From Candidatus Latescibacterota bacterium (GTDB lineage Bacteria > JAAXHH01), in assembly GCA_012270975.1 (NCBI GenBank), contig JAAXHH010000141.1, positions 186,335-250,334 on the forward strand: DNA of 64,000 bases, written 5' to 3'. Shown one piece after another: positions 1-64,000 of the stretch; within the stretch, counting starts at the first letter, position 1; each line of letters begins with the position of its first letter. Below the pieces are notes generated by a model, which saw nothing but the letters and a program-made list of their open reading frames with translations, did no database searches and was not told the DNA's origin. The position numbers and the translations under genes were made by a program.

Positions 1-991
1 AAAAGGTGCTGATCGTCTTTTCGCAGAGCTCCACCAGGTGGGAAGTGTTGGAGGAGTTGTAACCGCCGACCACGAGGGCTACATCCGCTCCCCTTTCGAT
101 CATGGCGTAGGTGGCGTTCTGATTCTCGTTGCTCGCGTAGCACAGGGTATCCGAGGTGTCGGCGAAATGATCGGCGATGCGCTCGGCGCCGTACAACTCC
201 TCCAGCGCCTCTTTGATCAGGCGCGCAATCTCGTGGGTCTCGCTGGCGAGCATGGTAGTCTGGTTGATCACGCCCACGCGGTTCAGATGGAGCGTGGGAT
301 CGAACCCCTCGGAGCAGTTTTCTCCAAACACCTCGTAGAACCGTTCCCGGCTTTGCCTGCCGGTGATGATATCGGCGAGGATGAGGGTCTCTTCCCGGTC
401 CCGGACGACCACGGTCGGCGCCTGCTGGACGCTGTGGGAAAAAGTCGCCCGCGTCTCTTCGTGCCGGGGTTTACCGTGAATGACGACCGTGAATCCCTGC
501 TGGCCGATCTGCCCGCCCCGGGTCCAGACCTTCTCGACGAAGGGGCAGGTCGTGTCGTAGGTACAGAAGTCGATTCCCCGGCGGGTCAGCATCTCCTTGA
601 CTTCCACCGTGGTGCCGAAGGCGGGAACGACGACCAGGTCGGCCGGGGTCAGTTCATCCCACGGAATGAGCTGCTCGCCCAGCGTAGTGTGTATAAACTG
701 AATGCCCCGTGCTTTCAGGTCGGCATTGACGTTAGGGTTGTGGATCATCTCGCTGAGCAGAAAGATCCGCTTGTCCGGATTTTCCTCCAGCGTCTTGTAG
801 ACGATTTCGATGGCGTTTTCCACGCCGTAGCAGAACCCGAAATGCCGGGCGAAAATGAACCGGACGCTGCCGAAATCCAGCATGGTGGGCGCCAGGTCCT
901 TCTTCTTGGGATCGACAAGCCGCCGTCCCTGCTTGATCCGCGAGGTGATCTCGCTCTTGTAGTAACTGGGGATATCGAACTGGCGCGCCAT
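1..991 (-). CDS. ispH: 4-hydroxy-3-methylbut-2-enyl diphosphate reductase, 3' end cut by window edge
   Basis: Last enzyme of the MEP isoprenoid pathway: it reductively dehydrates HMBPP to IPP and DMAPP using a [4Fe-4S] cluster in the cytoplasm. I read 330 codons from the ATG at 991 to the window edge with no stop. The three cluster cysteines are visible: C54 in RHFGFCYGVENA, C149 in DTTCPFVEKVW and C284 in DTLCYASNEN. The extended N-terminus and the RHFGFC motif fit the longer cyanobacterial/plant-type IspH (about 400 residues), so perhaps 60-70 residues lie outside the window. A sigma-70-like promoter sits just upstream (1030-1058). The opposite strand holds a long open frame here, but it is a GC-driven shadow. 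Confidence 0.93.
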   Translation of the reverse strand, partial: MARQFDIPSYYKSEITSRIKQGRRLVDPKKKDLAPTMLDFGSVRFIFARHFGFCYGVENAIEIVYKTLEENPDKRIFLLSEMIHNPNVNADLKARGIQFIHTTLGEQLIPWDELTPADLVVVPAFGTTVEVKEMLTRRGIDFCTYDTTCPFVEKVWTRGGQIGQQGFTVVIHGKPRHEETRATFSHSVQQAPTVVVRDREETLILADIITGRQSRERFYEVFGENCSEGFDPTLHLNRVGVINQTTMLASETHEIARLIKEALEELYGAERIADHFADTSDTLCYASNENQNATYAMIERGADVALVVGGYNSSNTSHLVELCEKTISTF

Positions 992-1029
992 CGCTAAGCC
1001 CTTGTGGATGTGGTCTTTACCGATACTCT

Positions 1030-1058
1030 AATCTAACACGAAGAACCCGTCGGGGCAA
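1030..1058 (-). promoter_or_regulatory. Predicted sigma-70 promoter of ispH
   Basis: On the minus strand TTGCCC (1053-1058), a 17-bp spacer and TAGATT (1030-1035). A start point near 1023 would give a leader of about 30 nt before the ispH ATG at 991. Called from consensus and spacing only. Confidence 0.5.
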
Positions 1059-1076
1059 CTGTTTTGGCTCCCGTGG

Positions 1077-2261
1077 CTAAATGCGGTGCGCGAGGGTCTC
1101 GTCGATGTGCTTTTTGAGATATACCGTGAAGGGGGTGCCCCCGGTGCCGACATGCCCCTTGTTCTCCCGCTGGCCGGGCTTGAGCACATACAGCGCCGCG
1201 TACTCGATGTGCAGCCGCCGGAATTCGTACAGGGCTTCCACCGCGGCGTTGTAGGCGCTCCGCAATCCCGGCAGTTCGTTTCCGTGCTGCAGGGCAAGCT
1301 CCCGGGCGGATGGTCCGCGTTCCACGGCTTCGATGAAACAGCGGTCTTGCACGGGCATGTAATCGCGCATTTCCATCAGGTATGCCCGCATTTCATCGTA
1401 GCCATGCTCGATCCCGAGAAACCCGTCCACGGCGTAAATGACGGCGCTCTGCGCCCCGGTTTCTCCGCGGAACTGCCGGGGCCTGCCCCCATAGGCTTCC
1501 ACGCCCGTATATACCATGCCGTCGGGCAGCTCCGGGTTGTTCTTCCAACCGAACATGTACGGCCTGATCCGGTGGTAGTACGTATTCGGATCGCACCGTT
1601 CCGTCATCCGCTCCAGGATCGCCCGCATTTCGTGGAGCGTATCTGTCACGGTTTCCAGGCATCGGATTGCCACCTCCGTCTCCCCCCGGGACACCGCTTC
1701 CCGGCCGGGGACCAGCACGGCAAGCGCGCGGCCCGCGACGGCCTCGATATGCACGTGGATGGTGACGAACCACTCTTCGTCCATGCCGCCGAAGAAATTC
1801 TGGATCATGTGGAGATTGCCGACCTCGACGGGGCCCTGGCGGTTGAAGCGCCGCCAGTTGAACATGACCTGGGAGGCGTAGGTCAGCATGGGCGGGCGGC
1901 CGAGCCGGCAGGCCACACCGTACCACGCCAGGGCCAGGTTTCTGGGGATGGCAGTGGCTACCGGGTGATCGGGGGCGAAGACGCACAGGTTGGCCAGGAA
2001 GGACAGCAGGCTCATAGCCCGTTCATGCTCGGCGAGCGTATCCAGCCGGTCCAGTGGAAACGGGGGCAGGTCCTCCACGACGGGGCGGATGTGCCGTGAC
2101 AGGGCCAGCTTGGGCAGCGCGTCACCGGTTTGTTCCCAGTATTCAAAAGGTTCGGACAGGCGGTTAAGCGGGTCTTCGGGAGGAAGAAAGCCGTGGGTAA
2201 AGTCACGGGCGCCGGGAGACATTAAAGAGGCATAGAGGGGATCTGCCCTTTCCTGTGTCAT
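1077..2261 (-). CDS. Indoleamine 2,3-dioxygenase family protein
   Basis: Heme-dependent dioxygenase expected to open the indole ring of tryptophan to N-formylkynurenine. The 394-residue length matches the family. Visible family signatures are YYHRIRPYMFGW (228-239; the Y/R positions line the substrate pocket in the human enzyme), GAQSAVIYAVDGFLGIEH (269-286), MRDYMPVQDRCF (298-309), the proximal heme histidine H351 in RRLHIEYAALYV, and the C-terminal GTGGTPF loop (372-378). The start ATG has GGAGG a few bases upstream. No kynureninase, formamidase or kynurenine monooxygenase gene is in the window, so the fate of the product is unknown. It lies downstream of the DUF362 gene in the same direction and may share its transcript. 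Confidence 0.88.
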   Translation of the reverse strand: MTQERADPLYASLMSPGARDFTHGFLPPEDPLNRLSEPFEYWEQTGDALPKLALSRHIRPVVEDLPPFPLDRLDTLAEHERAMSLLSFLANLCVFAPDHPVATAIPRNLALAWYGVACRLGRPPMLTYASQVMFNWRRFNRQGPVEVGNLHMIQNFFGGMDEEWFVTIHVHIEAVAGRALAVLVPGREAVSRGETEVAIRCLETVTDTLHEMRAILERMTERCDPNTYYHRIRPYMFGWKNNPELPDGMVYTGVEAYGGRPRQFRGETGAQSAVIYAVDGFLGIEHGYDEMRAYLMEMRDYMPVQDRCFIEAVERGPSARELALQHGNELPGLRSAYNAAVEALYEFRRLHIEYAALYVLKPGQRENKGHVGTGGTPFTVYLKKHIDETLAHRI

Positions 2262-2303
2262 GGGAGGCCCTCCAGATAACCGTCCAGTCGAGCGATCCGG
2301 CCG

Positions 2304-2377
2304 AATCGTCAGGCCGCGACCTGGAAGTCCCAGGCGTTCGGATCGTCAGGCCGTGATCTGGAAATCTTCGGCGTTCG
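2304..2377. repeat. 37-bp tandem duplication covering the DUF362 stop codon
   Basis: Two adjacent 37-bp copies (2304-2340 and 2341-2377) match at about 30 of 37 positions. The right copy is the genuine 3' end of the DUF362 gene, ending NAEDFQITA-stop. The left copy lies past the stop and still reads NAWDFQVAA-stop in its own register. The duplication therefore includes the termination codon. Confidence 0.85.
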
Positions 2378-3428
2378 GATCGTACTCGTCGAACAGGTCT
2401 TTCTTGTGGTAATCCGCGGGGATATCCCGGTACACCTCGAAAGGCGGATCGGCCTTGAACAGATCGGGGTCGATCAACCCGGCCACCTCGCCGTCCCGAA
2501 CCTGGTATACGTCCACTTCGTCGATCGAGGGCGGACAAAGCCCCCGGTCGATCCCGATCTGAAGATATACCAGGTTCGCCGGTTCGAATCCCATTAGATG
2601 GGCCGCCACGAGGTCCACCGCGGCCATGGACTGCCCGGCGACTACGAGGCCGCAAGGGAAATTGCGGCCCTGGTAGAAGGCGTTGCCGTCCCGTCCCACA
2701 ATGCCCTCTACCACGTTGAAGTCAGGTTGGCAGGCCAGGTAAACGTCCCAGTGCATATGGGCGATGGTCCGCTGCCAGGCTTCGTGGTCCTCGACGCGCA
2801 TCCATGCCCGCCCCTGCTTCTTCCTGTCGTCTCGTCCGAACGTGGCGCGCCACGCGTCGGAGCACAGGTGCCTTTCCGTGACCGGAATCATGACGCCCTG
2901 CTGGTTCTTGCCGCACAACGTGACCACGCCCAGGTTGTGGGTCTTCAGCTTCGGCACGTTGATGTAGAATACGTTGTCCGCGGCTGCCCACCGGGAAATC
3001 CCGATGTTGTGGAGCTGCACCGTATTGCCCGGCGTAACGCGCACGTTACCGAAGTCCGCCAGTTCCAGCAACCGCACCCGCTTCTCGCGCGACATTTCCG
3101 TGTAGCCGCTGCGCGCCCAGGCCAGATCACGCTGGGCCTGGGAAGTCAGCCTGCTGGTCGCTTCACCTACGTACATCTCTTCGACTGGAACGCCCGCGTC
3201 CTCGACGAAGTAATCGATGAGTCCTGCCACGAAGGCCGGATGGGTGACGATGCCGCTGTTTCGGGGAGCGCCGGCCGTGACGTTGGGTTTCATCATCACG
3301 GCCCGGTTTCCTGGATCGACGTTCAACGCCCGCAGCATTTCACGGGCCGGGACCGCGAAGGCCGCGTCGTTCAACGCTTTTTCTCCGGTCAATCGATTCT
3401 TCAGGATGTACACGTCGGGTCTGGCCAT
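2346..3428 (-). CDS. DUF362 domain-containing protein
   Basis: The 360-residue product starts MARPDVYILKNR and carries the DUF362 pattern: VMMKPNVT near 50, NVPKLKTHN near 195, and GRDGNAFYQG further on. The biochemical role of DUF362 proteins is not firmly established; some are fused to or associated with ferredoxin-like domains, but none is seen here. I chose the ATG at 3428 because AGAGG lies about 9 nt upstream and because a longer frame reaching 3542 would run into the preceding dehydrogenase gene. The start is 17 bp past the stop of that gene, so the two are probably cotranscribed. The 3' end is tandemly duplicated (2304-2377). Confidence 0.85.
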   Translation of the reverse strand: MARPDVYILKNRLTGEKALNDAAFAVPAREMLRALNVDPGNRAVMMKPNVTAGAPRNSGIVTHPAFVAGLIDYFVEDAGVPVEEMYVGEATSRLTSQAQRDLAWARSGYTEMSREKRVRLLELADFGNVRVTPGNTVQLHNIGISRWAAADNVFYINVPKLKTHNLGVVTLCGKNQQGVMIPVTERHLCSDAWRATFGRDDRKKQGRAWMRVEDHEAWQRTIAHMHWDVYLACQPDFNVVEGIVGRDGNAFYQGRNFPCGLVVAGQSMAAVDLVAAHLMGFEPANLVYLQIGIDRGLCPPSIDEVDVYQVRDGEVAGLIDPDLFKADPPFEVYRDIPADYHKKDLFDEYDPNAEDFQITA

Positions 3429-3445
3429 CTTCGCATCCTCTATGC

Positions 3446-4912
3446 TCAAGCCCACCGGCTCATGGTGACTTTCTGCCGCGTATAGAAGGCAAAACCTTCC
3501 TTGCCCTGGACGTGCAGGTCGCCGTAGAAGGATCCGTTCCATCCCGAAAACGGAAAGAACGCCATCGGCGCCGGCACGCCGACGTTGATGCCGACCATGC
3601 CCGCGCTCACCTTGTGCCTGAAGTTTCTGGCGGCCTTTCCGTCGCCCGTGAACAGGACGGCGGCGTTACCGAACCCGCTCTGGTTGCAGGCTTTAATGCC
3701 CTCATCCAGGCTGTCGGTGCGTATTACGGACAGTACCGGACCGAAAATCTCTTCCCGGACGATTTTCATACCCGTTGCCGCGCCGTCGAATATCGTGGGT
3801 CCCAGGTAGAAGCCATCCGGCGTTTCCGGCACTTCAACGTCCCGTCCGTCGCGGTAGAGCGAGGCACCGTCCGACAGGCCGGACGCGATGTAGCCGTGGA
3901 CCTTGTCCAGGTGCTGGCGGGTGACGACCGGCCCCATGTCCACCTCCGGGTTGCGGTCCGTCGGCCCGACTTTCATTCCGTCCAGCGCTTCGCGCAGCGG
4001 CGGCAGCACGCGCTGTGCGGCTTCGTCCACGGCAACGGCCACGCTGCCCGCCATGCACCGCTCTCCGGCACATCCGTACACCGAGCCGATCAGGGCATCT
4101 ACGGTGAAGGCGGGGTCCGCGTCGGGCAGGATCACCATGTAGTTCTTGGCGCCGCCGGCCGACTGCACGCGCTTGCCGTGAGCGGTCGCGGTCTGGTAGA
4201 CATGCTTCGCCACGGGCGAGGATCCGACGAAGGAAACGGCGTCGATGCCTGGATGGGTGCAGAGTCCGTTGACCACGTCCACGCCGCCGTGGACCAGGTT
4301 CATCACGCCGGGCGGCAACCCGGCGTGCTCCAGCAGTTCGACGAGCCGAATGGCTGTCAGCGGTACCTTCTCGGAAGGCTTGAGTACGAAGGTGTTGCCG
4401 CAGACGATGGCGATGGGATACATCCACATGGGCACCATGGCGGGAAAGTTGAAGGGGGAAATCCCCGCGCAGACCCCTACGGGCTGCCGGATGGTGTCGC
4501 AGTCTATCCCGCTGGCGATCTGTTCGAGGGAGTCCCCCATGAGCAGGGTCGGCGCCCCGCAGGCGAACTCCACCACTTCGATGCCCCGGCGCACGGATCC
4601 CCGGGCTTCTTCCAGGGTCTTGCCGTGCTCGCGCGTGACCATCTGCGACAGCTCTTCAAAATGTTCTTCGAGCAGGTGCACGTAACGAAACAATATCCTG
4701 GCCCGATCGACAACGGGGGTCGCGGACCAATCGGGCAGGGCTTTCCGTGCCGCTCGGACCGCTGCGTCGACTTCGGAGGCACCGCACATGGGAGTCCTCG
4801 CGATCACGCTGCCATCGGACGGATTGTATACCGGTTCCGTGGCTACGTCGGCCGCGTCGGTCCAGCTTCCGTCGATAAACAGTGGACATCCATTTATATC
4901 CTTAATGCTCAT
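3446..4912 (-). CDS. mmsA: CoA-acylating methylmalonate-semialdehyde dehydrogenase
   Basis: Cytoplasmic aldehyde dehydrogenase-fold enzyme that oxidises methylmalonate or malonate semialdehyde to propionyl- or acetyl-CoA with NAD+ and CoA (valine, beta-alanine or inositol breakdown). Length is 488 residues, as usual. The nucleophile is C286 in GCAGERCMAG. The usual ALDH glutamate motif (LELGGK) is replaced by SAGGAKNYMV at 251-260, as in other MMSDHs, which hand the acyl group to CoA instead of water. The GISPFNFPAMVP stretch (150-161) is also typical. SD GAGGAAG precedes the ATG. A Gfo/Idh oxidoreductase lies upstream and DUF362 downstream in the same direction. The pairing recalls iolA and iolG but no other inositol genes are present. 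Confidence 0.92.
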   Translation of the reverse strand: MSIKDINGCPLFIDGSWTDAADVATEPVYNPSDGSVIARTPMCGASEVDAAVRAARKALPDWSATPVVDRARILFRYVHLLEEHFEELSQMVTREHGKTLEEARGSVRRGIEVVEFACGAPTLLMGDSLEQIASGIDCDTIRQPVGVCAGISPFNFPAMVPMWMYPIAIVCGNTFVLKPSEKVPLTAIRLVELLEHAGLPPGVMNLVHGGVDVVNGLCTHPGIDAVSFVGSSPVAKHVYQTATAHGKRVQSAGGAKNYMVILPDADPAFTVDALIGSVYGCAGERCMAGSVAVAVDEAAQRVLPPLREALDGMKVGPTDRNPEVDMGPVVTRQHLDKVHGYIASGLSDGASLYRDGRDVEVPETPDGFYLGPTIFDGAATGMKIVREEIFGPVLSVIRTDSLDEGIKACNQSGFGNAAVLFTGDGKAARNFRHKVSAGMVGINVGVPAPMAFFPFSGWNGSFYGDLHVQGKEGFAFYTRQKVTMSRWA

Positions 4913-4989
4913 GTTCTTCCTCTATGTCTTCCAAGATACGTGTTACGCGATACAGTTGAATGCAGTTTCCTGCGATTACATGCAAGCAA

Positions 4990-5979
4990 TCAGCCGACCG
5001 TTTCGGGCTTTCCGCTTTCGGCCGACTTGTAGGCCGCCTCGGTCAACTGCACCACCCGCAGGCCGCAGATCGGCGGGGCCTGCACTTCCGACTCGCCCAG
5101 TATGGCCTCGATGAAGTTGTCCGCGGGAGGTTTACCGCGTCCGGGGGTCTGCGGCAAGCGGATGTCCTCCCCTTTTTGGTGAACGAACAGGGGTTCCGAC
5201 GCGCCGAACCGCATCACGCCCTCTGTGCCGTAAAAGGTGAATTCCTCCCGCCATTCCGGTGACATGGAGGTGTAGGACAGGTTGCCGACAGCACCGTTCG
5301 TAAACTCCACCGAAATTGCCGTATTCACGTCGACGAAAGTGCCTTCCGGGTTGATGAAGGCGTGGACGGACTTAGGTTCCAGTCCCGTCGTCCACAGCAG
5401 GATGTCATTGATGTGGCTGCCCGTGTCCATGAAATGGCCGCCGCCCGAAAGCTCGGGATCCGCGCGCCAGGAGGCGCCGGGGCTGAAAATCCCCAGGCAG
5501 TCCTGGGCGATGATGACGTGGACGAGGCGCACATCTCCGATGGTCCCTTCCGCGATCATTTCCCGGGCCTTGATGAATTTTCCCTCGCCATGGCGCTGGT
5601 AGGCGACGGCAAGTACCTTACCGGCCCGTTCGGAATACTCAATGAAGTCCCTGGCGTCTCGCGTCGTCGTCGCCATGGGCTTTTCCACGAGGACGTGCAG
5701 TCCCGCCTCCAGGCTGGTCCGTACCTGGTCCGCGTGCCGGGTATGGGGCGTGGCGATGACGATCCCGTCCAGTTCTTCCGATTCGATCATCGCTTCGAGC
5801 GCCGCGTAGTGATTCAACCCCTGCGCCGCCGGCCCCAGGGTCTTCTCCAGCCGGTTCATCGCGACCGGGTCGGTATCGAAAAGGGATACGACCCGGGTAT
5901 CTTCACGGGCGGACAGCAATCGGGCGTGGTGGCCGCCCATGCCGCCAGCGCCCGCGATGCCAATTCGGAGTATTGACAT
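4990..5979 (-). CDS. Gfo/Idh/MocA family oxidoreductase
   Basis: NAD(P)-dependent sugar or cyclitol dehydrogenase family. The 329-residue product has the Rossmann motif GIAGAGGMGG (7-16), the catalytic EKP motif (99-101, VLVEKPMA) and the typical C-terminal alpha/beta domain. The substrate cannot be read from sequence. I chose the ATG at 5979 (MSILRIGIAG) because GAGG lies about 10 nt upstream. A longer frame to 6045 adds residues that are not family-like. A good promoter is at 6070-6098. It probably heads the unit running through mmsA and DUF362. Confidence 0.88.
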   Translation of the reverse strand: MSILRIGIAGAGGMGGHHARLLSAREDTRVVSLFDTDPVAMNRLEKTLGPAAQGLNHYAALEAMIESEELDGIVIATPHTRHADQVRTSLEAGLHVLVEKPMATTTRDARDFIEYSERAGKVLAVAYQRHGEGKFIKAREMIAEGTIGDVRLVHVIIAQDCLGIFSPGASWRADPELSGGGHFMDTGSHINDILLWTTGLEPKSVHAFINPEGTFVDVNTAISVEFTNGAVGNLSYTSMSPEWREEFTFYGTEGVMRFGASEPLFVHQKGEDIRLPQTPGRGKPPADNFIEAILGESEVQAPPICGLRVVQLTEAAYKSAESGKPETVG

Positions 5980-6069
5980 ATAGCGTGATCCTCGATGGTA
6001 AAGGGTCGTCCTGCCTTTGTAGATCGGGAAACCGGCCTGGTCCATGCGGACCGTTTCCGGCGATGGTTC

Positions 6070-6098
6070 ACTATAAAAGCGGGGCGTTTAAAGATCAA
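6070..6098 (-). promoter_or_regulatory. Predicted sigma-70 promoter of the Gfo/Idh-mmsA unit
   Basis: On the minus strand TTGATC (6093-6098), a 17-bp spacer and TATAGT (6070-6075), giving a leader of roughly 85 nt before 5979. It is divergent from the plus-strand promoter at 6118-6147. Confidence 0.6.
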
Positions 6099-6117
6099 GG
6101 AACAAAATGGAAAGTGC

Positions 6118-6147
6118 TTGACACTCGATCGAGCCCGCTTTTAGGTT
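6118..6147 (+). promoter_or_regulatory. Possible promoter of the AGCS symporter gene
   Basis: TTGACA (6118-6123), an 18-bp spacer and TAGGTT (6142-6147). The -35 is perfect and the -10 is weak. The same TAGGTT -10 appears in the promoter proposed for the APC permease at 29911-29939. Confidence 0.4.
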
Positions 6148-6189
6148 GGCCTTCGATGTCTGCCCCTTCACCATCACACGGAACACCTC

Positions 6190-7557
6190 ATGGAAAACAC
6201 GCTTCTTGACTACGTCGGCGACGTGCAGGCCCTGGTTTGGGGATTGCCCATGCTGGTGCTGCTGGGCGGTACGGGCCTTTATCTGACGGTGCTGCTGAAA
6301 GGCGTGCAGTTCCGTTCCCTGTGTCACGCGCTCTACCTGGCCTTCGTCAGACGCCGGGAAACCGGGGCAGATGGCGATATCAGCCACTTCCAGGCCCTGA
6401 TGACCGCGCTGGCGGCGACCGTCGGTACGGGTAACATTGCGGGCGTGGCTACGGCCATCGCGGCCGGGGGGCCCGGCGCGCTCTTCTGGATGTGGATGAC
6501 GGGCCTGGTGGGCATGGCCACGAAGTACTCGGAAGCGGTCCTGTCGGTCAAGTACCGCGAGACGGATTCCAAGGGGCTTATGAAGGGCGGCCCCATGTAC
6601 TACATCTCCAACGCCATGGGATGGAAGTGGATGGGGGGCGCCTACGCGCTGTTCGCGGCGCTCGCGGCCTTCGGCATCGGCAACATGACCCAGTCGAATT
6701 CCATGGCCGACGTGCTCCAGAGCAGCTTCGGCGTGGACCCCTGGATCACCGGAATCGTCTTGATGATCGGTACGGGCCTGGTCCTGATCGGCGGGATAAA
6801 GAGCATCGGGCGGGCGGCCAGCCTGATCGTCCCCACAATGATCGTGCTGTACATCCTCGGCGGACTTACCGCCATCCTGATGAACGCCTCGGCGATCCCG
6901 GGCATCTTCGAGCTCGTGGTCACCCACGCGTTCACACCCGCCGCGGCCGCCGGGGGCTTCGCGGGCGCGATGGTACGGCAGGCGGTCCAGTTCGGCGTGG
7001 CCAGAGGCATCTTCTCCAACGAATCGGGCCTGGGCAGCGCGGGCATCGCCGCCGCGGCCGCACAGACGAAAGATCCGGTCACGCAGGCCCTGGTATCCAT
7101 GACCCAGACCTTCATCGACACCCTGGTGGTGTGCACGATCACCGGTTTCACCATCATCGGTACGGGGGTCTGGCTGTCGGGCGACACGGGCGCACCGCTC
7201 ACCGCCGCGGCCTTCACCGCCGGATTGCCGGGAGGATTCGGCGGCTACCTGGTCGCCGTGGGCCTGGTACTGTTCGCCTACTCGACCATCCTGGGCTGGA
7301 GCTACTACGGCGAGAAATCGGTCGTATACCTGCTCGGCGAACGCTCCGCGCTACCTTACCGCACGCTGTTCTGCCTCTTCGTCGGCATCGGCGCCGTATC
7401 GGAACTGGAACTGGTCTGGGGGGTTTCCGATATCATGAACGGCCTCATGGCCTTCCCCAACCTGGTCGCACTGCTCTTCCTTTCTCCCATCGTCGCCACG
7501 GAAACCCGGCGGTACATCGCCGGGCGGCGTGATGCCGCGCCATCGAGTGGACCATGA
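6190..7557 (+). CDS. Alanine/glycine:cation symporter (AGCS family)
   Basis: Inner-membrane sodium-coupled importer of alanine or glycine. The 455-residue protein has about ten or eleven hydrophobic helices. Family hallmarks are the N-terminal [29 protein letters not shown] near residue 77-90, the [10 protein letters not shown] loop near 277, and a conserved GWSYYGEKS near 370. The start ATG at 6190 lies at the beginning of the hydrophobic domain, as in homologues. It is followed after a 126-nt gap by the DUF3311/SSS pair on the same strand, so this is the first gene of a long transport block. Individual substrate specificity is inferred from family only. Confidence 0.9.
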
Positions 7558-7683
7558 CCACTGCATCCTGAGGCAACGCACGATAGCCGCGTGACCACGG
7601 CGCGCGCGTAGCCATCGCGATTGACCGGACAGCCTGTTCTCACGGACAACATGGCCGGCCCGCACAGCCTGGACAGACCAGCT

Positions 7684-7896
7684 ATGACGCGAAGACAGCA
7701 TAGGCGGATATTCTGGGTGCTCGTGGTCGTGCTGGCCGCGCTCCACGTCGATTTCTTCAACCACGGCATTTCCCCTCCACTGCTTTTCGGCTGGCTCCCC
7801 GTAGACCTGGCCTACCACGTCGCCTGGGTGATCGCAGCCGCCGCGCTCGTCCTCTACTTCACCCGATACGTATGGCGGGACTTCGATGGGTCCTGA
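7684..7896 (+). CDS. DUF3311-like small membrane protein, symporter partner
   Basis: About 70 residues with two transmembrane segments (IFWVLVVVLAALHV and VAWVIAAAALVLYF) separated by a short loop and followed by a TRYVWRDF tail. This matches the small DUF3311 proteins usually encoded directly in front of sodium:solute symporters, and the next gene is one. Its stop overlaps the symporter start by 11 nt, suggesting translational coupling. Upstream in-frame starts exist at 7651 (ATG) and 7621 (TTG). I chose 7684 because the protein then begins with basic residues right before the first helix. No strong Shine-Dalgarno is visible for any of them. Confidence 0.75.
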   Translation: MTRRQHRRIFWVLVVVLAALHVDFFNHGISPPLLFGWLPVDLAYHVAWVIAAAALVLYFTRYVWRDFDGS

Positions 7897-9355
7897 AACG
7901 ACCATATTCGTGGTGGTGGTGGTGTATTTCGCCGTGGTATTGAACATCGGCGCCGCCGCGTTCCGCCGGTCCCAGCCGACGGCCGAAGACTACTTCCTCG
8001 GGGGCCGCCTCGCCCGTTCGCTCGTCATGTTCATGGCCCTCTTCGGCACGAACATCACGCCTTTCCTGATCATGGGCATATCCGGCCTGGCCTACCATCA
8101 CGGCTACGGTGTGTTCGGCTACACGGCGGCCATGGCGGCCCTGATCATCCCCGTTGCCTACTACGTCATCGGCTACCCCGCATGGATCGCGTCCCGGAAA
8201 CTGAAGGCCGTAACGCCGGCCGAACTGCTCGCCCGCCGGCTCGACAGCCCCAACCTCGGCCGCCTGCTCTTCGTCGTGTACTTCGTATTCATGCTGCCTT
8301 ACCTGTCCACCGGCGTCGCCGGCGTGGGACTGGCCGTCGACGTGTTCACCCAGCAGGCGATCTCCTTCGAAGTCGCGGCGGCCGGCATCCTGGTCATCAC
8401 GCTGCTCTACACCACCACGGGCGGCATGCGGGCGACCATGTGGACCAACGTGTTCCAGGGCCTCGTATTCGGCGTGTTCCTTTACGTATCGATCTTCGTC
8501 GTGGCGGCAGACTTCGGCGGTGTATCAAGCGTCATGCAGGAAGTCGCCCGGCGGTTCCCAGAACTCACGGCCACGAAAGACACGTCGCCCTTCACGACGG
8601 GCAACTGGTTCGTCTGGGGCATGGCCATGGGACTGGTCGTCCTCGCTTTTCCCCACCTGCTGGTGCGCGTATTCGCCGCGAAAGACGTGAAATCTCTGAA
8701 GAATTCCATCCGGTACTATCCCACCATCATGATCGGGTTGATGCTGGTGGCCACCCTCTACGGCGTGTGGGGTCGCATCGAATTCCCGGATTTCGTGGGC
8801 CGGGATTCAGACATGGTCTTCCCCATGGTGATCCGCAGCCACTTCGGTCCCCTGATCCAGGGACTCGCCCTGGCCGGCATCCTGGCGGCGGTCATGTCTA
8901 CCCTGGACGCCCAGATGCTCACCCTGTCGTCCATGCTCACCCGCGACGTGTGGTACGGGTTGTCCCAGCGCAGGCAGGTGGTGCTGGGCCGGCTGTTTCT
9001 CGTCATCCTCGGCGGGATCGCCTACTACATCGTGATCCTCCGGCCGGCCTCCATTTTTGCCTTGGCCCAATTGTCCTTCTCCGGTTTTGTCACGCTGACG
9101 CCCATCTGGCTGCTCGGCCTGCACTGGAGACGGTTCACGGCCGCAGGGGCCATCACGGCCATCGTCGCCGGGAATGCTGTGCTCGTCGCCATGTTCTACG
9201 AATGGCTGCCGAACCCGGGCCTCATCCCCGTCGCATGGAGTTTCATGGCCACGTCCATCGTGGGCGTCGTGGTGTCGCTCTTCACGTCCCCGCCGCCCGA
9301 ATCGGTTACCGAGCCCGTGATGACACCGATTCGCCGGGCCATGGGAGATGGTTGA
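7886..9355 (+). CDS. Sodium:solute symporter family (SSS) transporter
   Basis: A 489-residue integral membrane protein with about 13 hydrophobic helices. SSS features include the early glycine-rich PTAEDYFLGGR, TTGGMRATMWTNVFQG (roughly 170-190) and the stretch AAVMSTLDAQMLTLSSML (roughly 335-350), which corresponds to the sodium-site helix. The family imports pantothenate, organic acids, sugars or amino acids. Pairing with DUF3311 is most common in the pantothenate/organic-acid branch, so that is the best guess, not a demonstrated substrate. It overlaps DUF3311 upstream and is followed after 3 nt by the ABC binding protein gene. Confidence 0.88.
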   Translation: MGPETTIFVVVVVYFAVVLNIGAAAFRRSQPTAEDYFLGGRLARSLVMFMALFGTNITPFLIMGISGLAYHHGYGVFGYTAAMAALIIPVAYYVIGYPAWIASRKLKAVTPAELLARRLDSPNLGRLLFVVYFVFMLPYLSTGVAGVGLAVDVFTQQAISFEVAAAGILVITLLYTTTGGMRATMWTNVFQGLVFGVFLYVSIFVVAADFGGVSSVMQEVARRFPELTATKDTSPFTTGNWFVWGMAMGLVVLAFPHLLVRVFAAKDVKSLKNSIRYYPTIMIGLMLVATLYGVWGRIEFPDFVGRDSDMVFPMVIRSHFGPLIQGLALAGILAAVMSTLDAQMLTLSSMLTRDVWYGLSQRRQVVLGRLFLVILGGIAYYIVILRPASIFALAQLSFSGFVTLTPIWLLGLHWRRFTAAGAITAIVAGNAVLVAMFYEWLPNPGLIPVAWSFMATSIVGVVVSLFTSPPPESVTEPVMTPIRRAMGDG

Positions 9356-9358
9356 GTT

Positions 9359-10723
9359 ATGAATCACCTCGGCAAGGCTCCCCTGATCTTCGGCCTCCTC
9401 TTCCTCCTGGCCTTTCCCGTCATCGTGTTCCGCGGCGATGACCGTTCGGACACGCTGGAATTCTGGATCTTCGCGCAGACGCACTACGATGAATTCAGTG
9501 CCAGGATTCCGGCGTTCGAAGCGGCCCATCCCGGCGTCAAGGTCGAACTTCGGCTGATCTCGAAATTACATGACAAGCTCCTGGCCGCCTTCCTGTCCGG
9601 CATCGGCGGACCCGATCTTTCCGAAGTCGAGATCTCATCGGTCGGAAGGTTCTTCAAGGGCACGAAGGAGGAAATCGGCTTCGTGGACCTGACCGACCGC
9701 ATCGAGCGTGAAGGGATCACGGATGAGTTCGTCCAGGCGCGCCTCGCGCCCTGGTCCTTAGGCGGCCGGGTATACGGCCTGCCCCGCGACGTCCATCCCG
9801 TCATGCTCCTGTACCGTCACGACGTCTACGCGGAAGCGGGGATTGATCCGGCATCCATCGAAACATGGGACGATTTCGTCCGCGAGACGAGACCTCTTGC
9901 CCGCGACGACGACGGCGACGGGCAGCCCGACCGCTACCCGATCATGCTGAGCGCCCACAAGCCCGGCCATTTCTGGCTTTTGCTCCTGCAGAACGGCGGC
10001 GGGATGTTCGATGAGGACGGCGGGGTCATCATCGACAACGACATTGCCGTATCCACACTGGAATTCTACTGCAGCCTGCTCAACGAGGCGCAACTGGCCA
10101 TCCCCGAATTCTCCCAGGACCCGGCCAGCTACGCCGCCATGAAGGAAGGCATCATTCTGGGGGTGCTGGCACCGGACTGGTACATCAGCTTCGTACGGAG
10201 GTTCGTCCCGGAACTGGAGGGAAAATGGCGGGCGATGCCCTTGCCGGCCTGGCGGGAAGGCGAGCGCCGCACCTCGACCTGGGGCGGCACCATGATCGCG
10301 GTCACCAGACAGGCCAAGAACCCGGATCTAGCCTGGGAATTCGCCAAGTTCGCCTACATGGACGACGAGGCCCTCGCGAACCGTTACCGCAAGACCTTTA
10401 TCATACCGCCGATCCGTTCGGCGTGGTCCAACCCGGTGTATACCGAGCCCGAGGCGTACCTGGACGGGCAGGTCCTGGGCAGAAGCCTTACGGAACTCGC
10501 GCCCGACATCCCCGGATTCCACCTGAACCCGTACTGGGCCGAGGCCAACGATCTGTTGAGGCAGGCCGTGTACGAAGCCGCCAATGGGATTCGGACACCC
10601 GCCGATGCGCTGTCCAACCTGGCAGCGCAGGTCCGCGCGCTCCTGGAAGATACAACGTCTGTTACTGAAGGCGGCGAGATGCGATTGCCGTCGCCGCAAA
10701 TCGAAACGACAGAGACCGAATGA
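9359..10723 (+). CDS. Extracellular solute-binding protein, family 1 (carbohydrate-type ABC importer)
   Basis: A 454-residue periplasmic binding protein of the maltose/sn-glycerol-3-phosphate type. It has an N-terminal hydrophobic segment (LIFGLLFLLAFPVIVF) with no lipobox cysteine, so it is either cleaved or membrane-anchored. The mature part starts DTLEFWIFAQTHYDEF and keeps the family pattern FEAAHPGVKVEL and GGPDLSEVE. An acidic loop DDDGDGQPDR near 180-190 resembles a calcium-binding loop found in some relatives. The gene overlaps the first permease by 4 nt (ATGA). The ligand is probably a sugar or sugar derivative, by family only. Confidence 0.88.
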   Translation: MNHLGKAPLIFGLLFLLAFPVIVFRGDDRSDTLEFWIFAQTHYDEFSARIPAFEAAHPGVKVELRLISKLHDKLLAAFLSGIGGPDLSEVEISSVGRFFKGTKEEIGFVDLTDRIEREGITDEFVQARLAPWSLGGRVYGLPRDVHPVMLLYRHDVYAEAGIDPASIETWDDFVRETRPLARDDDGDGQPDRYPIMLSAHKPGHFWLLLLQNGGGMFDEDGGVIIDNDIAVSTLEFYCSLLNEAQLAIPEFSQDPASYAAMKEGIILGVLAPDWYISFVRRFVPELEGKWRAMPLPAWREGERRTSTWGGTMIAVTRQAKNPDLAWEFAKFAYMDDEALANRYRKTFIIPPIRSAWSNPVYTEPEAYLDGQVLGRSLTELAPDIPGFHLNPYWAEANDLLRQAVYEAANGIRTPADALSNLAAQVRALLEDTTSVTEGGEMRLPSPQIETTETE

Positions 10724-11571
10724 AGCCCCGGTACGCCCCCTATTTCTTCCTCGCGCCTTTCTTCACGCTCTTCGGGGTCTTCATGGTCTACCCCCTGTTC
10801 GATTCGATCCGGCTCAGTACGTACAGTGTCCGGGGCATGCGGAACCAGACCTTCGTGGGCTTGGAGAACATCGAGCGGTTGCTTGCCGATCCGCTCTTCT
10901 GGACCGCACTCTGGAACACCGCCTATTTCGCCGCAGGCAGCCTGCTCCTGCAACTGCCCGTGGCCCTGGCCCTCGCCCTGCTCCTCAGCAACGCCCGCCT
11001 GAAGGGACGGAACCTGTTCCGCCTCTCCTTCTTCTCGCCGGTGTTGATCTCCGGCGTGTTCATCGCCGTGATCTTCTACCTGCTGTACGACCGGCGCTAC
11101 GGCCTGGTGAACCAGGTCCTCGGTTCCGAAATCCAGTGGCTACAGGATCCGGACCTGGTCATGCCCGCCCTCGTGCTGGCCGGCGTCTGGCGGTGGGCGG
11201 GATTCAACATGGTCTACTTCCTCGCCGGGCTTCAGAGCATCCGGCAGGAGCTCTACGAGGCGGCGGCGGTGGACGGCGCGGGTACCTGGCAGAGCTTCGT
11301 TCACGTGACGATCCCCGCCCTCAAGCCCGTGATCGCCTTCGTGGTCATCACTTCCATGATCGGCTCGTTCCAGCTCTTCGACCTGCCCTACGTGCTTACG
11401 GAGGGCGGTCCGGGCAACGCAAGCATGACGATGGTGATGTACCTGTACAAGCACGGATTCGAATTCATCAACCTCGGCTACGCGGCGACCATCGGGTGGG
11501 CCCTGGCCGTGATCATCGGGGTTATTTCCATCGTCCAGGTCCGGTTTTTCGGCGTATTCAGGGAAAACTGA
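10720..11571 (+). CDS. ABC sugar permease, MalF/UgpA type
   Basis: A 283-residue inner-membrane subunit with six predicted helices. The EAA loop that docks the ATPase reads YEAAAVDGAGTWQSFVHV (about 184-201), with the usual IPALKP following. The start ATG overlaps the stop of the binding protein gene. Together with the next gene it forms the membrane channel of a carbohydrate-type importer. The matching ATPase is not in this window. Confidence 0.92.
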   Translation: MKPRYAPYFFLAPFFTLFGVFMVYPLFDSIRLSTYSVRGMRNQTFVGLENIERLLADPLFWTALWNTAYFAAGSLLLQLPVALALALLLSNARLKGRNLFRLSFFSPVLISGVFIAVIFYLLYDRRYGLVNQVLGSEIQWLQDPDLVMPALVLAGVWRWAGFNMVYFLAGLQSIRQELYEAAAVDGAGTWQSFVHVTIPALKPVIAFVVITSMIGSFQLFDLPYVLTEGGPGNASMTMVMYLYKHGFEFINLGYAATIGWALAVIIGVISIVQVRFFGVFREN

Positions 11572-11575
11572 CATC

Positions 11576-12400
11576 ATGAGACACCCTGTTCGCACCACCA
11601 TCACCTATGTGCTCCTGATTCTGCTGACCGTCCTGGTCCTGACGCCGCTGTTCTGGGTGGTATCCGCTTCCTTCAAGCCGTCGGGCGAGATCTTCTCTTA
11701 CCCGCCCACTTTTCTGCCCCAGGAACCCACGCTCGAGAACTTCACCCGGCTGTTCCAGGAAATGCCAATCATCCAGTACGTCGTCAACAGCACCTTCCTG
11801 GCCACGTCGCACACGCTGCTGCTCCTCGCCATCGCCACCATGGGCGGGTTCGCCTTCGCCAAGTACTCTTTCAAAGGGCGAGGCATCCTCTTCGCCATCG
11901 TGCTGGCGTCGATGATGATCCCCTTTCACCTGGTACTGGTGCCCCTGTTCACCCTGTTGTACCAGTTCGGCTGGCTCGACACCTACCAGGGCGTGATCCT
12001 GCCCTACCTGGCGTCCAGCGGATTCGGCGTGTTCCTCATGCGGCAGTTCATCCTCGGCGTGCCCTCGGACCTGCTCGATGCGGCGCGGATCGACGGCACC
12101 TCCGAATTCGGTATCTACTGGCGCGTCATCATCCCGGCCGTGAAACCGGCCATGGGCGCCCTGAGCATCTTCGGGTTTCTGGGAGCCTGGAACGAATTCC
12201 TCTGGCCCATGATCGTGCTGCGGGACGCCGCCAAGTACACGCTGCCCCTCGGCCTGGCCAGCCTGGTGGGCGTCTACCGCCAGGAATACGGCATGCTCAT
12301 GGCCGGGACGCTGCTGTCTATCCTGCCCATCATGGCCCTGTTCCTCGCGATGCAGCGGGAGTTCGTGCAGGGGATTACGCTGGGGGCGGTGAAGGAGTAG
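11576..12400 (+). CDS. ABC sugar permease, MalG/UgpE type
   Basis: A 274-residue partner permease with six helices and the EAA loop LLDAARIDGTSEFGIYWRV (about 164-182). It starts 4 nt after the first permease. The last helix ends LAMQREFVQGITLGAVKE, typical of the MalG branch. The operon closes here with no ATPase gene, so the transporter must borrow an ATPase encoded elsewhere, as multi-partner MsmX-type ATPases do in other bacteria. Confidence 0.92.
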   Translation: MRHPVRTTITYVLLILLTVLVLTPLFWVVSASFKPSGEIFSYPPTFLPQEPTLENFTRLFQEMPIIQYVVNSTFLATSHTLLLLAIATMGGFAFAKYSFKGRGILFAIVLASMMIPFHLVLVPLFTLLYQFGWLDTYQGVILPYLASSGFGVFLMRQFILGVPSDLLDAARIDGTSEFGIYWRVIIPAVKPAMGALSIFGFLGAWNEFLWPMIVLRDAAKYTLPLGLASLVGVYRQEYGMLMAGTLLSILPIMALFLAMQREFVQGITLGAVKE

Positions 12401-12508
12401 GCGGAGTGGGAAGTTTTCCTCTACAATAGTAAACAAATACAAATGGTCATGAGGTTTAAAGAAGTTGACGGGCGAAGACATTCGTCGCACTTTGAGCGAT
12501 TCGCGAAC

Positions 12509-12574
12509 GAACGATTGCAGATCAGTGCACGAACGATTGCAGATCAGCGCACGGTCGATTGCAGATCAGTGCGC
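12509..12574. repeat. 22-bp tandem repeat, three copies
   Basis: Units at 12509-12530, 12531-12552 and 12553-12574 share the core CGATTGCAGATCAG and differ at only a few positions. The 22-bp period is close to two helical turns. The array ends 41 bp before the start of the methyltransferase gene. There are no spacers, so it is not a CRISPR array. It could be a protein-binding array or a slippage product. Confidence 0.85.
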
Positions 12575-12615
12575 GAGTGGGAAAGAAGGAAGTTCAGAAA
12601 GGAGTTACCTCGAAT

Positions 12616-13449
12616 ATGACGGATCAAGACCGCGACCGACAATACACGATGGGACGCAGCGACGAAGAGACAGAACGCCTGATTGAGCAGTCCCGGCTAC
12701 TCAGACCGATCACGGAGCGGTTTCTGAAATCGGCCGGCCTTGCACGGGGAATGCGGGTCCTCGACATTGGAAGCGGCGCGGGTGACGTGGCGCTGGTCGC
12801 GGCGGAGCTCGTGGGTCCGGAAGGGGAGGTCGTGGGCGTGGACATGAATCCGGAGATTCTAGAAACCGCCCGAGATAGGGTCCGGCAGACGGGGCACCGA
12901 AACGTGGAGTTCCTTGCGGGCGACGTACATACCCTGGAAACGGGCGAAGATTTCGACGCCCTGATCGGAAGGCTGGTACTCATGTACCTGCCCGATCCCG
13001 TGGCCACACTCAAACAACTTATAACCCGATTGCGTCCCCGCGGTCTCGTCGTCTTCCAGGAAATCGATTTCACGATGACCCGGTCGTACAGTAACGAGGA
13101 TACTCCACTTATGCGCCTGATGGTCGACTGGATCATCGACGTATTCGAGCGCTCCGGGGCGAATCCCAATATGGGACTGGACCTGCACCGGGTGTTCATC
13201 GAGGCGGGCCTGCCCGAGCCGACCCTTGACTCGGGCATGCTGCTGGGCGGTTCCGTCGACTGGCCGGGGTATTCGTACATCGCGAATTCCTTTCGAAGCG
13301 TCGTCCCACTGCTGGAACACTACGGGATCGCGACTGCCGAAGAGGTGGACATCGACACCATTCCCCAACGGGTCAGGGAGGAAATCGTCGCGGCGAAGCG
13401 TCCTGTGGTCATTCCGCCGCACATTGGGGCGTGGGCGACTAAAGTGTGA
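12616..13449 (+). CDS. Class I SAM-dependent methyltransferase
   Basis: A 277-residue protein with motif I VLDIGSGAGDVAL (near residues 50-62), the acidic end of strand 2 VVGVDMNPEIL and motif IV region ALIGRLVLMYLPDP. This layout is that of the UbiE/small-molecule methyltransferase family. The substrate is unknown. The start at 12616 (MTDQDRDRQYTMGRSDEE) is preceded by AGGAG at 11 nt. A longer frame begins inside the tandem repeat at 12559 and was rejected. It is separated from the ABC operon by a 215-bp spacer carrying the repeat and followed by a hairpin. Confidence 0.85.
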   Translation: MTDQDRDRQYTMGRSDEETERLIEQSRLLRPITERFLKSAGLARGMRVLDIGSGAGDVALVAAELVGPEGEVVGVDMNPEILETARDRVRQTGHRNVEFLAGDVHTLETGEDFDALIGRLVLMYLPDPVATLKQLITRLRPRGLVVFQEIDFTMTRSYSNEDTPLMRLMVDWIIDVFERSGANPNMGLDLHRVFIEAGLPEPTLDSGMLLGGSVDWPGYSYIANSFRSVVPLLEHYGIATAEEVDIDTIPQRVREEIVAAKRPVVIPPHIGAWATKV

Positions 13450-13478
13450 GAATCAAAAGCGCCGCTTTCGATTTTCAC
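13446..13478 (+). terminator. Long inverted repeat at the methyltransferase stop codon
   Basis: Two 16-nt arms (13446-13461 and 13463-13478) are complementary at 14 positions, with a core of AAAGCG pairing with CGCTTT. It starts at the stop codon. There is no clean T-run after it, so intrinsic termination is plausible but not certain. An mRNA-stabilising hairpin is the alternative. Confidence 0.45.
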
Positions 13479-13660
13479 ATTTGTTGCGACACCGAGACTA
13501 AATCGCAATTAAAGTCAGGCTTTCACAAGGCATGATTCCGCGATTGTATTAAATCCAGGCTATAATAGTGGGCCGGTTTAGTTCTGTATTAAAGTCAGAA
13601 TGCAACAAGCATCATACGAGTTTTCCATGATTTCCTGCCTCAAGTCACCCTATCTTCACC

Positions 13661-13689
13661 TTGCCATTTTCCCCCTAACGTCCTATATT
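13661..13689 (+). promoter_or_regulatory. Predicted sigma-70 promoter of glnS
   Basis: TTGCCA (13661-13666), a 17-bp spacer and TATATT (13684-13689), placing a start near 13696 and a leader of about 38 nt. The upstream spacer (13500-13600) also contains three near-copies of TATTAAAGTCAG and an isolated TATAAT at 13561. Confidence 0.55.
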
Positions 13690-13733
13690 ACACGCTCTTG
13701 AATCTGCTCCGACGGTAACCTGAACAGGTACTT

Positions 13734-15410
13734 ATGAGCACAGAAAAACCGTACAGGGATTTCATACGCGAAATCATCGACGCGGACATGGAGAGCGGGA
13801 AGTTCGGGGGCAAGGTGATGACCCGTTTTCCTCCGGAGCCGAACGGCTATCTCCATATCGGGCATGCGAAGTCGATCTGCCTGAATTTCGGTGTGGCGGA
13901 AGAGTACGACGGTCTGTGCAACCTCCGGTTCGACGACTCGAATCCGGAAACGGAGAACGTGGACTACGTCGAAGGGATCAAGCGGGATATCCGGTGGCTA
14001 GGATTCGACTGGGAAGACCGGCTGTACTTCGCTTCCGACTACTTCGATCAGCTGTACGCCTACGCGCTGCAACTCGTGGACCAAGGCGACGCCTACGTGG
14101 ACAGCCTGACCTGGGAAGAGATGCGGGATCACCGGGGCACGCCCACGGAACCGGGCCGCAACAGTCCGTACCGCGAGCGGACGGCCGCGGAAAACCGGGG
14201 TCTGTTCAAACGCATGCAGACCGGGGAGTTTCCGGACGGCGCGCACGTCCTGCGGGCCCGGATCGACATGGCCCATCCCAACCTGACGATGCGCGATCCC
14301 GTGCTGTACCGGATTCGGCACGCCCATCACTACCGCACCGGGGACAAGTGGCGCGTGTATCCTATGTACGATTTCACCCACTGCCTGTCGGATTCCATCG
14401 AAGGCATCACCCACTCGCTCTGCACCCTGGAATTTGAGAACAACCGGCCGCTTTACGACTGGATCCTGGACCGGCTGGACGTCTATCACCCCCAGCAGAT
14501 CGAATTCGCGCCGTTGGCGCTGGCCCACACCGTGCTTTCGAAGCGCTTCTACCGGCCGCTCATCGATGAAGGCGTGCTGTCCGGCTGGGACGACCCGCGC
14601 ATGCCCACGCTGTCCGGCCTGCGGCGCCGGGGATACACCCCCGAGTCCGTCCGGACCCTCTGTGACCGCGTCGGCGTGGCCAAGAACCACAATCTCATCG
14701 ACATGGCCCTGGCGGATTTCATCATCCGGGAAGACCTGAACAAACGTGCGCCCCGGGTCATGGGCGTGCTGGACCCGCTGAAGGTCGTTATCACCAACTA
14801 CCCCACCGACCGCACTGAGCAGATGGAAGCCGTGAACAACCCGGAGGATGAAGGGATGGGCACGCGGGAAGTACCCTTTACCCGTGAAATCTATATCGAG
14901 CGCAACGACTTCATGGAAGATCCGCCGCGAAAGTTCTTCCGGCTGGCGCCGGGCCGGGAAGTCCGCCTGCGCTACGGCTACTACATCACCTGCACGGACG
15001 TGATCAAGGACGATGACGGGCGCGTAGTCGAACTGCACTGCACCTACGATCCGGAATCCCGGGGCGGGACTACGCCGGACGGCCGGAAGGTACGCGGCAC
15101 CATACACTGGGTATCGGCCGCGCACGCCCTGAACGCCACCGTGCGCCTCTACGACCGGCTGTTCAGCGATCCGGATCCCCGTCCGGGCGAGGTCGACGAC
15201 GACCGGTCTTTGTTGAACCCTGATTCGCTCAAGACCGTCACGGACTGCAAGATTGAACCCGGTCTTGCGAAAGCCGAACCTGGTGTGAACTACCAGTTCG
15301 AGCGTCTGGGCTACTTCTGTGTCGACGCCGTCGAAACCCAAACGAACGGACCCGTTTTCAACCGGACGATCACCCTCCGCGATACCTGGGCCAAGATCCA
15401 GCAGAAGTAG
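13734..15410 (+). CDS. glnS: Glutaminyl-tRNA synthetase
   Basis: Class I aminoacyl-tRNA synthetase that charges tRNA-Gln with glutamine directly. The 558 residues match the bacterial enzyme. The HIGH motif is at 41-44 ([11 protein letters not shown]). The KMSKS equivalent is VLSKR at 267-271, the usual GlnRS variant. RFDDSNPE near 62-70 and the C-terminal beta-barrel anticodon domain (from about 340) are also typical of GlnRS rather than the non-discriminating GluRS. Its presence implies that tRNA-Gln is charged directly rather than by GatCAB transamidation. The 3' end, including the TAG stop, is tandemly duplicated with an 11-bp period (15402-15422). Confidence 0.96.
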
Positions 15411-15422
15411 AACAGAAGTAGA
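15402..15422. repeat. 11-bp tandem duplication spanning the glnS stop codon
   Basis: CAGAAGTAGA occurs at 15402-15411 and again at 15413-15422. The first copy contains the glnS TAG stop (15408-15410) and the second provides an extra TAG just downstream. Confidence 0.8.
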
Positions 15423-15470
15423 TAAGAGTATTGGTAACTAACAGAGACGATCCCATCCAGGAAGGTGATT

Positions 15471-16547
15471 ATGGCACGTCTATTCGGAAAAGAGTATACA
15501 CGCCGGGAACTGCTCAATCTCGTCGGCGACATGAGCCAGGTAGCCCATGCTCGGTACGGCGAACTGCGCGAAGGCAGCGACCGGGGCGCCGATCTCATCG
15601 AGGTGTTCAACGCCTCGGGCCTGTGCTTCTCCCTGTTACCGGGGCGGGCGCTTGATGTGGCCTCGGCCCACTACAAGGGCATGTCGCTCTGCTTCCGCGG
15701 CAACACGGGCGACGTGGGGCCGGCGTTCTACGAACCGCAGGGATACGGCTGGATGCGGGGGTTCTACGGCGGGCTGGTCCTCAGCTGCGGGATGACGTTC
15801 ACGGGACATCCGGAAGTCGATCCGGAAGAAGAAAACGAAGAACTCGGTCTCCACGGGCGCCTGTCCTTCCTTCCCGCCCGGCAGGTTCATACCGATGGCC
15901 AGTGGGACGGCGATGACTACATCATCAAAGTGCGCGGGAAGATCAGGGAAGCCGTCGTCTTCGGCACCAACCTGGAACTCACCCGGGAAATCTCGACGGT
16001 CCTGGGCGAGAAATCGCTGCACATCCACGACCGTATACACAACCAGTCTGTCGATCGTTCACCGCTCATGTTCGTCTACCACTGCAATCCCGGTTTCCCC
16101 ATCCTCGACGAGGGCACGCGCGTCGTTATCGACAGCGAAAAGTCGACGGAATGGCTCGAAGACCGTGAGGTCGATTCCGCAACTTTTTCTACGGTCTCCG
16201 CACCTGCAGACGAAGCACACGACGACGTCTACGTCCTTCGTCCCCGGGCCGATGCCAGCGGTCTGTGCCACGTGGGACTGATCAATGACCGCCTCGGACT
16301 GGGCCTGTACTGGTCCTTCCCCAAGGCTGAAATCCCCATCGTCAGCCACTGGCAGCACTTTCACAAGGGCACCTACGTCACCGGCATCGAACCGGGCAAT
16401 GTCAGCATGCTCGGCCGGGCCTGGAACCGCAAGAACGGCTACCTGCAGCACATCGAGCCCGATGAAGTGCGCGATTTTCACCTGGAGATCGGCGTGCTGG
16501 AAGGAGCGGAAGAGATTGCGGCGTTCGAGGCGAAGGTAGGTGGGTGA
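15471..16547 (+). CDS. DUF4432 family protein (aldose 1-epimerase-like fold)
   Basis: A 358-residue protein of the DUF4432 group, related to galactose mutarotase-like beta-sandwich proteins that bind sugars. Visible family stretches are GMSLCFRGNTGDVGPAFYEP near 65-84, GRLSFLPARQVH near 130, MFVYHCNPGFP near 200 and the C-terminal KGTYVTGIEPGN. Several histidines in these stretches fit the mutarotase-type active site, but no reaction is established for this family. The ATG at 15471 has AGGAAGG 5 nt upstream. It follows glnS by 60 bp with no terminator in between. Confidence 0.82.
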   Translation: MARLFGKEYTRRELLNLVGDMSQVAHARYGELREGSDRGADLIEVFNASGLCFSLLPGRALDVASAHYKGMSLCFRGNTGDVGPAFYEPQGYGWMRGFYGGLVLSCGMTFTGHPEVDPEEENEELGLHGRLSFLPARQVHTDGQWDGDDYIIKVRGKIREAVVFGTNLELTREISTVLGEKSLHIHDRIHNQSVDRSPLMFVYHCNPGFPILDEGTRVVIDSEKSTEWLEDREVDSATFSTVSAPADEAHDDVYVLRPRADASGLCHVGLINDRLGLGLYWSFPKAEIPIVSHWQHFHKGTYVTGIEPGNVSMLGRAWNRKNGYLQHIEPDEVRDFHLEIGVLEGAEEIAAFEAKVGG

Positions 16548-16627
16548 GGGAATCGTTCCACTTTGATCCGAGTTCGATATCAGGTTGGATGTTGATTGGA
16601 CTATAAAGCCAGGAAATCCTTTCCCTG

Positions 16628-17392
16628 ATGGGACGCATCGATTCGTACTTGATCTGTGCCACCCCACGCACAGGCAGTACCTTGTTGTGTGGACTGATGG
16701 CGTCCACGAAAGTTGCGGGTCAACCCGAGTCATATTTCCGGCAACCCGACGAGCAATTGTGGGCTGACCGTTGGGACATTGTCCGTCCTACGGATGGGGG
16801 CTTCGAGTATTCCGAGTTTATTCGCGCCGCCTTCGCCGCGGGCAGGTCAGAAAACGGGGTGTTTGCCGCCCGAATCATGTGGGGGACTTTGGACTATTTG
16901 TTCGAAAGGCTGGGTACCGTCTATCCAGCTCACACTGGCAGCGATTTCGACCTGTTGAACCTGGCGTTCGGACATACGGGGTATATCTATCTTCAGCGCG
17001 ACGATATTCTGGCACAGGCTGTGTCGTGGCACCGGGCAGAGCAAACTCATATTTGGCACCAGACCGATAGGATGGAGTCGAAACAGCCGAAACAGGAACC
17101 ACGCTTCGACTTCGATCAAATCACTAAGTTGGTGCAAGTGATAGGAAATCACAATTCGGCTTGGCGGGCGTGGTTTGCTTCTGCGGGAATTCAGCCGCAC
17201 AGGGTGCGGTATGAAGAACTGGACGCCGACCCCGTCGGTGTGGCCGGTGAAATCCTTGACTTCCTCGGGCTCAAGTTACCGCCCGGACGCCAGATCACGA
17301 CTCAGAACGAACGTCTTGCGGACGAACTCAACGCCGAATGGATTGACCGCTACCGTGCAGAATTGATAGAACGGAATGATAACATACACTGA
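16628..17392 (+). CDS. Stf0-like sulfotransferase
   Basis: Predicted cytoplasmic PAPS-dependent sulfotransferase, 254 residues, related to the mycobacterial trehalose 2-sulfotransferase family. The 5'-phosphosulfate-binding loop is CATPRTGSTLL (10-20), followed by the Stf0-type AGQPESYF at 30-37. The 3'-phosphate-binding serine/arginine region is probably IYLQRDDILAQAVS near 116-130. The acceptor is unknown. The gene and its flanks are clearly less GC-rich than the neighbours (about 50-55% in sampled lines against about 60-65% elsewhere), which suggests later acquisition. Confidence 0.82.
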   Translation: MGRIDSYLICATPRTGSTLLCGLMASTKVAGQPESYFRQPDEQLWADRWDIVRPTDGGFEYSEFIRAAFAAGRSENGVFAARIMWGTLDYLFERLGTVYPAHTGSDFDLLNLAFGHTGYIYLQRDDILAQAVSWHRAEQTHIWHQTDRMESKQPKQEPRFDFDQITKLVQVIGNHNSAWRAWFASAGIQPHRVRYEELDADPVGVAGEILDFLGLKLPPGRQITTQNERLADELNAEWIDRYRAELIERNDNIH

Positions 17393-17575
17393 GTGCAGAA
17401 AAGACAGATGCACATAACACGGACGTTGGGTAGGTCACTTTGTAATCAGGATTCATCCGACCAGCGATTAAACTTCGCGCTGACAGGTTGCTACGCTCGC
17501 TTACAGGTTTTGGCACTGGACCGTTTGCACGTGGTATATCCACCCCAAGTCTAACCAGAACGGGGAGTACACAAG

Positions 17576-18439
17576 ATCGGAAAACAAAGGATCGTTATAT
17601 GGGTCAGAGCGCTTGTTGTCCTGGCGATGATCGTGTCCTCCACGGGTGCCAAACCAGCGGTGGGCCAGACGAACAGAGTCCCAGTAAGCGATCCCGCACG
17701 TCAGATCAAGACCGCCGCTGAGGCGACAGAATCCGCCGAATCCCGGGACGGTTTCTATCTTCGGGCCGGTGTAAACTTCGATTTCTCCTCTAAAACCAGG
17801 TTCGGCGACAAGAATTGTTTGAGTACGTCTCCGGCGGCGCTCTACGGGTGTGGAAGGGGGAACAATGGCACTTCGCTGGGCACGGAGGGTGACTTTGGAA
17901 CGGCAGCCGGTGCCGAGATCGGCCTCGGCTACTTCGCAACGCCGAAGCTGCGCCTGGAAACGTCTGTAGCCTACCGACCGCATTATTCCTTCGAAGGTAA
18001 CGCCAACTTCGTCCAGACCAGCGCGGACCAACCCGTATCGGCGGACTTTTGGTCCATGTCCGGCATGGTCGCCGCGTACATGGATTTATCCGCATACGGT
18101 CCTTTTCGGCTGTACATGGGTAGCGGTGCCGGGTTGCACTATGTCGACATAAGCAACTTCCGAATGACGTTTCCACGGACGGAGACCATCGTTCCGGACG
18201 GCCAAAACACAGAATTGACCGTGATGCTGACGGCTGGCGTGGCTACGTCTCTTTGGGACGCAGTTTCACTTGACCTTGCCTGGCGATACGTGGATTGGGG
18301 GATCGTGGAAACAGAGCATGCCACCGGTCAGGTCGTCTGGAAAGACGGCAGACGTGACCCGCTGGAGATAGACCTCGCCGAAACCAGGGCGATGCTCAAG
18401 GGGCAGGGATTCAGGGCGTCGTTGCGCTATGCGTTTTGA
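17576..18439 (+). CDS. Outer-membrane beta-barrel protein with apparent AUC start
   Basis: Predicted 287-residue outer-membrane barrel with alternating strands, an AAGAEIGLGYF strand and a C-terminal aromatic (RYAF) as in OmpA/porin-like barrels. The first conventional start is ATG 17627, but the frame upstream encodes an excellent signal peptide: basic KQR, then IVIWVRALVVLAMIV, then a cleavage-like SSTGAKPAVGQ. It is open back to a stop at 17552. GGGGAG (17562-17567) sits 8 nt before an ATC codon at 17576, and there is no ATG, GTG or TTG in between. I annotate from 17576 for that reason. A sequencing error or use of ATG 17627 cannot be excluded. Confidence 0.65.
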   Translation: MGKQRIVIWVRALVVLAMIVSSTGAKPAVGQTNRVPVSDPARQIKTAAEATESAESRDGFYLRAGVNFDFSSKTRFGDKNCLSTSPAALYGCGRGNNGTSLGTEGDFGTAAGAEIGLGYFATPKLRLETSVAYRPHYSFEGNANFVQTSADQPVSADFWSMSGMVAAYMDLSAYGPFRLYMGSGAGLHYVDISNFRMTFPRTETIVPDGQNTELTVMLTAGVATSLWDAVSLDLAWRYVDWGIVETEHATGQVVWKDGRRDPLEIDLAETRAMLKGQGFRASLRYAF

Positions 18440-18501
18440 ACTCGTCGTCCACACACATGTATCTAGCGAAGACGCCTTCTAAGCCGAATCCGTGAATCTG
18501 C

Positions 18502-19356
18502 TCACACCACCCCCCACGCCACCTTCCCCTTCTCTCGTTCCCGTTCTTGCAGATATCGCTCGGTGATCTCGAAATCCCTGCCCAGCCAAAGCGCATCTCG
18601 TTGCTCAGGTGAAAGTGTTTCAATCAGGTCCTCTGTAAGCACATCCTCGAAGTGAAACCGGTGGTCGTCGCAGGCGCCGTCACGAAACAGCCAGTGACTC
18701 ATCGACCTGCCGTCCTTCGAGGCATTGAGCCCGGTCGCGTGGTAAATCCTTGAATCACGTACGATAAGCTGATCCGGTCTGACCTCGAGCGGGACCTCAC
18801 CGGGCAATTCCACGTCCTCAAGACCATCGACCCAGTATTCTTCGGGATATCCCTGGTCGCGCCGACGCCGCTCCGCTTCCTCCTTAAACGGGGCGGCGGA
18901 CCCGATGTGACTGCCGGGAATGACCCGGAGACAGCCCTGCGCGACCGTCGCCCCGGAGAAGTAGTGCATGAACTCGGTGTAGACCATTTCGCTGTCGCGG
19001 TGCCACCAGAACGAGTTGTCGGGCGCCAGTTCATTGATACCGCCGTTGCGTAGATAGACATCGTCGTCGCCGGCCAGTTGCCTGGCCATTTCGAGGATTT
19101 CCGGATGGAGAATGATCTTCAGGAAAGGCAGGGAATGGTCGAGCGCGCTCCAGTAGGAGCCGGGAATCTGCGGGGCAAGCCGAAAATGATTCCGCCGGGT
19201 GTCCGCGGTGACCGACTCAGGATCGATGGCGACCTTTTCTACGGCACTCTGGCAGTCCAGGGTAAGGGTCTGCGGAAAGGGACAATCGACAATGATATAT
19301 CCGTCCCGGCGATACGCTTCGAGTTGTGACGATGACAGTTTCACAGACGTTCCCAC
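18502..19356 (-). CDS. Phytanoyl-CoA dioxygenase (PhyH) family protein
   Basis: Fe(II)/2-oxoglutarate-dependent oxygenase, 284 residues. The metal triad is H119-x-D121 (FWWHRDSE) and H206 (RIYHATGL), and R217 probably binds 2-oxoglutarate. The 'HRDSE' form and the internal RVIPGSHIGSAAP stretch fit the PhyH superfamily. The substrate is not predictable. GTG at 19356 is the first usable start, because the preceding codon is TAA. GGAGG (19393-19397) lies 6 nt before an ATT that opens a nine-codon frame ending at that TAA, so a tiny leader coupled to the GTG is conceivable. It converges on the barrel gene. Confidence 0.85.
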   Translation of the reverse strand: MGTSVKLSSSQLEAYRRDGYIIVDCPFPQTLTLDCQSAVEKVAIDPESVTADTRRNHFRLAPQIPGSYWSALDHSLPFLKIILHPEILEMARQLAGDDDVYLRNGGINELAPDNSFWWHRDSEMVYTEFMHYFSGATVAQGCLRVIPGSHIGSAAPFKEEAERRRRDQGYPEEYWVDGLEDVELPGEVPLEVRPDQLIVRDSRIYHATGLNASKDGRSMSHWLFRDGACDDHRFHFEDVLTEDLIETLSPEQRDALWLGRDFEITERYLQEREREKGKVAWGVV

Positions 19357-19400
19357 TTAAATACGTCGATGCGTATGGGACCGAATCGCTTTCCTCCGTG

Positions 19401-19429
19401 AAAATACAGCATGGTAAGGACCAATTCAA
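19401..19429 (-). promoter_or_regulatory. Predicted promoter of the PhyH gene
   Basis: On the minus strand TTGAAT (19424-19429), a 17-bp spacer and TATTTT (19401-19406). Transcription would start near 19394, only about 38 nt before the GTG start. Confidence 0.45.
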
Positions 19430-19478
19430 TCAGATTGGCTACCCCAGGTTCCAGCAGGCCATCACCACACCAATTTCG

Positions 19479-19507
19479 TTGACGCTGGTTTCACGGATTC
19501 CTATACT
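19479..19507 (+). promoter_or_regulatory. Predicted sigma-70 promoter of the PEP-hydrolase/cupin/arginase operon
   Basis: TTGACG (19479-19484), a 17-bp spacer and TATACT (19502-19507), a near-consensus match. The leader to 19667 would be about 150 nt. The 310-bp divergent spacer 19357-19666 holds this, the PhyH promoter and a 14-bp tandem repeat, and no gene that I can recognise. Confidence 0.6.
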
Positions 19508-19574
19508 CGAATCATACTGCGGGGCCGTTAGTCAGCGAGGTTACAATCGTAATAAGCCTCGCTTTGAGCATATC

Positions 19575-19602
19575 TCATCAAGCGTCACCCATCAAGCGTC
19601 AC
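19575..19602. repeat. 14-bp tandem repeat, two copies
   Basis: The unit [T/C]CATCAAGCGTCAC occurs at 19575-19588 and 19589-19602, followed by a partial TCGTCAC. It lies in the untranslated leader ahead of the PEP-hydrolase-family gene. Confidence 0.75.
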
Positions 19603-19666
19603 TCGTCACGCATAAATCACCACGAATCATTCATCGTGTATCACCCAGTACATCTCGGAGCAGACC

Positions 19667-20494
19667 ATGGCCATCCCCTATGACGAATGCCTGCGGCGGT
19701 TGCGGGCACAGGTATTAGAAGGCAAGCCGGTCATCGGCACGGGCGCGGGCACGGGGCTTTCCGCCAAGTGCGCGGAGGCCGGAGGCGCCGACATCATCAT
19801 CATCTACAACTCGGGGCGGTATCGCATGGCGGGGCGCGGTTCTCTCTCCGGCATGATGCCTTACGGCGATGCCAACCAGGTGGTGGTGGAAATGGGACAG
19901 GAGGTGCTGACCATCGTGGAGGACACGCCCGTGCTGGCGGGGGTCTGCGGCACGGATCCCTTCCGTATCATGAGCGTCTTCGTCCGACAACTCAAGGACC
20001 AGGGCTTCTCGGGCGTTCAGAATTTCCCCACGGTCGGCCTCATCGACGGTCTGTTCCGCCAGAACCTGGAAGAGACGAACATGGGATACGACCTGGAGGT
20101 CGAGATGATCGCGGAGGCGCACCAGGCCGGGCTTCTCACCTGCCCCTACGTCTTCGACGAGGAGGAGGCGGTGAAGATGGCCGAAGCCGGCGCGGATGTG
20201 CTCGTACCCCACATGGGCCTGACCACCAGCGGAACGATCGGCGCGCAGACGGCCATGACGCTCGAGGAGGCCGCGACGAAGGTCCAGGCCATCCGGGACG
20301 CGGCCGTCGGAGTGAGGGAAGATATCCTCGTATTGTGCCACGGAGGACCGATCGCCGAACCCGATGACGCCGAATACGTGCTGAGTAACACGACCGGAGT
20401 CGTCGGCTTCTTCGGGGCGTCGAGCATCGAGCGCCTTCCCGTGGAACGGGCGCTGACGGAACAGGTCCGCCACTTCAAGGGACTGACGATTTAA
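19667..20494 (+). CDS. Phosphoenolpyruvate hydrolase-family TIM-barrel protein
   Basis: A 275-residue protein of the PEP_hydrolase family (TIM-barrel, enolase/isocitrate-lyase-like). Recognisable stretches are [20 protein letters not shown] (18-37), [24 protein letters not shown] near 93, [16 protein letters not shown] near 112 and a terminal [12 protein letters not shown]. The family is often annotated as a signal-transduction or hydrolase protein, and the true reaction is not settled. It heads a three-gene run with a cupin and arginase. The long leader and near-consensus promoter suggest independent regulation. Confidence 0.85.
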
Positions 20495-20557
20495 GTCTGT
20501 ACGGGTTTGGACGCGCTGATTACGGCACCGCGCCGAGCGCTAACTCAGGAGGCAGCC

Positions 20558-20986
20558 ATGCCAGAACCGGGCCTTCGATTCGTAGAGCCGGACGACGTGG
20601 AAACCATGATGTTCGACTGGGGTAATATCAAGTGGTTCAGCGAACCCCGGGTGACCGAGACCGAACGCTTCAGCATGGGACTGGTCGTGCTCGAACCCGG
20701 CAAGGGCCACGAACGGCACAACCACCCCGGCGTGGAGGAGATCCTCTACTACATTTCCGGCGAGGGCGTGCAGATGGTGGAGGAAGACGGACAGGAGATA
20801 CGCCGGAAAGTCGGTCCCGGCATGATGTGCCACATTCCCGCCGACATGTACCACGAAACGATCAACACGGGATGGGAACCCATGCGCATCATCGCTATCT
20901 ACTGTCCGCCCGGCCCCGAAGCTTTTCTCCGCACCCTGCCCGGCTGCCGCATCGCACCGCCGGGCGAGCTGCCCGTGCGGGACTAG
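20558..20986 (+). CDS. Single-domain cupin protein
   Basis: A 142-residue protein with one cupin barrel. Candidate metal ligands of motif 1 are H54, H56 and E60 in HERHNHPGVEEILYYISGEG, and H99 in motif 2 (ADMYHETINTG). Small cupins of this type are binding proteins, isomerases or dioxygenases, and the function here is unknown. The start at 20558 is fixed by a strong AGGAGG 5 nt upstream. An in-frame upstream ATG was rejected. It sits 63 bp after the PEP-hydrolase-family gene and 65 bp before arginase. Confidence 0.85.
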   Translation: MPEPGLRFVEPDDVETMMFDWGNIKWFSEPRVTETERFSMGLVVLEPGKGHERHNHPGVEEILYYISGEGVQMVEEDGQEIRRKVGPGMMCHIPADMYHETINTGWEPMRIIAIYCPPGPEAFLRTLPGCRIAPPGELPVRD

Positions 20987-21051
20987 AATCCGGCTGTAGT
21001 CCGATCATCACCCGTTCGATTTCGAACAAGCGGGCGAGGCGATACGAACAA

Positions 21052-21960
21052 ATGGATCCCATCCACATCATCGGAGTGCCCCTCGACCTCGGCGCGGGAC
21101 GCCGCGGCGTCGACATGGGGCCGTCCGCCATGCGTATCGCCGGTGTGGGCGAACGGGTCTCCGCCCTGGGGAGAGCGGTGACGGACCGGGGCGATCTGTC
21201 CGCGCCTATCCGGGAACTGTGCAGGCCGGGCGATCCCTCCAGGAAGTATATCGAAGACATCGCGGAGGTTTGCCGCGACCTTTACGATACGGCGCTTGCG
21301 GTGCATCGCGACGGTGCGGTGCCCATCGTCCTGGGCGGAGATCACAGTCTTGCCGCCGGTTCGGTGGTGGCCACGGCCACGCGGGCGAGGGACGACGGCG
21401 AACGCATCGGCCTGCTGTGGGTGGACGCCCACGGGGACATGAACACGCCCGCCATCAGCGCGAGCGGCAACGTCCACGGGATGGCGCTTTCCGCACTGCT
21501 GGGAGGCGAGCCCGCCGAACTGTCTGGTTTTGGCCCCGCCGGACCGGCCGTCGAAGCGGAGAACACCGTACTCGTCGGCGTACGCAATCTCGACCCCGCC
21601 GAGCGCAACCTGGTACTCGAGTCCGGTGTCCATGTCTACACGATGAAGGACGTGGATCAACTTGGGATGGCCCGGGTGGCCCAAAAAGCGCTGGAGCTCG
21701 CAGGGGACGGCACGGCAGGCGTGCACGTGTCCTTTGACCTCGACGTGTGCGATCCGGGTATCGCACCGGGCGTGGGAACACCGGTCAAGGGCGGACTGAG
21801 CTACCGGGAAGCCCACCTGCTCATGGAGACGGTGGCCGACAGCAGGATGCTGCGCGCTCTGGACCTGGTCGAACTGAACCCTATCCTCGACATGGGGAAC
21901 GCCACGGCCGAACTGGGTGTGGAACTCCTGCTGTCCGCGCTCGGCCGCGGGATCCTGTAG
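21052..21960 (+). CDS. rocF: Arginase
   Basis: Manganese hydrolase that splits arginine to ornithine and urea, 302 residues. Metal ligands are visible at H98 (GGDHSLAAG), D125, H127 and D129 (WVDAHGDMNTP), and D229 and D231 (SFDLDVCDPG). The glutamate in DLVELNPILD near the C-terminus is also conserved. NTPAISASGNVHGMALSALLG is the arginase-specific loop and separates it from agmatinase. The ATG at 21052 gives the family N-terminus IHIIGVPLDLGAGRRGVDMG. No urease or ornithine genes are nearby. It converges on ilvD. Confidence 0.93.
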   Translation: MDPIHIIGVPLDLGAGRRGVDMGPSAMRIAGVGERVSALGRAVTDRGDLSAPIRELCRPGDPSRKYIEDIAEVCRDLYDTALAVHRDGAVPIVLGGDHSLAAGSVVATATRARDDGERIGLLWVDAHGDMNTPAISASGNVHGMALSALLGGEPAELSGFGPAGPAVEAENTVLVGVRNLDPAERNLVLESGVHVYTMKDVDQLGMARVAQKALELAGDGTAGVHVSFDLDVCDPGIAPGVGTPVKGGLSYREAHLLMETVADSRMLRALDLVELNPILDMGNATAELGVELLLSALGRGIL

Positions 21961-22046
21961 TCCGCCTGATCCGGTCCTTGCCGGCGACGCCTTCACTCAA
22001 CCGCTTCAAATGTGATACTAGCTGGATTGTGAGGTACTGCCGCCGG

Positions 22047-23723
22047 TCAGGCCCGGGTGACCGCTCCCCGGGCAGCCGAAGAGACGAGCCGGGCGTACTT
22101 GGTCATGACGCCGTCGCCGAAACGGGATGACCGCTCGGTCCAGTCGGATAGCCGCTCGGAAATAACCTCGTCGGACAACTCCACGTCCAACCGCCTTGAC
22201 GCCACGTCGAAGACCACGGTGTCTCCGTCGCGTAGCGCGGCGATGGGACCGCGCACCGCGGCTTCGGGGGCTACGTGTCCGACCATGAAACCGTGGGTCG
22301 CGCCGGAAAAACGGCCGTCGGTCATCAGTGCCACCGATTCTCCCAGGCCCCGGCCGACGAGCGCGCCGGTGACGGCCAGCATTTCGCGCATGCCCGGTCC
22401 ACCCTTCGGACCCTCGTAGCGGATGACCACCACGTCATTGGGCTTGATCCCGCCGTTCATCACCTCAGCCATGGCATCTTCCTCGCAGTCGAAGACCCGG
22501 GCGGGGCCGCGGTGATGGGTCTTTTCGTGGCCCGCGACCTTCAGGACACAGCCTTCGGGGGCGAGATTGCCTTTCAGGATCACGTAGCCGCCGGTGGGCT
22601 TGAGCGGATCCCCGAGATCCCGGACGACCACCTGTCCCGGCGTCTCGGACGCCTCCGCGGCTTCCTCGGCGATGGTCCGGCCCGATACGGTGATCGCGTC
22701 CTCGTGGAGCATGCCGCCCTCCTGCATGCGCTTGGCCACGAGCCGGTTACCGCCCGCCGCGAACAGGTCGTTGGCGACGAAGCGCCCGCCCGGTTTCAGG
22801 TCGGCGAGCAGCGGCGTCTTCTCGCTGATCCGGTCAAAATCCTCGATCTGCAGGTCTACGCCCGATTCCTGGGCGACGGCCAGCAGGTGCAGCACGCTGT
22901 TGGTGGAACCCCCGGTGGTGAGCACGGCGGCGATGGCGTTTTCAAAGGCCTTCCGGGTCATGATGTCCCGCGGGCAGAGGTTCCTGCGCACCAGTTCCAT
23001 GACCTGGCGTCCGCATTCGCGGCCCACCTCCGGTTTGTCCGGGTGGGTGGCGGGAACGCTCGCGCTGCCGATGGGCGAGATTCCCAGCATTTCGAAAGCG
23101 ATGGCCATGGTGTTGGCCGTGAACTGGCCGCCACAGGCGCCGGCGCCCGGACAGGCGTGATCTTCCATGTCCTTGAGCTCCAGATCGGTCATCCTGCCCG
23201 AGGCGTGGGCGCCCACCGCTTCGAACACGTCCTGGATGGTGACGTCGTGCTGCTGGAAGCTGCCCGGCATGATCGAGCCGCCGTAGAGCATCAGGGACGG
23301 GACGTTAACCCGGCCGAGGGCCATGACCGTGCCCGGGATCGTCTTGTCGCAGCCGGACAGGGCGATCAGGCCGTCGAACATGTTCCCGATCGTGACCAAC
23401 TCGATGGAATCGGCGATCACTTCGCGGCTGACCAGCGAGGCCTTCATGCCCTGGCTGCCCATGGTGATTCCATCGGAGATAGATACGGTGTTGAACTCCA
23501 TGGGCGTGCCGCCCGCCTCCCGGACGCCCTCCTTAACGTATTCGGCCAGGTCGCGCAGGTGGTAGGTGCAGGGACCGATCTCGATCCAGGTGTTGGCGAT
23601 CCCGATGATCGGACGGGCAAGGTCCGCGTCGGTGAATCCCGAAGCCTTGAGCATGGCCCGCGCCGGAGCCCGCGAGGGGCCGTCCGTGATGGTCCTGCTG
23701 TGTCTTTTTCCAGCGTCTGACAT
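22047..23723 (-). CDS. ilvD: Dihydroxy-acid dehydratase
   Basis: Iron-sulfur dehydratase of branched-chain amino-acid (and pantothenate precursor) synthesis, converting 2,3-dihydroxy-3-methylbutanoate or pentanoate to the 2-oxo acid. It has 558 residues. Cluster cysteines are C52 (IGPCTYHL), C125 ([10 protein letters not shown]) and C197 ([15 protein letters not shown]). The C52/C125/C197 arrangement matches the [2Fe-2S] type, but the cluster type should be taken as inferred. The start at 23723 is chosen for GGAG at 9 nt and the family N-terminus. A frame to 23840 is an extension. No other ilv genes are present. Confidence 0.95.
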
Positions 23724-23854
23724 ATTTCGTTCTCCGTTCTGCGAGGATGGTGCCTCACAACCGCACTTTTTCAACTGTTGTAATGTAACGATTCCTATTT
23801 CATCGGTCCGTCTCGGCCCTTGGCAACACGGACGCAGCAAAGCCCGATCGGTTG

Positions 23855-24328
23855 CTACTTGAGCGTGAGTATGAAGGCAGTCAACCGATCCACCTGTTCC
23901 TCGGTCAAATGATCGTAGTCGGGCATCAGCCCCGTGAAGTGATCGAACCGGGGATTCCTGAGATGCTCGACGAACCAGGCTTTGATCCGCTCTTCACCCT
24001 GCGCGCCTAGTACATTCTCGTAACGGGGGGCGAAAAAAGCATATACGTCCGGCCGTGCCACGCGAAGCGAGTCCAGATGGTCCCTGTACACGTCTTCGGT
24101 CAGGCGGGCGGCAAGCCGGGGAATCAGCCCAGCCAGGTCGGGTCCCCGGGAGATCCCTCCGCCGATGGCATGGCACGTTGCGCAACCCTGCAGCCGGAAG
24201 AGTCTTCTGCCGTGCTCGACCGGCGTTCTGGGTTCGCCCGATCCGTCCGTACCGTACATGAAGACCACGGCGACCGCCATCAGGACCGCGCCGACGCCAA
24301 AGAGAGTCACCAGCACGCTGAAACGCAT
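23855..24328 (-). CDS. Class I c-type cytochrome, membrane-anchored or secreted
   Basis: A 157-residue protein with an N-terminal hydrophobic helix ([20 protein letters not shown]), one heme-attachment motif CATCH (49-53) and a probable axial methionine M135 in [10 protein letters not shown]. The C-terminal [15 protein letters not shown] helix is typical of mono-heme cytochromes. It should act in the periplasm in electron transfer. The partner is unknown, and no oxidase or dehydrogenase gene lies beside it. It is 22 bp downstream of the reductase gene on the same strand, so cotranscription is likely. Confidence 0.88.
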
Positions 24329-24350
24329 CGATCTCCTTCAGGGGACGTCA

Positions 24351-25241
24351 CTAGCCGCGTACTTCCACCCCGGACATGCGTTCCAGCGATTTTACCAAGG
24401 CTTGCGTGCCCTCGTCCCCCTCGCCCGCGGCCTCGACGGCATTGAACAACTGGTGCGCCAGGCTCGCGCCGGGCAATCCCAATCCGAGTTCCGAGGCGGC
24501 GCCGAGTACGAGTCGCAGGTCCTTCTGCTGCAGTTTCACCATGAATCCCGGATCGAAATCCCGCTTGATGATGCGCGGCGCCAGGTTGGAAAGCTGCCAG
24601 GACCCCGCGGCGCCTCCGCTGATCGCCGCGAGCATCTTCTCCATGTCCAGCCCTGCCTTGGCGGCCAGGATGAGCGCTTCCGCCATGGCGAGGTTCGCTA
24701 CGCTGACCGCTACCTGGTTGCAGAGCTTGGTCATCTGTCCGGCGCCGTGATCCCCGATCAGGTTGATACTCTTGCCCATGGCCTCGAAAACTGGCAGGCA
24801 CCGGTCAAAAACGTCCTGCTTGCCGCCAACCATGATGGACAGGGTTCCGGCAATCGCCCCCGTGTCGCCTCCGCTGACCGGCGCGTCCAGCATGTCGGCG
24901 CCCTTCTCCTCGAGGGCCGCGGCCATGTTCCGCGTCACTGACGGCGATATGGTGCTCATGTCGATGACGACCGAACCCGGACTTATGCCTTCGATGATCC
25001 CGCCGTCACCCAGAATGACCTTCTCGACGTCAGGTGTGTCGGTAACGATGGTGATGATCACGTCCGATTTGCCGGCCGTATCCTTCGGGCTGTCGCTCCA
25101 GACCGCGCCTTCGGACAAAAGCTTTTCGGCTCGTGATTTCGTCCGGGTGTTCACGGTACAGGCATATCCCGCCTTCATGAGGTTGCGACACATCGGCTCG
25201 CCCATGATGCCGAGGCCGATGAAACCGATTCGTTCCGCCAT
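24351..25241 (-). CDS. 2-hydroxy-3-oxopropionate (tartronate semialdehyde) reductase-type beta-hydroxyacid dehydrogenase
   Basis: NAD(P)H-dependent oxidoreductase of 296 residues. It shows the dinucleotide motif GLGIMGEPM (9-17), the substrate motif DAPVSGGDTGA (119-129) and the catalytic lysine K172 in GAGQMTKLCNQ. This is the GarR/GlxR group, which reduces tartronate semialdehyde to glycerate. The closely related 3-hydroxyisobutyrate dehydrogenase (which would pair with mmsA far upstream) cannot be excluded from sequence alone. It starts with ATG at 25241 and is followed by the cytochrome gene. Confidence 0.85.
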   Translation of the reverse strand: MAERIGFIGLGIMGEPMCRNLMKAGYACTVNTRTKSRAEKLLSEGAVWSDSPKDTAGKSDVIITIVTDTPDVEKVILGDGGIIEGISPGSVVIDMSTISPSVTRNMAAALEEKGADMLDAPVSGGDTGAIAGTLSIMVGGKQDVFDRCLPVFEAMGKSINLIGDHGAGQMTKLCNQVAVSVANLAMAEALILAAKAGLDMEKMLAAISGGAAGSWQLSNLAPRIIKRDFDPGFMVKLQQKDLRLVLGAASELGLGLPGASLAHQLFNAVEAAGEGDEGTQALVKSLERMSGVEVRG

Positions 25242-25387
25242 GATGAGGATTCCTTATGGGTTAGTGGACCGTTTAGAATTTGACACAATCGAACATGAAA
25301 ATCCCCTGACCGCGCGACCGTCCGTTGAAAATCCCTTAACGGAACCGGGCTTTTGTGCGATCGGGAGGCAGCGCACGAATCCCGCCG

Positions 25388-26569
25388 TCAGCCGGCGGCC
25401 GGCGCGAACCCGCAGAAGGCTTCGTAGTCGATTAGCTCGGTCACCGTGGGGTTTTCGCCGCACAGCGGACAGGATGGATCCTTCTGGACGTTGAAAGTCT
25501 GGAATGTCATGTCCAGCGCATCGTACATGAGGATCCGGCCGATGAGCGAATCGCCCTCGTCGAGAATGAGCTTGAGGGCCTCGGTGGCCTGAATGAGTCC
25601 CACCGTCCCGGGAAGGACGCCGAGCACGCCCGCTTCGTCGCAACTGGGTACGGCGCCGGGCGGCGGCGGTTCGGGATAGAGACAGCGGTAACACGGTCCT
25701 TTGTCCGGATGAAACACCGTGGCGTAACCGTCGAACTGGTAAATGCTTCCGTGGACGTTCGGCTTGCCGGCCAGCACGCAGGCGTCGTTCACCAGGTACC
25801 GCGTCGGGAAATTGTCGCAGCCGTCGACGATGATGTCGTAGTCCTTGATGATGTCCATGATGTTCTCGGCCATGAGGCGGGTTTCATGGAGGATCACGTT
25901 GCAGTCGGGGTTCAGGTCGTTGATCGTCTCCTGGGCAGACACCACCTTGGGACGGCCGATGTCGGACGTGCCGTGGATGATCTGCCGCTGCAGGTTGGTC
26001 ACGTCCACCACGTCGAAGTCGATGAGCCCGATGGTGCCCACACCGGCGGCCGCAAGGTAGTAGGCCGACGGAGATCCGAGTCCCCCCGTACCCACCAGCA
26101 GCACCTTCGATTCGAGGATGCTGACCTGGCCCTTCTCCCCGATCTCGGGCACGATCAGATGCCGGGAATACCGGAGGCGTTCGTCCTTATTCAAGGCGCG
26201 CTCCTGGACCGTGGGAAAGCCGGCTGCGCTCCATCCCGTATATCCTTCCCGCATGGAGATGACGTTGGTGTATCCCATGGCTTCCAGCGACTGCGCCGCC
26301 AGCGCCGAGCGGTTGCCGCCCGCACAGTAAAGCACGATTTCCCTGTCCCGGTCGCTCTCGGTGTTTTCGATCCTGAGTTCGAGAAAGCCCCTCGGAATGT
26401 GGGTCGCCCCGACGATAACGCCCTGGTCGACCTCGTCCTGCTCGCGCACGTCGATGAGGACCAGGTCGTCCTTCCGGTCCAGCTTTTCCTTGAGTTCTTC
26501 CATGGACATCTCTTTCACTTCGCCCTTGACCTGGGCCAGAAGTTCCTGAGATGACAACCGCTGACTCAT
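25388..26569 (-). CDS. Rhodanese-MoeB/ThiF fusion: sulfur-carrier protein adenylyltransferase with N-terminal rhodanese domain
   Basis: A 393-residue two-domain enzyme. Residues about 20-120 form a rhodanese domain with the persulfide cysteine C82 in YCAGGNRSAL. Residues 127-390 form a MoeB/ThiF E1-like domain with the nucleotide loop LLVGTGGLGSP (158-168), the GCDNFPTRY motif (250-258) and a zinc site from C293, C296, C367 and C370. It should adenylate the C-terminal glycine of a sulfur carrier (MoaD or ThiS) and supply sulfur. The more familiar fusions (MOCS3, Uba4, MoeZ) have rhodanese at the C-terminus, so the order is inverted here. It lies 12 bp downstream of moaA on the same strand, which points to molybdopterin synthesis. 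Confidence 0.9.
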   Translation of the reverse strand: MSQRLSSQELLAQVKGEVKEMSMEELKEKLDRKDDLVLIDVREQDEVDQGVIVGATHIPRGFLELRIENTESDRDREIVLYCAGGNRSALAAQSLEAMGYTNVISMREGYTGWSAAGFPTVQERALNKDERLRYSRHLIVPEIGEKGQVSILESKVLLVGTGGLGSPSAYYLAAAGVGTIGLIDFDVVDVTNLQRQIIHGTSDIGRPKVVSAQETINDLNPDCNVILHETRLMAENIMDIIKDYDIIVDGCDNFPTRYLVNDACVLAGKPNVHGSIYQFDGYATVFHPDKGPCYRCLYPEPPPPGAVPSCDEAGVLGVLPGTVGLIQATEALKLILDEGDSLIGRILMYDALDMTFQTFNVQKDPSCPLCGENPTVTELIDYEAFCGFAPAAG

Positions 26570-26581
26570 GATGATCTCCTG

Positions 26582-27574
26582 CTATCCGCCGATGGAGGAC
26601 ATGGTCCGCTCCGGCTGGACGAAATCCGGTTCGTTGATGTGATGCCCCGGTTCTTTGTTCCGGACGGCCTCGATGACCGTCTCGGCGATTTCCGCGTCAG
26701 ACGCGCCGCCGCGCAGCAGGGCCTTGATATCGGTTTCGTTGATCGAGAACAGGCAGGTCCGAAGCTTTCCGTCCGCTGTGATGCGGATCCGGTTGCAGCT
26801 GCCGCAGAAGGGTTCGCTGACTGAAGCGATGAGTCCGATCTCACCCTGGCCGTCCCGGAACCGGAACAGGTCGGCCGGTTCACGCTGGTTGGGCCGCTTC
26901 ACGGCGTCCAGGGGCCACTGCGCGCCGATCCGTTCGATGATCTCGGCGCCGTCCAGCACCTGGTCGCGGGTCCAGGAACGGTCCGCGTCAAGCGGCATGA
27001 ACTCGATGAAGCGCACCTGGTACGGTCCCGTACGCGCAAGTTTCGCGAAATCCAGTAGTTCGTCCTCGGTATATCCCTTCATGGCGACCACGTTGATCTT
27101 GATCGGAAGCTGGAAATGCCGGGTCGCCTCTTCCAACCCGTCGAGCACCTTGTGCAGGACGTCGCGGCGGGTCATCTGCTTGAACTTCTCCTCGTCCAGC
27201 GTATCCAGACTCACGTTGATCCGGGGCAGTCCCGCCTCACGCAGATCGCGCGACATCTTCTTGAGCAGGAAGCCATTGGTCGTCATGGCCATGTCCCGGA
27301 CGCCGGAAATCCCGGAGAGCATGCGCACCAGTACCGGCAGGTCCTTCCGAACGGTCGGTTCGCCGCCGGTCAACCGCAGCTTGGAGATGCCCAGCCCGGT
27401 GACGATCTCGACGAAACGCGTGATTTCCTCGAAGGTCAGGATCTCTTCTCGGGGCTGGAAGATCATCCCCTCTTCAGGCATGCAGTAGATACAGCGAAAA
27501 TTACACTGATCCGTTACCGACACCCGTAGGTTGTTGATCGTCCGACCAAAACTGTCCGTCAGCTGGTAGCTCAT
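26582..27574 (-). CDS. moaA: GTP 3',8-cyclase
   Basis: Radical-SAM enzyme of the first step in molybdenum cofactor synthesis, 330 residues. The SAM cluster motif is C24-x3-C28-x2-C31 (DQCNFRCIYCMPEEG). The second cluster uses the C-terminal PFCGSCNRIRITADGKLRTC region (about 256-275). THE KLRLTGGEPTVRKD stretch (65-78) is the conserved SAM-binding GGE motif. The protein ends in the conserved double glycine (SSIGG), needed for the reaction. It starts with ATG at 27574 and is followed immediately by the MoeB fusion. No moaC, moaE or mogA gene is present. Confidence 0.96.
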   Translation of the reverse strand: MSYQLTDSFGRTINNLRVSVTDQCNFRCIYCMPEEGMIFQPREEILTFEEITRFVEIVTGLGISKLRLTGGEPTVRKDLPVLVRMLSGISGVRDMAMTTNGFLLKKMSRDLREAGLPRINVSLDTLDEEKFKQMTRRDVLHKVLDGLEEATRHFQLPIKINVVAMKGYTEDELLDFAKLARTGPYQVRFIEFMPLDADRSWTRDQVLDGAEIIERIGAQWPLDAVKRPNQREPADLFRFRDGQGEIGLIASVSEPFCGSCNRIRITADGKLRTCLFSINETDIKALLRGGASDAEIAETVIEAVRNKEPGHHINEPDFVQPERTMSSIGG

Positions 27575-27625
27575 CCGATATCTCGTTACCGTGCAGGCGG
27601 TCTTAAATGACGCTTTGTTTAATGA

Positions 27626-27654
27626 TTGAATACACTTGATTTGAACGGTTTAAT
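27626..27654 (+). promoter_or_regulatory. Predicted promoter upstream of the secreted protein gene
   Basis: TTGAAT (27626-27631), a 17-bp spacer and TTTAAT (27649-27654) in an AT-rich divergent spacer. The leader would be about 115 nt to the ATG at 27775. Confidence 0.45.
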
Positions 27655-27774
27655 ATACACGCAGAACACATTTCAGTAAAGGGAAAACTGATGGTTCTTG
27701 CTTACTGGCCTAGGCTATTGCTTCGAGGTAATTCCTTGGTTACATTTCATATAGCCTACAACAAGGAGGACAGC

Positions 27775-28467
27775 ATGTTTCGACACCTGGTTGTTTTGTT
27801 CGTGACCGTTTTCGCGCTATCCGCTACGGCTGATGCCCAGCAACTCACAGACGTAGTCCATTTGAAAAACGGAAGTGTTGTAAACGGGATCATCATTGAA
27901 CAGATCCCGAACGAGACGATCAAGTTACAGTTGCGGGACGGCAGGGTGCTGGTCATCGAGATGTCAGAGATCGACCGAATCGTAAAGGAACCGGTGAATG
28001 CAATCGTACAACAGCTCGCAGGGCAACGGGTCCGCGTAACGCTGAACGACAGCCGGACGACCGGCAGGATATCGGGAATCTACGCCGACGGTTTTGACCT
28101 GGTGACGGCGGGTAACATGTCCGGGCGTTACTACGTTAAGGACATCAATCGCCTCGAGCGCAGCCGGGGCATGGAACGTAACGTGGGCAAGGGACTGCTC
28201 ATCGGCTGCGGCGTTGGTACGGCATTGGTCGTCCTGACATTTGCCGATGACGTAGACACCGGCAAAGCATGGGTCGGCCTGGTGACGCTGGGAAACCTCG
28301 TCGGCGCGCTGCCCGGTCTCGCGGTCGGGTACATGGTAAAGTCGGAATCCTGGGAGGACATACCGGTCGCCGGCATGGGAGGGGTTTCCTTCCGGCCGAC
28401 TATCGACGTAAAGTATGATCGCGGCGGAAACCACGGGATATTCGTCGGCGGGCGCATCCGCTTCTGA
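27775..28467 (+). CDS. Secreted or outer-membrane-associated protein of unknown function
   Basis: A 230-residue protein with a clean signal peptide (MFRHLVVLFVTVFALSATADA, cleavage near ADA-QQ). It is followed by a small beta-rich module, DVVHLKNGSVVNGIIIE, and VLVIEMSEIDRI. That pattern, a short 'LKNGS..xGxI' repeat, recurs near TLNDSRTTGRISGIYADG, so there may be two Sm-like beta modules. A glycine-rich hydrophobic segment (GKGLLIGCGVGTALVVLTF) and a barrel-like end GGRIRF follow. I know such proteins from Bacteroidota-like lineages but no function. The start is fixed by AAGGAGGA just upstream. Confidence 0.75.
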   Translation: MFRHLVVLFVTVFALSATADAQQLTDVVHLKNGSVVNGIIIEQIPNETIKLQLRDGRVLVIEMSEIDRIVKEPVNAIVQQLAGQRVRVTLNDSRTTGRISGIYADGFDLVTAGNMSGRYYVKDINRLERSRGMERNVGKGLLIGCGVGTALVVLTFADDVDTGKAWVGLVTLGNLVGALPGLAVGYMVKSESWEDIPVAGMGGVSFRPTIDVKYDRGGNHGIFVGGRIRF

Positions 28468-28524
28468 TCCGGCTTCGGGTGACAGCCTGACCGGGTTGAT
28501 TGTTGGATCTGTTTTTAGGCTGGA

Positions 28525-29865
28525 CTAGCCCCTCCTCTTCCGCCAGATCAACCAGAACGGCAGGCCGGTAACGATAAAGGCGAGGTCGATCAGGGAGTTG
28601 TACCATTCGAAGGTGGCGCGCAGTAGGACGAGGACGACGATGCCCGCCAGGAAGAGGGCCGGCGTCCAAGGAAAGAGCGGCACCCGGTACCCGCCTTCGG
28701 CACCGACGCCCATGCGCCGCAGTTTGAACAGGGCCAGGGTGTTGGCCCCGAAGAAGATGAGCACCGCGAACACCATCCCCGCCATGATGGTCTCGAAGGT
28801 CCCCCGGAACAGCAGAATGACCGTTCCCCACACGGCATGGGCGATGATGGCCCGTGAAGGCGTGCGGTACACGGGATGGATGTAGTCCAGCCACTTGAAG
28901 AAGAGTCCATCCCGCGCCATGGCGTAGTAGACCCGCGTCGCGGTCATGAAGGTCCCGTTCATGCTGCCGGTCGTGGAGATCATGACGGTGATGGCGATGA
29001 ATCCCGCGCCCACAGGCCCCAGGAGCAAGACCGCCGTGTCCGATGCCACGATACTGCTCGTCCGCACGCCATCCATGCCGAGGGTCTGGTGGTAGAGGAG
29101 ATTGGCCAGGACATAGATCACGACGATCGCGGTGATCCCCACGAACATGGTCAGGGGTATGGTGCGCCGGGGGTCCTTCATTTCTCCCGCCGAGTAGCCC
29201 ACCCGTTCGAATCCCATGTAGGCGAAGACCACCATGAAGGCCGCGGCGATGATATTGCCGACGGGCCCCAGCGTGCCGGTCGGGGCCGCGGTGGTGCCCA
29301 GCAGGTTTTCGCCCCCGTAATCCAGGGTGAATCCAAGCACTACGAGGAGCATCAGGCCGGCGACCTTGAGCACCGTGGTCAGGCGTTGGTAAAAGCCGGC
29401 GCGGTGCACGCCCACGTAGTTCAGGATGGCCAGCAGCAGGATGATGAACAGGGCGGCGGCGATCCGCTCGACGCGCGTCATTTCGACGAAATAAGTGAAG
29501 TAGTTGACGGTCACGATGGCCAGGCCGGCAAGGGGACTGGTGCGGATGATGAATAGCTGGGACCAGCCGAACATGAACCCGGCGAAGGGGCCGAAAGCGC
29601 GGCTGATGTACATGTACTCGCCGCCCGTGTCCGGCATCCGGCTGCCCAGTTCCGCGTAGACCAGACCACCAATGAAAATGAAGGCCCCGCCGGCGATCCA
29701 GAGCCAGAGGATGGGCGTGAAGGACCCGGTGAAGCCCGCGATGATCTGGGGCGCCGAGAAAATCCCGGCCCCGATGGTGATGCCGACGAGGATGGTGATG
29801 CCGTCGAAGAGCCCGAGGGACTTGCGCAGCGTGGGGCGCGGCGCTCCGGGATTTGGTTCGGCCAT
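28525..29865 (-). CDS. APC superfamily amino acid permease
   Basis: A 446-residue membrane protein with about 12 helices. The first helix carries the family motif ITILVGITIGAGIFSAP (20-36), with the GxG loop that contacts the amino group of substrates. GGEYMYISRAFGPFAGF (81-97) and VFAYMGFERVGYSAGE (near 214-229) are also typical. The branch looks like the LAT/serine-threonine exchanger-type APC proteins. Substrate is unknown. A promoter is predicted at 29911-29939. It is divergent from the oligopeptide-binding protein gene. Confidence 0.88.
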   Translation of the reverse strand: MAEPNPGAPRPTLRKSLGLFDGITILVGITIGAGIFSAPQIIAGFTGSFTPILWLWIAGGAFIFIGGLVYAELGSRMPDTGGEYMYISRAFGPFAGFMFGWSQLFIIRTSPLAGLAIVTVNYFTYFVEMTRVERIAAALFIILLLAILNYVGVHRAGFYQRLTTVLKVAGLMLLVVLGFTLDYGGENLLGTTAAPTGTLGPVGNIIAAAFMVVFAYMGFERVGYSAGEMKDPRRTIPLTMFVGITAIVVIYVLANLLYHQTLGMDGVRTSSIVASDTAVLLLGPVGAGFIAITVMISTTGSMNGTFMTATRVYYAMARDGLFFKWLDYIHPVYRTPSRAIIAHAVWGTVILLFRGTFETIMAGMVFAVLIFFGANTLALFKLRRMGVGAEGGYRVPLFPWTPALFLAGIVVLVLLRATFEWYNSLIDLAFIVTGLPFWLIWRKRRG

Positions 29866-29910
29866 GGCAGGGATTCCGGTTTAAAGAGCGGTGAGGAGAA
29901 AGGTCGTACC

Positions 29911-29939
29911 AACCTACCGTTCCCGTGCCCGGAAGTCAA
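29911..29939 (-). promoter_or_regulatory. Predicted promoter of the APC permease gene
   Basis: On the minus strand TTGACT (29934-29939), a 17-bp spacer and TAGGTT (29911-29916). Confidence 0.45.
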
Positions 29940-29972
29940 CAATCGCCCTTTCAGGTACGCCTTTCTTTTCCA

Positions 29973-30001
29973 TTGACCGCCGTTCGTCCTGAGGGCATTA
30001 T
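29973..30001 (+). promoter_or_regulatory. Predicted promoter of the oligopeptide-binding lipoprotein gene
   Basis: TTGACC (29973-29978), a 17-bp spacer and CATTAT (29996-30001), about 30 nt before the ATG at 30032. Confidence 0.5.
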
Positions 30002-30031
30002 TCATAAAACCTCTCGAAGGAAGCGCGTGCC

Positions 30032-31744
30032 ATGCCCTCTTCCGCCATTTCGATACGGACTCTACTTCTCGTCCTGCTTTTAGCAGTCGCCTGCGGCGAC
30101 GACGAAAGCACACCGGTACAACGCTCCGAGGGACCGTTCGTCAACAGCCTGGGGAAGCAGTTGCCGCCCGACGCCGCCCCGCTCCACGAACAGATCCTGA
30201 TGTACTTCATCGAAGAGCCCAAGACGCTGGACGTGAGCATGGACAACTACGGCGTCAAAGGCGCGGATCCCTATCTGTTCGAACGACTTACCATGTTCGA
30301 CGCCGACGATGTCCTCATTCCCGGCGCCGCCGACAGTTGGGAACCGTCCGCGGACGGGCGCACCTGGACGTTTCATCTCAGGGAGGGTGCTCGCTGGAGC
30401 GACGGCCGGGCGGTGACCGCCCACGATTTCGAGTACACCTTCAAGCGGTTCCTTGATCCGAACGAGGGCAATGTCTTCGCCTTTCTCTTCTACAATATCA
30501 AGAACGCGCGAGACTTCAACCACGGCAACATCAGCGATCCCGACTCGGTGGGCGTGCGCGCCATCGACGACCTGACCCTGGAAATCGAGGCCGAGGCGCC
30601 CTGCCCCTTTCTCCCCCACATCATGGCCTACAATTCCGCGGCGCCCGTGCCGCCCTGGCAGGTGCAGAAACACGGCCGCCGCTGGACCGAGCCGGGCAAC
30701 ATGGTCAGCAACTACAGTTACAGGCTGGATGAATGGATCACCGACCGGTACATCTCCTACGACCTGAACCCCTACTACAACGGACCGTACCCGGGCTACC
30801 TGGAGAGGATCAAGCTGAAGTTCATCATCGCCGGCACCCATCCCGGCATCACGCCCTACGAGAATAACGAAGTCGACCGCCAGGGCGTCTTTGCCCAGTT
30901 CCTGGGTGAGATCGAGAACAGCCCCGAATTGACCCGGGATCTGACTTCCAACGCCCATTTCCAGACCTGGTACCTCTTCTTCCGCACCGCGATCTCTCCC
31001 TTCGACGATGTGCGAGTCCGCCGGGCCGTCAGCCACGCCATCGACCGCGAGACCATCTGCCGGGTCATCCTGCAGGGTCACGGCACGCCCGCCTACACGA
31101 TGCTGCCGCCCAACTTTCCCGGATACACGGGCGATCTGCTGAAGGACGTCCAGCGTTACGATCCGCCCGAGGCGCGGCGCCTGCTCGCGGAAGCCGGCTA
31201 TCCGGACGGCAAGGGCCTGCCCGAGATTGAATTCTGGCTTCGCCAGGCGGACCCGACCCAGATGGGCATCGCCCAGGCGGTCCAGGGCATGCTGCTGGAG
31301 ACCCTGGGCATGCGCGTCGAAATCCGGAACCAAGAAATCGGACTCTACATGGACAACATGTACCAGTACGCCATTCCTTTCGGTCTGATTCCCTACCAGT
31401 ACGACTATCCCGACCCTGACAACATGCTGTCCCAGGTCTGGCATTCCCAACCGGTAGGCCATGGCCGGCATGACTGGAAAAACGACGCCTTCGACCGGTT
31501 GCTGCAGGCCGGGGGGACGACGATGGACGAGGCGAAACGCATGGAATACTACGCGCAGGCGGAACGCATCCTGGTGGAAGACGCGGGTGGCGTCTTCATC
31601 TATCACACCCACGTGCTGGACCTGCGCAAGCCCTGGTTCAAGGGCCTGGATCCCAATTCGTGGGGCCAGGATCACTTCTGGGGCAACCGGACCACGATGA
31701 TGGACATCTATATCGGTGACAACGTCGAGAAACGGGTGTTTTGA
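30032..31744 (+). CDS. Peptide ABC transporter substrate-binding lipoprotein (family 5, OppA type)
   Basis: A 570-residue lipoprotein with signal LLLVLLLAVAC and lipidation at C21. The SBP_bac_5 signature is present: FHLREGARWSDGRAVTAHDF (about 116-135) and a later FRTAISPFDDVRVRRAVSHA. ADPTQMGIAQAVQGMLLETLG and IPYQYDYPDPDNML fit the oligopeptide branch. It binds peptides or similar solutes outside the inner membrane. No permease or ATPase genes lie nearby, so this is an orphan receptor. Its own promoter is at 29973. It ends about 40 bp before the sigma-factor promoter. Confidence 0.9.
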   Translation: MPSSAISIRTLLLVLLLAVACGDDESTPVQRSEGPFVNSLGKQLPPDAAPLHEQILMYFIEEPKTLDVSMDNYGVKGADPYLFERLTMFDADDVLIPGAADSWEPSADGRTWTFHLREGARWSDGRAVTAHDFEYTFKRFLDPNEGNVFAFLFYNIKNARDFNHGNISDPDSVGVRAIDDLTLEIEAEAPCPFLPHIMAYNSAAPVPPWQVQKHGRRWTEPGNMVSNYSYRLDEWITDRYISYDLNPYYNGPYPGYLERIKLKFIIAGTHPGITPYENNEVDRQGVFAQFLGEIENSPELTRDLTSNAHFQTWYLFFRTAISPFDDVRVRRAVSHAIDRETICRVILQGHGTPAYTMLPPNFPGYTGDLLKDVQRYDPPEARRLLAEAGYPDGKGLPEIEFWLRQADPTQMGIAQAVQGMLLETLGMRVEIRNQEIGLYMDNMYQYAIPFGLIPYQYDYPDPDNMLSQVWHSQPVGHGRHDWKNDAFDRLLQAGGTTMDEAKRMEYYAQAERILVEDAGGVFIYHTHVLDLRKPWFKGLDPNSWGQDHFWGNRTTMMDIYIGDNVEKRVF

Positions 31745-31783
31745 ACCGGGTTGTATAACGCTGCGGAAATCATCTTAAAAAAC

Positions 31784-31813
31784 TTGACGGCCTGTCCGGG
31801 GCGTCATTATAGT
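31784..31813 (+). promoter_or_regulatory. Predicted sigma-70 promoter of the sigma factor gene
   Basis: TTGACG (31784-31789), an 18-bp spacer and TATAGT (31808-31813), in a locally AT-rich spacer. The leader is about 125 nt to 31948. Confidence 0.6.
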
Positions 31814-31947
31814 GCAGGGAACCGGGGAATCCTCTTGATAGGTTCTCCGTAAACCCACACGATATCCGCGTTTTTGTCTCGCAATCAGTGCTGAAGGCCT
31901 TTAAATGCCGTCTTCAGCGGGTCTGCATGCGGTATCGGAGGAAGATC

Positions 31948-32832
31948 ATGGCCAGGACCGCCCAGTCGAGAGTCAACGTTTCCCGGGTTGGATCGAGGAA
32001 TCCGGGAGATGACCGGTCGCTCGACACCTATCTGAAGGAAATAAGGTCCATACCGGTCCTGAACCTGGAAGAGGAGATGGCCCTGGCGCGCGACGCGCGC
32101 AACGGGGTGAACGGCGCCATCAATCAGCTTATCCAGGCCAATCTGCGCTTTGTCGTGGTGGTGGCGAGGCAGTACCAGAACCAGGGCCTGCCCCTGTCCG
32201 ACCTGATCAACGAGGGTAATATAGGGCTGATCAAGGCCGCACAGAGATACGATGAACACAAGGGATTCAAGTTCATATCCTACGCGGTCTGGTGGGTGCG
32301 GCAGGCGATCATGCAAGCGCTCGCGGAACAGTCGCGGATCTTCCGTCTTCCGTTAAACCGGGCTGAGGAGCTGCGACGGATCAACAAGGTCGTACGGGGC
32401 CTCAAGCAGGAACTGGGCCGGGAGCCCACGACCCAGGAGATCGCCGGCAAATTGTCGCTGGATCACAAGGAAGTGGTCGACATCATGCGGACTTTCAGTC
32501 CCCACCTGTCGCTCGACGCGCCTTTTTCACCCGGCGAGGAGGGACGTCTGCTCGACGTGATCGAGGATACGACGATCGAATCGCCGGAAACGCCGGTCAT
32601 GGAGAAATCGCTTAAGGAGGAAGTGGTCTGGGCGCTGAATACCCTCACGGATCGCGAAGCGGCCGTGATCCGGTCCTATTTCGGGATCAACAGGGACAAG
32701 CCGATGACCCTGGACGAAATCGGCAAGCAGTTCGGGTTGACCCGGGAGAGGGTACGCCAGATCAAGGAAAGGGCGATTCGCCGGTTGCGGCACACCTCAC
32801 GCAGTGTCCGATTGCATGCTTACATGAGTTGA
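31948..32832 (+). CDS. RNA polymerase sigma-70 factor, RpoD/SigA-like
   Basis: A 294-residue sigma factor. Region 1.2 (SLDTYLKEIRSIPVLNLEEE), region 2 (QANLRFVVVVARQYQ, DLINEGNIGLIKAAQRYDE, then FKFISYAVWWVRQAIMQAL, with the -10 recognition helix), region 3 and region 4 (TLDEIGKQFGLTRERVRQIK, the -35 helix-turn-helix) are all present. Region 1.1 and a long non-conserved insert are missing. The region 2 and 4 sequences are close to those of housekeeping factors, so it probably recognises the TTGACA/TATAAT sites in this window. A stress-type RpoS-like factor is the alternative. The ATG at 31948 is chosen for GGAGG 7 nt upstream. An upstream ATG at 31888 was rejected. Confidence 0.92.
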   Translation: MARTAQSRVNVSRVGSRNPGDDRSLDTYLKEIRSIPVLNLEEEMALARDARNGVNGAINQLIQANLRFVVVVARQYQNQGLPLSDLINEGNIGLIKAAQRYDEHKGFKFISYAVWWVRQAIMQALAEQSRIFRLPLNRAEELRRINKVVRGLKQELGREPTTQEIAGKLSLDHKEVVDIMRTFSPHLSLDAPFSPGEEGRLLDVIEDTTIESPETPVMEKSLKEEVVWALNTLTDREAAVIRSYFGINRDKPMTLDEIGKQFGLTRERVRQIKERAIRRLRHTSRSVRLHAYMS

Positions 32833-32861
32833 ACTCGACTCTCACCACCATCTTTCAGCTT

Positions 32862-32886
32862 CCTGCGGTCTTACGCAGGTTTTTTT
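32862..32886 (+). terminator. Rho-independent terminator of the sigma factor gene
   Basis: CCTGCG (32862-32867) and CGCAGG (32874-32879) form a 6-bp GC-rich stem with a 6-nt loop, followed directly by seven T residues (32880-32886). Confidence 0.85.
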
Positions 32887-32904
32887 GTGCCGGAAAAATA
32901 GCAG

Positions 32905-32985
32905 TTCAACAGGCGGCGATGCAACGGACGACGGTGCGCAAGGCGGCGATTCAACAAGCGGCGGTTATACAGACGACGGTGCGCG
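32905..32985. repeat. 45-bp-period direct repeat upstream of xylB
   Basis: Two similar stretches begin TTCAACA at 32905 and 32950 and both run to GACGACGGTGCGC, with about 30 of 36 positions matching. The period is a multiple of three, and read in the xylB frame it would give a Gly/Asp/Thr-rich repeat. I do not treat it as part of the kinase, because the family N-terminus (MRHLIGIDIGTSG) starts after it. Confidence 0.7.
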
Positions 32986-32986
32986 T

Positions 32987-34525
32987 ATGAGACATCTTAT
33001 CGGTATAGATATCGGCACCTCGGGCATCAAGACGATTGTCGTCGACGAGCGCGGCGTACTGGTGGCGCGCGCCTTCGAAGAAATCGCAATGCATACGCCC
33101 CGACCCAACTGGGCCGAACAGGATCCGGAGGATTGGTGGCGCGCGGCGTCGAACACGGTCCGCGAAGCCATGGGTACCTCCGGCGTCCCGCCCGATTCCA
33201 TCGCCGGGATCGGCCTGTCGGGACAGATGCACAGTTCGGTGCTGCTCGACGGGCAGAACGAGGTGCTTCGCCCGTCCATCCTGTGGTGCGATACGCGAAC
33301 CACGGAGCAGTGCCGCTGGATCACGGAAAAGGCGGGCGAAGAAAACCTGGTGCGCTGGGTGTCCAATCCGGCGCTCGAAGGCTTCACCGCGCCCAAGCTG
33401 ATCTGGGTCCGCGATCACGAGCCCCAGGTATACGACCGGATCAGGCGGGTGCTGCTGCCCAAGGACTATATCCGGTTCAGGATGACGGGCGATTTCGCCA
33501 TGGAGGTGTCCGACGCCGCGGGCACTCTGTTGTTCGACGTCAGAGAGCGACGATGGTCCGGTTCCATGCTGGACGCCATCGGCCTGCCGCCGGCATTCAT
33601 GCCGCCCACTTTCGAATCCACCGACGTATGCGGCCACGTGACGGCGGAAGTCGCCGGGGAAATGGGGCTCGACGCCGGCACGCCCGTCGTCGGCGGCGGG
33701 GCCGACAACACCTGCGGCGCCGTGGGCGCCGGTATCGTACGTTCGGGACGGATTCTGGCGAGTCTCGGCACATCGGGTGTGGTTTTCGCCCACACCGACG
33801 ATGTCCGCGTCGATCCCGAAATGCGGGTCCACACCTTCTGCCACAGCGTCCCCGACAAGTGGTACCTCATGGGGGTGACCCTCTTCGCGGGCGGCGCCTT
33901 CCAGTGGCTACGCAACACGCTGGGCGAAGTGGAGGTCAGCGCTGCCCGTATGCTGGACACCGACCCCTACGAACTGATGACGGCCCAGGCGGCTCGCGCG
34001 CCGGTGGGCAGCGAAGGGCTGGTGTTTCTCCCCTATCTCATGGGCGAGCGCACCCCCCACAAGGATGCCAACGCACGGGGCGCCTTCGTCGGCATCACCG
34101 GACGTCACGGCCGCCCCCACATGATCCGGTCCGTCATGGAGGGCGTGACTTTCGCCCTGCGGGATTCCATAGAGATCATGCGGGAACTCGGCCTGTCCGT
34201 CACCCAGGTCCGTTCCACCGGCGGTGGTGCGCGAAGCAGCCTGTGGCGCCAGATCCAGGCGGATATCTACGGCGCGGAAGTCGTCACCGTCAACGCGGAG
34301 GAAGGCCCCGCTTTCGGAGCCGCCATCCTGGCCGCGGTGGGCACCGGTGTGTACGGCACCGTCGAGGAGGCCACGGACGCCCTGGTCGCCGTGGCTACCC
34401 GGACGGAACCGGACCGGGATGCGTCGGCACGTTATGAGGAGTGCTACGGAATCTTCAAATCCATGTACCCGGCACTCAAGCCGGGTTTCGACGCACTGGG
34501 CGGCATGGCGAGAAAGCAGGATTGA
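32987..34525 (+). CDS. xylB: Xylulokinase (FGGY carbohydrate kinase)
   Basis: A 512-residue kinase expected to phosphorylate D-xylulose to xylulose 5-phosphate. The N-terminal phosphate loop is GIDIGTSGIKTIVVD (5-19). GLSGQMHSSVLLD (78-90), DTRTTEQC near 105, GGGADNTCGAVGAG near 238-251, GTSGVVFAH near 264 and STGGGARSSLWRQIQAD near 413-429 are family motifs, the last being the C-terminal FGGY signature region. MHSSV favours xylulose over glycerol or gluconate. The start follows the terminator of the sigma gene and a 45-bp repeat. No xylose isomerase gene is adjacent. The 3' end overlaps a 54-bp tandem repeat. Confidence 0.88.
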   Translation: MRHLIGIDIGTSGIKTIVVDERGVLVARAFEEIAMHTPRPNWAEQDPEDWWRAASNTVREAMGTSGVPPDSIAGIGLSGQMHSSVLLDGQNEVLRPSILWCDTRTTEQCRWITEKAGEENLVRWVSNPALEGFTAPKLIWVRDHEPQVYDRIRRVLLPKDYIRFRMTGDFAMEVSDAAGTLLFDVRERRWSGSMLDAIGLPPAFMPPTFESTDVCGHVTAEVAGEMGLDAGTPVVGGGADNTCGAVGAGIVRSGRILASLGTSGVVFAHTDDVRVDPEMRVHTFCHSVPDKWYLMGVTLFAGGAFQWLRNTLGEVEVSAARMLDTDPYELMTAQAARAPVGSEGLVFLPYLMGERTPHKDANARGAFVGITGRHGRPHMIRSVMEGVTFALRDSIEIMRELGLSVTQVRSTGGGARSSLWRQIQADIYGAEVVTVNAEEGPAFGAAILAAVGTGVYGTVEEATDALVAVATRTEPDRDASARYEECYGIFKSMYPALKPGFDALGGMARKQD

Positions 34526-34628
34526 GCACGCGGACGACGACGGCTGGAACGGAAGGGCGCGACGCGGGTTCAATATTGAGCACGCGGAGGACGAAGGCCG
34601 GAACGAAAGGCCGCTACACGGGTTCAAT
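34521..34628. repeat. 54-bp tandem duplication spanning the xylB stop codon
   Basis: Copies at 34521-34574 and 34575-34628 match at about 47 of 54 positions. The first copy begins in the last xylB codon and includes its TGA stop (34523-34525). Both copies start ATTGAGCACGCGGA and end CGGGTTCAAT. Confidence 0.88.
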
Positions 34629-34684
34629 AAGGGCAGGAAAAATACCAAATCTGCAGGAGAAAAACGCTATCTAAGGAGCACGAA

Positions 34685-35842
34685 TTGAATATCCACGAAT
34701 ACCAGGCGAAGGACATCTTCGCCCGGCACGGGATGGCGATCCCGCGGGAAGAGGTGGCGAGGACGCCGGAAGAAGCCCGGCGCATCGCGGAGCAACTTGC
34801 CACGCGGGTGGTGGTCAAGGCGCAGGTCCACGTCGGCGGCCGGGGCAAGGCGGGCGGCGTGAAACTGGCTTCGACGCCCGATGAGGCCTTCGAGGTCGCC
34901 AGCCGGATCCTGGGCATGGACATCAAGGGGCTGACGGTCCGGCAGGTTTTGGTGGCCGAGGCGGTGGGGATCGCCCATGAAGCCTACGTGGGCATCATCC
35001 TGGACCGGCAGACCCGGCGGGCGGTGTTCATGGTCAGCGCGGCGGGCGGAGTCGATATCGAGGAAGTCGCCCGGGAAACGCCGGAGAAGATCCACAAGCT
35101 GGCCGTCGATCCCCTGCTCGGCCTGCAGCCGTACCAGGCCCGGTCCCTCGCCTACAAGCTCTATTCTGATCCCGCGGTGGTGAACCAGGCATCCCGGATC
35201 CTCGGCCAACTCTACGATGCCTTCATCGATAGCGACGCGTCCCTGGCGGAGATCAACCCCCTCGTGACCACGACGGACGGCAAACTGTGGGCCCTGGACG
35301 GGAAGATGAACATCGACGACAACGCCCTGTACAGGCACGAGGAAATCGAGGCCATGCGCGATCCCGAATCCGAAGAGCCTACCGAGGCCGAGGCGCGGGA
35401 CGCGGATCTCAGCTTCGTCAAGCTCGACGGCGACATCGGCTGCATCGTCAACGGCGCGGGCCTGGCCATGGCGACGATGGACATGGTGAAATTCTACGGA
35501 GGCATGCCCGCGAACTTCCTCGATATCGGCGGCAGCTCGAACCCGGACAAGGTCGTCACGGCCATGAACATCATCACATCCGACGACCGTGTCAAAGCCG
35601 TGCTTTTCAACATCTTCGGGGGGATAACGCGCTGCGACGACGTGGCCAACGGCATCGTCACCGCCCTGGAACGCATCGCCGAAGGACCGGGCGGTCCGCT
35701 CACGCTGCCGATCGTCATCCGGCTTACCGGGACGAACGAAGAAGAAGGCCGGCGCATACTCGAATCCGTGGGACTCGTCGCCGTCGACACCATGGCGGAG
35801 GCCGTACAGAAGGCCGTTGAACTCGGGGAGGGGGGAAGATGA
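34685..35842 (+). CDS. sucC: Succinate-CoA ligase (ADP-forming) subunit beta
   Basis: ATP-grasp beta subunit of the TCA-cycle succinyl-CoA synthetase, 385 residues (about 388 in E. coli). It begins [16 protein letters not shown], with an ATP-binding [19 protein letters not shown] (about 40-58) and [17 protein letters not shown] near 261-277. The start is TTG at 34685, with AAGGAG about 8 nt upstream and the perfect family N-terminus. It overlaps sucD by 4 nt (ATGA), so the two are translationally coupled. It sits apart from other TCA genes in this window. Confidence 0.95.
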
Positions 35843-36708
35843 GCATCCTGGTAGACGAAAACACCCGCGTCGTCGTGCAGGGGATTACCGGCAGGGACGG
35901 GTCCTTTCACACGCGCCAGATGGTGGACTACGGAACGAACATCGTGGCCGGAGTTACACCCGGTAAAGGCGGCCAGGACCTGGACGGTATCCCGGTTTTC
36001 GACACCTTGGGCGAAGCAGCCGGGGCAACCGGGGCCAATACATCCATCATCTACGTCCGTCCCGCCTTCGCGGCCGACGCGATCCACGAGGCGGTCGATG
36101 CCGAATTGGACCTGGTGATCTGCATCACGGAAGGCATCCCCACGTTGGACATGGCCCGGGTCTACGCCGTCCTGCAGCATTCCCGTGTGCGCCTCCTGGG
36201 ACCGAACTGCCCAGGGGCCATCACCCCCGGCGTCACCAAGGTGGGCATCATGCCCGGCCACATACACCAGCCCGGCCAAGTGGGCGTGGTTTCCCGCAGC
36301 GGCACGCTGACCTACGAGATCGTCCACCAGTTGACGAGCGCGGGCATCGGCCAGTCGACCTGCCTGGGCATCGGCGGCGATCCGATCATCGGTACGGGCT
36401 TCATCGACGCCCTCGAGGCCTTCGAGGCGGACCCGGATACGCACGCGGTAGTGATGATCGGCGAGATTGGAGGCTCCGACGAGGAAAGGGCCGCGGAATT
36501 CGTCGGGGAAAACATGACAAAGCCGGTGGTCGGATTCATCGCGGGACGCACGGCGCCGCCCGGCAAACGCATGGGACACGCCGGTGCGATCATATCGGGT
36601 GGTACGGGCGGAGCCGAGGATAAGGTGAGGGCATTGAACGACGCCGGCATTCCCGTGGCCGACCGCTCGGCCGACGTGGTCGATTTGATCCGTTCCGCAC
36701 TCGCCTGA
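35839..36708 (+). CDS. sucD: Succinate-CoA ligase subunit alpha
   Basis: CoA-binding and phosphohistidine subunit, 289 residues. The active-site histidine is H247 in [20 protein letters not shown], and the CoA-binding N-terminal [18 protein letters not shown] (11-28) is intact. [11 protein letters not shown] (121-131) is the second conserved loop. It couples to sucC through a shared ATGA. The transcript probably ends before the strong promoter at 36725. Confidence 0.96.
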
Positions 36709-36724
36709 TCCGGGGATTTTCCTC

Positions 36725-36754
36725 TTGACACGACCGGGGTAACCCCCGTATTAT
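36725..36754 (+). promoter_or_regulatory. Predicted sigma-70 promoter of the yceD-rpmF-fab operon
   Basis: TTGACA (36725-36730, perfect -35), an 18-bp spacer and TATTAT (36749-36754). The leader to the yceD-like ATG at 36856 is about 95 nt. It drives the block from 36856 onward. Confidence 0.65.
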
Positions 36755-36855
36755 TAGTGGTTTCCGGGCGATTTACGGAAACCCGGAAACGTCCGAATTG
36801 GGGTACGAGATACGCGCGTGAAGTCTGGTCCGGCAATATTGAATAAGCAGTCGAT

Positions 36856-37377
36856 ATGCAAATCGCGATCGAGCATCTGGCCGAAGGTTTACATCCCATC
36901 CATCTAGAAGACACGCCCGCCGCCGATTTTCTTCCGGACGAGGACTGCCGTTTCGCTTCACCCGTCAAGGTGGACGGCACGCTCACGGTCTCCGAGAACT
37001 CGCTGGTGCTGCAGGCTGACATCGCGGTCGCCATGACCTTTTCCTGCGGCAGATGTCTCGAAGACGTGGAGGAACATATCAGCGGAGAAATCGCGACCTA
37101 CTACGAGAAGACCGACCGCGCCATACCCGAGGGTGAGGAGCTGACCGAAGCCGACGACGTGGAAATCCTGGACTACAGCGCGAAGGCGATAGACCTGAGT
37201 CGGCGCATCGCGGAACTCGTCAATCTTAACATCCCCATGAAACCCCTGTGCAGCGAAGATTGCAGGGGGCTCTGTCCGGAATGCGGGCGGAACCTCAACG
37301 AAGGCGCCTGTAGTTGTGGTACGCGGCAGGCGGACCCGCGCTGGCACACACTGAAAACGTTGTTGAAGGAGGATTAA
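36856..37377 (+). CDS. DUF177 (YceD-like) protein
   Basis: A 173-residue protein of the YceD/DUF177 family, which in many bacteria lies directly before rpmF and has been linked to 23S rRNA accumulation. The central CGRCLEDVEEHISGE (about 60) and the C-terminal zinc-ribbon-like part, CSEDCRGLCPECGRNL and ACSC, are typical. It lies 3 bp before rpmF, the conserved arrangement. The function is taken from the family and not seen here. Confidence 0.9.
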   Translation: MQIAIEHLAEGLHPIHLEDTPAADFLPDEDCRFASPVKVDGTLTVSENSLVLQADIAVAMTFSCGRCLEDVEEHISGEIATYYEKTDRAIPEGEELTEADDVEILDYSAKAIDLSRRIAELVNLNIPMKPLCSEDCRGLCPECGRNLNEGACSCGTRQADPRWHTLKTLLKED

Positions 37378-37380
37378 GAA

Positions 37381-37563
37381 ATGGCTTTGCCCAAGCGACG
37401 CCAATCCCGGGCACGAAGTCGTAAGCGCCGCACGCACTGGGTACTGTCGATGCCGGCACTGGTGGAATGCGACCACTGCGGAGAGAAGAAACGCGCGCAC
37501 CGCGTCTGCCCCCATTGCGGATACTACCAGGGAAGGGAAGTACAGGAAGTCGAAGCAATTTAG
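37381..37563 (+). CDS. rpmF: Large ribosomal subunit protein bL32
   Basis: A 60-residue ribosomal protein with the classic start [19 protein letters not shown] and a zinc ribbon of CDHC (29-32) and CPHC (42-45). This is the cysteine-containing form, which implies use under normal zinc supply. It sits between yceD and fabD. The usual plsX and fabH genes that follow rpmF in many genomes are absent here. Confidence 0.97.
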
Positions 37564-37581
37564 GTTCGGCGCCGCCAATTC

Positions 37582-38541
37582 ATGACCCAAGCCAGGATCG
37601 CTTTCTTGTTTCCGGGGCAGGCTTCCCAGTACGTGGGCATGGGCCGGGACCTGCACGACCGGTATCCGCAGGTACGGGAGCTCTACCTGCAGGCCAGCGA
37701 GATCGCCGAGGCCGATATCACGGGGATCTCCTTCGACGGACCCGCCGAAACCCTGAAGCAGACGAACTACACGCAGTTGGCTATCCTTGTGCACAGCGTG
37801 GCGGTGGCGTCCCTGCTGAAGGAACAGGGGATCCAACCGGATTACGTCGCCGGCCACAGCGTGGGGGAATACTCGGCGCTGGTCGCGTCGGGATCACTCG
37901 CGTTCGAGGAATCGGTGCGCCTGGTTCGGCTGCGCGGCACCCTGATGCATGAGGCCGGACAAAGGCGGCCGGGCACCATGGCGGCCGTGATCGGCCTGTC
38001 ACCGGAGGAAGTCGACGACGTCTGCCGGTCGGCGAGCGGGGAGGGCGAGCCCGTCCAGCCGGCCAACTACAACTCCCCGGTACAGACGGTCATCGCCGGG
38101 GCCGTGCCTGCCGTGAAACGGGCTATGGAAGCCGCCCGGGATGCGGGGGCCAGGAGGGTCGTGCCCCTCGAGGTTAGCGGGGCGTTCCACTCCAAACTCA
38201 TGGAGCATGCCAAGCAAGGCCTTGCGGAGGCAATCGGAAAGGCCGCCATCACCCGCGCCGAAACGCCGCTGGTGGCCAATGTAACCGCCCGGTCCGTGAC
38301 GGAACCGGAAGATATCCGGCGCCTGCTGATCGAGCAGCTGACCCGGCCGGTGCGTTGGGCGGAATCCATGCAGACCCTGGCCGGCCACGGGGTGGGCACC
38401 GTGGTGGAGGCGGGACCGGGCAGCGTACTCGCGGGACTCATGAAAAGAATGCACCGCGGCGTCGGCGTCCTGAATGCGGATAAGCTCGAGGACGTGTCTT
38501 CCGTGGTCGAAGGGCTCGGTCAGCCCGTGGTGGAGCGGTGA
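37582..38541 (+). CDS. fabD: Malonyl-CoA:ACP acyltransferase
   Basis: Loads malonate onto acyl carrier protein for fatty-acid synthesis, 319 residues. The nucleophile is S93 in GHSVGEYSALVASG, the N-terminal loop is LFPGQASQYVGMG, and the catalytic histidine lies in SGAFHSKLM near 202. It starts with ATG 19 bp after rpmF, in the same operon. It may supply malonyl-ACP to FabF. The type I synthase farther down carries its own acyltransferase. Confidence 0.95.
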   Translation: MTQARIAFLFPGQASQYVGMGRDLHDRYPQVRELYLQASEIAEADITGISFDGPAETLKQTNYTQLAILVHSVAVASLLKEQGIQPDYVAGHSVGEYSALVASGSLAFEESVRLVRLRGTLMHEAGQRRPGTMAAVIGLSPEEVDDVCRSASGEGEPVQPANYNSPVQTVIAGAVPAVKRAMEAARDAGARRVVPLEVSGAFHSKLMEHAKQGLAEAIGKAAITRAETPLVANVTARSVTEPEDIRRLLIEQLTRPVRWAESMQTLAGHGVGTVVEAGPGSVLAGLMKRMHRGVGVLNADKLEDVSSVVEGLGQPVVER

Positions 38542-38655
38542 TCCGATACGTGTGGTCGTCTGTGGTAGTACATTGAACCGAAACGCGCGGTCAATCCATG
38601 GCACAACTGTTATGAAAGTATTGAAATCAGTACCTGATCACGAGGATCTCCTGTT

Positions 38656-39399
38656 TTGCGTGGCTTGAACGGCAAAGTTGCCGTCATAACGGGCGGCGCC
38701 CAGGGGATCGGCTCCGCCGTCGCCGAACGGTTCGCCGCGGAAGGCGCCCGGGTAATCATTACGAGCCGCGACGGGACGAAGGCCGAAGAAGCCGCTGAGG
38801 CGTTGAAGCAAAAAGGGGGCGACGCGAGGGGGCTGTCCGCATGCATCGACGACCGGGACAGTGTGAAAGACCTGGTCGACGGCGTCGTTGAAGCATACGG
38901 ATCCATCGATGTTCTGGTCAACAACGCGGCCACGGTCCGGGACACGCTTTTGATGCGCATGAAACAGGCTGACTGGGACGAGGTCGTGCACATCAACCTG
39001 GGCGGCGTGTTTATCTGCACCCAGGCCGTCATACGGCCGATGATGCGGCAGCGGAGCGGCAGGATCATCAATATGACCTCGATCGTCGGCCTCTCGGGGA
39101 ACGTGGGACAGGCCAACTACGCCGCCTCCAAGGCCGGTATCGTCGGCTTCACCAAGTCCGTGGCGAAAGAGGTCGGCAGCAGGGGAATCACGGTCAACGC
39201 GATCGCCCCGGGGTATATCGAAACCGACATGACGGCGTCGCTTCCCGAGGCGGTGCGGACCGCGTTCCTGGACGCCACACCGCTTTCCCGGGCCGGACAA
39301 CCGGATGACGTGGCCGGAATCGCGGCGTTCCTGGCGTCCGACGACGCCGCCTTCATAACGGGCCAGGTGATGCGCGTCGACGGCGGCATGGGGATGTGA
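38656..39399 (+). CDS. fabG: 3-oxoacyl-ACP reductase
   Basis: NADPH-dependent short-chain dehydrogenase that reduces 3-oxoacyl-ACP in fatty-acid elongation, 247 residues. The cofactor motif is TGGAQGIG (12-19), and the catalytic residues are S142, Y155 and K159 (NMTSIVG and YAASKAG). The GITVNAIAPGYIETDMT loop is FabG-typical. The start is TTG at 38656. No ATG lies near it, and the family N-terminus LNGKVAVITGG is intact. It follows fabD after 114 bp. Confidence 0.93.
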   Translation: MRGLNGKVAVITGGAQGIGSAVAERFAAEGARVIITSRDGTKAEEAAEALKQKGGDARGLSACIDDRDSVKDLVDGVVEAYGSIDVLVNNAATVRDTLLMRMKQADWDEVVHINLGGVFICTQAVIRPMMRQRSGRIINMTSIVGLSGNVGQANYAASKAGIVGFTKSVAKEVGSRGITVNAIAPGYIETDMTASLPEAVRTAFLDATPLSRAGQPDDVAGIAAFLASDDAAFITGQVMRVDGGMGM

Positions 39400-39430
39400 G
39401 GGAAGGCAGCCTTTGAGGACGGATCAAGCG

Positions 39431-39444
39431 CTGCTTATAAGCAG
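39431..39444. promoter_or_regulatory. Perfect 14-bp palindrome upstream of acpP
   Basis: CTGCTTATAAGCAG in the 165-bp spacer between fabG and acpP. The two 7-bp halves are exact inverse complements. It could be an operator for a fatty-acid regulator. No regulator gene or second copy is known from this window. Confidence 0.4.
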
Positions 39445-39564
39445 AAGGTCATCTGTTACAGACGAAGTCCAGCGGTTTTAAGGAATTACTCTGGCGGACG
39501 CGACAAATCTCATCTCAGCATGTAAACTCAGAGTCAACAATTCATCCGTACAGGAGGAACGAAG

Positions 39565-39795
39565 ATGGAAGATCGCGTAAAGGAGATCATCGCCGAGCAG
39601 CTTGGCGTGGATGGTGACCAGGTTACCGACAATGCCTCGTTTACCGACGACCTGGGCGCCGACTCGCTCGACACGGTCGAGCTCGTCATGGCCCTCGAGG
39701 AAGAATTCGATCTCGAGATTCCCGACGAGGACGCCGAGAAGATCGTCACGGTAGGTGACGCGATCAAGTATCTCCAGGCCAATATAGACGGCTGA
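39565..39795 (+). CDS. acpP: Acyl carrier protein
   Basis: A 76-residue acidic carrier protein. The phosphopantetheine attachment serine is S34 in [31 protein letters not shown] and the IPDEDAEKI helix match standard FAS II ACPs. It has a strong AGGAGG upstream. It sits between fabG and fabF, and a GC-rich hairpin (39819-39838) separates it from fabF. Confidence 0.97.
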
Positions 39796-39818
39796 TTCAA
39801 CTCAAGGTCCGGTCCGTG

Positions 39819-39838
39819 ATCCCCGGTAGTCCGGGGAT
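39819..39838 (+). terminator. GC-rich hairpin between acpP and fabF
   Basis: ATCCCCGG and CCGGGGAT form an 8-bp perfect stem with a TAGT loop. No T-run follows, so it may attenuate or stabilise the abundant acpP message instead of ending it fully. Confidence 0.5.
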
Positions 39839-39867
39839 GCGGCCGGTTGATTTCGGGAGACTTCGGC

Positions 39868-41109
39868 GTGGCAGAGCGCGTTGTCGTTACCGGTATGGGC
39901 GTCCTGAGCCCCGTGGGTCTCACGCTTGATACCTACTGGAAAGCCCTTTGCGACGGCCAAAGCGGCGTTGGCCCCATAACCAAGTTCGATGTCGGCGACT
40001 TTCCGGCCAAAATCGCCGCCGAGTTGAAGGATTTCAATGCGGCGGACTATATCGACCGGAAGGAAGTGCGGCGCATGGACGACAACGTCCAGTACGCGGT
40101 AATCGCGGCGCAGATGGCGATCGATGACTCCGGGCTGGATCTCGATGCCGAGGACCGGGGACGCATCGGAGTGGTCATGGGCACGGGCGTCGGTGGGATC
40201 TGGACTTTCGAAAACCAGCACGCGAACCTGGTGAATAAGGGGCCGGGCCGGGTCAGCCCCTTTTTCATTCCGATGATGATCGCGGATATGGCGCCTGGCC
40301 AAATCTCGATGATTCATGGCCTGAAGGGTCCCAACTACACCACGGTATCTGCCTGTTCCAGCGGAGCGCACGGCATAGGCGACGCCTTCAGGATACTGCA
40401 GCACGGGGACGCGGACGTCATGGTCACCGGCGGGACGGAGGCCAGCATCTCCCCCATGGCCGTGGCCGGGTTCAGCAACATGCGGGCCCTTTCCCTCCGA
40501 AACGACGAACCTGAACGGGCCAGCCGGCCATTTGACGCCGAACGGGACGGATTCGTCCTGGGCGAGGGAGCAGGCATGGTCGTGCTCGAGACCCTGCCGC
40601 ACGCACTGCAGCGCAACGCGACGATTTATGCCGAACTGGCGGGTTATGCGGCGACGGCGGACGCTTTTCATATCACCCAGCCGCATGAATCGGGCGAAGG
40701 CGCGGTGCGGTCCATGAGCCTCGCACTGCGGAACGCCGGGTTGGCCGCAGACGAGATCGATTACATCAACGCTCACGGCACATCCACTCCCTTTAACGAC
40801 CGCATCGAAACCCTGGCGATCAAGAAGGTCTTTGGAAATCACGCGAAACGTCTCGCCATCAGCTCCACCAAGTCGCTTGTCGGCCATCTTCTCGGAGCTT
40901 CGGGAGGGGTGGAGTTCATCGCGACCTCGCTGTCCGTCTCCCGCGATTTCGTCCATCCTACCATCAACTACGAGGTACCCGATCCCGATTGCGACTTGGA
41001 CTACGTCCCCAACACCGGCAGGGAGCGGGAAGTACGGGCGGCCTTGACCAATTCATTTGGATTCGGTGGGCATAACGTAACTCTCGTGGTAAAGAAGTAC
41101 ACGGCGTAA
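39868..41109 (+). CDS. fabF: 3-oxoacyl-ACP synthase II
   Basis: Condensing enzyme of fatty-acid elongation, 413 residues. The catalytic triad is C163 (VSACSSGAHG), H303 (NAHGTSTPFND) and H340 (KSLVGHLLGA). The start is GTG at 39868 (MAERVVVTGMGVLSPVG), with GGGAG 9 nt upstream, which gives the standard 413 residues. A TTG at 39847 only adds a short non-conserved lead. No fabH-type initiating synthase is present in the window. It is followed by rnc after 39 bp, a widely conserved arrangement. Confidence 0.95.
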   Translation: MAERVVVTGMGVLSPVGLTLDTYWKALCDGQSGVGPITKFDVGDFPAKIAAELKDFNAADYIDRKEVRRMDDNVQYAVIAAQMAIDDSGLDLDAEDRGRIGVVMGTGVGGIWTFENQHANLVNKGPGRVSPFFIPMMIADMAPGQISMIHGLKGPNYTTVSACSSGAHGIGDAFRILQHGDADVMVTGGTEASISPMAVAGFSNMRALSLRNDEPERASRPFDAERDGFVLGEGAGMVVLETLPHALQRNATIYAELAGYAATADAFHITQPHESGEGAVRSMSLALRNAGLAADEIDYINAHGTSTPFNDRIETLAIKKVFGNHAKRLAISSTKSLVGHLLGASGGVEFIATSLSVSRDFVHPTINYEVPDPDCDLDYVPNTGREREVRAALTNSFGFGGHNVTLVVKKYTA

Positions 41110-41148
41110 CGTCCTCCGAAACGCCTCGAATGTTTTCCAGGGATTACC

Positions 41149-41976
41149 GTGTCGAAACGGCATCCTATCCTGCAGAAGCTGGCGCGAGTAGCCGCGGCCC
41201 TTTTTTCCGGCCTGAAACGCGGCGTATCCGGCCATGCCGCGAACCGAACGGCCATCGAACGGGAAAACGCCCGCCAGGTACAAAAGTATCTCAACTACCG
41301 ATTCAAAAACCCCGACTATCTCATTACGGCGCTGAAGCACCGTTCCTACGTGTATTCCCGGGAACAGTCGGGCGTTCACTCCAATGAACGACTGGAGTTC
41401 CTCGGTGACGCGGTGCTGGACCTCGTCGTAGGCGAGTTCATCTTCAACAGGTATCCCCGGCGCCGCGAGGGACAGCTGACGCAGCTCCGTTCCACGCTGG
41501 TCAACCGGAAGGCCCTCGCGCGCCAGGCCCGGACGATGAAACTCGGTCGATACGTGCTGCTGAGCTCCAGCGAAGCCCGTTCCGGCGGCCGGTTTCGCCA
41601 TTCGATCCTTTCCGACGCCTACGAGTCCATCATCGGGGCCATGTACCTGGACGGCGGACTCGGTCCGGTCAGACGCTTCCTGTATCGCACCCTGCTCCAA
41701 GACTTGGGTGAAGAACGCCCCGCCAGCGTCGATCACTCCCGGAACTACAAGAGCGCGCTGCTTGAATTCACGCAGGGCGAGGGCATAGGCCAGCCGGAAT
41801 ACCGGGTTGATTCCGCCGTCGGCCCCGACCATGAGAAGATCTTTACCATCGAGGTCTATGTATCCGGGAATCCCGTGAGCAAGGGCACGGGCACCAGCAA
41901 GAAAAACGCCGAGCAGGACGCCGCGAGACAGGCCGTCGAGCAACTGCAGGCCGCCCGGAACAGCGAAGGGCCATGA
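41149..41976 (+). CDS. rnc: Ribonuclease III
   Basis: Double-strand-specific endoribonuclease of rRNA and mRNA processing, 275 residues. The signature NERLEFLGDAVL (79-90) and the second acidic site DAYESIIGAMYLD (about 163-175) are intact, and a dsRNA-binding domain covers about 198-270 (NYKSALLEF to KKNAEQDAARQAVEQL). A 40-residue basic N-terminal extension precedes the catalytic core and is unusual in length. The start is GTG. The gene overlaps the next one by 4 nt (ATGA). Confidence 0.95.
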   Translation: MSKRHPILQKLARVAAALFSGLKRGVSGHAANRTAIERENARQVQKYLNYRFKNPDYLITALKHRSYVYSREQSGVHSNERLEFLGDAVLDLVVGEFIFNRYPRRREGQLTQLRSTLVNRKALARQARTMKLGRYVLLSSSEARSGGRFRHSILSDAYESIIGAMYLDGGLGPVRRFLYRTLLQDLGEERPASVDHSRNYKSALLEFTQGEGIGQPEYRVDSAVGPDHEKIFTIEVYVSGNPVSKGTGTSKKNAEQDAARQAVEQLQAARNSEGP

Positions 41977-42800
41977 TCCGCATACTCGCCACGCCCGGAT
42001 GTTCCGCCGCCTGGAACATGGCTGTCGACGAAGCCCTGTTCGACGCGGGCGGGCGGGATCCGGAGATGATGACCCTGCGCATCTATTCCTGGACTCCTCC
42101 GGCCGTGTCTCTCGGATACGGCCAGGACGTGGAAGGCGAGATCGATCCCCGCCAGTGCGACCGGCACGGCATCGGATTGGTCCGGCGGATCACCGGGGGC
42201 CGCGCCGTGTTGCACGACCAGGAACTGACCTACAGCCTGGTGGCGCAGGAGTCCCACCCCGCCCTGGGCAGCTCGTCCGGCGTGATGATCCGCACGGTGA
42301 GCGAGGCGCTGATCGGGACGCTACGGCAATTCGGAATCCCGGCTGAAATTGCGCGGGACGGACGTTGCGGCATGGGTGGCAAAGGCGACGTATGTTTCAC
42401 GGCTACCGGACGAAACGAAGTCACGGTCCGCGGAAAGAAACTGGCCGGTAACGCCCAGCGCCGTTCGGGTGGACGGGTACTGCAGCACGGATCCATCCTG
42501 CTGGGACCTGGCCACAGAAAGCTTCCCCTGTTGATGCCTGGTCACGCTCGCGCACGCCGGGACGCCATCGCCCGGCTGCTGAACGAGCGGACCGTCTCCG
42601 TATCCGAGTTGATTCCCCGCGCTCCGTCCTTCGAGGAATGGACCGACTGCCTGTCCCGGTCGTTTCTTGAACAACTGAACCTGGAAGGTCGAATGGACGT
42701 ACTGGACGCTGACGAGCGGCGCATGGCCGAGTCGTTGGTCCGCACCCGATACGGAAGCGCCGACTGGACCTGGCGAAGGACGCTCTGCCATGTCGGATGA
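41973..42800 (+). CDS. Lipoate-protein ligase A family (LplA/LipM-like) protein
   Basis: A 275-residue protein of the biotin/lipoate ligase-transferase fold. It starts RILATPGCSAAWNMAVDEAL, with RRITGGRAVLHDQELTYSL (about 69-87) and the lysine K in VRGKKLAGNAQRR near 157. The short length and absence of an obvious C-terminal accessory domain favour an octanoyl- or lipoyl-transferase of the LipM/LipL kind over a full LplA. It overlaps rnc (ATGA) upstream and the polyketide synthase gene by 11 bp downstream, so the three are translationally linked. Confidence 0.85.
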   Translation: MIRILATPGCSAAWNMAVDEALFDAGGRDPEMMTLRIYSWTPPAVSLGYGQDVEGEIDPRQCDRHGIGLVRRITGGRAVLHDQELTYSLVAQESHPALGSSSGVMIRTVSEALIGTLRQFGIPAEIARDGRCGMGGKGDVCFTATGRNEVTVRGKKLAGNAQRRSGGRVLQHGSILLGPGHRKLPLLMPGHARARRDAIARLLNERTVSVSELIPRAPSFEEWTDCLSRSFLEQLNLEGRMDVLDADERRMAESLVRTRYGSADWTWRRTLCHVG

Positions 42801-45800
42801 ACCCGTTGCGATAACCGGAATCGCCTGCCGGTTCCCCGGGGGGATATCGACGCCCCAGTCCTTCTGGGAATTCATCCTGAACGGCGGAGACGCGATACGC
42901 GTCGTGCCGGACGAACGAAAAGCCCTGTGGAGTTACTGGCCGGACCGCGGGGAGTATCCAGACTGTGGCGGATTCGTCGACGAAATCGACCGGTTCGACG
43001 CGGGGTTCTTCAAAATATCGCCCCGGGAAGCCCGCCACATCGATCCCCAGCAGCGCATCCTGCTTGAACTCGCCTGGGAAGCGCTGGAAGACGCTCGGAT
43101 ACCCCCGGCCAAGCTGGAAGGCCGGTCCGTCGGAGTGTACGTGGGGATCTTCCTGGACGAATACTGGGATCTGCAGCGGTACGCGGCGCCTTCGTCGGTG
43201 GGCATGCATACCAACACGGGCGGCACGTTGAGCATCGCGGCCAACCGGATCTCCTACTTCCTCGATTTGCAGGGCCCGAGCATCGCCGTGGATACGGCCT
43301 GCTCCTCGTCCCTGACCGCCATACACCTGGCCTGCCGCGATATCCAGGCCGGAACCTGTACCGCGGCGCTTGCCGGAGGCGCCAATCTACTGCTGACGCC
43401 GCAGACGACGCGCGGGTTTCAACAGGCGCAGATGCTGTCGCCGGACGGGCGTTGCAGGGCCTTCGACCAGGGCGCGAACGGATACGGACGCAGCGACGGC
43501 GCCGGCATGGTCGTGCTGAAGCCCCTGGCCGCGGCGATGGAGGACGGCGATGCGATCTACGCGGTCGTTCACGGTTCCGCGATCAACCAGGACGGGCGCA
43601 GCAGGGGACTGACCGTACCGGGGCAAAGCGCGCAGGAAGCCGTCATCGAGTCGGCCGCCCGGGCAGGGGGCGTAAGCGCCTCTCGACTCGCTTTCGTGGA
43701 AGCCCATGGCACGGGAACGCCCACGGGCGATCCCATAGAAGCGATGGCCATTGGACGCGCCACGGGATCCACCGGCTGCCTGATCGGTTCGGTGAAGACC
43801 AATATCGGCCACACCGAGGCGGCGGCCGGAGTCGCCGGCGTCATCAAGACGGCGCTGTCGCTGAAACATGGGATCCTGCCGCCCTCTCTGCATTTCACGG
43901 ATCCGAATCCAGATATCCCCTTTGAAGAACTGGGGTTAAGGGTGGTCACCGAACCGGAGAACCTCCCCCGTCCCACCTATGCCGGTGTAAACTCCTTCGG
44001 ATTCGGCGGCGCCAACGCCCACGTCGTGCTCGGATCGCCGCCGGTCATGGAGCTCCACGAAGAACCTTCAAATACGCAACCGGCACGTGAACTGCAAACG
44101 ACAGAAACGGACGCTACCCGTCGCCAGCCGGTTCTGCAGGCTCCCCGGCTTCTGGTACTGTCCACCCACAGCACCGCCGCGCTGAAAGAAAAAGCATCGG
44201 ATACCGTATCCCTGCTTCGAAGCCATCCCGATACGCCGCCCGGCGATCTCGCTGCCGCGCTCGCCCTGCACCGATCCCATCTCGATCACCGTCTGGCGCT
44301 GTTGTTCGAGGAGTCCGGAGAAGCCGTCCGGGACCTCGAGGAGTTCTGCGGTGGCGGCATCCCGGATCGTTTCGAAACCGGACGCACCGGAGCACACGCG
44401 ACACCCGTCGTGTTTGTCTTCACCGGCATGGGCCCCCAATGGTACGGCATGGATCAGGCGCTTTACGACGAAGCGCCCCCGTTCCGCGAGGCGCTGGACG
44501 AGTTCGACCACCTGTTCGCGGCGATTTCGGGCAGGTCCTTGCTTGAAGTGATGCGGACCGGGACGACCGGTGAGCGCATGGCCGACGTCGCGGTCGCTCA
44601 GCCCGCCAACATGGCGCTGCAGTGGGCGCTGGCGGCCTTGTGGCGGTCCCTGGGCGTCGGGCCGCAGATCGTCGTCGGCCACAGCGTCGGGGAAATCGCA
44701 GGTGCCTGCGTCACGGGTGCAATTTCGCTGGAAGAGGGGGTTCGCATCATCTACCAGCGCAGCAGGCTACAGAAGGCTATGCAGGGAAGGGGTGAAATGC
44801 TGGCGGTGGGCGTGTCGCCCGAAGAGGCGGGAGAGCTCATCGAACCCTACGATGCCAGCCTGTCCATCGCCGCGGTCAACAGCCCGGCATCCGTGACCAT
44901 ATCGGGAGAAGCAGCGGATATCGACCGGTTGCAGGACGCGATCGAAGATCGACGGCTCTTCTGCCAGAAGCTGCATACAGAGATCGCCTATCACAGTGGG
45001 CAAATGGACGGGATCCGCGAGGATTTTCTGGCGTCCCTCAACGGATTGTCCCCCTCGAAAACCCGCGTACCGCTGTTGTCGACGGTGACGGGTGCGCAGG
45101 CAGACGGAACGGAACTCGACGCGGATCACTGGTGGCGGAATATCCGGAGTCCCGTCCTGTTCGACCGGATATTCGAAGAGGTTTCAGACGGCGGAGAAGC
45201 GCTTTACCTTCAGATCGGCCCCCATCCGGTGCTTTCCACGGCCATTTATGAGAATCTGGCTCAACACAACCAGCCGGGCCATGCACTCGCCACGCTGCGG
45301 CGCGATCGCGGAGCGTGGGACGTCCTGCTCGAATCCGTGGCAAAGTGCTACGTCCATGGACACGCTATCAACTGGGAGCGTCTGATGGACTCGCCTCGCG
45401 TGTCCGTGCAACTGCCGCCGTACCCCTGGCAGAAGGAACGGTACTGGCTGGATGGAATGGACCATCACCCGGGCGGCCTGTACCCGCACCCGTTGATCGG
45501 TCCGGCCGTTGAATCTTCCGTCGACCCCGATTCCCGGATATGGGAACGGGCGATCAGCCTGGAATCTCACCCGATCCTCGCGGACCACAAGGTGCTGGGC
45601 CGGTCGATCATGTCGCTTGCCGGGCAGATCGAAATGCTCTTCGAGACGCTCGACGCAGCGGATATTCCCGTCGCCTTCACCAGCCTCGAACTCCTGCACC
45701 CCCTGTTATTGCCCGAAATCGGTGCGCACCGCTTCCAGATCGTGCAAAGGCAGAACCGGTATACCCTGTCCTCCAAACCGGAATCTCAGGAGACGGCTTC

Positions 45801-48800
45801 GACCTGGCTGGCGATCATGCGAACCGAAAGATCCCGCGTGGATGAGATGGGCGAAATCATCGACCCGGGCGTTGTAAAATCCCGTTGCGACCAACGGATC
45901 ACAAGCCGTCGATTCTACGAACGCGCCACCGAATTGGGGTTTGCGTACGGCCCCGCCTTCCGCCAGGTCGACGATGTCGTGTATTCCGACCGGGAAGCGC
46001 TGGCCTTTCTGGTGTTCGGGGATGAAGGGCACGGGCCCTACCGCCTGCATCCCGGTGTCCTGGATGCCGGCCTGCAAGCCCTGCTGATGCTCGTACCGGA
46101 TGACGATCCACACTTGCCGGTTAGCGTGGAAACCATTGTGCTGCAGAGACTTCCAGGACAGCATGAAGTGCTGTTTGCCTATGCCAGACTGCGCGAGACG
46201 ACGAAAGAAGACAGCCTGCTGGCCGACGTGTACCTTGTAGACGAAAAGGGGCTGCCCACAGTGGCTTTGAAAGGCGTAGCCCTGTCACGGGCGAGCGGCT
46301 TGGGAAGCCGTCGCAGCCTCGACAACAACCCCCTCGGACTGTACCGCGAGGAGTGGGTGGCCGACAACCGCTGGGCGGACCGACCGCAACCCAGTTCGGC
46401 GTCCCACTGGTTCGTGCTCGCGGACGACCAACGACTCGGAGGCAAACTGGCCGACGCCCTGTCCCGCCCTGGTGTGAAGAGTGAATTCGTCGACCTATCC
46501 GGTAGTGGATCCGGAAAGAACTGGGACACACTTGCCGATAAACTGGGATTGGTGGAATGCGAGACCGGAAGCTACATCGGTTTGGCAGGTATTTGGACTG
46601 GAGGCGGCAACCGGAAGTCGGGCCGGCATACCGGACCCGCCCTGGAATCCTTTGAACTGGTCCGTACGGTGCTGGACAACCCGGATCTTCCATGCCGCCT
46701 GCGGCTGATCACGGCGGGTGCACAGCCCGTGATGGAGGGTGGCGGAGCATCACCATCACTCACGGCGATCTGGGGCTGCGGTCGGGTCGCCATGCGCGAA
46801 CATCCCGATTTGAACTGTACGCTGATCGACCTCCCGGCCGGGACCGGCGAGATCGATGTGGAGGGTCTTGCGGCGATCACGGGCACGGACTCATTACCTG
46901 GTGAAATTGCCCTGCGGGAAACCGATGTTTACACCCGCCGTCTCGTTCCCTTCGTTCCGAAGCGGAGCGAAGCGAAAACCGTAACCGCTTGTTCAAAAAC
47001 AAGTTACATACTATCGCAGCCCACACCAGGGTCAATCGACGACCTCCATTTCAAAACGAAACCGGAACCTTGCCCCGGACCAGACGAGGTGGTCATTCGC
47101 GTGCGGGCCGCCGCATTGAATTTCCGGGACGTGCTGACTGCCCTCGGCGTGTTGAAGGAACCATCACGGCGGCCACCGTCTTTCGGATGGGAATGCGTCG
47201 GTGAAGTGGTCGCACGCGGCGACAAGACAGACTCCGTGGAAATCGGCGATGTGGCTATGGGGATGGTGCCTGCGGCTCTGGCCGGACACGTCACCGCGAA
47301 GGCCGACCTGGTCGTCCGAAAACCCGAGCACCTGGGCATCGAGGAGGCCGTCACGCTGCCTGTGGCTTTTCTGACGGCATACCTGGGCCTCGTGGTACGC
47401 GGCGGGATATCCACCGGTGACCGGGTTCTTGTACATAACGCGTCCGGCGGAGTGGGACTGGCCGCCCTTCAAATCGCCTGTCAGGCGGGAGCTGAGGTGT
47501 TCGCCACGGCAGGGTCTGAAGAAAAACGCGCCTTACTGCGGGAAATGGGCGTTCCGCACGTGATGGATTCCCGATCGCTGGAATTCGCCGAAGAGATCAC
47601 GGAAAAGACTGCTGGGAAGGGCATGGATATCGTGCTAAACACCCTCTCCGGCCCCGCCATGAGGACTTCCCTGTCCGTGCTGGCACCCCATGGGCGTTTC
47701 ATCGAGATCGGAAAAACCGATGCGCTGAACCACGGTTCCATCGACCTCAACCGGTTCGACCAAAATCGGTCCTATCATCCCATTGATCTCGCGCAGTTCA
47801 TTGAGAAACGGCCGGACCGGGCAGGTGACTTGCTACAGAAGATCGTCGACATGGCCGGAGATGGCACGATACACCCCCTGCCGTATCAGGTCTTCCCGAT
47901 GAAACGGGCGCGGGAGGCCTTCCGGTTCATGTCGCAGGCCCGGCACACGGGCAAACTGGTACTCGTGGACGACGGAGCACCGGTTCCTGTGATCCTGAGC
48001 GGCGAAGATCCGATTATTCGATCGGGTGGAACCTACCTCGTCACGGGCGGCGCGGGCGGAATCGGCCGTTTCCTGACCGGCTGGCTGCTCGACCGGGGAG
48101 CCGGCCTGGTGGTCGTAACGGGCCGAAGGCCAATCGAGAAGGCGTCACCGGAAGCCGATCCCACCGGTAAAGTGAGGTATGTTCAGGCCGACGTGACCGA
48201 TCGGGAGATGATGGAACATCTCGTGGCGGATCTGAAATCGGAGCATGGGCCGGTCAGGGGCGTTTTTCACGCGGCTGGCGTGCTGGACGATGGTATATTG
48301 CTCACCCAGACGATGGAGCGGTTCCGTCAGGTACTCGAGCCCAAGACGACTGGCGCGTGGCTGCTGCACGAGTTAACGAAGGGCCTCGAATTGGACCTCT
48401 TTGTCCTGTTTTCCTCGGTGGCTTCTATGGTCGGCACCGCGGGCCAGGCGTCCTACGCCGCCGCAAACGCCTATCTCGACGGCCTGGCGGACCTCAGACG
48501 CCAAGAGGGTTTGCCAGTTACGACGATTAACTGGGGACCCTGGGAAGGTACGGGCATGGCGGCAGAAGAACTCACCGCCGATCGCCTCAAGCGGCAGGGA
48601 CTGCGCCCGATCCCGCCCGACGAAGCGGGCGCGCTGCTTGACCGGATATTGCGTCGTGACGTCCACCATGTCGGCGTGTTCCCTACGACGGAACCCACGG
48701 GAGAATCGCTGATCGCACGGTTCCTGTCTTCTGATAGTCATCCGGAACTGGTACCACAGTCGATCTTACCGCTATCGAGAGCGGACTTGTACGCTCTGTC

Positions 48801-49089
48801 CGCGAACGATCTCCGCGTCTACATCGAGGAATTCGTGACCGATGCGATCTGTCGGATCGTGGAAGTAGAACCGGGAAGCGTGGAACCGGGACAGACCTGG
48901 CGCAGCCTGGGAGTGGATTCTCTCATGGCCGTGGAATTGAGGAACCGAATCGAGGCGGGATTGCACGTGTCGGTTCCGGTAGAGACCTTGCAGTCGGAAA
49001 CCGCCATCAACCAGACGATCAACAGGTTGTTGGAGGGGTTTAAAAGCCACGAGTCGGACTCGAACCGACGACCTATTCATTACGAATGA
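42790..49089 (+). CDS. Single-module reducing type I polyketide synthase (KS-AT-DH-ER-KR-ACP)
   Basis: A 2,099-residue multidomain synthase. KS is at about 3-420: C171 in DTACSSSLTA, H306 in EAHGTGTPTGD and H341 in NIGHTEAAAG. AT is at about 535-850: S632 in GHSVGEIAG, and a later IAYHSGQM motif, closer to the malonyl-type HAFH than to YASH. DH is at about 885-1180: H927 in SHPILADHKVLG and D1092 in GVLDAGLQALL. A structural, non-catalytic KR half follows (about 1200-1400). ER is at about 1430-1740, with NASGGVGLAALQ at 1550-1561. KR is at about 1745-1960: TGGAGGIG at 1752-1759 and Y1889. ACP is at about 2010-2080, with S2044 in GVDSLMAVELR. There is no thioesterase. Size and order match mycocerosic-acid-synthase-like iterative enzymes. 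It is coupled to the lipoate-ligase gene. The last 14 codons (from 49045) are antisense to a tRNA. Confidence 0.95.
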   Translation: MSDEPVAITGIACRFPGGISTPQSFWEFILNGGDAIRVVPDERKALWSYWPDRGEYPDCGGFVDEIDRFDAGFFKISPREARHIDPQQRILLELAWEALEDARIPPAKLEGRSVGVYVGIFLDEYWDLQRYAAPSSVGMHTNTGGTLSIAANRISYFLDLQGPSIAVDTACSSSLTAIHLACRDIQAGTCTAALAGGANLLLTPQTTRGFQQAQMLSPDGRCRAFDQGANGYGRSDGAGMVVLKPLAAAMEDGDAIYAVVHGSAINQDGRSRGLTVPGQSAQEAVIESAARAGGVSASRLAFVEAHGTGTPTGDPIEAMAIGRATGSTGCLIGSVKTNIGHTEAAAGVAGVIKTALSLKHGILPPSLHFTDPNPDIPFEELGLRVVTEPENLPRPTYAGVNSFGFGGANAHVVLGSPPVMELHEEPSNTQPARELQTTETDATRRQPVLQAPRLLVLSTHSTAALKEKASDTVSLLRSHPDTPPGDLAAALALHRSHLDHRLALLFEESGEAVRDLEEFCGGGIPDRFETGRTGAHATPVVFVFTGMGPQWYGMDQALYDEAPPFREALDEFDHLFAAISGRSLLEVMRTGTTGERMADVAVAQPANMALQWALAALWRSLGVGPQIVVGHSVGEIAGACVTGAISLEEGVRIIYQRSRLQKAMQGRGEMLAVGVSPEEAGELIEPYDASLSIAAVNSPASVTISGEAADIDRLQDAIEDRRLFCQKLHTEIAYHSGQMDGIREDFLASLNGLSPSKTRVPLLSTVTGAQADGTELDADHWWRNIRSPVLFDRIFEEVSDGGEALYLQIGPHPVLSTAIYENLAQHNQPGHALATLRRDRGAWDVLLESVAKCYVHGHAINWERLMDSPRVSVQLPPYPWQKERYWLDGMDHHPGGLYPHPLIGPAVESSVDPDSRIWERAISLESHPILADHKVLGRSIMSLAGQIEMLFETLDAADIPVAFTSLELLHPLLLPEIGAHRFQIVQRQNRYTLSSKPESQETASTWLAIMRTERSRVDEMGEIIDPGVVKSRCDQRITSRRFYERATELGFAYGPAFRQVDDVVYSDREALAFLVFGDEGHGPYRLHPGVLDAGLQALLMLVPDDDPHLPVSVETIVLQRLPGQHEVLFAYARLRETTKEDSLLADVYLVDEKGLPTVALKGVALSRASGLGSRRSLDNNPLGLYREEWVADNRWADRPQPSSASHWFVLADDQRLGGKLADALSRPGVKSEFVDLSGSGSGKNWDTLADKLGLVECETGSYIGLAGIWTGGGNRKSGRHTGPALESFELVRTVLDNPDLPCRLRLITAGAQPVMEGGGASPSLTAIWGCGRVAMREHPDLNCTLIDLPAGTGEIDVEGLAAITGTDSLPGEIALRETDVYTRRLVPFVPKRSEAKTVTACSKTSYILSQPTPGSIDDLHFKTKPEPCPGPDEVVIRVRAAALNFRDVLTALGVLKEPSRRPPSFGWECVGEVVARGDKTDSVEIGDVAMGMVPAALAGHVTAKADLVVRKPEHLGIEEAVTLPVAFLTAYLGLVVRGGISTGDRVLVHNASGGVGLAALQIACQAGAEVFATAGSEEKRALLREMGVPHVMDSRSLEFAEEITEKTAGKGMDIVLNTLSGPAMRTSLSVLAPHGRFIEIGKTDALNHGSIDLNRFDQNRSYHPIDLAQFIEKRPDRAGDLLQKIVDMAGDGTIHPLPYQVFPMKRAREAFRFMSQARHTGKLVLVDDGAPVPVILSGEDPIIRSGGTYLVTGGAGGIGRFLTGWLLDRGAGLVVVTGRRPIEKASPEADPTGKVRYVQADVTDREMMEHLVADLKSEHGPVRGVFHAAGVLDDGILLTQTMERFRQVLEPKTTGAWLLHELTKGLELDLFVLFSSVASMVGTAGQASYAAANAYLDGLADLRRQEGLPVTTINWGPWEGTGMAAEELTADRLKRQGLRPIPPDEAGALLDRILRRDVHHVGVFPTTEPTGESLIARFLSSDSHPELVPQSILPLSRADLYALSANDLRVYIEEFVTDAICRIVEVEPGSVEPGQTWRSLGVDSLMAVELRNRIEAGLHVSVPVETLQSETAINQTINRLLEGFKSHESDSNRRPIHYE

Positions 49090-49117
49090 ATTGCTCTACC
49101 AACTGAGCTATCGTGGC
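49045..49117 (-). tRNA. tRNA-Thr (anticodon CGU)
   Basis: A complete 73-nt cloverleaf on the minus strand. The acceptor is GCCACGA with TCGTGGC, the D arm is GCTC/GAGC, the anticodon stem is ATTCA/TGAAT around TTCGTAA (anticodon at 49082-49084), and the T arm is GTCGG/CCGAC with TTCGAGT. There is no encoded CCA. It overlaps the last 45 bp of the polyketide synthase gene on the opposite strand. Its own promoter is at 49135-49163. Confidence 0.96.
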
Positions 49118-49134
49118 CTGTTAAATCCGCGCTC

Positions 49135-49163
49135 AATATATGCTTTGGCAGCCCTGGATGCAA
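49135..49163 (-). promoter_or_regulatory. Predicted promoter of tRNA-Thr
   Basis: On the minus strand TTGCAT (49158-49163), a 17-bp spacer and TATATT (49135-49140), followed by TGAGCGCGG, a GC-rich discriminator. The start point would be near 49128, 11 nt before the mature 5' end. Confidence 0.6.
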
Positions 49164-49170
49164 CCCGTTT

Positions 49171-50472
49171 TTAGGCCTCGACGGATTCCATGGACCGGGC
49201 GATATGCGCCCGCGTTCCGAAGATATCGAAACACTCCCGCTGGTTGGTCTGCATGAGCCGGAGGGCCACGTCCATGGCCTGTTTTTCGGTGAGGAGGCCG
49301 TCGCGCACCTCGGCTTCCAGGGCGCGGCTGAGCCACCGCCGCGCCTGCACGGCGTAGGCATAGGCGCTGGTGGGCCAGCCGGTGTCCCCGCCGAAGGCGA
49401 ACAGCTTGTTGATCGGCACGGCGTGGATGAAGCGGCGGACGAAATCGCAGGAGCTGAAGGGATCGATGGACCAGGCCCAGCAGAGGTCCACCCACACGTT
49501 GGGATAGTGCTTGGCGAGGGCGATCAGTTCGTGGCTGTATGGATAGGCGATGTGCATCAGCACAAATCTAGCGTCGAGGTAGCGAGCCAGCAGTCCACAC
49601 AGATTCCCGCTTTTGATCCGGTCCACCGGCATCCGGCTGTGACCCGCGTAGTAACCGGTGTGGATCTTGAACGGAAGGTTGTGTTCGATAGAATGCTCGA
49701 CGCCCCGCGCCCAACACCAGTCCCCCAGGCACAGCAACGCTTCCTCCGGCGCGCCATCCGGATTGCTAAGAACGATATCCAGGGCCCTGGCGGCTTCGTC
49801 GTCGCTGCGTTCCACCCACCGGAGCGTCCTTGAATAGGCGTGCTGGGCCTTGACCGCGATGGCGCGTGATCCGTATTTCGCGAAAATCGCGGCCATGGCG
49901 TCTCGGAGGCTGTCCAGCCCGTCCACCGTAATCCCCGTTTCCTCCACGATTTTCTCCACGGGCACCTCCCCATTGCAGAATCCCACCCACGAGACATCGT
50001 AGAGAAAGAAATCCGGACCGGAGACATCCGGTTCGCACGCCCAGACGAAGTTGTCGATCTGCACGTGATCCAGGCCCGCGCGGTTCCGCAACAGTGCCAG
50101 GCGCTGGCCGGGGCCCCGTAATCGGTCGTTCTCGGCCTGCGCTGCCACCAGGCCGTCGACCGTAATCTCGGCCATGCCGTACACGTCTTCCGCCAGGATG
50201 CGCACCGCTTCGCCGTATCCTGTATGTTTCACGGCTTCCCAGGCTTTACGGACGGGCTCGAAGCGGTCTGCCACGCCTCCCTTACCGGGATCCAGCAGGG
50301 CATTTACATCCTCCTGCGAAGCGCCGGCGACCACGAGATCCGCCGGGACGTAGTTCTCGAAGAGATCCTGCAGCACGTCCGGCCCGTTTGCAACCCAATC
50401 CTCTTCGAACCTGAGATGTTCGTGGGTGTCGATGAGCGGCGTCTCGTGGATGTACCGGGACAGATCGGACAT
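49171..50472 (-). CDS. Amidohydrolase family 2-type metal-dependent hydrolase
   Basis: A 433-residue TIM-barrel hydrolase. The first metal motif is DTHEHL with H17 and H19. FKIHTGYYAGHSR near 265-277 and VLMHIAYPYSHE near 303-314 supply further histidines, and FGGDTGWP near 372 probably supplies the catalytic aspartate. Architecture and size recall uronate isomerase and uncharacterised amidohydrolases. The substrate is unknown. It starts with ATG at 50472 preceded by AGGAGG. tRNA genes flank it on both sides, in the same direction. Confidence 0.82.
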   Translation of the reverse strand: MSDLSRYIHETPLIDTHEHLRFEEDWVANGPDVLQDLFENYVPADLVVAGASQEDVNALLDPGKGGVADRFEPVRKAWEAVKHTGYGEAVRILAEDVYGMAEITVDGLVAAQAENDRLRGPGQRLALLRNRAGLDHVQIDNFVWACEPDVSGPDFFLYDVSWVGFCNGEVPVEKIVEETGITVDGLDSLRDAMAAIFAKYGSRAIAVKAQHAYSRTLRWVERSDDEAARALDIVLSNPDGAPEEALLCLGDWCWARGVEHSIEHNLPFKIHTGYYAGHSRMPVDRIKSGNLCGLLARYLDARFVLMHIAYPYSHELIALAKHYPNVWVDLCWAWSIDPFSSCDFVRRFIHAVPINKLFAFGGDTGWPTSAYAYAVQARRWLSRALEAEVRDGLLTEKQAMDVALRLMQTNQRECFDIFGTRAHIARSMESVEA

Positions 50473-50538
50473 GAAGATCCTCCTGCGTAATGTGCGCGGG
50501 GAAGCGGAAAACAGTTGAAATCTGGCGAAGACCGGGAA

Positions 50539-50611
50539 TACCCCCGGGGTGAGTCGAACACCCGACCAACGGTTTAGGAAACCGTTGCTCTATCCACTGA
50601 GCTACGGGGGC
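50539..50611 (-). tRNA. tRNA-Arg (anticodon CCU)
   Basis: A 73-nt cloverleaf on the minus strand. The acceptor is GCCCCCG with CGGGGGT (G1 to U72 is a wobble pair), the D arm is GCTC/GAGC, the anticodon stem is ACGGT/ACCGT around TTCCTAA, the T arm is GGGTG/CACCC with TTCGACT, and the discriminator is A. There is no encoded CCA. Promoter at 50637-50665. Confidence 0.95.
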
Positions 50612-50636
50612 TGGAGTGTAGTTCCGGTCCGTGCTC

Positions 50637-50665
50637 AACATATGAACGCGCCTGCCAAGTGTCAA
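50637..50665 (-). promoter_or_regulatory. Predicted promoter of tRNA-Arg
   Basis: On the minus strand TTGACA (50660-50665), a 17-bp spacer and TATGTT (50637-50642), then GAGCACGG. The segment TAT[A/G]TTGAGC[G/A]CGG is shared with the tRNA-Thr promoter. Confidence 0.65.
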
Positions 50666-50699
50666 CGCCTTAATGCGGACGTCCAGGTAGTGAATGATC

Positions 50700-50728
50700 T
50701 TGTCATCTCCTACACGCCGGCATATATT
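50700..50728 (+). promoter_or_regulatory. Predicted promoter of the alcohol dehydrogenase gene
   Basis: TTGTCA (50700-50705), a 17-bp spacer and TATATT (50723-50728), about 60 nt before the leader end at 50796. Confidence 0.5.
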
Positions 50729-50795
50729 CTGACCGCCCAATTCGGCAGTGCATCGAGCGGCAGAAACACTGTATGCGAAGAGCGGGGACTACAGG

Positions 50796-51821
50796 ATGAA
50801 AGGACTGGTCAAATACGACCACGGACCGGTCAACATGGAAGTCCGGGATATGCCGGTTCCGGAACCTCGTTCCGGGGAGGTTCGGGTGGAGATCCGGGCC
50901 GCGGGGATCTGCGGTACGGACATCCACATTTACAAGGACGAGTACCCGTATAATCCGCCGGTGATCATGGGCCACGAGTTCTCCGGCATCGTGGACGAGG
51001 TGGCCGATACGGACGAATACCGGCCGGGCGACGCGGTGACCGGCATTCCGACCACCGTGGTCTGCGGCGTGTGCAGGTACTGTGCGGCGGGCCAGCACAG
51101 CCTGTGCGACAGCCGTCTGTCCATCGGCAGCGGGGTGCACGGCGTATTTGCGAAGTACGTGGTCATGCCAACCTGGGCGCTACGCAGGATTCCGGAACAC
51201 CTGGACCTCACCATTGGCGCGTTGAGCGAACCTCTGTGCTGCTGCGTCAAGGCCGTCTCCATACGAACGTCCGTTACCGCTGGCGACGTGGCGGTGGTGA
51301 CGGGACCCGGCCCCATCGGCCTGTTGACGACCCAGGTAGCGAAGGCGGAAGGCGCCTACGTCATTCTGACCGGCACCTCGGCCGATGCCGAGCGGCTCGA
51401 ACTCGGGGCCCGGTGGGCCGACGAGACCGTCGACATCGAAGCGGTCGACCTGCTCGATCTCGTCAGGAATCGAACCCAGGGCTACGGCGCCGACGTGGTG
51501 TACGAATGCTCCGGGTCGGCGGCGGCCACCCGTTCGGCCATCGAACTGGTGCGGAAACAGGGCACCATCATGCAGATCGGCCTGCACGGCAGCCCTTTCG
51601 AGGTGGATTTCTTCCCGGCGGAGTTGAAGGAAATCGATATACGGACCTCCTTCGCCGGATCCCTCGATGCCTGGGACCGCACCATGGTGATGCTGGATCA
51701 GCGCAGGATCGAACTGGAACCAATCGTTTCGGACGTGGTTCCATTAACTGAGTGGGAAAACGCGTTCCGGCGGCTATTGAACAAGGAAGGCATGAAGATC
51801 CTGTTTGAGCCGGTCGATTAA
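50796..51821 (+). CDS. Zinc-dependent medium-chain alcohol dehydrogenase
   Basis: A 341-residue MDR enzyme. Catalytic zinc ligands are C39 (GICGTDIHIY), H60 and E61 (GHEFSG). The structural zinc is bound by C90, C93, C96 and C104. The Rossmann motif GPGPIG lies near 174. The GTDIHIYKDEYP form is like threonine and sorbitol/polyol dehydrogenases, so a polyol or 2,3-diol oxidation is a reasonable guess. The start ATG at 50796 gives the family N-terminus MKGLVKYDHGPV. An SDR gene follows after 14 bp, probably as an operon. Confidence 0.9.
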   Translation: MKGLVKYDHGPVNMEVRDMPVPEPRSGEVRVEIRAAGICGTDIHIYKDEYPYNPPVIMGHEFSGIVDEVADTDEYRPGDAVTGIPTTVVCGVCRYCAAGQHSLCDSRLSIGSGVHGVFAKYVVMPTWALRRIPEHLDLTIGALSEPLCCCVKAVSIRTSVTAGDVAVVTGPGPIGLLTTQVAKAEGAYVILTGTSADAERLELGARWADETVDIEAVDLLDLVRNRTQGYGADVVYECSGSAAATRSAIELVRKQGTIMQIGLHGSPFEVDFFPAELKEIDIRTSFAGSLDAWDRTMVMLDQRRIELEPIVSDVVPLTEWENAFRRLLNKEGMKILFEPVD

Positions 51822-51835
51822 CGAAAGGACTTGAA

Positions 51836-52606
51836 ATGGACCTGGGATTGAAGGACAAAGTCGCGCTGGTTACCGGCTCCAGCCGGGGTATCGGGCGGTC
51901 GATCGCCCTGGGCTTCGCGGACGAGGGATGCCACGTCAGCCTGAGCGCAAGGGGAGAAGAACGGTTGCTCGAAACCGAGAAGGAAGTCGCGCAGAAGGGC
52001 GTCGAGACGCTGGCGACGGCGGGAGACCTGACCACGGCCGAGGGTATAGAACGGGTCGTGGAGGCCACGCTGGAACGCTGGGGACGCATCGACATCCTGG
52101 TCAACAACGTGGGGGGCAGCGTCTGGAACCCTTTTGACGATGTTTCGGATGACGAATGGCTCTACGTGTTCAACCTGAACATGTTCGCCGCCGTGCGGGC
52201 GACGCGGGCCGTGCTCCCGGCGATGCGCGAGCAGGGAAGCGGTTCGATTGTCACGATCTCCTCGATCTTCGGCCGCGAAGCGGGCGGACCCGCCACCTAC
52301 AACGCCACGAAGGCCGCTGAGATCTCCATGGGAAAAACGCTCGCCAAGGAAGTGGCCAAGACCGGCATCCGCGTGAACACAGTGGCACCGGGCTCGATCA
52401 TATTTCCCGGGGGCAACTGGCAGAAACGCCTGGACGCGGACCCGGATGGCATCGCCAAGTTCGTGGAGCAGGAGCTGCCGGCTGGTCGCTTCGGCAAGCC
52501 CGAAGAGATCGCGGACGTGGTGGTCTTCCTGTCGTCCGACCGGGCAAGCTGGGTGACCGGCGCCTGCATCAACGTGGATGGATGTCAGTCCCGTTCATTA
52601 ATTTAG
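51836..52606 (+). CDS. Short-chain dehydrogenase/reductase
   Basis: A 256-residue classical SDR with cofactor motif TGSSRGIG (13-20), NNVG (90-93), the catalytic S142/S143 region (ISSIFG), Y155 and K159 (YNATKAAE). The substrate is unknown. Two oxidoreductases side by side suggest successive oxidations of a sugar-like compound. SD AAAGGA precedes the ATG at 51836. The spacer after it contains an imperfect 33-bp repeat. Confidence 0.88.
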   Translation: MDLGLKDKVALVTGSSRGIGRSIALGFADEGCHVSLSARGEERLLETEKEVAQKGVETLATAGDLTTAEGIERVVEATLERWGRIDILVNNVGGSVWNPFDDVSDDEWLYVFNLNMFAAVRATRAVLPAMREQGSGSIVTISSIFGREAGGPATYNATKAAEISMGKTLAKEVAKTGIRVNTVAPGSIIFPGGNWQKRLDADPDGIAKFVEQELPAGRFGKPEEIADVVVFLSSDRASWVTGACINVDGCQSRSLI

Positions 52607-52614
52607 GACACTCG

Positions 52615-52667
52615 GTAGATACGTGGTAGACACACAGTGAGTTTAGTGTAGATACACGGTAGGCACG
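52615..52667. repeat. Imperfect 33-bp-period direct repeat in the SDR-TPR spacer
   Basis: GTAGATAC recurs at 52615 and 52648, each followed by a similar GGTAG[A/G]CAC, so about 16 of the first 20 positions match. It is short and degenerate and reads as a remnant of duplication. Confidence 0.5.
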
Positions 52668-52691
52668 TACGATTCGCGGAGGATGCGCGAC

Positions 52692-53003
52692 ATGAACTCG
52701 CGCCTTGAACAGCTTGAGTTGCTCGCCAGTAAAGATCCCGACGATCCCTTCATCCAGTATGCGATCGCGCTGGAATACCTGAGCTCGAAACGGCTCGAAG
52801 AGGCGGCGGGCATCCTGGAACGGCTCATGGAAGCATCTCCGGACTACACGGCGGGCTATCACCAGGCCGGGCGGGTCTACGAACAACTCGACCGCGACGA
52901 AGAAGCCCGCAGATGCTACGAGCGGGGTATCGTCGTGGCGGAACGCCAGGGCGACGCCAAGGACCTGGACGAAATGCGGGAGGCCTTGGCGTTTCTGGAT
53001 TGA
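52692..53003 (+). CDS. Small tetratricopeptide-repeat protein
   Basis: A 103-residue protein made of about two and a half TPR helices pairs: PFIQYAIALEYLSSKRLEEA, then AGYHQAGRVYEQLDRDEEA with the A-Y/L-A spacing of the motif. It is a likely protein-interaction module with no catalytic site, and the role is unknown. ATG 52692 is preferred to ATG 52683 because GGAGG (52678-52682) would touch the latter. The small membrane protein gene lies just downstream in the same frame. Confidence 0.75.
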   Translation: MNSRLEQLELLASKDPDDPFIQYAIALEYLSSKRLEEAAGILERLMEASPDYTAGYHQAGRVYEQLDRDEEARRCYERGIVVAERQGDAKDLDEMREALAFLD

Positions 53004-53013
53004 CTTGAAGCTG

Positions 53014-53047
53014 CAGGACGGACGCAACGACAGGACAGACGCAAAGC
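53014..53047. repeat. 17-bp tandem repeat after the TPR gene
   Basis: The unit CAGGAC[G/A]GACGCAA occurs at 53014-53030 and 53031-53047. It lies between the TPR stop and the start region of the next gene. Confidence 0.75.
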
Positions 53048-53063
53048 AATAGGAATCGAGCAA

Positions 53064-53420
53064 ATAGACCGAAAACTACTGATACGCATAGCCCAGGACG
53101 TATTCGGATGGGCTTTTATCGTAATAGGCGCCCTGGGCGTCTTCCTGCCGCTGCTGCAGGGCGTGCTGTTCATGGTGATCGGGCTGACGATCCTGTCCAC
53201 GCGCTACGCCTTCGCCCGGCGCATGCTGGACCGGCTGGAGCGGAAGTATCCTGAAATCTACGCCAAGGTAGAGCGGCTCAAGGTCCGGTTCGCCGAGAGC
53301 AAACCGCTCCTGCTGACCCTGGGTACTATCCTGATTGTCCTGCTGGGCGTGGGGATCTACCTGGCCGTCCTGGGGTTCAAGACGGCTTACGCGAAGATCG
53401 CGCCGATCCTGTTGAACTAA
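53064..53420 (+). CDS. PGPGW-like small membrane protein with no conventional start
   Basis: About 118 residues with helices FGWAFIVIGALGVFLPLL and VLFMVIGLTILSTRYAFARR, and later LLLTLGTILIVLLGVGIYLAVL. The order 'GW/helix/P-x-x-x-G/helix/R-basic' resembles the PGPGW family of small membrane proteins. The first conventional start, GTG 53163, would remove the first helix. The frame is open from the TPR stop (53003), with no ATG, GTG or TTG before 53163. ATA at 53064 is 9 nt after AGGA, and CTG lies at 53079. I annotate from 53064 tentatively. Confidence 0.55.
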   Translation: MDRKLLIRIAQDVFGWAFIVIGALGVFLPLLQGVLFMVIGLTILSTRYAFARRMLDRLERKYPEIYAKVERLKVRFAESKPLLLTLGTILIVLLGVGIYLAVLGFKTAYAKIAPILLN

Positions 53421-53497
53421 GGGGATCCTCGTCGGATCTGGCGGGCGAAAAGCGTATTCAGGCCACGCGGCGAGGCAGCAGGTCAGGCGACTCGGCG

Positions 53498-53977
53498 TCA
53501 GATGAGGCGGCGGATCAGGCGGCGGCTGCGCCGGTCCAGCCGGTCGAGGTCCGGGATCTCGTAGCGGTTGCCGTGCTCGTCCGTGATCAGGATACGGCCG
53601 GCCGACAATTCCATCATGCCTTCCCTGAGGTCCCGCATCGGGATCTTGACGTCACCCCGATCGGTCTCCACCGAGAATAGAGACGTCCCTCCCCGACCCT
53701 CCATTTCCACTACGCGCGTTATCCGCGGGCGAAAATAGCGCCATTCGATCTCGTCCCGGATGATGCGTCCGGTTTCCTCGTCGCAGGCTCCCGGGTCGGA
53801 CACGATGCCCAGGTACTCGTCTTCCTGGTCGAAGAAGGTGACGTACCGGCTTTCCCGCGAAAGCGGAAAGGCTTGGCGGATCTTGACGTTGAAGAACAGG
53901 TCGCCCGCAATGGACAGGGTGGGAGGCTGGTCGTCCCGTCGTTCGAGCCGTATGGCGGCCGGATCTAGAAATGACAT
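53498..53977 (-). CDS. DUF1854 domain-containing protein
   Basis: A 159-residue protein of the DUF1854 family, whose members are usually encoded beside an ABC exporter. Recognisable stretches are SIAGDLFFNVKIRQAFPLS (about 22-40), YVTFFDQEDEYLGIV, and EIEWRYFRPRITRVV. No enzymatic motif is visible. Its ATG lies 3 bp after the ABC gene on the same strand, so the two form a unit. Related pairs have been linked by annotation to cyanophycin metabolism, but no cyanophycin gene occurs here. Confidence 0.82.
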   Translation of the reverse strand: MSFLDPAAIRLERRDDQPPTLSIAGDLFFNVKIRQAFPLSRESRYVTFFDQEDEYLGIVSDPGACDEETGRIIRDEIEWRYFRPRITRVVEMEGRGGTSLFSVETDRGDVKIPMRDLREGMMELSAGRILITDEHGNRYEIPDLDRLDRRSRRLIRRLI

Positions 53978-53980
53978 GCC

Positions 53981-56173
53981 TTATCCCTCCACGCCCACGA
54001 TGCTGGAGACGTTAGTGTGTAGCTGGACCAGCCGGTAGTACTCGCCCTGCCGGTCCAGAAGCTCTTCGTGGGTGCCCAGTTCCACCGGCTCGCCGTTCTT
54101 GAGCACAAGCAGGCGGTCGGCGTCTCTCAGGGTGGACAGACGGTGGGCGATGGCGAGGGTCGTGCGGCCCTCCATGAGCCGTCCCAGGGCTTCCTGGATC
54201 TTCTTTTCCGTTTCCAGGTCGAGGGCCGACGTGGGTTCATCGAGAATCAGGATCCTCGGGTCGTGCAGGATCGCCCGGGCGATCGCGACCCGCTGGCGTT
54301 CCCCGCCGGAAAGCCTGCCGCCCCGTTCGCCTACGGGGGTATCGTATCCATCGGGCAGCTTCGCAATGAACTCGTGGGCGTTCGCGTTGATGGCGGCCTC
54401 GATGATCTGCTCCCGGGACGCTTCCTGGTTGCCGAAGCGGATATTGTCGGCCACGGAACCGGAAAACAGGAAGGGATCCTGCTCCACGTAGCCGATCTGG
54501 CTGCGCAGTTGCATCAGGTCCATCCGCCGCACGTCGATTCCGTCGATGAGTATCTGTCCCCCGTCTACATCGTAGAAACGGCACATCAGCTTGATGAGCG
54601 TGGACTTGCCCGCGCCCGAATGGCCCACGAGTCCGATCATCTCGCCCGGTTCGACGTGCAGGTTGATCCCCTTCAGCACCGGCTGGTGCGCCACATAGCC
54701 GAAGTTGACGTCCTGCAGCTCCAGACGTCCCTCGAAACGGGGTACGTCGACGGTCCCGCCCGGCGTGTAGTCCTCAATGGGACTGTCGATGACCTCAAAG
54801 GTGCGGGTGATGGCCGTCATCATCTCGGGAATCCAGTCGGCCATGCTGGTCAATTGCTGCACGGGACTGTAGAACATGGCCAGGTAAAGGAAGAAGGCCA
54901 TCAGCATGCCGATCGTCATTTCAGTCGACTGCACCTGGAGACCGCCGAACCACCAGACGAGCAGTCCGCCGACGGACACGATGAATGCCAGCAGCGGGCG
55001 TACCGTGCGCGAACGGACATGGATGTTGCGTTCGGCCGTGAACACCTTCTCGTTCTCGAGCTGCATGTCCCGGCTTTGCCGTTTCTCCTGGGCGAAGATC
55101 TTTACGACCCGGATGCCGGCCAGCGCGTCGTTCACGCGCTCGAAGAAGGTCGCCCAGCTGTCCCACGACCTGCCGTAGAACCACATCAGGTACCGCTTGA
55201 TATGGATCGAGGCGTATATGATGGCGGGAATGGGGACCAGTACGAGGAGCGCCAGCTCCCAGTTGAGGTAGAAGAGCACCGCGGTCATGCCGATCACGAG
55301 CAGTCCCTGCTGAACCACCTGCGGCGCGAAATCGATCCAGAAGTAGTGTATCGACTTTGCATCCCGCGCGATGCGGGCCATGAGGCCGCCTGTCTGCTGC
55401 ATATCGTAGTACTTGAGGGGCAACAGCTGCAGGACGTTCAGCAGTTCGGATCGCGCGTCGTAGGCCAGGCGGTCACCCAGCACGGCCAGCATTCTTCCGC
55501 TTATGATGGTCACTCCGGTATGCACGATCCGGGACACAGCCAGAAGCGCGACGATCAAAGGAAGCCAGATGTACATGCTCTGGTCCACCAGGACCTGGTC
55601 GACGAGGATCATGGTCAGGTACGGGGGCAGCAGGTCGATGGCCGAGGCAGCGATCGTGACCGCCATGGCGATGACCAGCGTGCGCCAGTGGGGCAGGCAG
55701 AAAGACCACAGGCGCCGGAACGTGCGCAGGTGGGCTTCGCGGCTCGACCAGTCCGGAACCTCTTCCTCGGTAACGGGTTCCGTGTGATCCGGACTTCCGT
55801 CGGGGCCGATCAGGTGCAACAGGGATTCGACGGCGTCGGACATGTCCTGCGCCACCGCGTGGGTGTACCGGAGCAGCCTGACATTCCTTCCGTCCACCGT
55901 GGCCATGAGCGCGCTCGCGCCGACCAGAGGTTCCACGGTCAGACCGGTTATCTCCGCCAGAGACAAGGAATGAGTCAGCGTCCACTCCTCGTCGGACAGT
56001 GTTGCCACCGCCAGGTGTCGCCGGGTCACGACCAGCATCGAATCTTCGATGCGGCCGTCCGGCGCCAAGTCGGTCTTGCAGGCAAAAATGAGGTCGGTCT
56101 TGTCCTCGCCTGCCGGCAGGTCGGACTGGATCAGACGGGTCAGTTCGGATGGAATCTTGTTGATCAGGGGCAT
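53981..56173 (-). CDS. ABC exporter with N-terminal extension (fused permease and ATPase)
   Basis: A 730-residue half-transporter of the MsbA/LmrA type. Residues 1-135 form a soluble module resembling a PH-like or DUF1854-associated fold. Residues about 150-440 give six transmembrane helices. The NBD is at about 480-725, with Walker A GHSGAGKST (near 518), signature LSGGERQRVAIARA and Walker B ILILDEPTSALD, and H-loop IAHRLST. It should act as a homodimer in the inner membrane. The exported substrate is unknown. The DUF1854 gene follows 3 bp later. Confidence 0.92.
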   Translation of the reverse strand: MPLINKIPSELTRLIQSDLPAGEDKTDLIFACKTDLAPDGRIEDSMLVVTRRHLAVATLSDEEWTLTHSLSLAEITGLTVEPLVGASALMATVDGRNVRLLRYTHAVAQDMSDAVESLLHLIGPDGSPDHTEPVTEEEVPDWSSREAHLRTFRRLWSFCLPHWRTLVIAMAVTIAASAIDLLPPYLTMILVDQVLVDQSMYIWLPLIVALLAVSRIVHTGVTIISGRMLAVLGDRLAYDARSELLNVLQLLPLKYYDMQQTGGLMARIARDAKSIHYFWIDFAPQVVQQGLLVIGMTAVLFYLNWELALLVLVPIPAIIYASIHIKRYLMWFYGRSWDSWATFFERVNDALAGIRVVKIFAQEKRQSRDMQLENEKVFTAERNIHVRSRTVRPLLAFIVSVGGLLVWWFGGLQVQSTEMTIGMLMAFFLYLAMFYSPVQQLTSMADWIPEMMTAITRTFEVIDSPIEDYTPGGTVDVPRFEGRLELQDVNFGYVAHQPVLKGINLHVEPGEMIGLVGHSGAGKSTLIKLMCRFYDVDGGQILIDGIDVRRMDLMQLRSQIGYVEQDPFLFSGSVADNIRFGNQEASREQIIEAAINANAHEFIAKLPDGYDTPVGERGGRLSGGERQRVAIARAILHDPRILILDEPTSALDLETEKKIQEALGRLMEGRTTLAIAHRLSTLRDADRLLVLKNGEPVELGTHEELLDRQGEYYRLVQLHTNVSSIVGVEG

Positions 56174-56224
56174 GGAAGATGCGCGGTTGGGTTCAGTGTC
56201 GTTCAGTTTCTTCAGTCAGAGACA

Positions 56225-57148
56225 TCAGAACAGATTCGGATGTAACGCGTCCGCCAGGACTTCGATCGCGTCAATGAGCCTGGGCGCGGGACGAAGCAGC
56301 CAGTTCTCGGTGATCAGGACGACGCGTTCATTGCGCACGGCGTCCAGGTCCCGCCAGCCCTTCAGTGACTTCGCCCGTTCAATGAATTTCGCACGGGCTT
56401 CCTCCGCGTCCTGTCCTTCGCCCAGTGTGGACAGGAGGACCTGGGGATCCCTGGCAACGATGTTTTCCAGGTTGTACACCGCCCACGTACCCGGCGGCAG
56501 GTCGTCGGCCACGTTCCGGCCGCCGGCCCGATGGATTACCGCAGAGGTAAACGTCTCAGGCCCGGGTGTCCAGTTCTCGTCCCGAAATGGACTGCCGACG
56601 AATACCGTGGGTCGATCGCTCTCGGGCAGATCGCCGATCCGCTCCGCCACCGCGGACAGTCGCTGACGGTAGCCGTCGAGAAGTTCGCGTGCCGCTTCCT
56701 CCCGCCCGGCCAGCTTGCCTACCGTACCGATCGCGTCAAGTACGTCCTCAATCGACTGGGGATCGAGTACGAACACCGGGACATCCAGCGCCTTCAGGCT
56801 GTATACCAGTTCTTTGGCATTTCCCTTGGAGGCCAGCACGAGGTCCGGGTCGAGGGCGACGATTTTTTCAAGGCTCATGGCCGTGACGTCGCCGATCTTC
56901 TCGATTTTCCGGGCTTCCGGCGGATAGTCGCAGTAGTTCGTGACTCCCACGACCGAACTTCCCGCGCCGACGGCAAAAAGCACCTCGGTGTGGCTTGGGA
57001 TGAGGGATACGATTCTCTCCGGAATACCGTGAAGGGTCACGGTGGATCCGATGACATCCGTTACGGTCACCTGGCCGGCGGCCGTCCGGGAAATCAGCAG
57101 AAAGCAGAGGAGTAGTACAGACCTCGAGAAGCTCGAAACATACCTCAC
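56225..57148 (-). CDS. Periplasmic helical-backbone metal/cobalamin-binding protein (BtuF-like)
   Basis: A binding protein of about 307 residues. A signal peptide is formed by SRSVLLLCFLLISRTAAGQ, followed by VTVTDVIGSTVTL, RIVSLIPSHTEVLFAVGAG and VVGVTNYCDYPPEA, which match cobalamin- and siderophore-receptor family 8 proteins. It should deliver B12 or an iron chelate to an ABC importer, but no BtuC or BtuD gene is nearby. GTG 57148 is chosen because it gives a compact signal peptide. A TTG at 57244 would add 32 residues. I saw no convincing cobalamin riboswitch upstream. Confidence 0.8.
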   Translation of the reverse strand: MRYVSSFSRSVLLLCFLLISRTAAGQVTVTDVIGSTVTLHGIPERIVSLIPSHTEVLFAVGAGSSVVGVTNYCDYPPEARKIEKIGDVTAMSLEKIVALDPDLVLASKGNAKELVYSLKALDVPVFVLDPQSIEDVLDAIGTVGKLAGREEAARELLDGYRQRLSAVAERIGDLPESDRPTVFVGSPFRDENWTPGPETFTSAVIHRAGGRNVADDLPPGTWAVYNLENIVARDPQVLLSTLGEGQDAEEARAKFIERAKSLKGWRDLDAVRNERVVLITENWLLRPAPRLIDAIEVLADALHPNLF

Positions 57149-57352
57149 GATCGTTCTGGCGTTACCATGGGCAGGGTGCTTGTTTTTGCGGTATACAATA
57201 TAGGCGAAACCGGCTAAAAGGGTACTTTTTTTTATAATTCGCAACTAAATTGACTCGAAGCCTAAATCACGGAAAACAATGACCTTCATTTAACCCGGCC
57301 ATACCCGGTCCGCATGGGTCGATAAGGCAGTCTAACGGAAGGGAAGCATACG

Positions 57353-58183
57353 ATGGGACGTTTTGAATACTGCCTCAATACCAGTACGATCCGGACGCCC
57401 GGAGCTACCGTGCCGGATTACGTAGATATCGCGGCCGATGCCGGGTACGACGGCATCGAACCCTGGGTCGAGGAAATCGATGCCTGGGTCGAAGGCGGCG
57501 GCACGCTGGAACAGTTGCGGGACCGCGCCACTGGCCGCGGGATACGGATTGTAAACCTGATCGCGTTTTTCGAGTGGGCGGTTCCCGAAGAAGACCGGCA
57601 TGCCCAGGGATTGGAAGAGGCGAGACGGTGCTTCGAAATGGCACAGGTCCTGGAGTGCCCCTTCGTAGCCACGGCCCCTAAGGGGATCCATGACCGGCAG
57701 GTCGACCTTTTTTCCGTCGCCCGGAGATTTGCCGAACTGACGGAGGCCGTTTCGGATTTCGCCCCGAAACCCCTGCTGGAGTTCTGGGGTGTGGCCCGCA
57801 CGCTGGGCACGGTGGGGGAGGCCCTGCTCGTGGCCGCCGAAAGCGGCGTGCGGGACACGAAACTGCTTACGGACATCTTTCACATGTACAAGGGCTCGGG
57901 TCACCAGCGGGGCATGGACTACCTCGATCCCGGCCGTCTGGGCCTGGTCCACGTGAACGACTACCCGCCGGTGCCAGTGCGCGCGGATATCGAAGATGAA
58001 CACAGGGTCTACCCGGGCGACGGTGAAGCGCCCTGGGACGAGATCATAGCCAGTCTGGAACGGCAGGAATACCGGGGCATGCTCTCGCTTGAACTGTTCA
58101 ATCCGGCCTACTGGGCCGAGGGACCGGTGGCAACGGCACAAAAAGGACTTGAGAAGCTTCGGGCATGCGTAGAAAGCGCGTGA
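57353..58183 (+). CDS. Sugar phosphate isomerase/epimerase-type TIM-barrel protein
   Basis: A 276-residue protein of the xylose-isomerase-like TIM-barrel/AP-endonuclease family 2. Candidate metal ligands are in LLEFWG, LLTDIFHMYKG, LVHVNDYP and MLSLELFNP. The family includes hydroxypyruvate isomerases and ketose 3-epimerases, and the individual reaction is unclear. The ATG at 57353 is preceded by GGAAGGGAAG. The 204-bp upstream spacer contains a T8 run at 57228-57235 but no structure that I trust as a riboswitch. Confidence 0.85.
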   Translation: MGRFEYCLNTSTIRTPGATVPDYVDIAADAGYDGIEPWVEEIDAWVEGGGTLEQLRDRATGRGIRIVNLIAFFEWAVPEEDRHAQGLEEARRCFEMAQVLECPFVATAPKGIHDRQVDLFSVARRFAELTEAVSDFAPKPLLEFWGVARTLGTVGEALLVAAESGVRDTKLLTDIFHMYKGSGHQRGMDYLDPGRLGLVHVNDYPPVPVRADIEDEHRVYPGDGEAPWDEIIASLERQEYRGMLSLELFNPAYWAEGPVATAQKGLEKLRACVESA

Positions 58184-58251
58184 TTCGGAACTGACTGGTT
58201 GTTTCGGCTATTTACATCACATTAAGCCACCGCGCACATCCCTTCGCTATC

Positions 58252-60234
58252 ATGTCTACTGCCACAGTACCACATTCCGAACGACACACATCGGGTACCC
58301 CGTCCGTAGCGCGGCCTGTATCCGCCGGCCTCACCCTTCGGGCCGTGGCCATAGGATGCGTCTTCACCATCCTGTTGACCATCTGGTCGCTCGCCTCTGA
58401 ATTCGTTACGCGCGGCTCATTCATCACGGTCACCCACCTGCCGGTCGCCGCGCTGCTGCCGTTCATCCTGATGGTCCTCCTGGTGAATCCCTTGCTTAAA
58501 TTCACAGGCTTCGGCCGTCCTTTCACCAGCCAGGAACTCATCATAATCTTCTTCCTGGTATTCACGGCTTCGGTCATACCGGGCTGGGCATTCAGCAATT
58601 ACGCGATATCGATCATCAGCGGCCCGTTCTACCACGCCAGTCCCGAGAACCGGTGGGCAGACCTCTTCCTCGACTACCTGCCGTCCTGGCTCGTCGTCCG
58701 GGACCACCTGGGCGGACTGAACCAGTTCTACGAAGGCGTGTATTCCACGCGGAACATACGCTGGCAGATCTGGTTCGTACCCATGTTCTGGTGGGTGACC
58801 TTCTACATCGCCCTGTTCATGGTCGGCGCTTCGATCATGGTCATGCTGCGGAAGCAATGGGTCGAACACGAGCGCCTGGCCTTTCCGCTGGCCCAGGTGC
58901 CCCTGGCGCTCGTCGACGGTGCCGAGGACAAGTCCCTGTTTCCCAGGATCGCCCGCGTACCCTTGTTCTGGTGGGGGTTCGGCACCACGCTGTTCATCAT
59001 GACCTGGAACATGTTCAGCTTCTTCGACCTCATGCCCGCAATCCCGCTCGGCGCCGGACACGCTTTCCCGCTCACGCTGTACGAAGCCTTCCATCCTATC
59101 CAGGTACGTGTCAACTTCCTGCTGATCGGCGTGGCCTACTTCACGAGGGTGGAAGTACTGCTCAGCGTCTGGCTGTTCTACCTGATCCGCATCGTACAGC
59201 AGGGGGTAATGACCCGCGTCGGCGTGCCGGGTCCTCAGGAGATGATGCACTTCCAGCACCTTTCCGGTTTTTTCGTCTTCGTGCTGTTCGGGCTGTGGAT
59301 GGCGCGACGGCATATCCGCGACGTGCTCCGGAAGGCCCTGGGAAAGGCCCCTGAAATCGATGATTCTCGGGAGTTTTTTTCATACCGTACGGCTGTGCTA
59401 TCTTTCTGCGGCGGTTCGATTTACATGGTTTTCCTCCTGTGGAGCACCGGCATGACGCTCTGGGTGGTGGCGCTCATGATGTTCGTACTGCTGCTCCTGT
59501 ACATGGGCGTGACCCGCGTGGTGGCCGAGACGGGTCTGGCATCCCTGGACCTGCCGTACAACAGCGCCAACGAAATCACGTTCAGGTTCGTCGGATCGGA
59601 GAATATCAACGCCCGGACCATCACGGGGATGTGGCTGTGCCAGACCTTTACGAGAAACTGGCGGACGCTCGGCATGTGTTCCATGGCGCACGCCGCCAAG
59701 GTCGGCGACGGCATGGGCGGCGTGGGCCGGGGGGTGTTCGGCGCCATCGCGCTTTCGCTGGCCATTGGTTTCATGACGGCCGTGGTGTATACGCTCTATC
59801 TGGGGTACGATATGGGGGCGTCCCACCTAAAGGCCGGCGGATTCGAATCGGGCGCGAAGGGCTACTGGACGCAGCTTGAGACTTTTCTTACGAATCCGGA
59901 GGCCATGACGCGGTCCCAGCTGACCATGGTGATGAACGGCGTGCTCATTTCGGCGTTTCTGATCTGGGCCCATCACCGGCTCCACTTCTGGCCTCTTCAT
60001 CCCGTGGGATTCGGGATCGTCACCACTTACGCTGCGGATATGGCTTTCCTTTCCATCCTGATCGTCTGGGTAGTCAAATCCGCTGTCCTCCGGCTCGGCG
60101 GCGTGTCGCTCTATCGCCGGGGTCAGCCTTTGTTTATTGGAATTATCGCCGGCTACGCCCTGGGCGTATTTCTCACTTTCCTGGTGGACGCGGCCTGGTT
60201 CCCGGGCGCGGGACACGTGGTGGACGGTTGGTAG
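58252..60234 (+). CDS. DUF6785-family multi-pass membrane protein
   Basis: A 660-residue inner-membrane protein with about 14 hydrophobic helices, resembling the DUF6785/DUF6784 group. Examples are FTSQELIIIFFLVFTASVIPGW near 95-115, a central EHERLAFPLAQVPLALV, and GVTRVVAETGLASLDLPYN near 420. The last motif and layout recall oligopeptide (OPT)-type transporters, so a transport role is a guess. The start ATG follows the isomerase gene by 68 bp. The function is unknown. Confidence 0.7.
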   Translation: MSTATVPHSERHTSGTPSVARPVSAGLTLRAVAIGCVFTILLTIWSLASEFVTRGSFITVTHLPVAALLPFILMVLLVNPLLKFTGFGRPFTSQELIIIFFLVFTASVIPGWAFSNYAISIISGPFYHASPENRWADLFLDYLPSWLVVRDHLGGLNQFYEGVYSTRNIRWQIWFVPMFWWVTFYIALFMVGASIMVMLRKQWVEHERLAFPLAQVPLALVDGAEDKSLFPRIARVPLFWWGFGTTLFIMTWNMFSFFDLMPAIPLGAGHAFPLTLYEAFHPIQVRVNFLLIGVAYFTRVEVLLSVWLFYLIRIVQQGVMTRVGVPGPQEMMHFQHLSGFFVFVLFGLWMARRHIRDVLRKALGKAPEIDDSREFFSYRTAVLSFCGGSIYMVFLLWSTGMTLWVVALMMFVLLLLYMGVTRVVAETGLASLDLPYNSANEITFRFVGSENINARTITGMWLCQTFTRNWRTLGMCSMAHAAKVGDGMGGVGRGVFGAIALSLAIGFMTAVVYTLYLGYDMGASHLKAGGFESGAKGYWTQLETFLTNPEAMTRSQLTMVMNGVLISAFLIWAHHRLHFWPLHPVGFGIVTTYAADMAFLSILIVWVVKSAVLRLGGVSLYRRGQPLFIGIIAGYALGVFLTFLVDAAWFPGAGHVVDGW

Positions 60235-60384
60235 TGGTGTGACGGTGCGATACAAACAGTTTTTGCCGAGGCGCTGCATCAATGGCTGGTCGTGGTGCGG
60301 CGCAATCGTTATCGCGGCACAACAGTTACTCGGGTCGCTCTACTGACGGCTCGAATCATTACGTAAGGAGCAGGACATTAAACC

Positions 60385-61362
60385 ATGAATCTATCCATCC
60401 TCGACCAGTCCCCGGTTCGTGACGGAGTAACGGCTGTTCAGGCCTTCCAGGAAACCCTTACCCTGGCGAAGGAAGCCGAAAAACTGGGCTATCGGCGTTT
60501 CTGGGTGTCGGAGCACCACAACGCCCACTGCCTGGCCGGCAGTTCTCCCGAGGTGCTGCTCGCGGCCATCGGATCCGCCACAGAAGCGATGCGCATCGGG
60601 TCCGGCGGAGTCATGCTGCCCTATTACAGTCCCTTCAAGGTCGCCGAGAGTTTCTCCGTGCTCACGAATCTCTACCCGGACCGGGTCGACCTGGGGGTCG
60701 GACGGGCGCCGGGCGGTGACATGAAGACAGCCCGGATGCTGGCGCCGGGCGCGGGACCCCGATTCGAACAGTTCCCGGAACTCGTCGCCCAATTGGTGGA
60801 GATCCTGCAGAACAGGGACTTCGAGCCGCGGGTCACACCGCCCATCCTGTCTCCGCCTCCAGTGTGGATGCTCGGCTCCAGTCCGGAAAGCGCGATGCTC
60901 GCCGCCCGGCTGGGATTGCCCTACAATTTCGCCCTGTTCATCAACAGTAACATCGACCCGCGCATCCTGGAATTCTACCGGCACTATTTCGAGCCCTCCG
61001 CCCAGTCGCCGCAGCCCGAGGCCTGCATCGCCATCAACGTCATCTGCGCCGACACCGAGGCGGAGGCCAAACGCCTCGCACTCAGCCGGGACCTGCTCTT
61101 CGCCCGCTTCGCATCGGGCAAGCCCAGCAACGTCGTACCTACCGTGGAGGAAGCGGAACAGCACCGGTTCAGTGAGGCCGAGAGAGCCTTTCTGGACGAC
61201 AAGTTCCGCCTGGCGGCCGTGGGCGGTCCAGACCAGGTCCGGGACACCATCGACCGGCTTGCCGGCCAGTTCGGAGCCGAAGAGGTCATGGCCGTGACGA
61301 TCACCCATGATTTCGAAGCCCGGCTGCGGTCCTACGAACTCCTGGCCGATTTGTACAGGTAG
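60385..61362 (+). CDS. LLM class flavin-dependent oxidoreductase (luciferase-like)
   Basis: A 325-residue TIM-barrel flavin monooxygenase-like protein. It starts MNLSILDQSPVRDGVTA, with RRFWVSEHHNAHCLAGSSPE (38-57), IGSGGVMLPYYSPFKVAE and RVDLGVGRAPGGD. That N-terminus is typical of the MsnO8/YhbW group. The substrate is unknown. TAAGGAG lies 14 nt before ATG 60385. The 3' end is duplicated with a 19-bp period across the TAG stop (61358-61395). Confidence 0.88.
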   Translation: MNLSILDQSPVRDGVTAVQAFQETLTLAKEAEKLGYRRFWVSEHHNAHCLAGSSPEVLLAAIGSATEAMRIGSGGVMLPYYSPFKVAESFSVLTNLYPDRVDLGVGRAPGGDMKTARMLAPGAGPRFEQFPELVAQLVEILQNRDFEPRVTPPILSPPPVWMLGSSPESAMLAARLGLPYNFALFINSNIDPRILEFYRHYFEPSAQSPQPEACIAINVICADTEAEAKRLALSRDLLFARFASGKPSNVVPTVEEAEQHRFSEAERAFLDDKFRLAAVGGPDQVRDTIDRLAGQFGAEEVMAVTITHDFEARLRSYELLADLYR

Positions 61363-61395
61363 ATTGCTGCAATACGGGTAGATCGCTTCAAATTG
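61358..61395. repeat. 19-bp tandem duplication spanning the LLM stop codon
   Basis: GGTAGAT begins copies at 61358-61376 and 61377-61395, which match at about 14 of 19 positions. The first copy includes the TAG stop (61360-61362) and the second supplies another TAG. Confidence 0.7.
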
Positions 61396-61397
61396 GA

Positions 61398-61426
61398 TTG
61401 CCTGCAGGAATCGAAATGACTACATT
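61398..61426 (+). promoter_or_regulatory. Predicted promoter of the second PhyH gene
   Basis: TTGCCT (61398-61403), a 17-bp spacer and TACATT (61421-61426), about 52 nt before ATG 61478. Confidence 0.45.
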
Positions 61427-61477
61427 AGTGATGGCCTCAACCCCCCGCATGCGATAACCGAACAAGGAGAATCTGAT

Positions 61478-62290
61478 ATGACCATGGTCATGGAACAAAC
61501 CGTGCTGAGCGACGAGCAGATCGCGTTCTACCATGAGAATGGGTTTCTCCACATCCCGGAGGTATTCACGCCGGAAGAAACGGCCGAACTGTCTGATCAG
61601 ATGGACCGCCTCGTCGAGGACTGGGCGTTCACGAGCCCGGGCTGGAACGGTCCCTGGCGGCTGGCCTACATGGATCCCGAGACTGAGGCCAAGTCCAAGC
61701 TTACGGCCATGCACGATCTGCACTTCTATTCCCAGGCCTGGTCGCGCGCCGTCGCCAATCCACGGCTGGTCGAGGCCCTGTCGCAGTTGTTGGGGCCGAA
61801 CGTGGAACTGCACCACACCACACTGCACATCAAGCCGCCCCAGACCGGACATCCCTTTCCCCTGCACCAGGATAACCCCTTCTACGGCCATCACGACGGC
61901 CGGTACATCGACGTCCTCGTCCACCTGGACGACACCCGCCATGAAAACGGCGAGATCCGCTTCCTGGCGGGATCTCACAAGTCCGGCCATCTGCAGCACA
62001 TCACCGAATCGGAAGAAGGTCCCTGCGCGCCGCACCTGCCGACAGACGAGTACAGGCTGGAAGACACGGTGGCTGTTCCGGCCCGGGCCGGCGACGTGGT
62101 CCTTTTCTGCATCGACACCGTGCACGGTTCCTACATAAACCAGACGAACCAGCCCCGCAGGCTCGTGCGCATGGGCTACCGGAATCCGGACAACCGGCAG
62201 GAATACGGTCAGAGTTGCGGGCGTCCGGGCCTCATGGTATGCGGGTATCGCGAACGGCGAGAAGGCGACGAACTGCTCCCGGGTAACTGA
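61478..62290 (+). CDS. Phytanoyl-CoA dioxygenase (PhyH) family protein
   Basis: Fe(II)/2-oxoglutarate oxygenase of 270 residues. The metal triad is H130-x-D132 (FPLHQDNPFYGHHDGRYIDV) and H216 (CIDTVHGSYINQT), and R228 in PRRLVRMGY is a likely 2-oxoglutarate ligand. This 'PLHQD' form is a different PhyH branch from the minus-strand paralogue (18502-19356). The start ATG is fixed by AAGGAG 8 nt upstream. Its stop TGA overlaps the next ATG by one base (TGATG), so the hydrolase gene after it is translationally coupled. Confidence 0.9.
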   Translation: MTMVMEQTVLSDEQIAFYHENGFLHIPEVFTPEETAELSDQMDRLVEDWAFTSPGWNGPWRLAYMDPETEAKSKLTAMHDLHFYSQAWSRAVANPRLVEALSQLLGPNVELHHTTLHIKPPQTGHPFPLHQDNPFYGHHDGRYIDVLVHLDDTRHENGEIRFLAGSHKSGHLQHITESEEGPCAPHLPTDEYRLEDTVAVPARAGDVVLFCIDTVHGSYINQTNQPRRLVRMGYRNPDNRQEYGQSCGRPGLMVCGYRERREGDELLPGN

Positions 62291-64000
62291 TGGCCGACAT
62301 TCCCTTACTGGGTTACACCGACCGGCTGTCCGGCCGGCCCGGCGACGAAATCGCCTTCAAGGTCAGCAGCGCGTCAACGGAACCCTACCAGGCCAGCCTC
62401 GTCCGCGTAATCTGCGCCGACCCCAATCCCGCCGGACCCGGTCTTCAACTGGAGGAAGTCGACCTCCCTTTCGGGGGTGAATACCCTTCCAGGTCCCAGC
62501 CGTTCCACCCGGGTTCTCACGCCGTAATCCCCCTTGACGGCCGCTTCCACCCAGCCAGCGGTATTACCATCGCCGCCACGATATGGCCCACGACTCCCGA
62601 GAAGGCGGACCAATGCATTATGAGCTGCGGAGACGGCGGACGGATTCCGTTCTTCAGCCTTTGCCTGGACCGCGGCGTTTTGAACGCGGTCGTCCGTTTA
62701 TCGTCAGGCCTGGTGACCCGCACTGTCTGCAGAAGCGCGTTGATCAAGACCAGAAAATGGTACCGGGTGTGGACCAGTTACGATGCCGGAAGCGGGACGG
62801 TGAGCGTAGGGTTCCGAGCGGTCCACGCGTCACCGGGACCGTCCAATGTCACGGTTGCGGCCACCGGCCCCGATCCCATCGATGACCTGGCCCGGATCAT
62901 AATCGGCGGAATGGACGGCGATCCCGTCCGGGGCCATTTCAATGGAAAGATCGAAGCGCCTTCCATCGTCGATGTTCCGGTAGAAGAAATCGACCACCAG
63001 AAATACGACGCCAGAAACCATAAAGGCGCGTGGGCCCTGTGGGATTTCGCCCGGGACACGAGTTCGACCCGGGTCGTGGACGTCGGGCCGCAGGGACTGC
63101 ACGGCCGCCTGGTCAACATGCCGGCACGGGCCATGACCGGTTCCGAGTGGACCGGGGAGGAAATGTCGTGGAAGCACGCGCCTGAACAGTACGGCGCCAT
63201 CCACTTCCACGACGACGACATCTACGACTTCGGCTGGGACACCGATTTCACCTTCACGATCCCGGACGGCATGCGATCGGGACTCTACGCGGCCCGCATC
63301 CGGTGCGAAGAGCACGAAGACATGATGCCGTTCTACGTCTGTCCGCCCCGGGACAGACCCACGGCGGATCTCTGCGTCCTTGCGTCCACCTTCACCTATA
63401 CCGTCTACGGCAATCACGCCCGTCCGAATTTCCATCCTTCCTGGTTGGACCGGATCAGTGAATGGAACGCCTATCCCTGGAATCCCGCGGTTCACCCGGA
63501 ATACGGGCTGTCCACCTATAACTTTCACACGGATGGAAGTGGGATCTGCCATGCCAATCACAGGCGCCCATTGTTTTCGCTCCGCCCGGGCTACATCACA
63601 TTTGGGGCCACTGAAGGAGACTGTTCGGGCCTCAGGCACCTGCAGGCGGACACCCACCTGTACGCGTGGCTCGAAAAAATGGGCATCCCCTTCGACGTCG
63701 TCACCGACCAGGAACTGCACGACGACGGCATCGAGGCAATTAAAGGGTACCGCGCCGTAACCACAGGTTCCCATCCTGAATACCATACGCCACGCACGCT
63801 CGACGCGCTGCAGGAGTTCCGGGAACAAGGCGGCCATTTCATGTACCTGGGCGGAAACGGGTTCTACTGGCGCATCGCCGTTCATCCGGAAGGCAACGGG
63901 ACCCTCGAAATACGCCGGAACGAAGGCGGCATCCGCGCCTGGGCCGCCGAGTCGGGCGAGTACTTCCAGGCCTTTGACGGCGGCTACGGCGGACTCTGGC
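62290..64000 (+). CDS. N,N-dimethylformamidase large-subunit-like protein, 3' end beyond window
   Basis: An open frame of 570 codons without a stop before the window edge. It begins MADIPLLGYTDRLSGRPGDE, followed by a LamG/concanavalin-like insert (about 75-215; ITIAATIWPTTPEKADQ, IIIGGMDGDPVRGHFNGKIE). It then has the DMFase core: GLYAARIRCEEHEDMMPFYV, STFTYTVYGNHARP, LSTYNFH, and DVVTDQELHDDG with GSHPEYHTP and GHFMYLGGNGFYWR. The last stretch matches the iron-site region of DMFase, an amide hydrolase using tyrosine and glutamate ligands. Full-length family members are about 760 residues. It starts inside the PhyH stop codon (TGATG). No separate small-subunit gene is seen upstream. Confidence 0.85.
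   Translation, partial: MADIPLLGYTDRLSGRPGDEIAFKVSSASTEPYQASLVRVICADPNPAGPGLQLEEVDLPFGGEYPSRSQPFHPGSHAVIPLDGRFHPASGITIAATIWPTTPEKADQCIMSCGDGGRIPFFSLCLDRGVLNAVVRLSSGLVTRTVCRSALIKTRKWYRVWTSYDAGSGTVSVGFRAVHASPGPSNVTVAATGPDPIDDLARIIIGGMDGDPVRGHFNGKIEAPSIVDVPVEEIDHQKYDARNHKGAWALWDFARDTSSTRVVDVGPQGLHGRLVNMPARAMTGSEWTGEEMSWKHAPEQYGAIHFHDDDIYDFGWDTDFTFTIPDGMRSGLYAARIRCEEHEDMMPFYVCPPRDRPTADLCVLASTFTYTVYGNHARPNFHPSWLDRISEWNAYPWNPAVHPEYGLSTYNFHTDGSGICHANHRRPLFSLRPGYITFGATEGDCSGLRHLQADTHLYAWLEKMGIPFDVVTDQELHDDGIEAIKGYRAVTTGSHPEYHTPRTLDALQEFREQGGHFMYLGGNGFYWRIAVHPEGNGTLEIRRNEGGIRAWAAESGEYFQAFDGGYGGLW

Follow-up and report, generated by a model that had tools for sequence, protein, structure and literature searches.

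Several described systems resemble parts of the locus analysed here. According to the available part of its description, SwfA (sponge symbiont widespread PKS/FAS) has a KS domain with HATGT and with a DPQQR motif whose second Q is replaced by I or V, and it is accompanied by SwfB; the same source gives an AT motif rule used to predict the extender substrate (PMC3908369). SupA (sponge symbiont ubiquitous PKS) is a small single-module PKS for which a fatty-acid product was proposed (PMC4245539). T1PKS clusters have been reported from Latescibacterota MAGs (PMC12993501), and swf-like clusters from Latescibacterota among other phyla (PMC9426513).

With regard to the second protein of the locus, LipM takes octanoyl groups from ACP (PMC7253636, PMC6067878), and the nucleophilic Cys residues of LipB and LipM sit on different loops (PMC7253636). 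The presence of LipB and LipM together in one bacterium was described as very rare (PMC10332631), while lipoate ligases are marked by the motif RRXTGGG (PMC3904984). No description of a LipM-PKS pair was found in a partial coverage of the literature by titles and the beginnings of abstracts.

Gene order, domain structure and the partner protein

The window (the whole analysed stretch of DNA, 64,000 nucleotides long) belongs to a 4.06-Mb draft genome of Candidatus Latescibacterota with a completeness of 98.3% and a contamination of 5.7%. It contains a fatty-acid operon with the gene order yceD, fabD, fabG, acpP, fabF, rnc, a lipoate-ligase-like gene (hereafter, the partner) and, as the last gene, a single-module type I polyketide synthase (PKS). 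On the plus strand, NCBIfam models with scores above their cut-offs identified fabD (malonyl-CoA:ACP transacylase, 37582–38541; TIGR00128, 325.5 bits), fabG (3-oxoacyl-ACP reductase, 38656–39399; TIGR01830, 324.3 bits), fabF (3-oxoacyl-ACP synthase II, 39847–41109; TIGR03150, 629.8 bits) and rnc (ribonuclease III, 41149–41976; TIGR02191, 237.9 bits). The acpP gene (acyl carrier protein of 76 aa, 39565–39795, plus strand) was recognised by a stretch of ten residues in its reading frame. The partner (41973–42800) and the PKS (42790–49089) follow on the same strand, and the start of the PKS overlaps the stop of the partner by 11 bp (42790–42800). Downstream of the PKS are a tRNA-Thr(CGT), an amidohydrolase-family gene on the opposite strand and a dehydrogenase. 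The tRNA (49044–49118, minus strand; ARAGORN; Rfam RF00005, 73.3 bits) is antisense to the 3′ end of the PKS gene, overlaps it by 46 bp and encloses its stop codon.

The PKS open reading frame starts with ATG and encodes 2,099 aa with no internal stop. The Pfam search revealed KS (residues 4–369, 42799–43896; PF00109 294 bits, PF02801 127 bits), AT with malonyl-type motifs (residues 541–849, 44410–45336; PF00698 231 bits), DH (residues 900–1171, 45487–46302; PF21089 46 bits, PF14765 91 bits), ER (residues about 1430–1725, 47077–47964; PF08240, PF00107 and PF13602), KR (residues 1747–1919, 48028–48546; PF08659 199 bits) and ACP (residues 2015–2072, 48832–49005; PF00550 41 bits), all on the plus strand. 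The motifs read directly were DTACSSS, EAHGTGT and NIGHTEA in KS, GHSVGE in AT, DH...DAGLQ in DH, NFRDV and HNASGGVG in ER, Ser-Tyr-Asn with LDD in KR and GVDSL in ACP. The DH motif HxxxGxxxxP is off-consensus in the window's PKS (H..G....S); the Gly place is occupied by D or N in most orthologues, with both the His and the downstream Asp conserved. No thioesterase domain was present among the 18 Pfam families matched, and neither a methyltransferase nor a loading domain appeared in the Pfam domain list. None of the neighbouring genes examined encodes a PPTase; the only match in this genome is located on another contig, and its best model is of the HetI/Sfp type, with a score below that model's cut-off. 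The original prediction of a KS-AT-DH-ER-KR-ACP synthase with visible catalytic motifs, placed behind acpP, fabF, rnc and the partner with an 11-bp overlap and accompanied by neither a thioesterase nor a PPTase, was borne out in these respects, the DH motif being partly off-consensus.

The partner is a single-domain protein of 275 aa; the catalytic family, Pfam PF21948 (128 bits), was its only match, and the accessory domain of the ligases is absent. The NCBIfam ligase models scored far below their cut-offs (92.8 against 480 bits and 90 against 280 bits), and the counterpart of the RRXTGGG ligase motif ends in GGR. A Cys (in CF) and a Lys (in G(K/R)K) are invariant in the alignment of all 16 orthologues, and we take this Cys to be the LipM nucleophile. 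The partner reads better as a single-domain LipM-type acyltransferase than as the lipoate ligase originally named for this gene. A second member of the lipoate-ligase superfamily was found in 13 of the 16 genomes compared below and in none of G006, G014 and G015. In the window's genome, it is LipB by model (the alignment check covered G000, G001 and G013), which makes the partner spare for lipoate there; in the three genomes with no second member found, the partner may be the lipoate transferase.

Conservation and evolution of the locus

The comparison set consisted of 16 genomes of the phylum-level group (G000, the window's genome, to G015), 14 of which belong to one family. A strong PKS match was present in all of them, and in 15 the operon PKS orthologue lies directly 3′ of the partner gene. 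The rnc gene precedes the partner in 14 of these 15, G014 being not judgeable. The whole block from fabD to PKS was seen in 12 genomes, including the window's; in G002, G006 and G014, the contig ends before the block is covered, and in G006, G009 and G012 the PKS gene runs off its contig. The partner/PKS overlap is exactly 11 bp in all 14 genomes of the family, at PKS identities down to 42%. The aligned PKS start of G014 is no start codon, and an ATG six codons upstream would, if used, give an overlap of 14 bp. In a tree of 38 sequences, the 15 operon KS domains were monophyletic with a support of 98, the nearest KS outside this clade being the other PKS of G015. The PKS gene has one origin in the lineage. 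This common origin, together with the exactly kept overlap and the constant position, speaks for a function of the partner-PKS pair. The rnc-partner-PKS order, on whose conservation the predicted lipid role had been made to depend, is therefore kept in related genomes and is not unique to this contig.

The strong match of G015 is a different PKS. In this genome, the partner lies 3′ of rnc, and no PKS start is present in the remaining 253 bp of the contig, which indicates that the partner can do without the PKS and may have been recruited. The PKS on contig C46 of G015 was rejected as an operon copy, as its upstream gene is unrelated and its KS falls outside the operon clade.

One scan of named genomes, which reaches close relatives, returned 21 PKS loci. 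The closer ones (seven at 70–78% identity and two at 46% and 38%) belong to records whose titles name Candidatus Latescibacterota, Gemmatimonadetes or an uncultured bacterium. The remaining twelve are distant (31–51% identity), and no partner-like gene was found at any of them, one locus being only 3.4 kb long. The plasmid tblastn search gave only matches below 60% identity and no named close type. We take the SB0665, APA and IRC bins to be of sponge origin and ERR599008 and SI072 to come from open water; if this is right, the PKS gene is not restricted to sponge symbionts. Ten genomes of the same genus (G002–G005 and G007–G012; e.g., G005:C2:73917) carry a second PKS, whose frame is about 3,500 aa long; G006 has fragments of it, and it was not found in G000 at E 1e-100.

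The dN/dS of the PKS was 0.27, 0.31 and 0.27 in three genome pairs and that of rnc 0.09, 0.12 and 0.06 in the same pairs, while one pair gave 0.07 for fabF and 0.20 for fabD. The PKS ratio is 2.6–4.4 times that of rnc or fabF and 1.3 times that of fabD. The two usable pairs for the partner gave 0.26 and 0.23; the value of 0.54 for G008–G006 was set aside because dS was only 0.019. Within the genus, KS (r 0.86) and partner (r 0.94) distances followed those of the fab/rnc genes, and the AT, DH, ER and KR distances did not track them (r 0.26–0.33). The PKS tree has five of nine splits in common with the fab/rnc tree and the partner tree four of nine, some splits being weak; the PKS tree groups G007 with G008 at full support, contrary to a split that also has full support in the fab/rnc tree. 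Sliding windows placed the switch of signal at about residues 350–550, which corresponds to the KS end and the KS-AT linker. Judging from these patterns, the region 3′ of the KS appears to have been exchanged between species by recombination, perhaps as far as the tRNA. Such recombination argues for diversification of the product and against a fixed housekeeping product, and together with the dN/dS values it makes the PKS unlike a fixed housekeeping enzyme.

The tRNA-Thr adjoins the PKS end or is close to it in all 12 genomes examined. The two overlap by 46 bp in five of them (the window's, G003, G004, G009 and G010) and by 20 bp in G002; there is no overlap in the remaining six, where the PKS stops short of the tRNA. 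An old insertion at the 3′ end of the tRNA may have left the overlap as its scar. Of the 12 genomes examined, only G007, G008 and G012 carry an ion-channel gene (PF00520 in G007) between the PKS and the tRNA-Thr (L003 16582–17337; L005 up to 14930; L184 1926–2720), a distribution that was also counted towards the recombination reading.

Possible functions of the pair

Our tentative reading is that the partner and the PKS form a two-protein unit in which acyl chains are moved between AcpP and the synthase, giving a saturated envelope acyl chain. The partner and the single-module, fully reducing and probably iterative synthase would be a coupled pair that closes the fatty-acid operon and acts as one unit. 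The partner would form an acyl-Cys intermediate and pass acyl groups between the type II AcpP and the synthase. Most likely, AcpP-bound chains would be loaded onto the synthase; since LipM is known to draw on octanoyl-ACP, this direction is favoured over release. The synthase would extend the chains with malonyl units and reduce them fully; the resulting acyl chain would be linear and saturated and would go into an envelope lipid shared by the lineage. The two proteins would be translated in a coupled manner and be physical partners, and transfer direction, iteration, product and chain release are likewise what we infer for them.

The anatomy of the synthase, the conserved locus, the exact overlap, the invariant Cys and Lys, the LipB of the window's genome and the malonyl-type AT motif are observed features. 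The pair model is favoured by the locus with its overlap, the monophyly of the operon KS domains, the single-domain partner with its invariant residues, the AT motifs, the use of octanoyl-ACP by LipM, and the second superfamily member in 13 of 16 genomes (LipB by model in the window's genome), seen against the rarity of LipB and LipM in one bacterium. The PKS having neither a loading domain nor a thioesterase is also counted for it, as are the twelve distant PKS loci with no partner-like gene. What is counted against it is, in part, the same evidence that favours a second explanation, possible although rather unlikely, in which the partner is an ordinary lipoate octanoyltransferase merely placed on a shared transcript. 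The PKS would then be independent and self-priming, would have come between the partner and the tRNA-Thr, and would make a lineage-specific lipid or a small metabolite. The partner of G015 with no PKS behind it, the three genomes (G006, G014 and G015) in which the search for another superfamily member found none, and the fast evolution of the PKS with its apparent recombination behind the KS all weigh in this direction, and so does the tRNA-Thr, which was seen at the PKS end or close to it in each of the 12 genomes. However, an ordinary lipoate enzyme on a shared transcript does not sit well with an overlap that measures 11 bp in every one of the 14 family genomes, at PKS identities down to 42%, nor with the LipB that the window's genome has besides the partner. 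A further point against the pair model is that the role of the Cys as the LipM nucleophile is presumed. Moreover, in the lipoate-ligase superfamily, sequence alone is insufficient to assign function, according to the available part of PMC7253636.

With respect to the predicted lipid role, the conserved neighbourhood, the overlap and the single origin fit it better than a sporadic secondary metabolite, and this part of the original prediction is retained; the branched product suggested with it is not.

Replacement of FabH by the pair is unlikely. In this proposal, the synthase would make a short or medium saturated primer, the partner would transfer it to AcpP and FabF would extend it. True FabH was found only in G015 (392.7 bits, cut-off 292.1), the genome with no PKS behind the partner, and not in any of the 15 that carry the operon PKS, while 11 of 14 control genomes were positive. 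The weak FabH matches in G001 and G013 (two in G013), like the weaker of two in G015, were rejected as type III PKS-like. However, the contrast between G015 and the other genomes represents one evolutionary event at most, and G006 and G014 are less than 90% complete. FabF can also initiate from acetyl-ACP after malonyl-ACP decarboxylation, as described in the available part of PMC8666670. Likewise, a divergent 538-aa ketoacyl synthase of G000 with Cys-His-His and a long N-terminal part (contig C106, L195 447–2063) may initiate chains and substitute for FabH. That a type I to type II relay took over initiation, so that FabH could be lost in a lineage also with no PlsX or PlsY found, is given little credence.

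The ketoacyl-synthase matches of G000 were the PKS, FabF, the 538-aa protein and two weak ones, and weak matches similar in size to the 538-aa protein occur in nine of the 16 genomes. PlsX and PlsY were each found in none of the 16, with eight of the 14 controls positive. Apart from FabH, type II fatty-acid synthesis seems complete. The FabA/FabZ family is present in 13 of the 16 genomes, in G000 as an LpxC-FabZ fusion by model, and PPTase matches were found once in 14 genomes and twice each in G014 and G015. With E. coli FabI as the query, all matches listed were weak and SDR-like (the best of them 62 bits and 32%), and the FabK model gave none over its cut-off, which raised the suspicion that the enoyl reductase of the PKS was the sole one. 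This was refuted by FabV, which is present in 14 of the 16 genomes, in G000 as an equivalog by model, in a search with none of the 14 control genomes positive and hence no positive control among them. The PKS is not the only enoyl reductase available to type II synthesis.

If the two proteins do act as a unit, a type I synthase with no thioesterase would be supplied or unloaded in a new manner, by a LipM-type acyltransferase, and an uncultured lineage would employ an antibiotic-type multidomain synthase in its core lipid metabolism. In that case, part of the T1PKS annotations in Latescibacterota genomes might represent lipid genes instead of drug leads.

Relation to known synthases and acyltransferases

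The AT motifs GHSVGE and AYHS are present in 14 of the 15 operon copies, with GHSTGE and AFHS in G013. They point to malonyl-CoA specificity in all 15, a prediction from motif evidence only, made with the rule in the available part of PMC3908369. The malonyl-type motifs in turn predict a linear product. Against solved structures, the KS scored 421 bits with CurL, 398 with PikA1, 387 with GfsA, 383 with Pks13, 374 with DEBS and 354 with MAS (mycocerosic acid synthase), and the top row, 7zma with 619 bits, sums two stretches. For the AT, too, modular cis-AT enzymes scored above MAS, the ranking of both domains being a proxy and not a tree. By this ranking, the KS does lie near modular synthases, a placement that the original prediction had regarded as speaking against a conserved lipid role; with a neighbourhood that is not unique to this contig, the outcome of that check is divided. 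That the enzyme is MAS-like and forms methyl-branched fatty acids from methylmalonyl-CoA is very improbable: MAS is the best full-length solved relative (899.6 bits, residues 5–2060) and the nearest one of the DH-ER-KR half (393 bits), but the AT motifs are malonyl-type in 15 of 15 copies, the domain list holds no methyltransferase, modular enzymes outscore MAS for both KS and AT, and the NCBIfam Pks2 model, whose cut-off is 2,400 bits, reached only 1,089.

Compared with MAS and MAS-like PKSs, the operon PKS has the same KS-AT-DH-ER-KR-ACP order in a single-module chain, a similar length, no thioesterase and the closest reducing half. It differs in its malonyl-type AT motifs, which do not predict methylmalonyl specificity, in a KS and AT nearer to modular enzymes, in the LipM-type partner and in its place in a fab operon. 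The resemblance to MAS proposed earlier holds for size and domain order; a MAS-type branched product is not supported.

With SwfA, it shares the domain order, the malonyl-type AT motif and the single module, as far as the available description goes (PMC3908369). Unlike SwfA, 14 of the 15 operon copies have DPQQR and HGTGT, with DPQHR and HGPGT in G014, and no SwfB-like (reductase-sulphotransferase) gene lies downstream of the PKS in the window. SupA, compared by its description only, is similar as a small single-module PKS with a proposed fatty-acid product (PMC4245539). The partner is like the LipM octanoyltransferase in its single domain, superfamily, size and conserved Cys, according to the available parts of the sources (PMC7253636, PMC6067878, PMC10332631). 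It differs in that its gene overlaps a PKS gene and the window's genome also has LipB.

In mycobacteria, FAS-I and FAS-II form a relay in which a multidomain synthase acts on the same chain as a type II set, with FabH as the link between them. The present locus likewise joins a multidomain synthase with a type II set, but the domain order of FAS-I is different, and here, where FabH was not found, the LipM-type protein is the candidate link.
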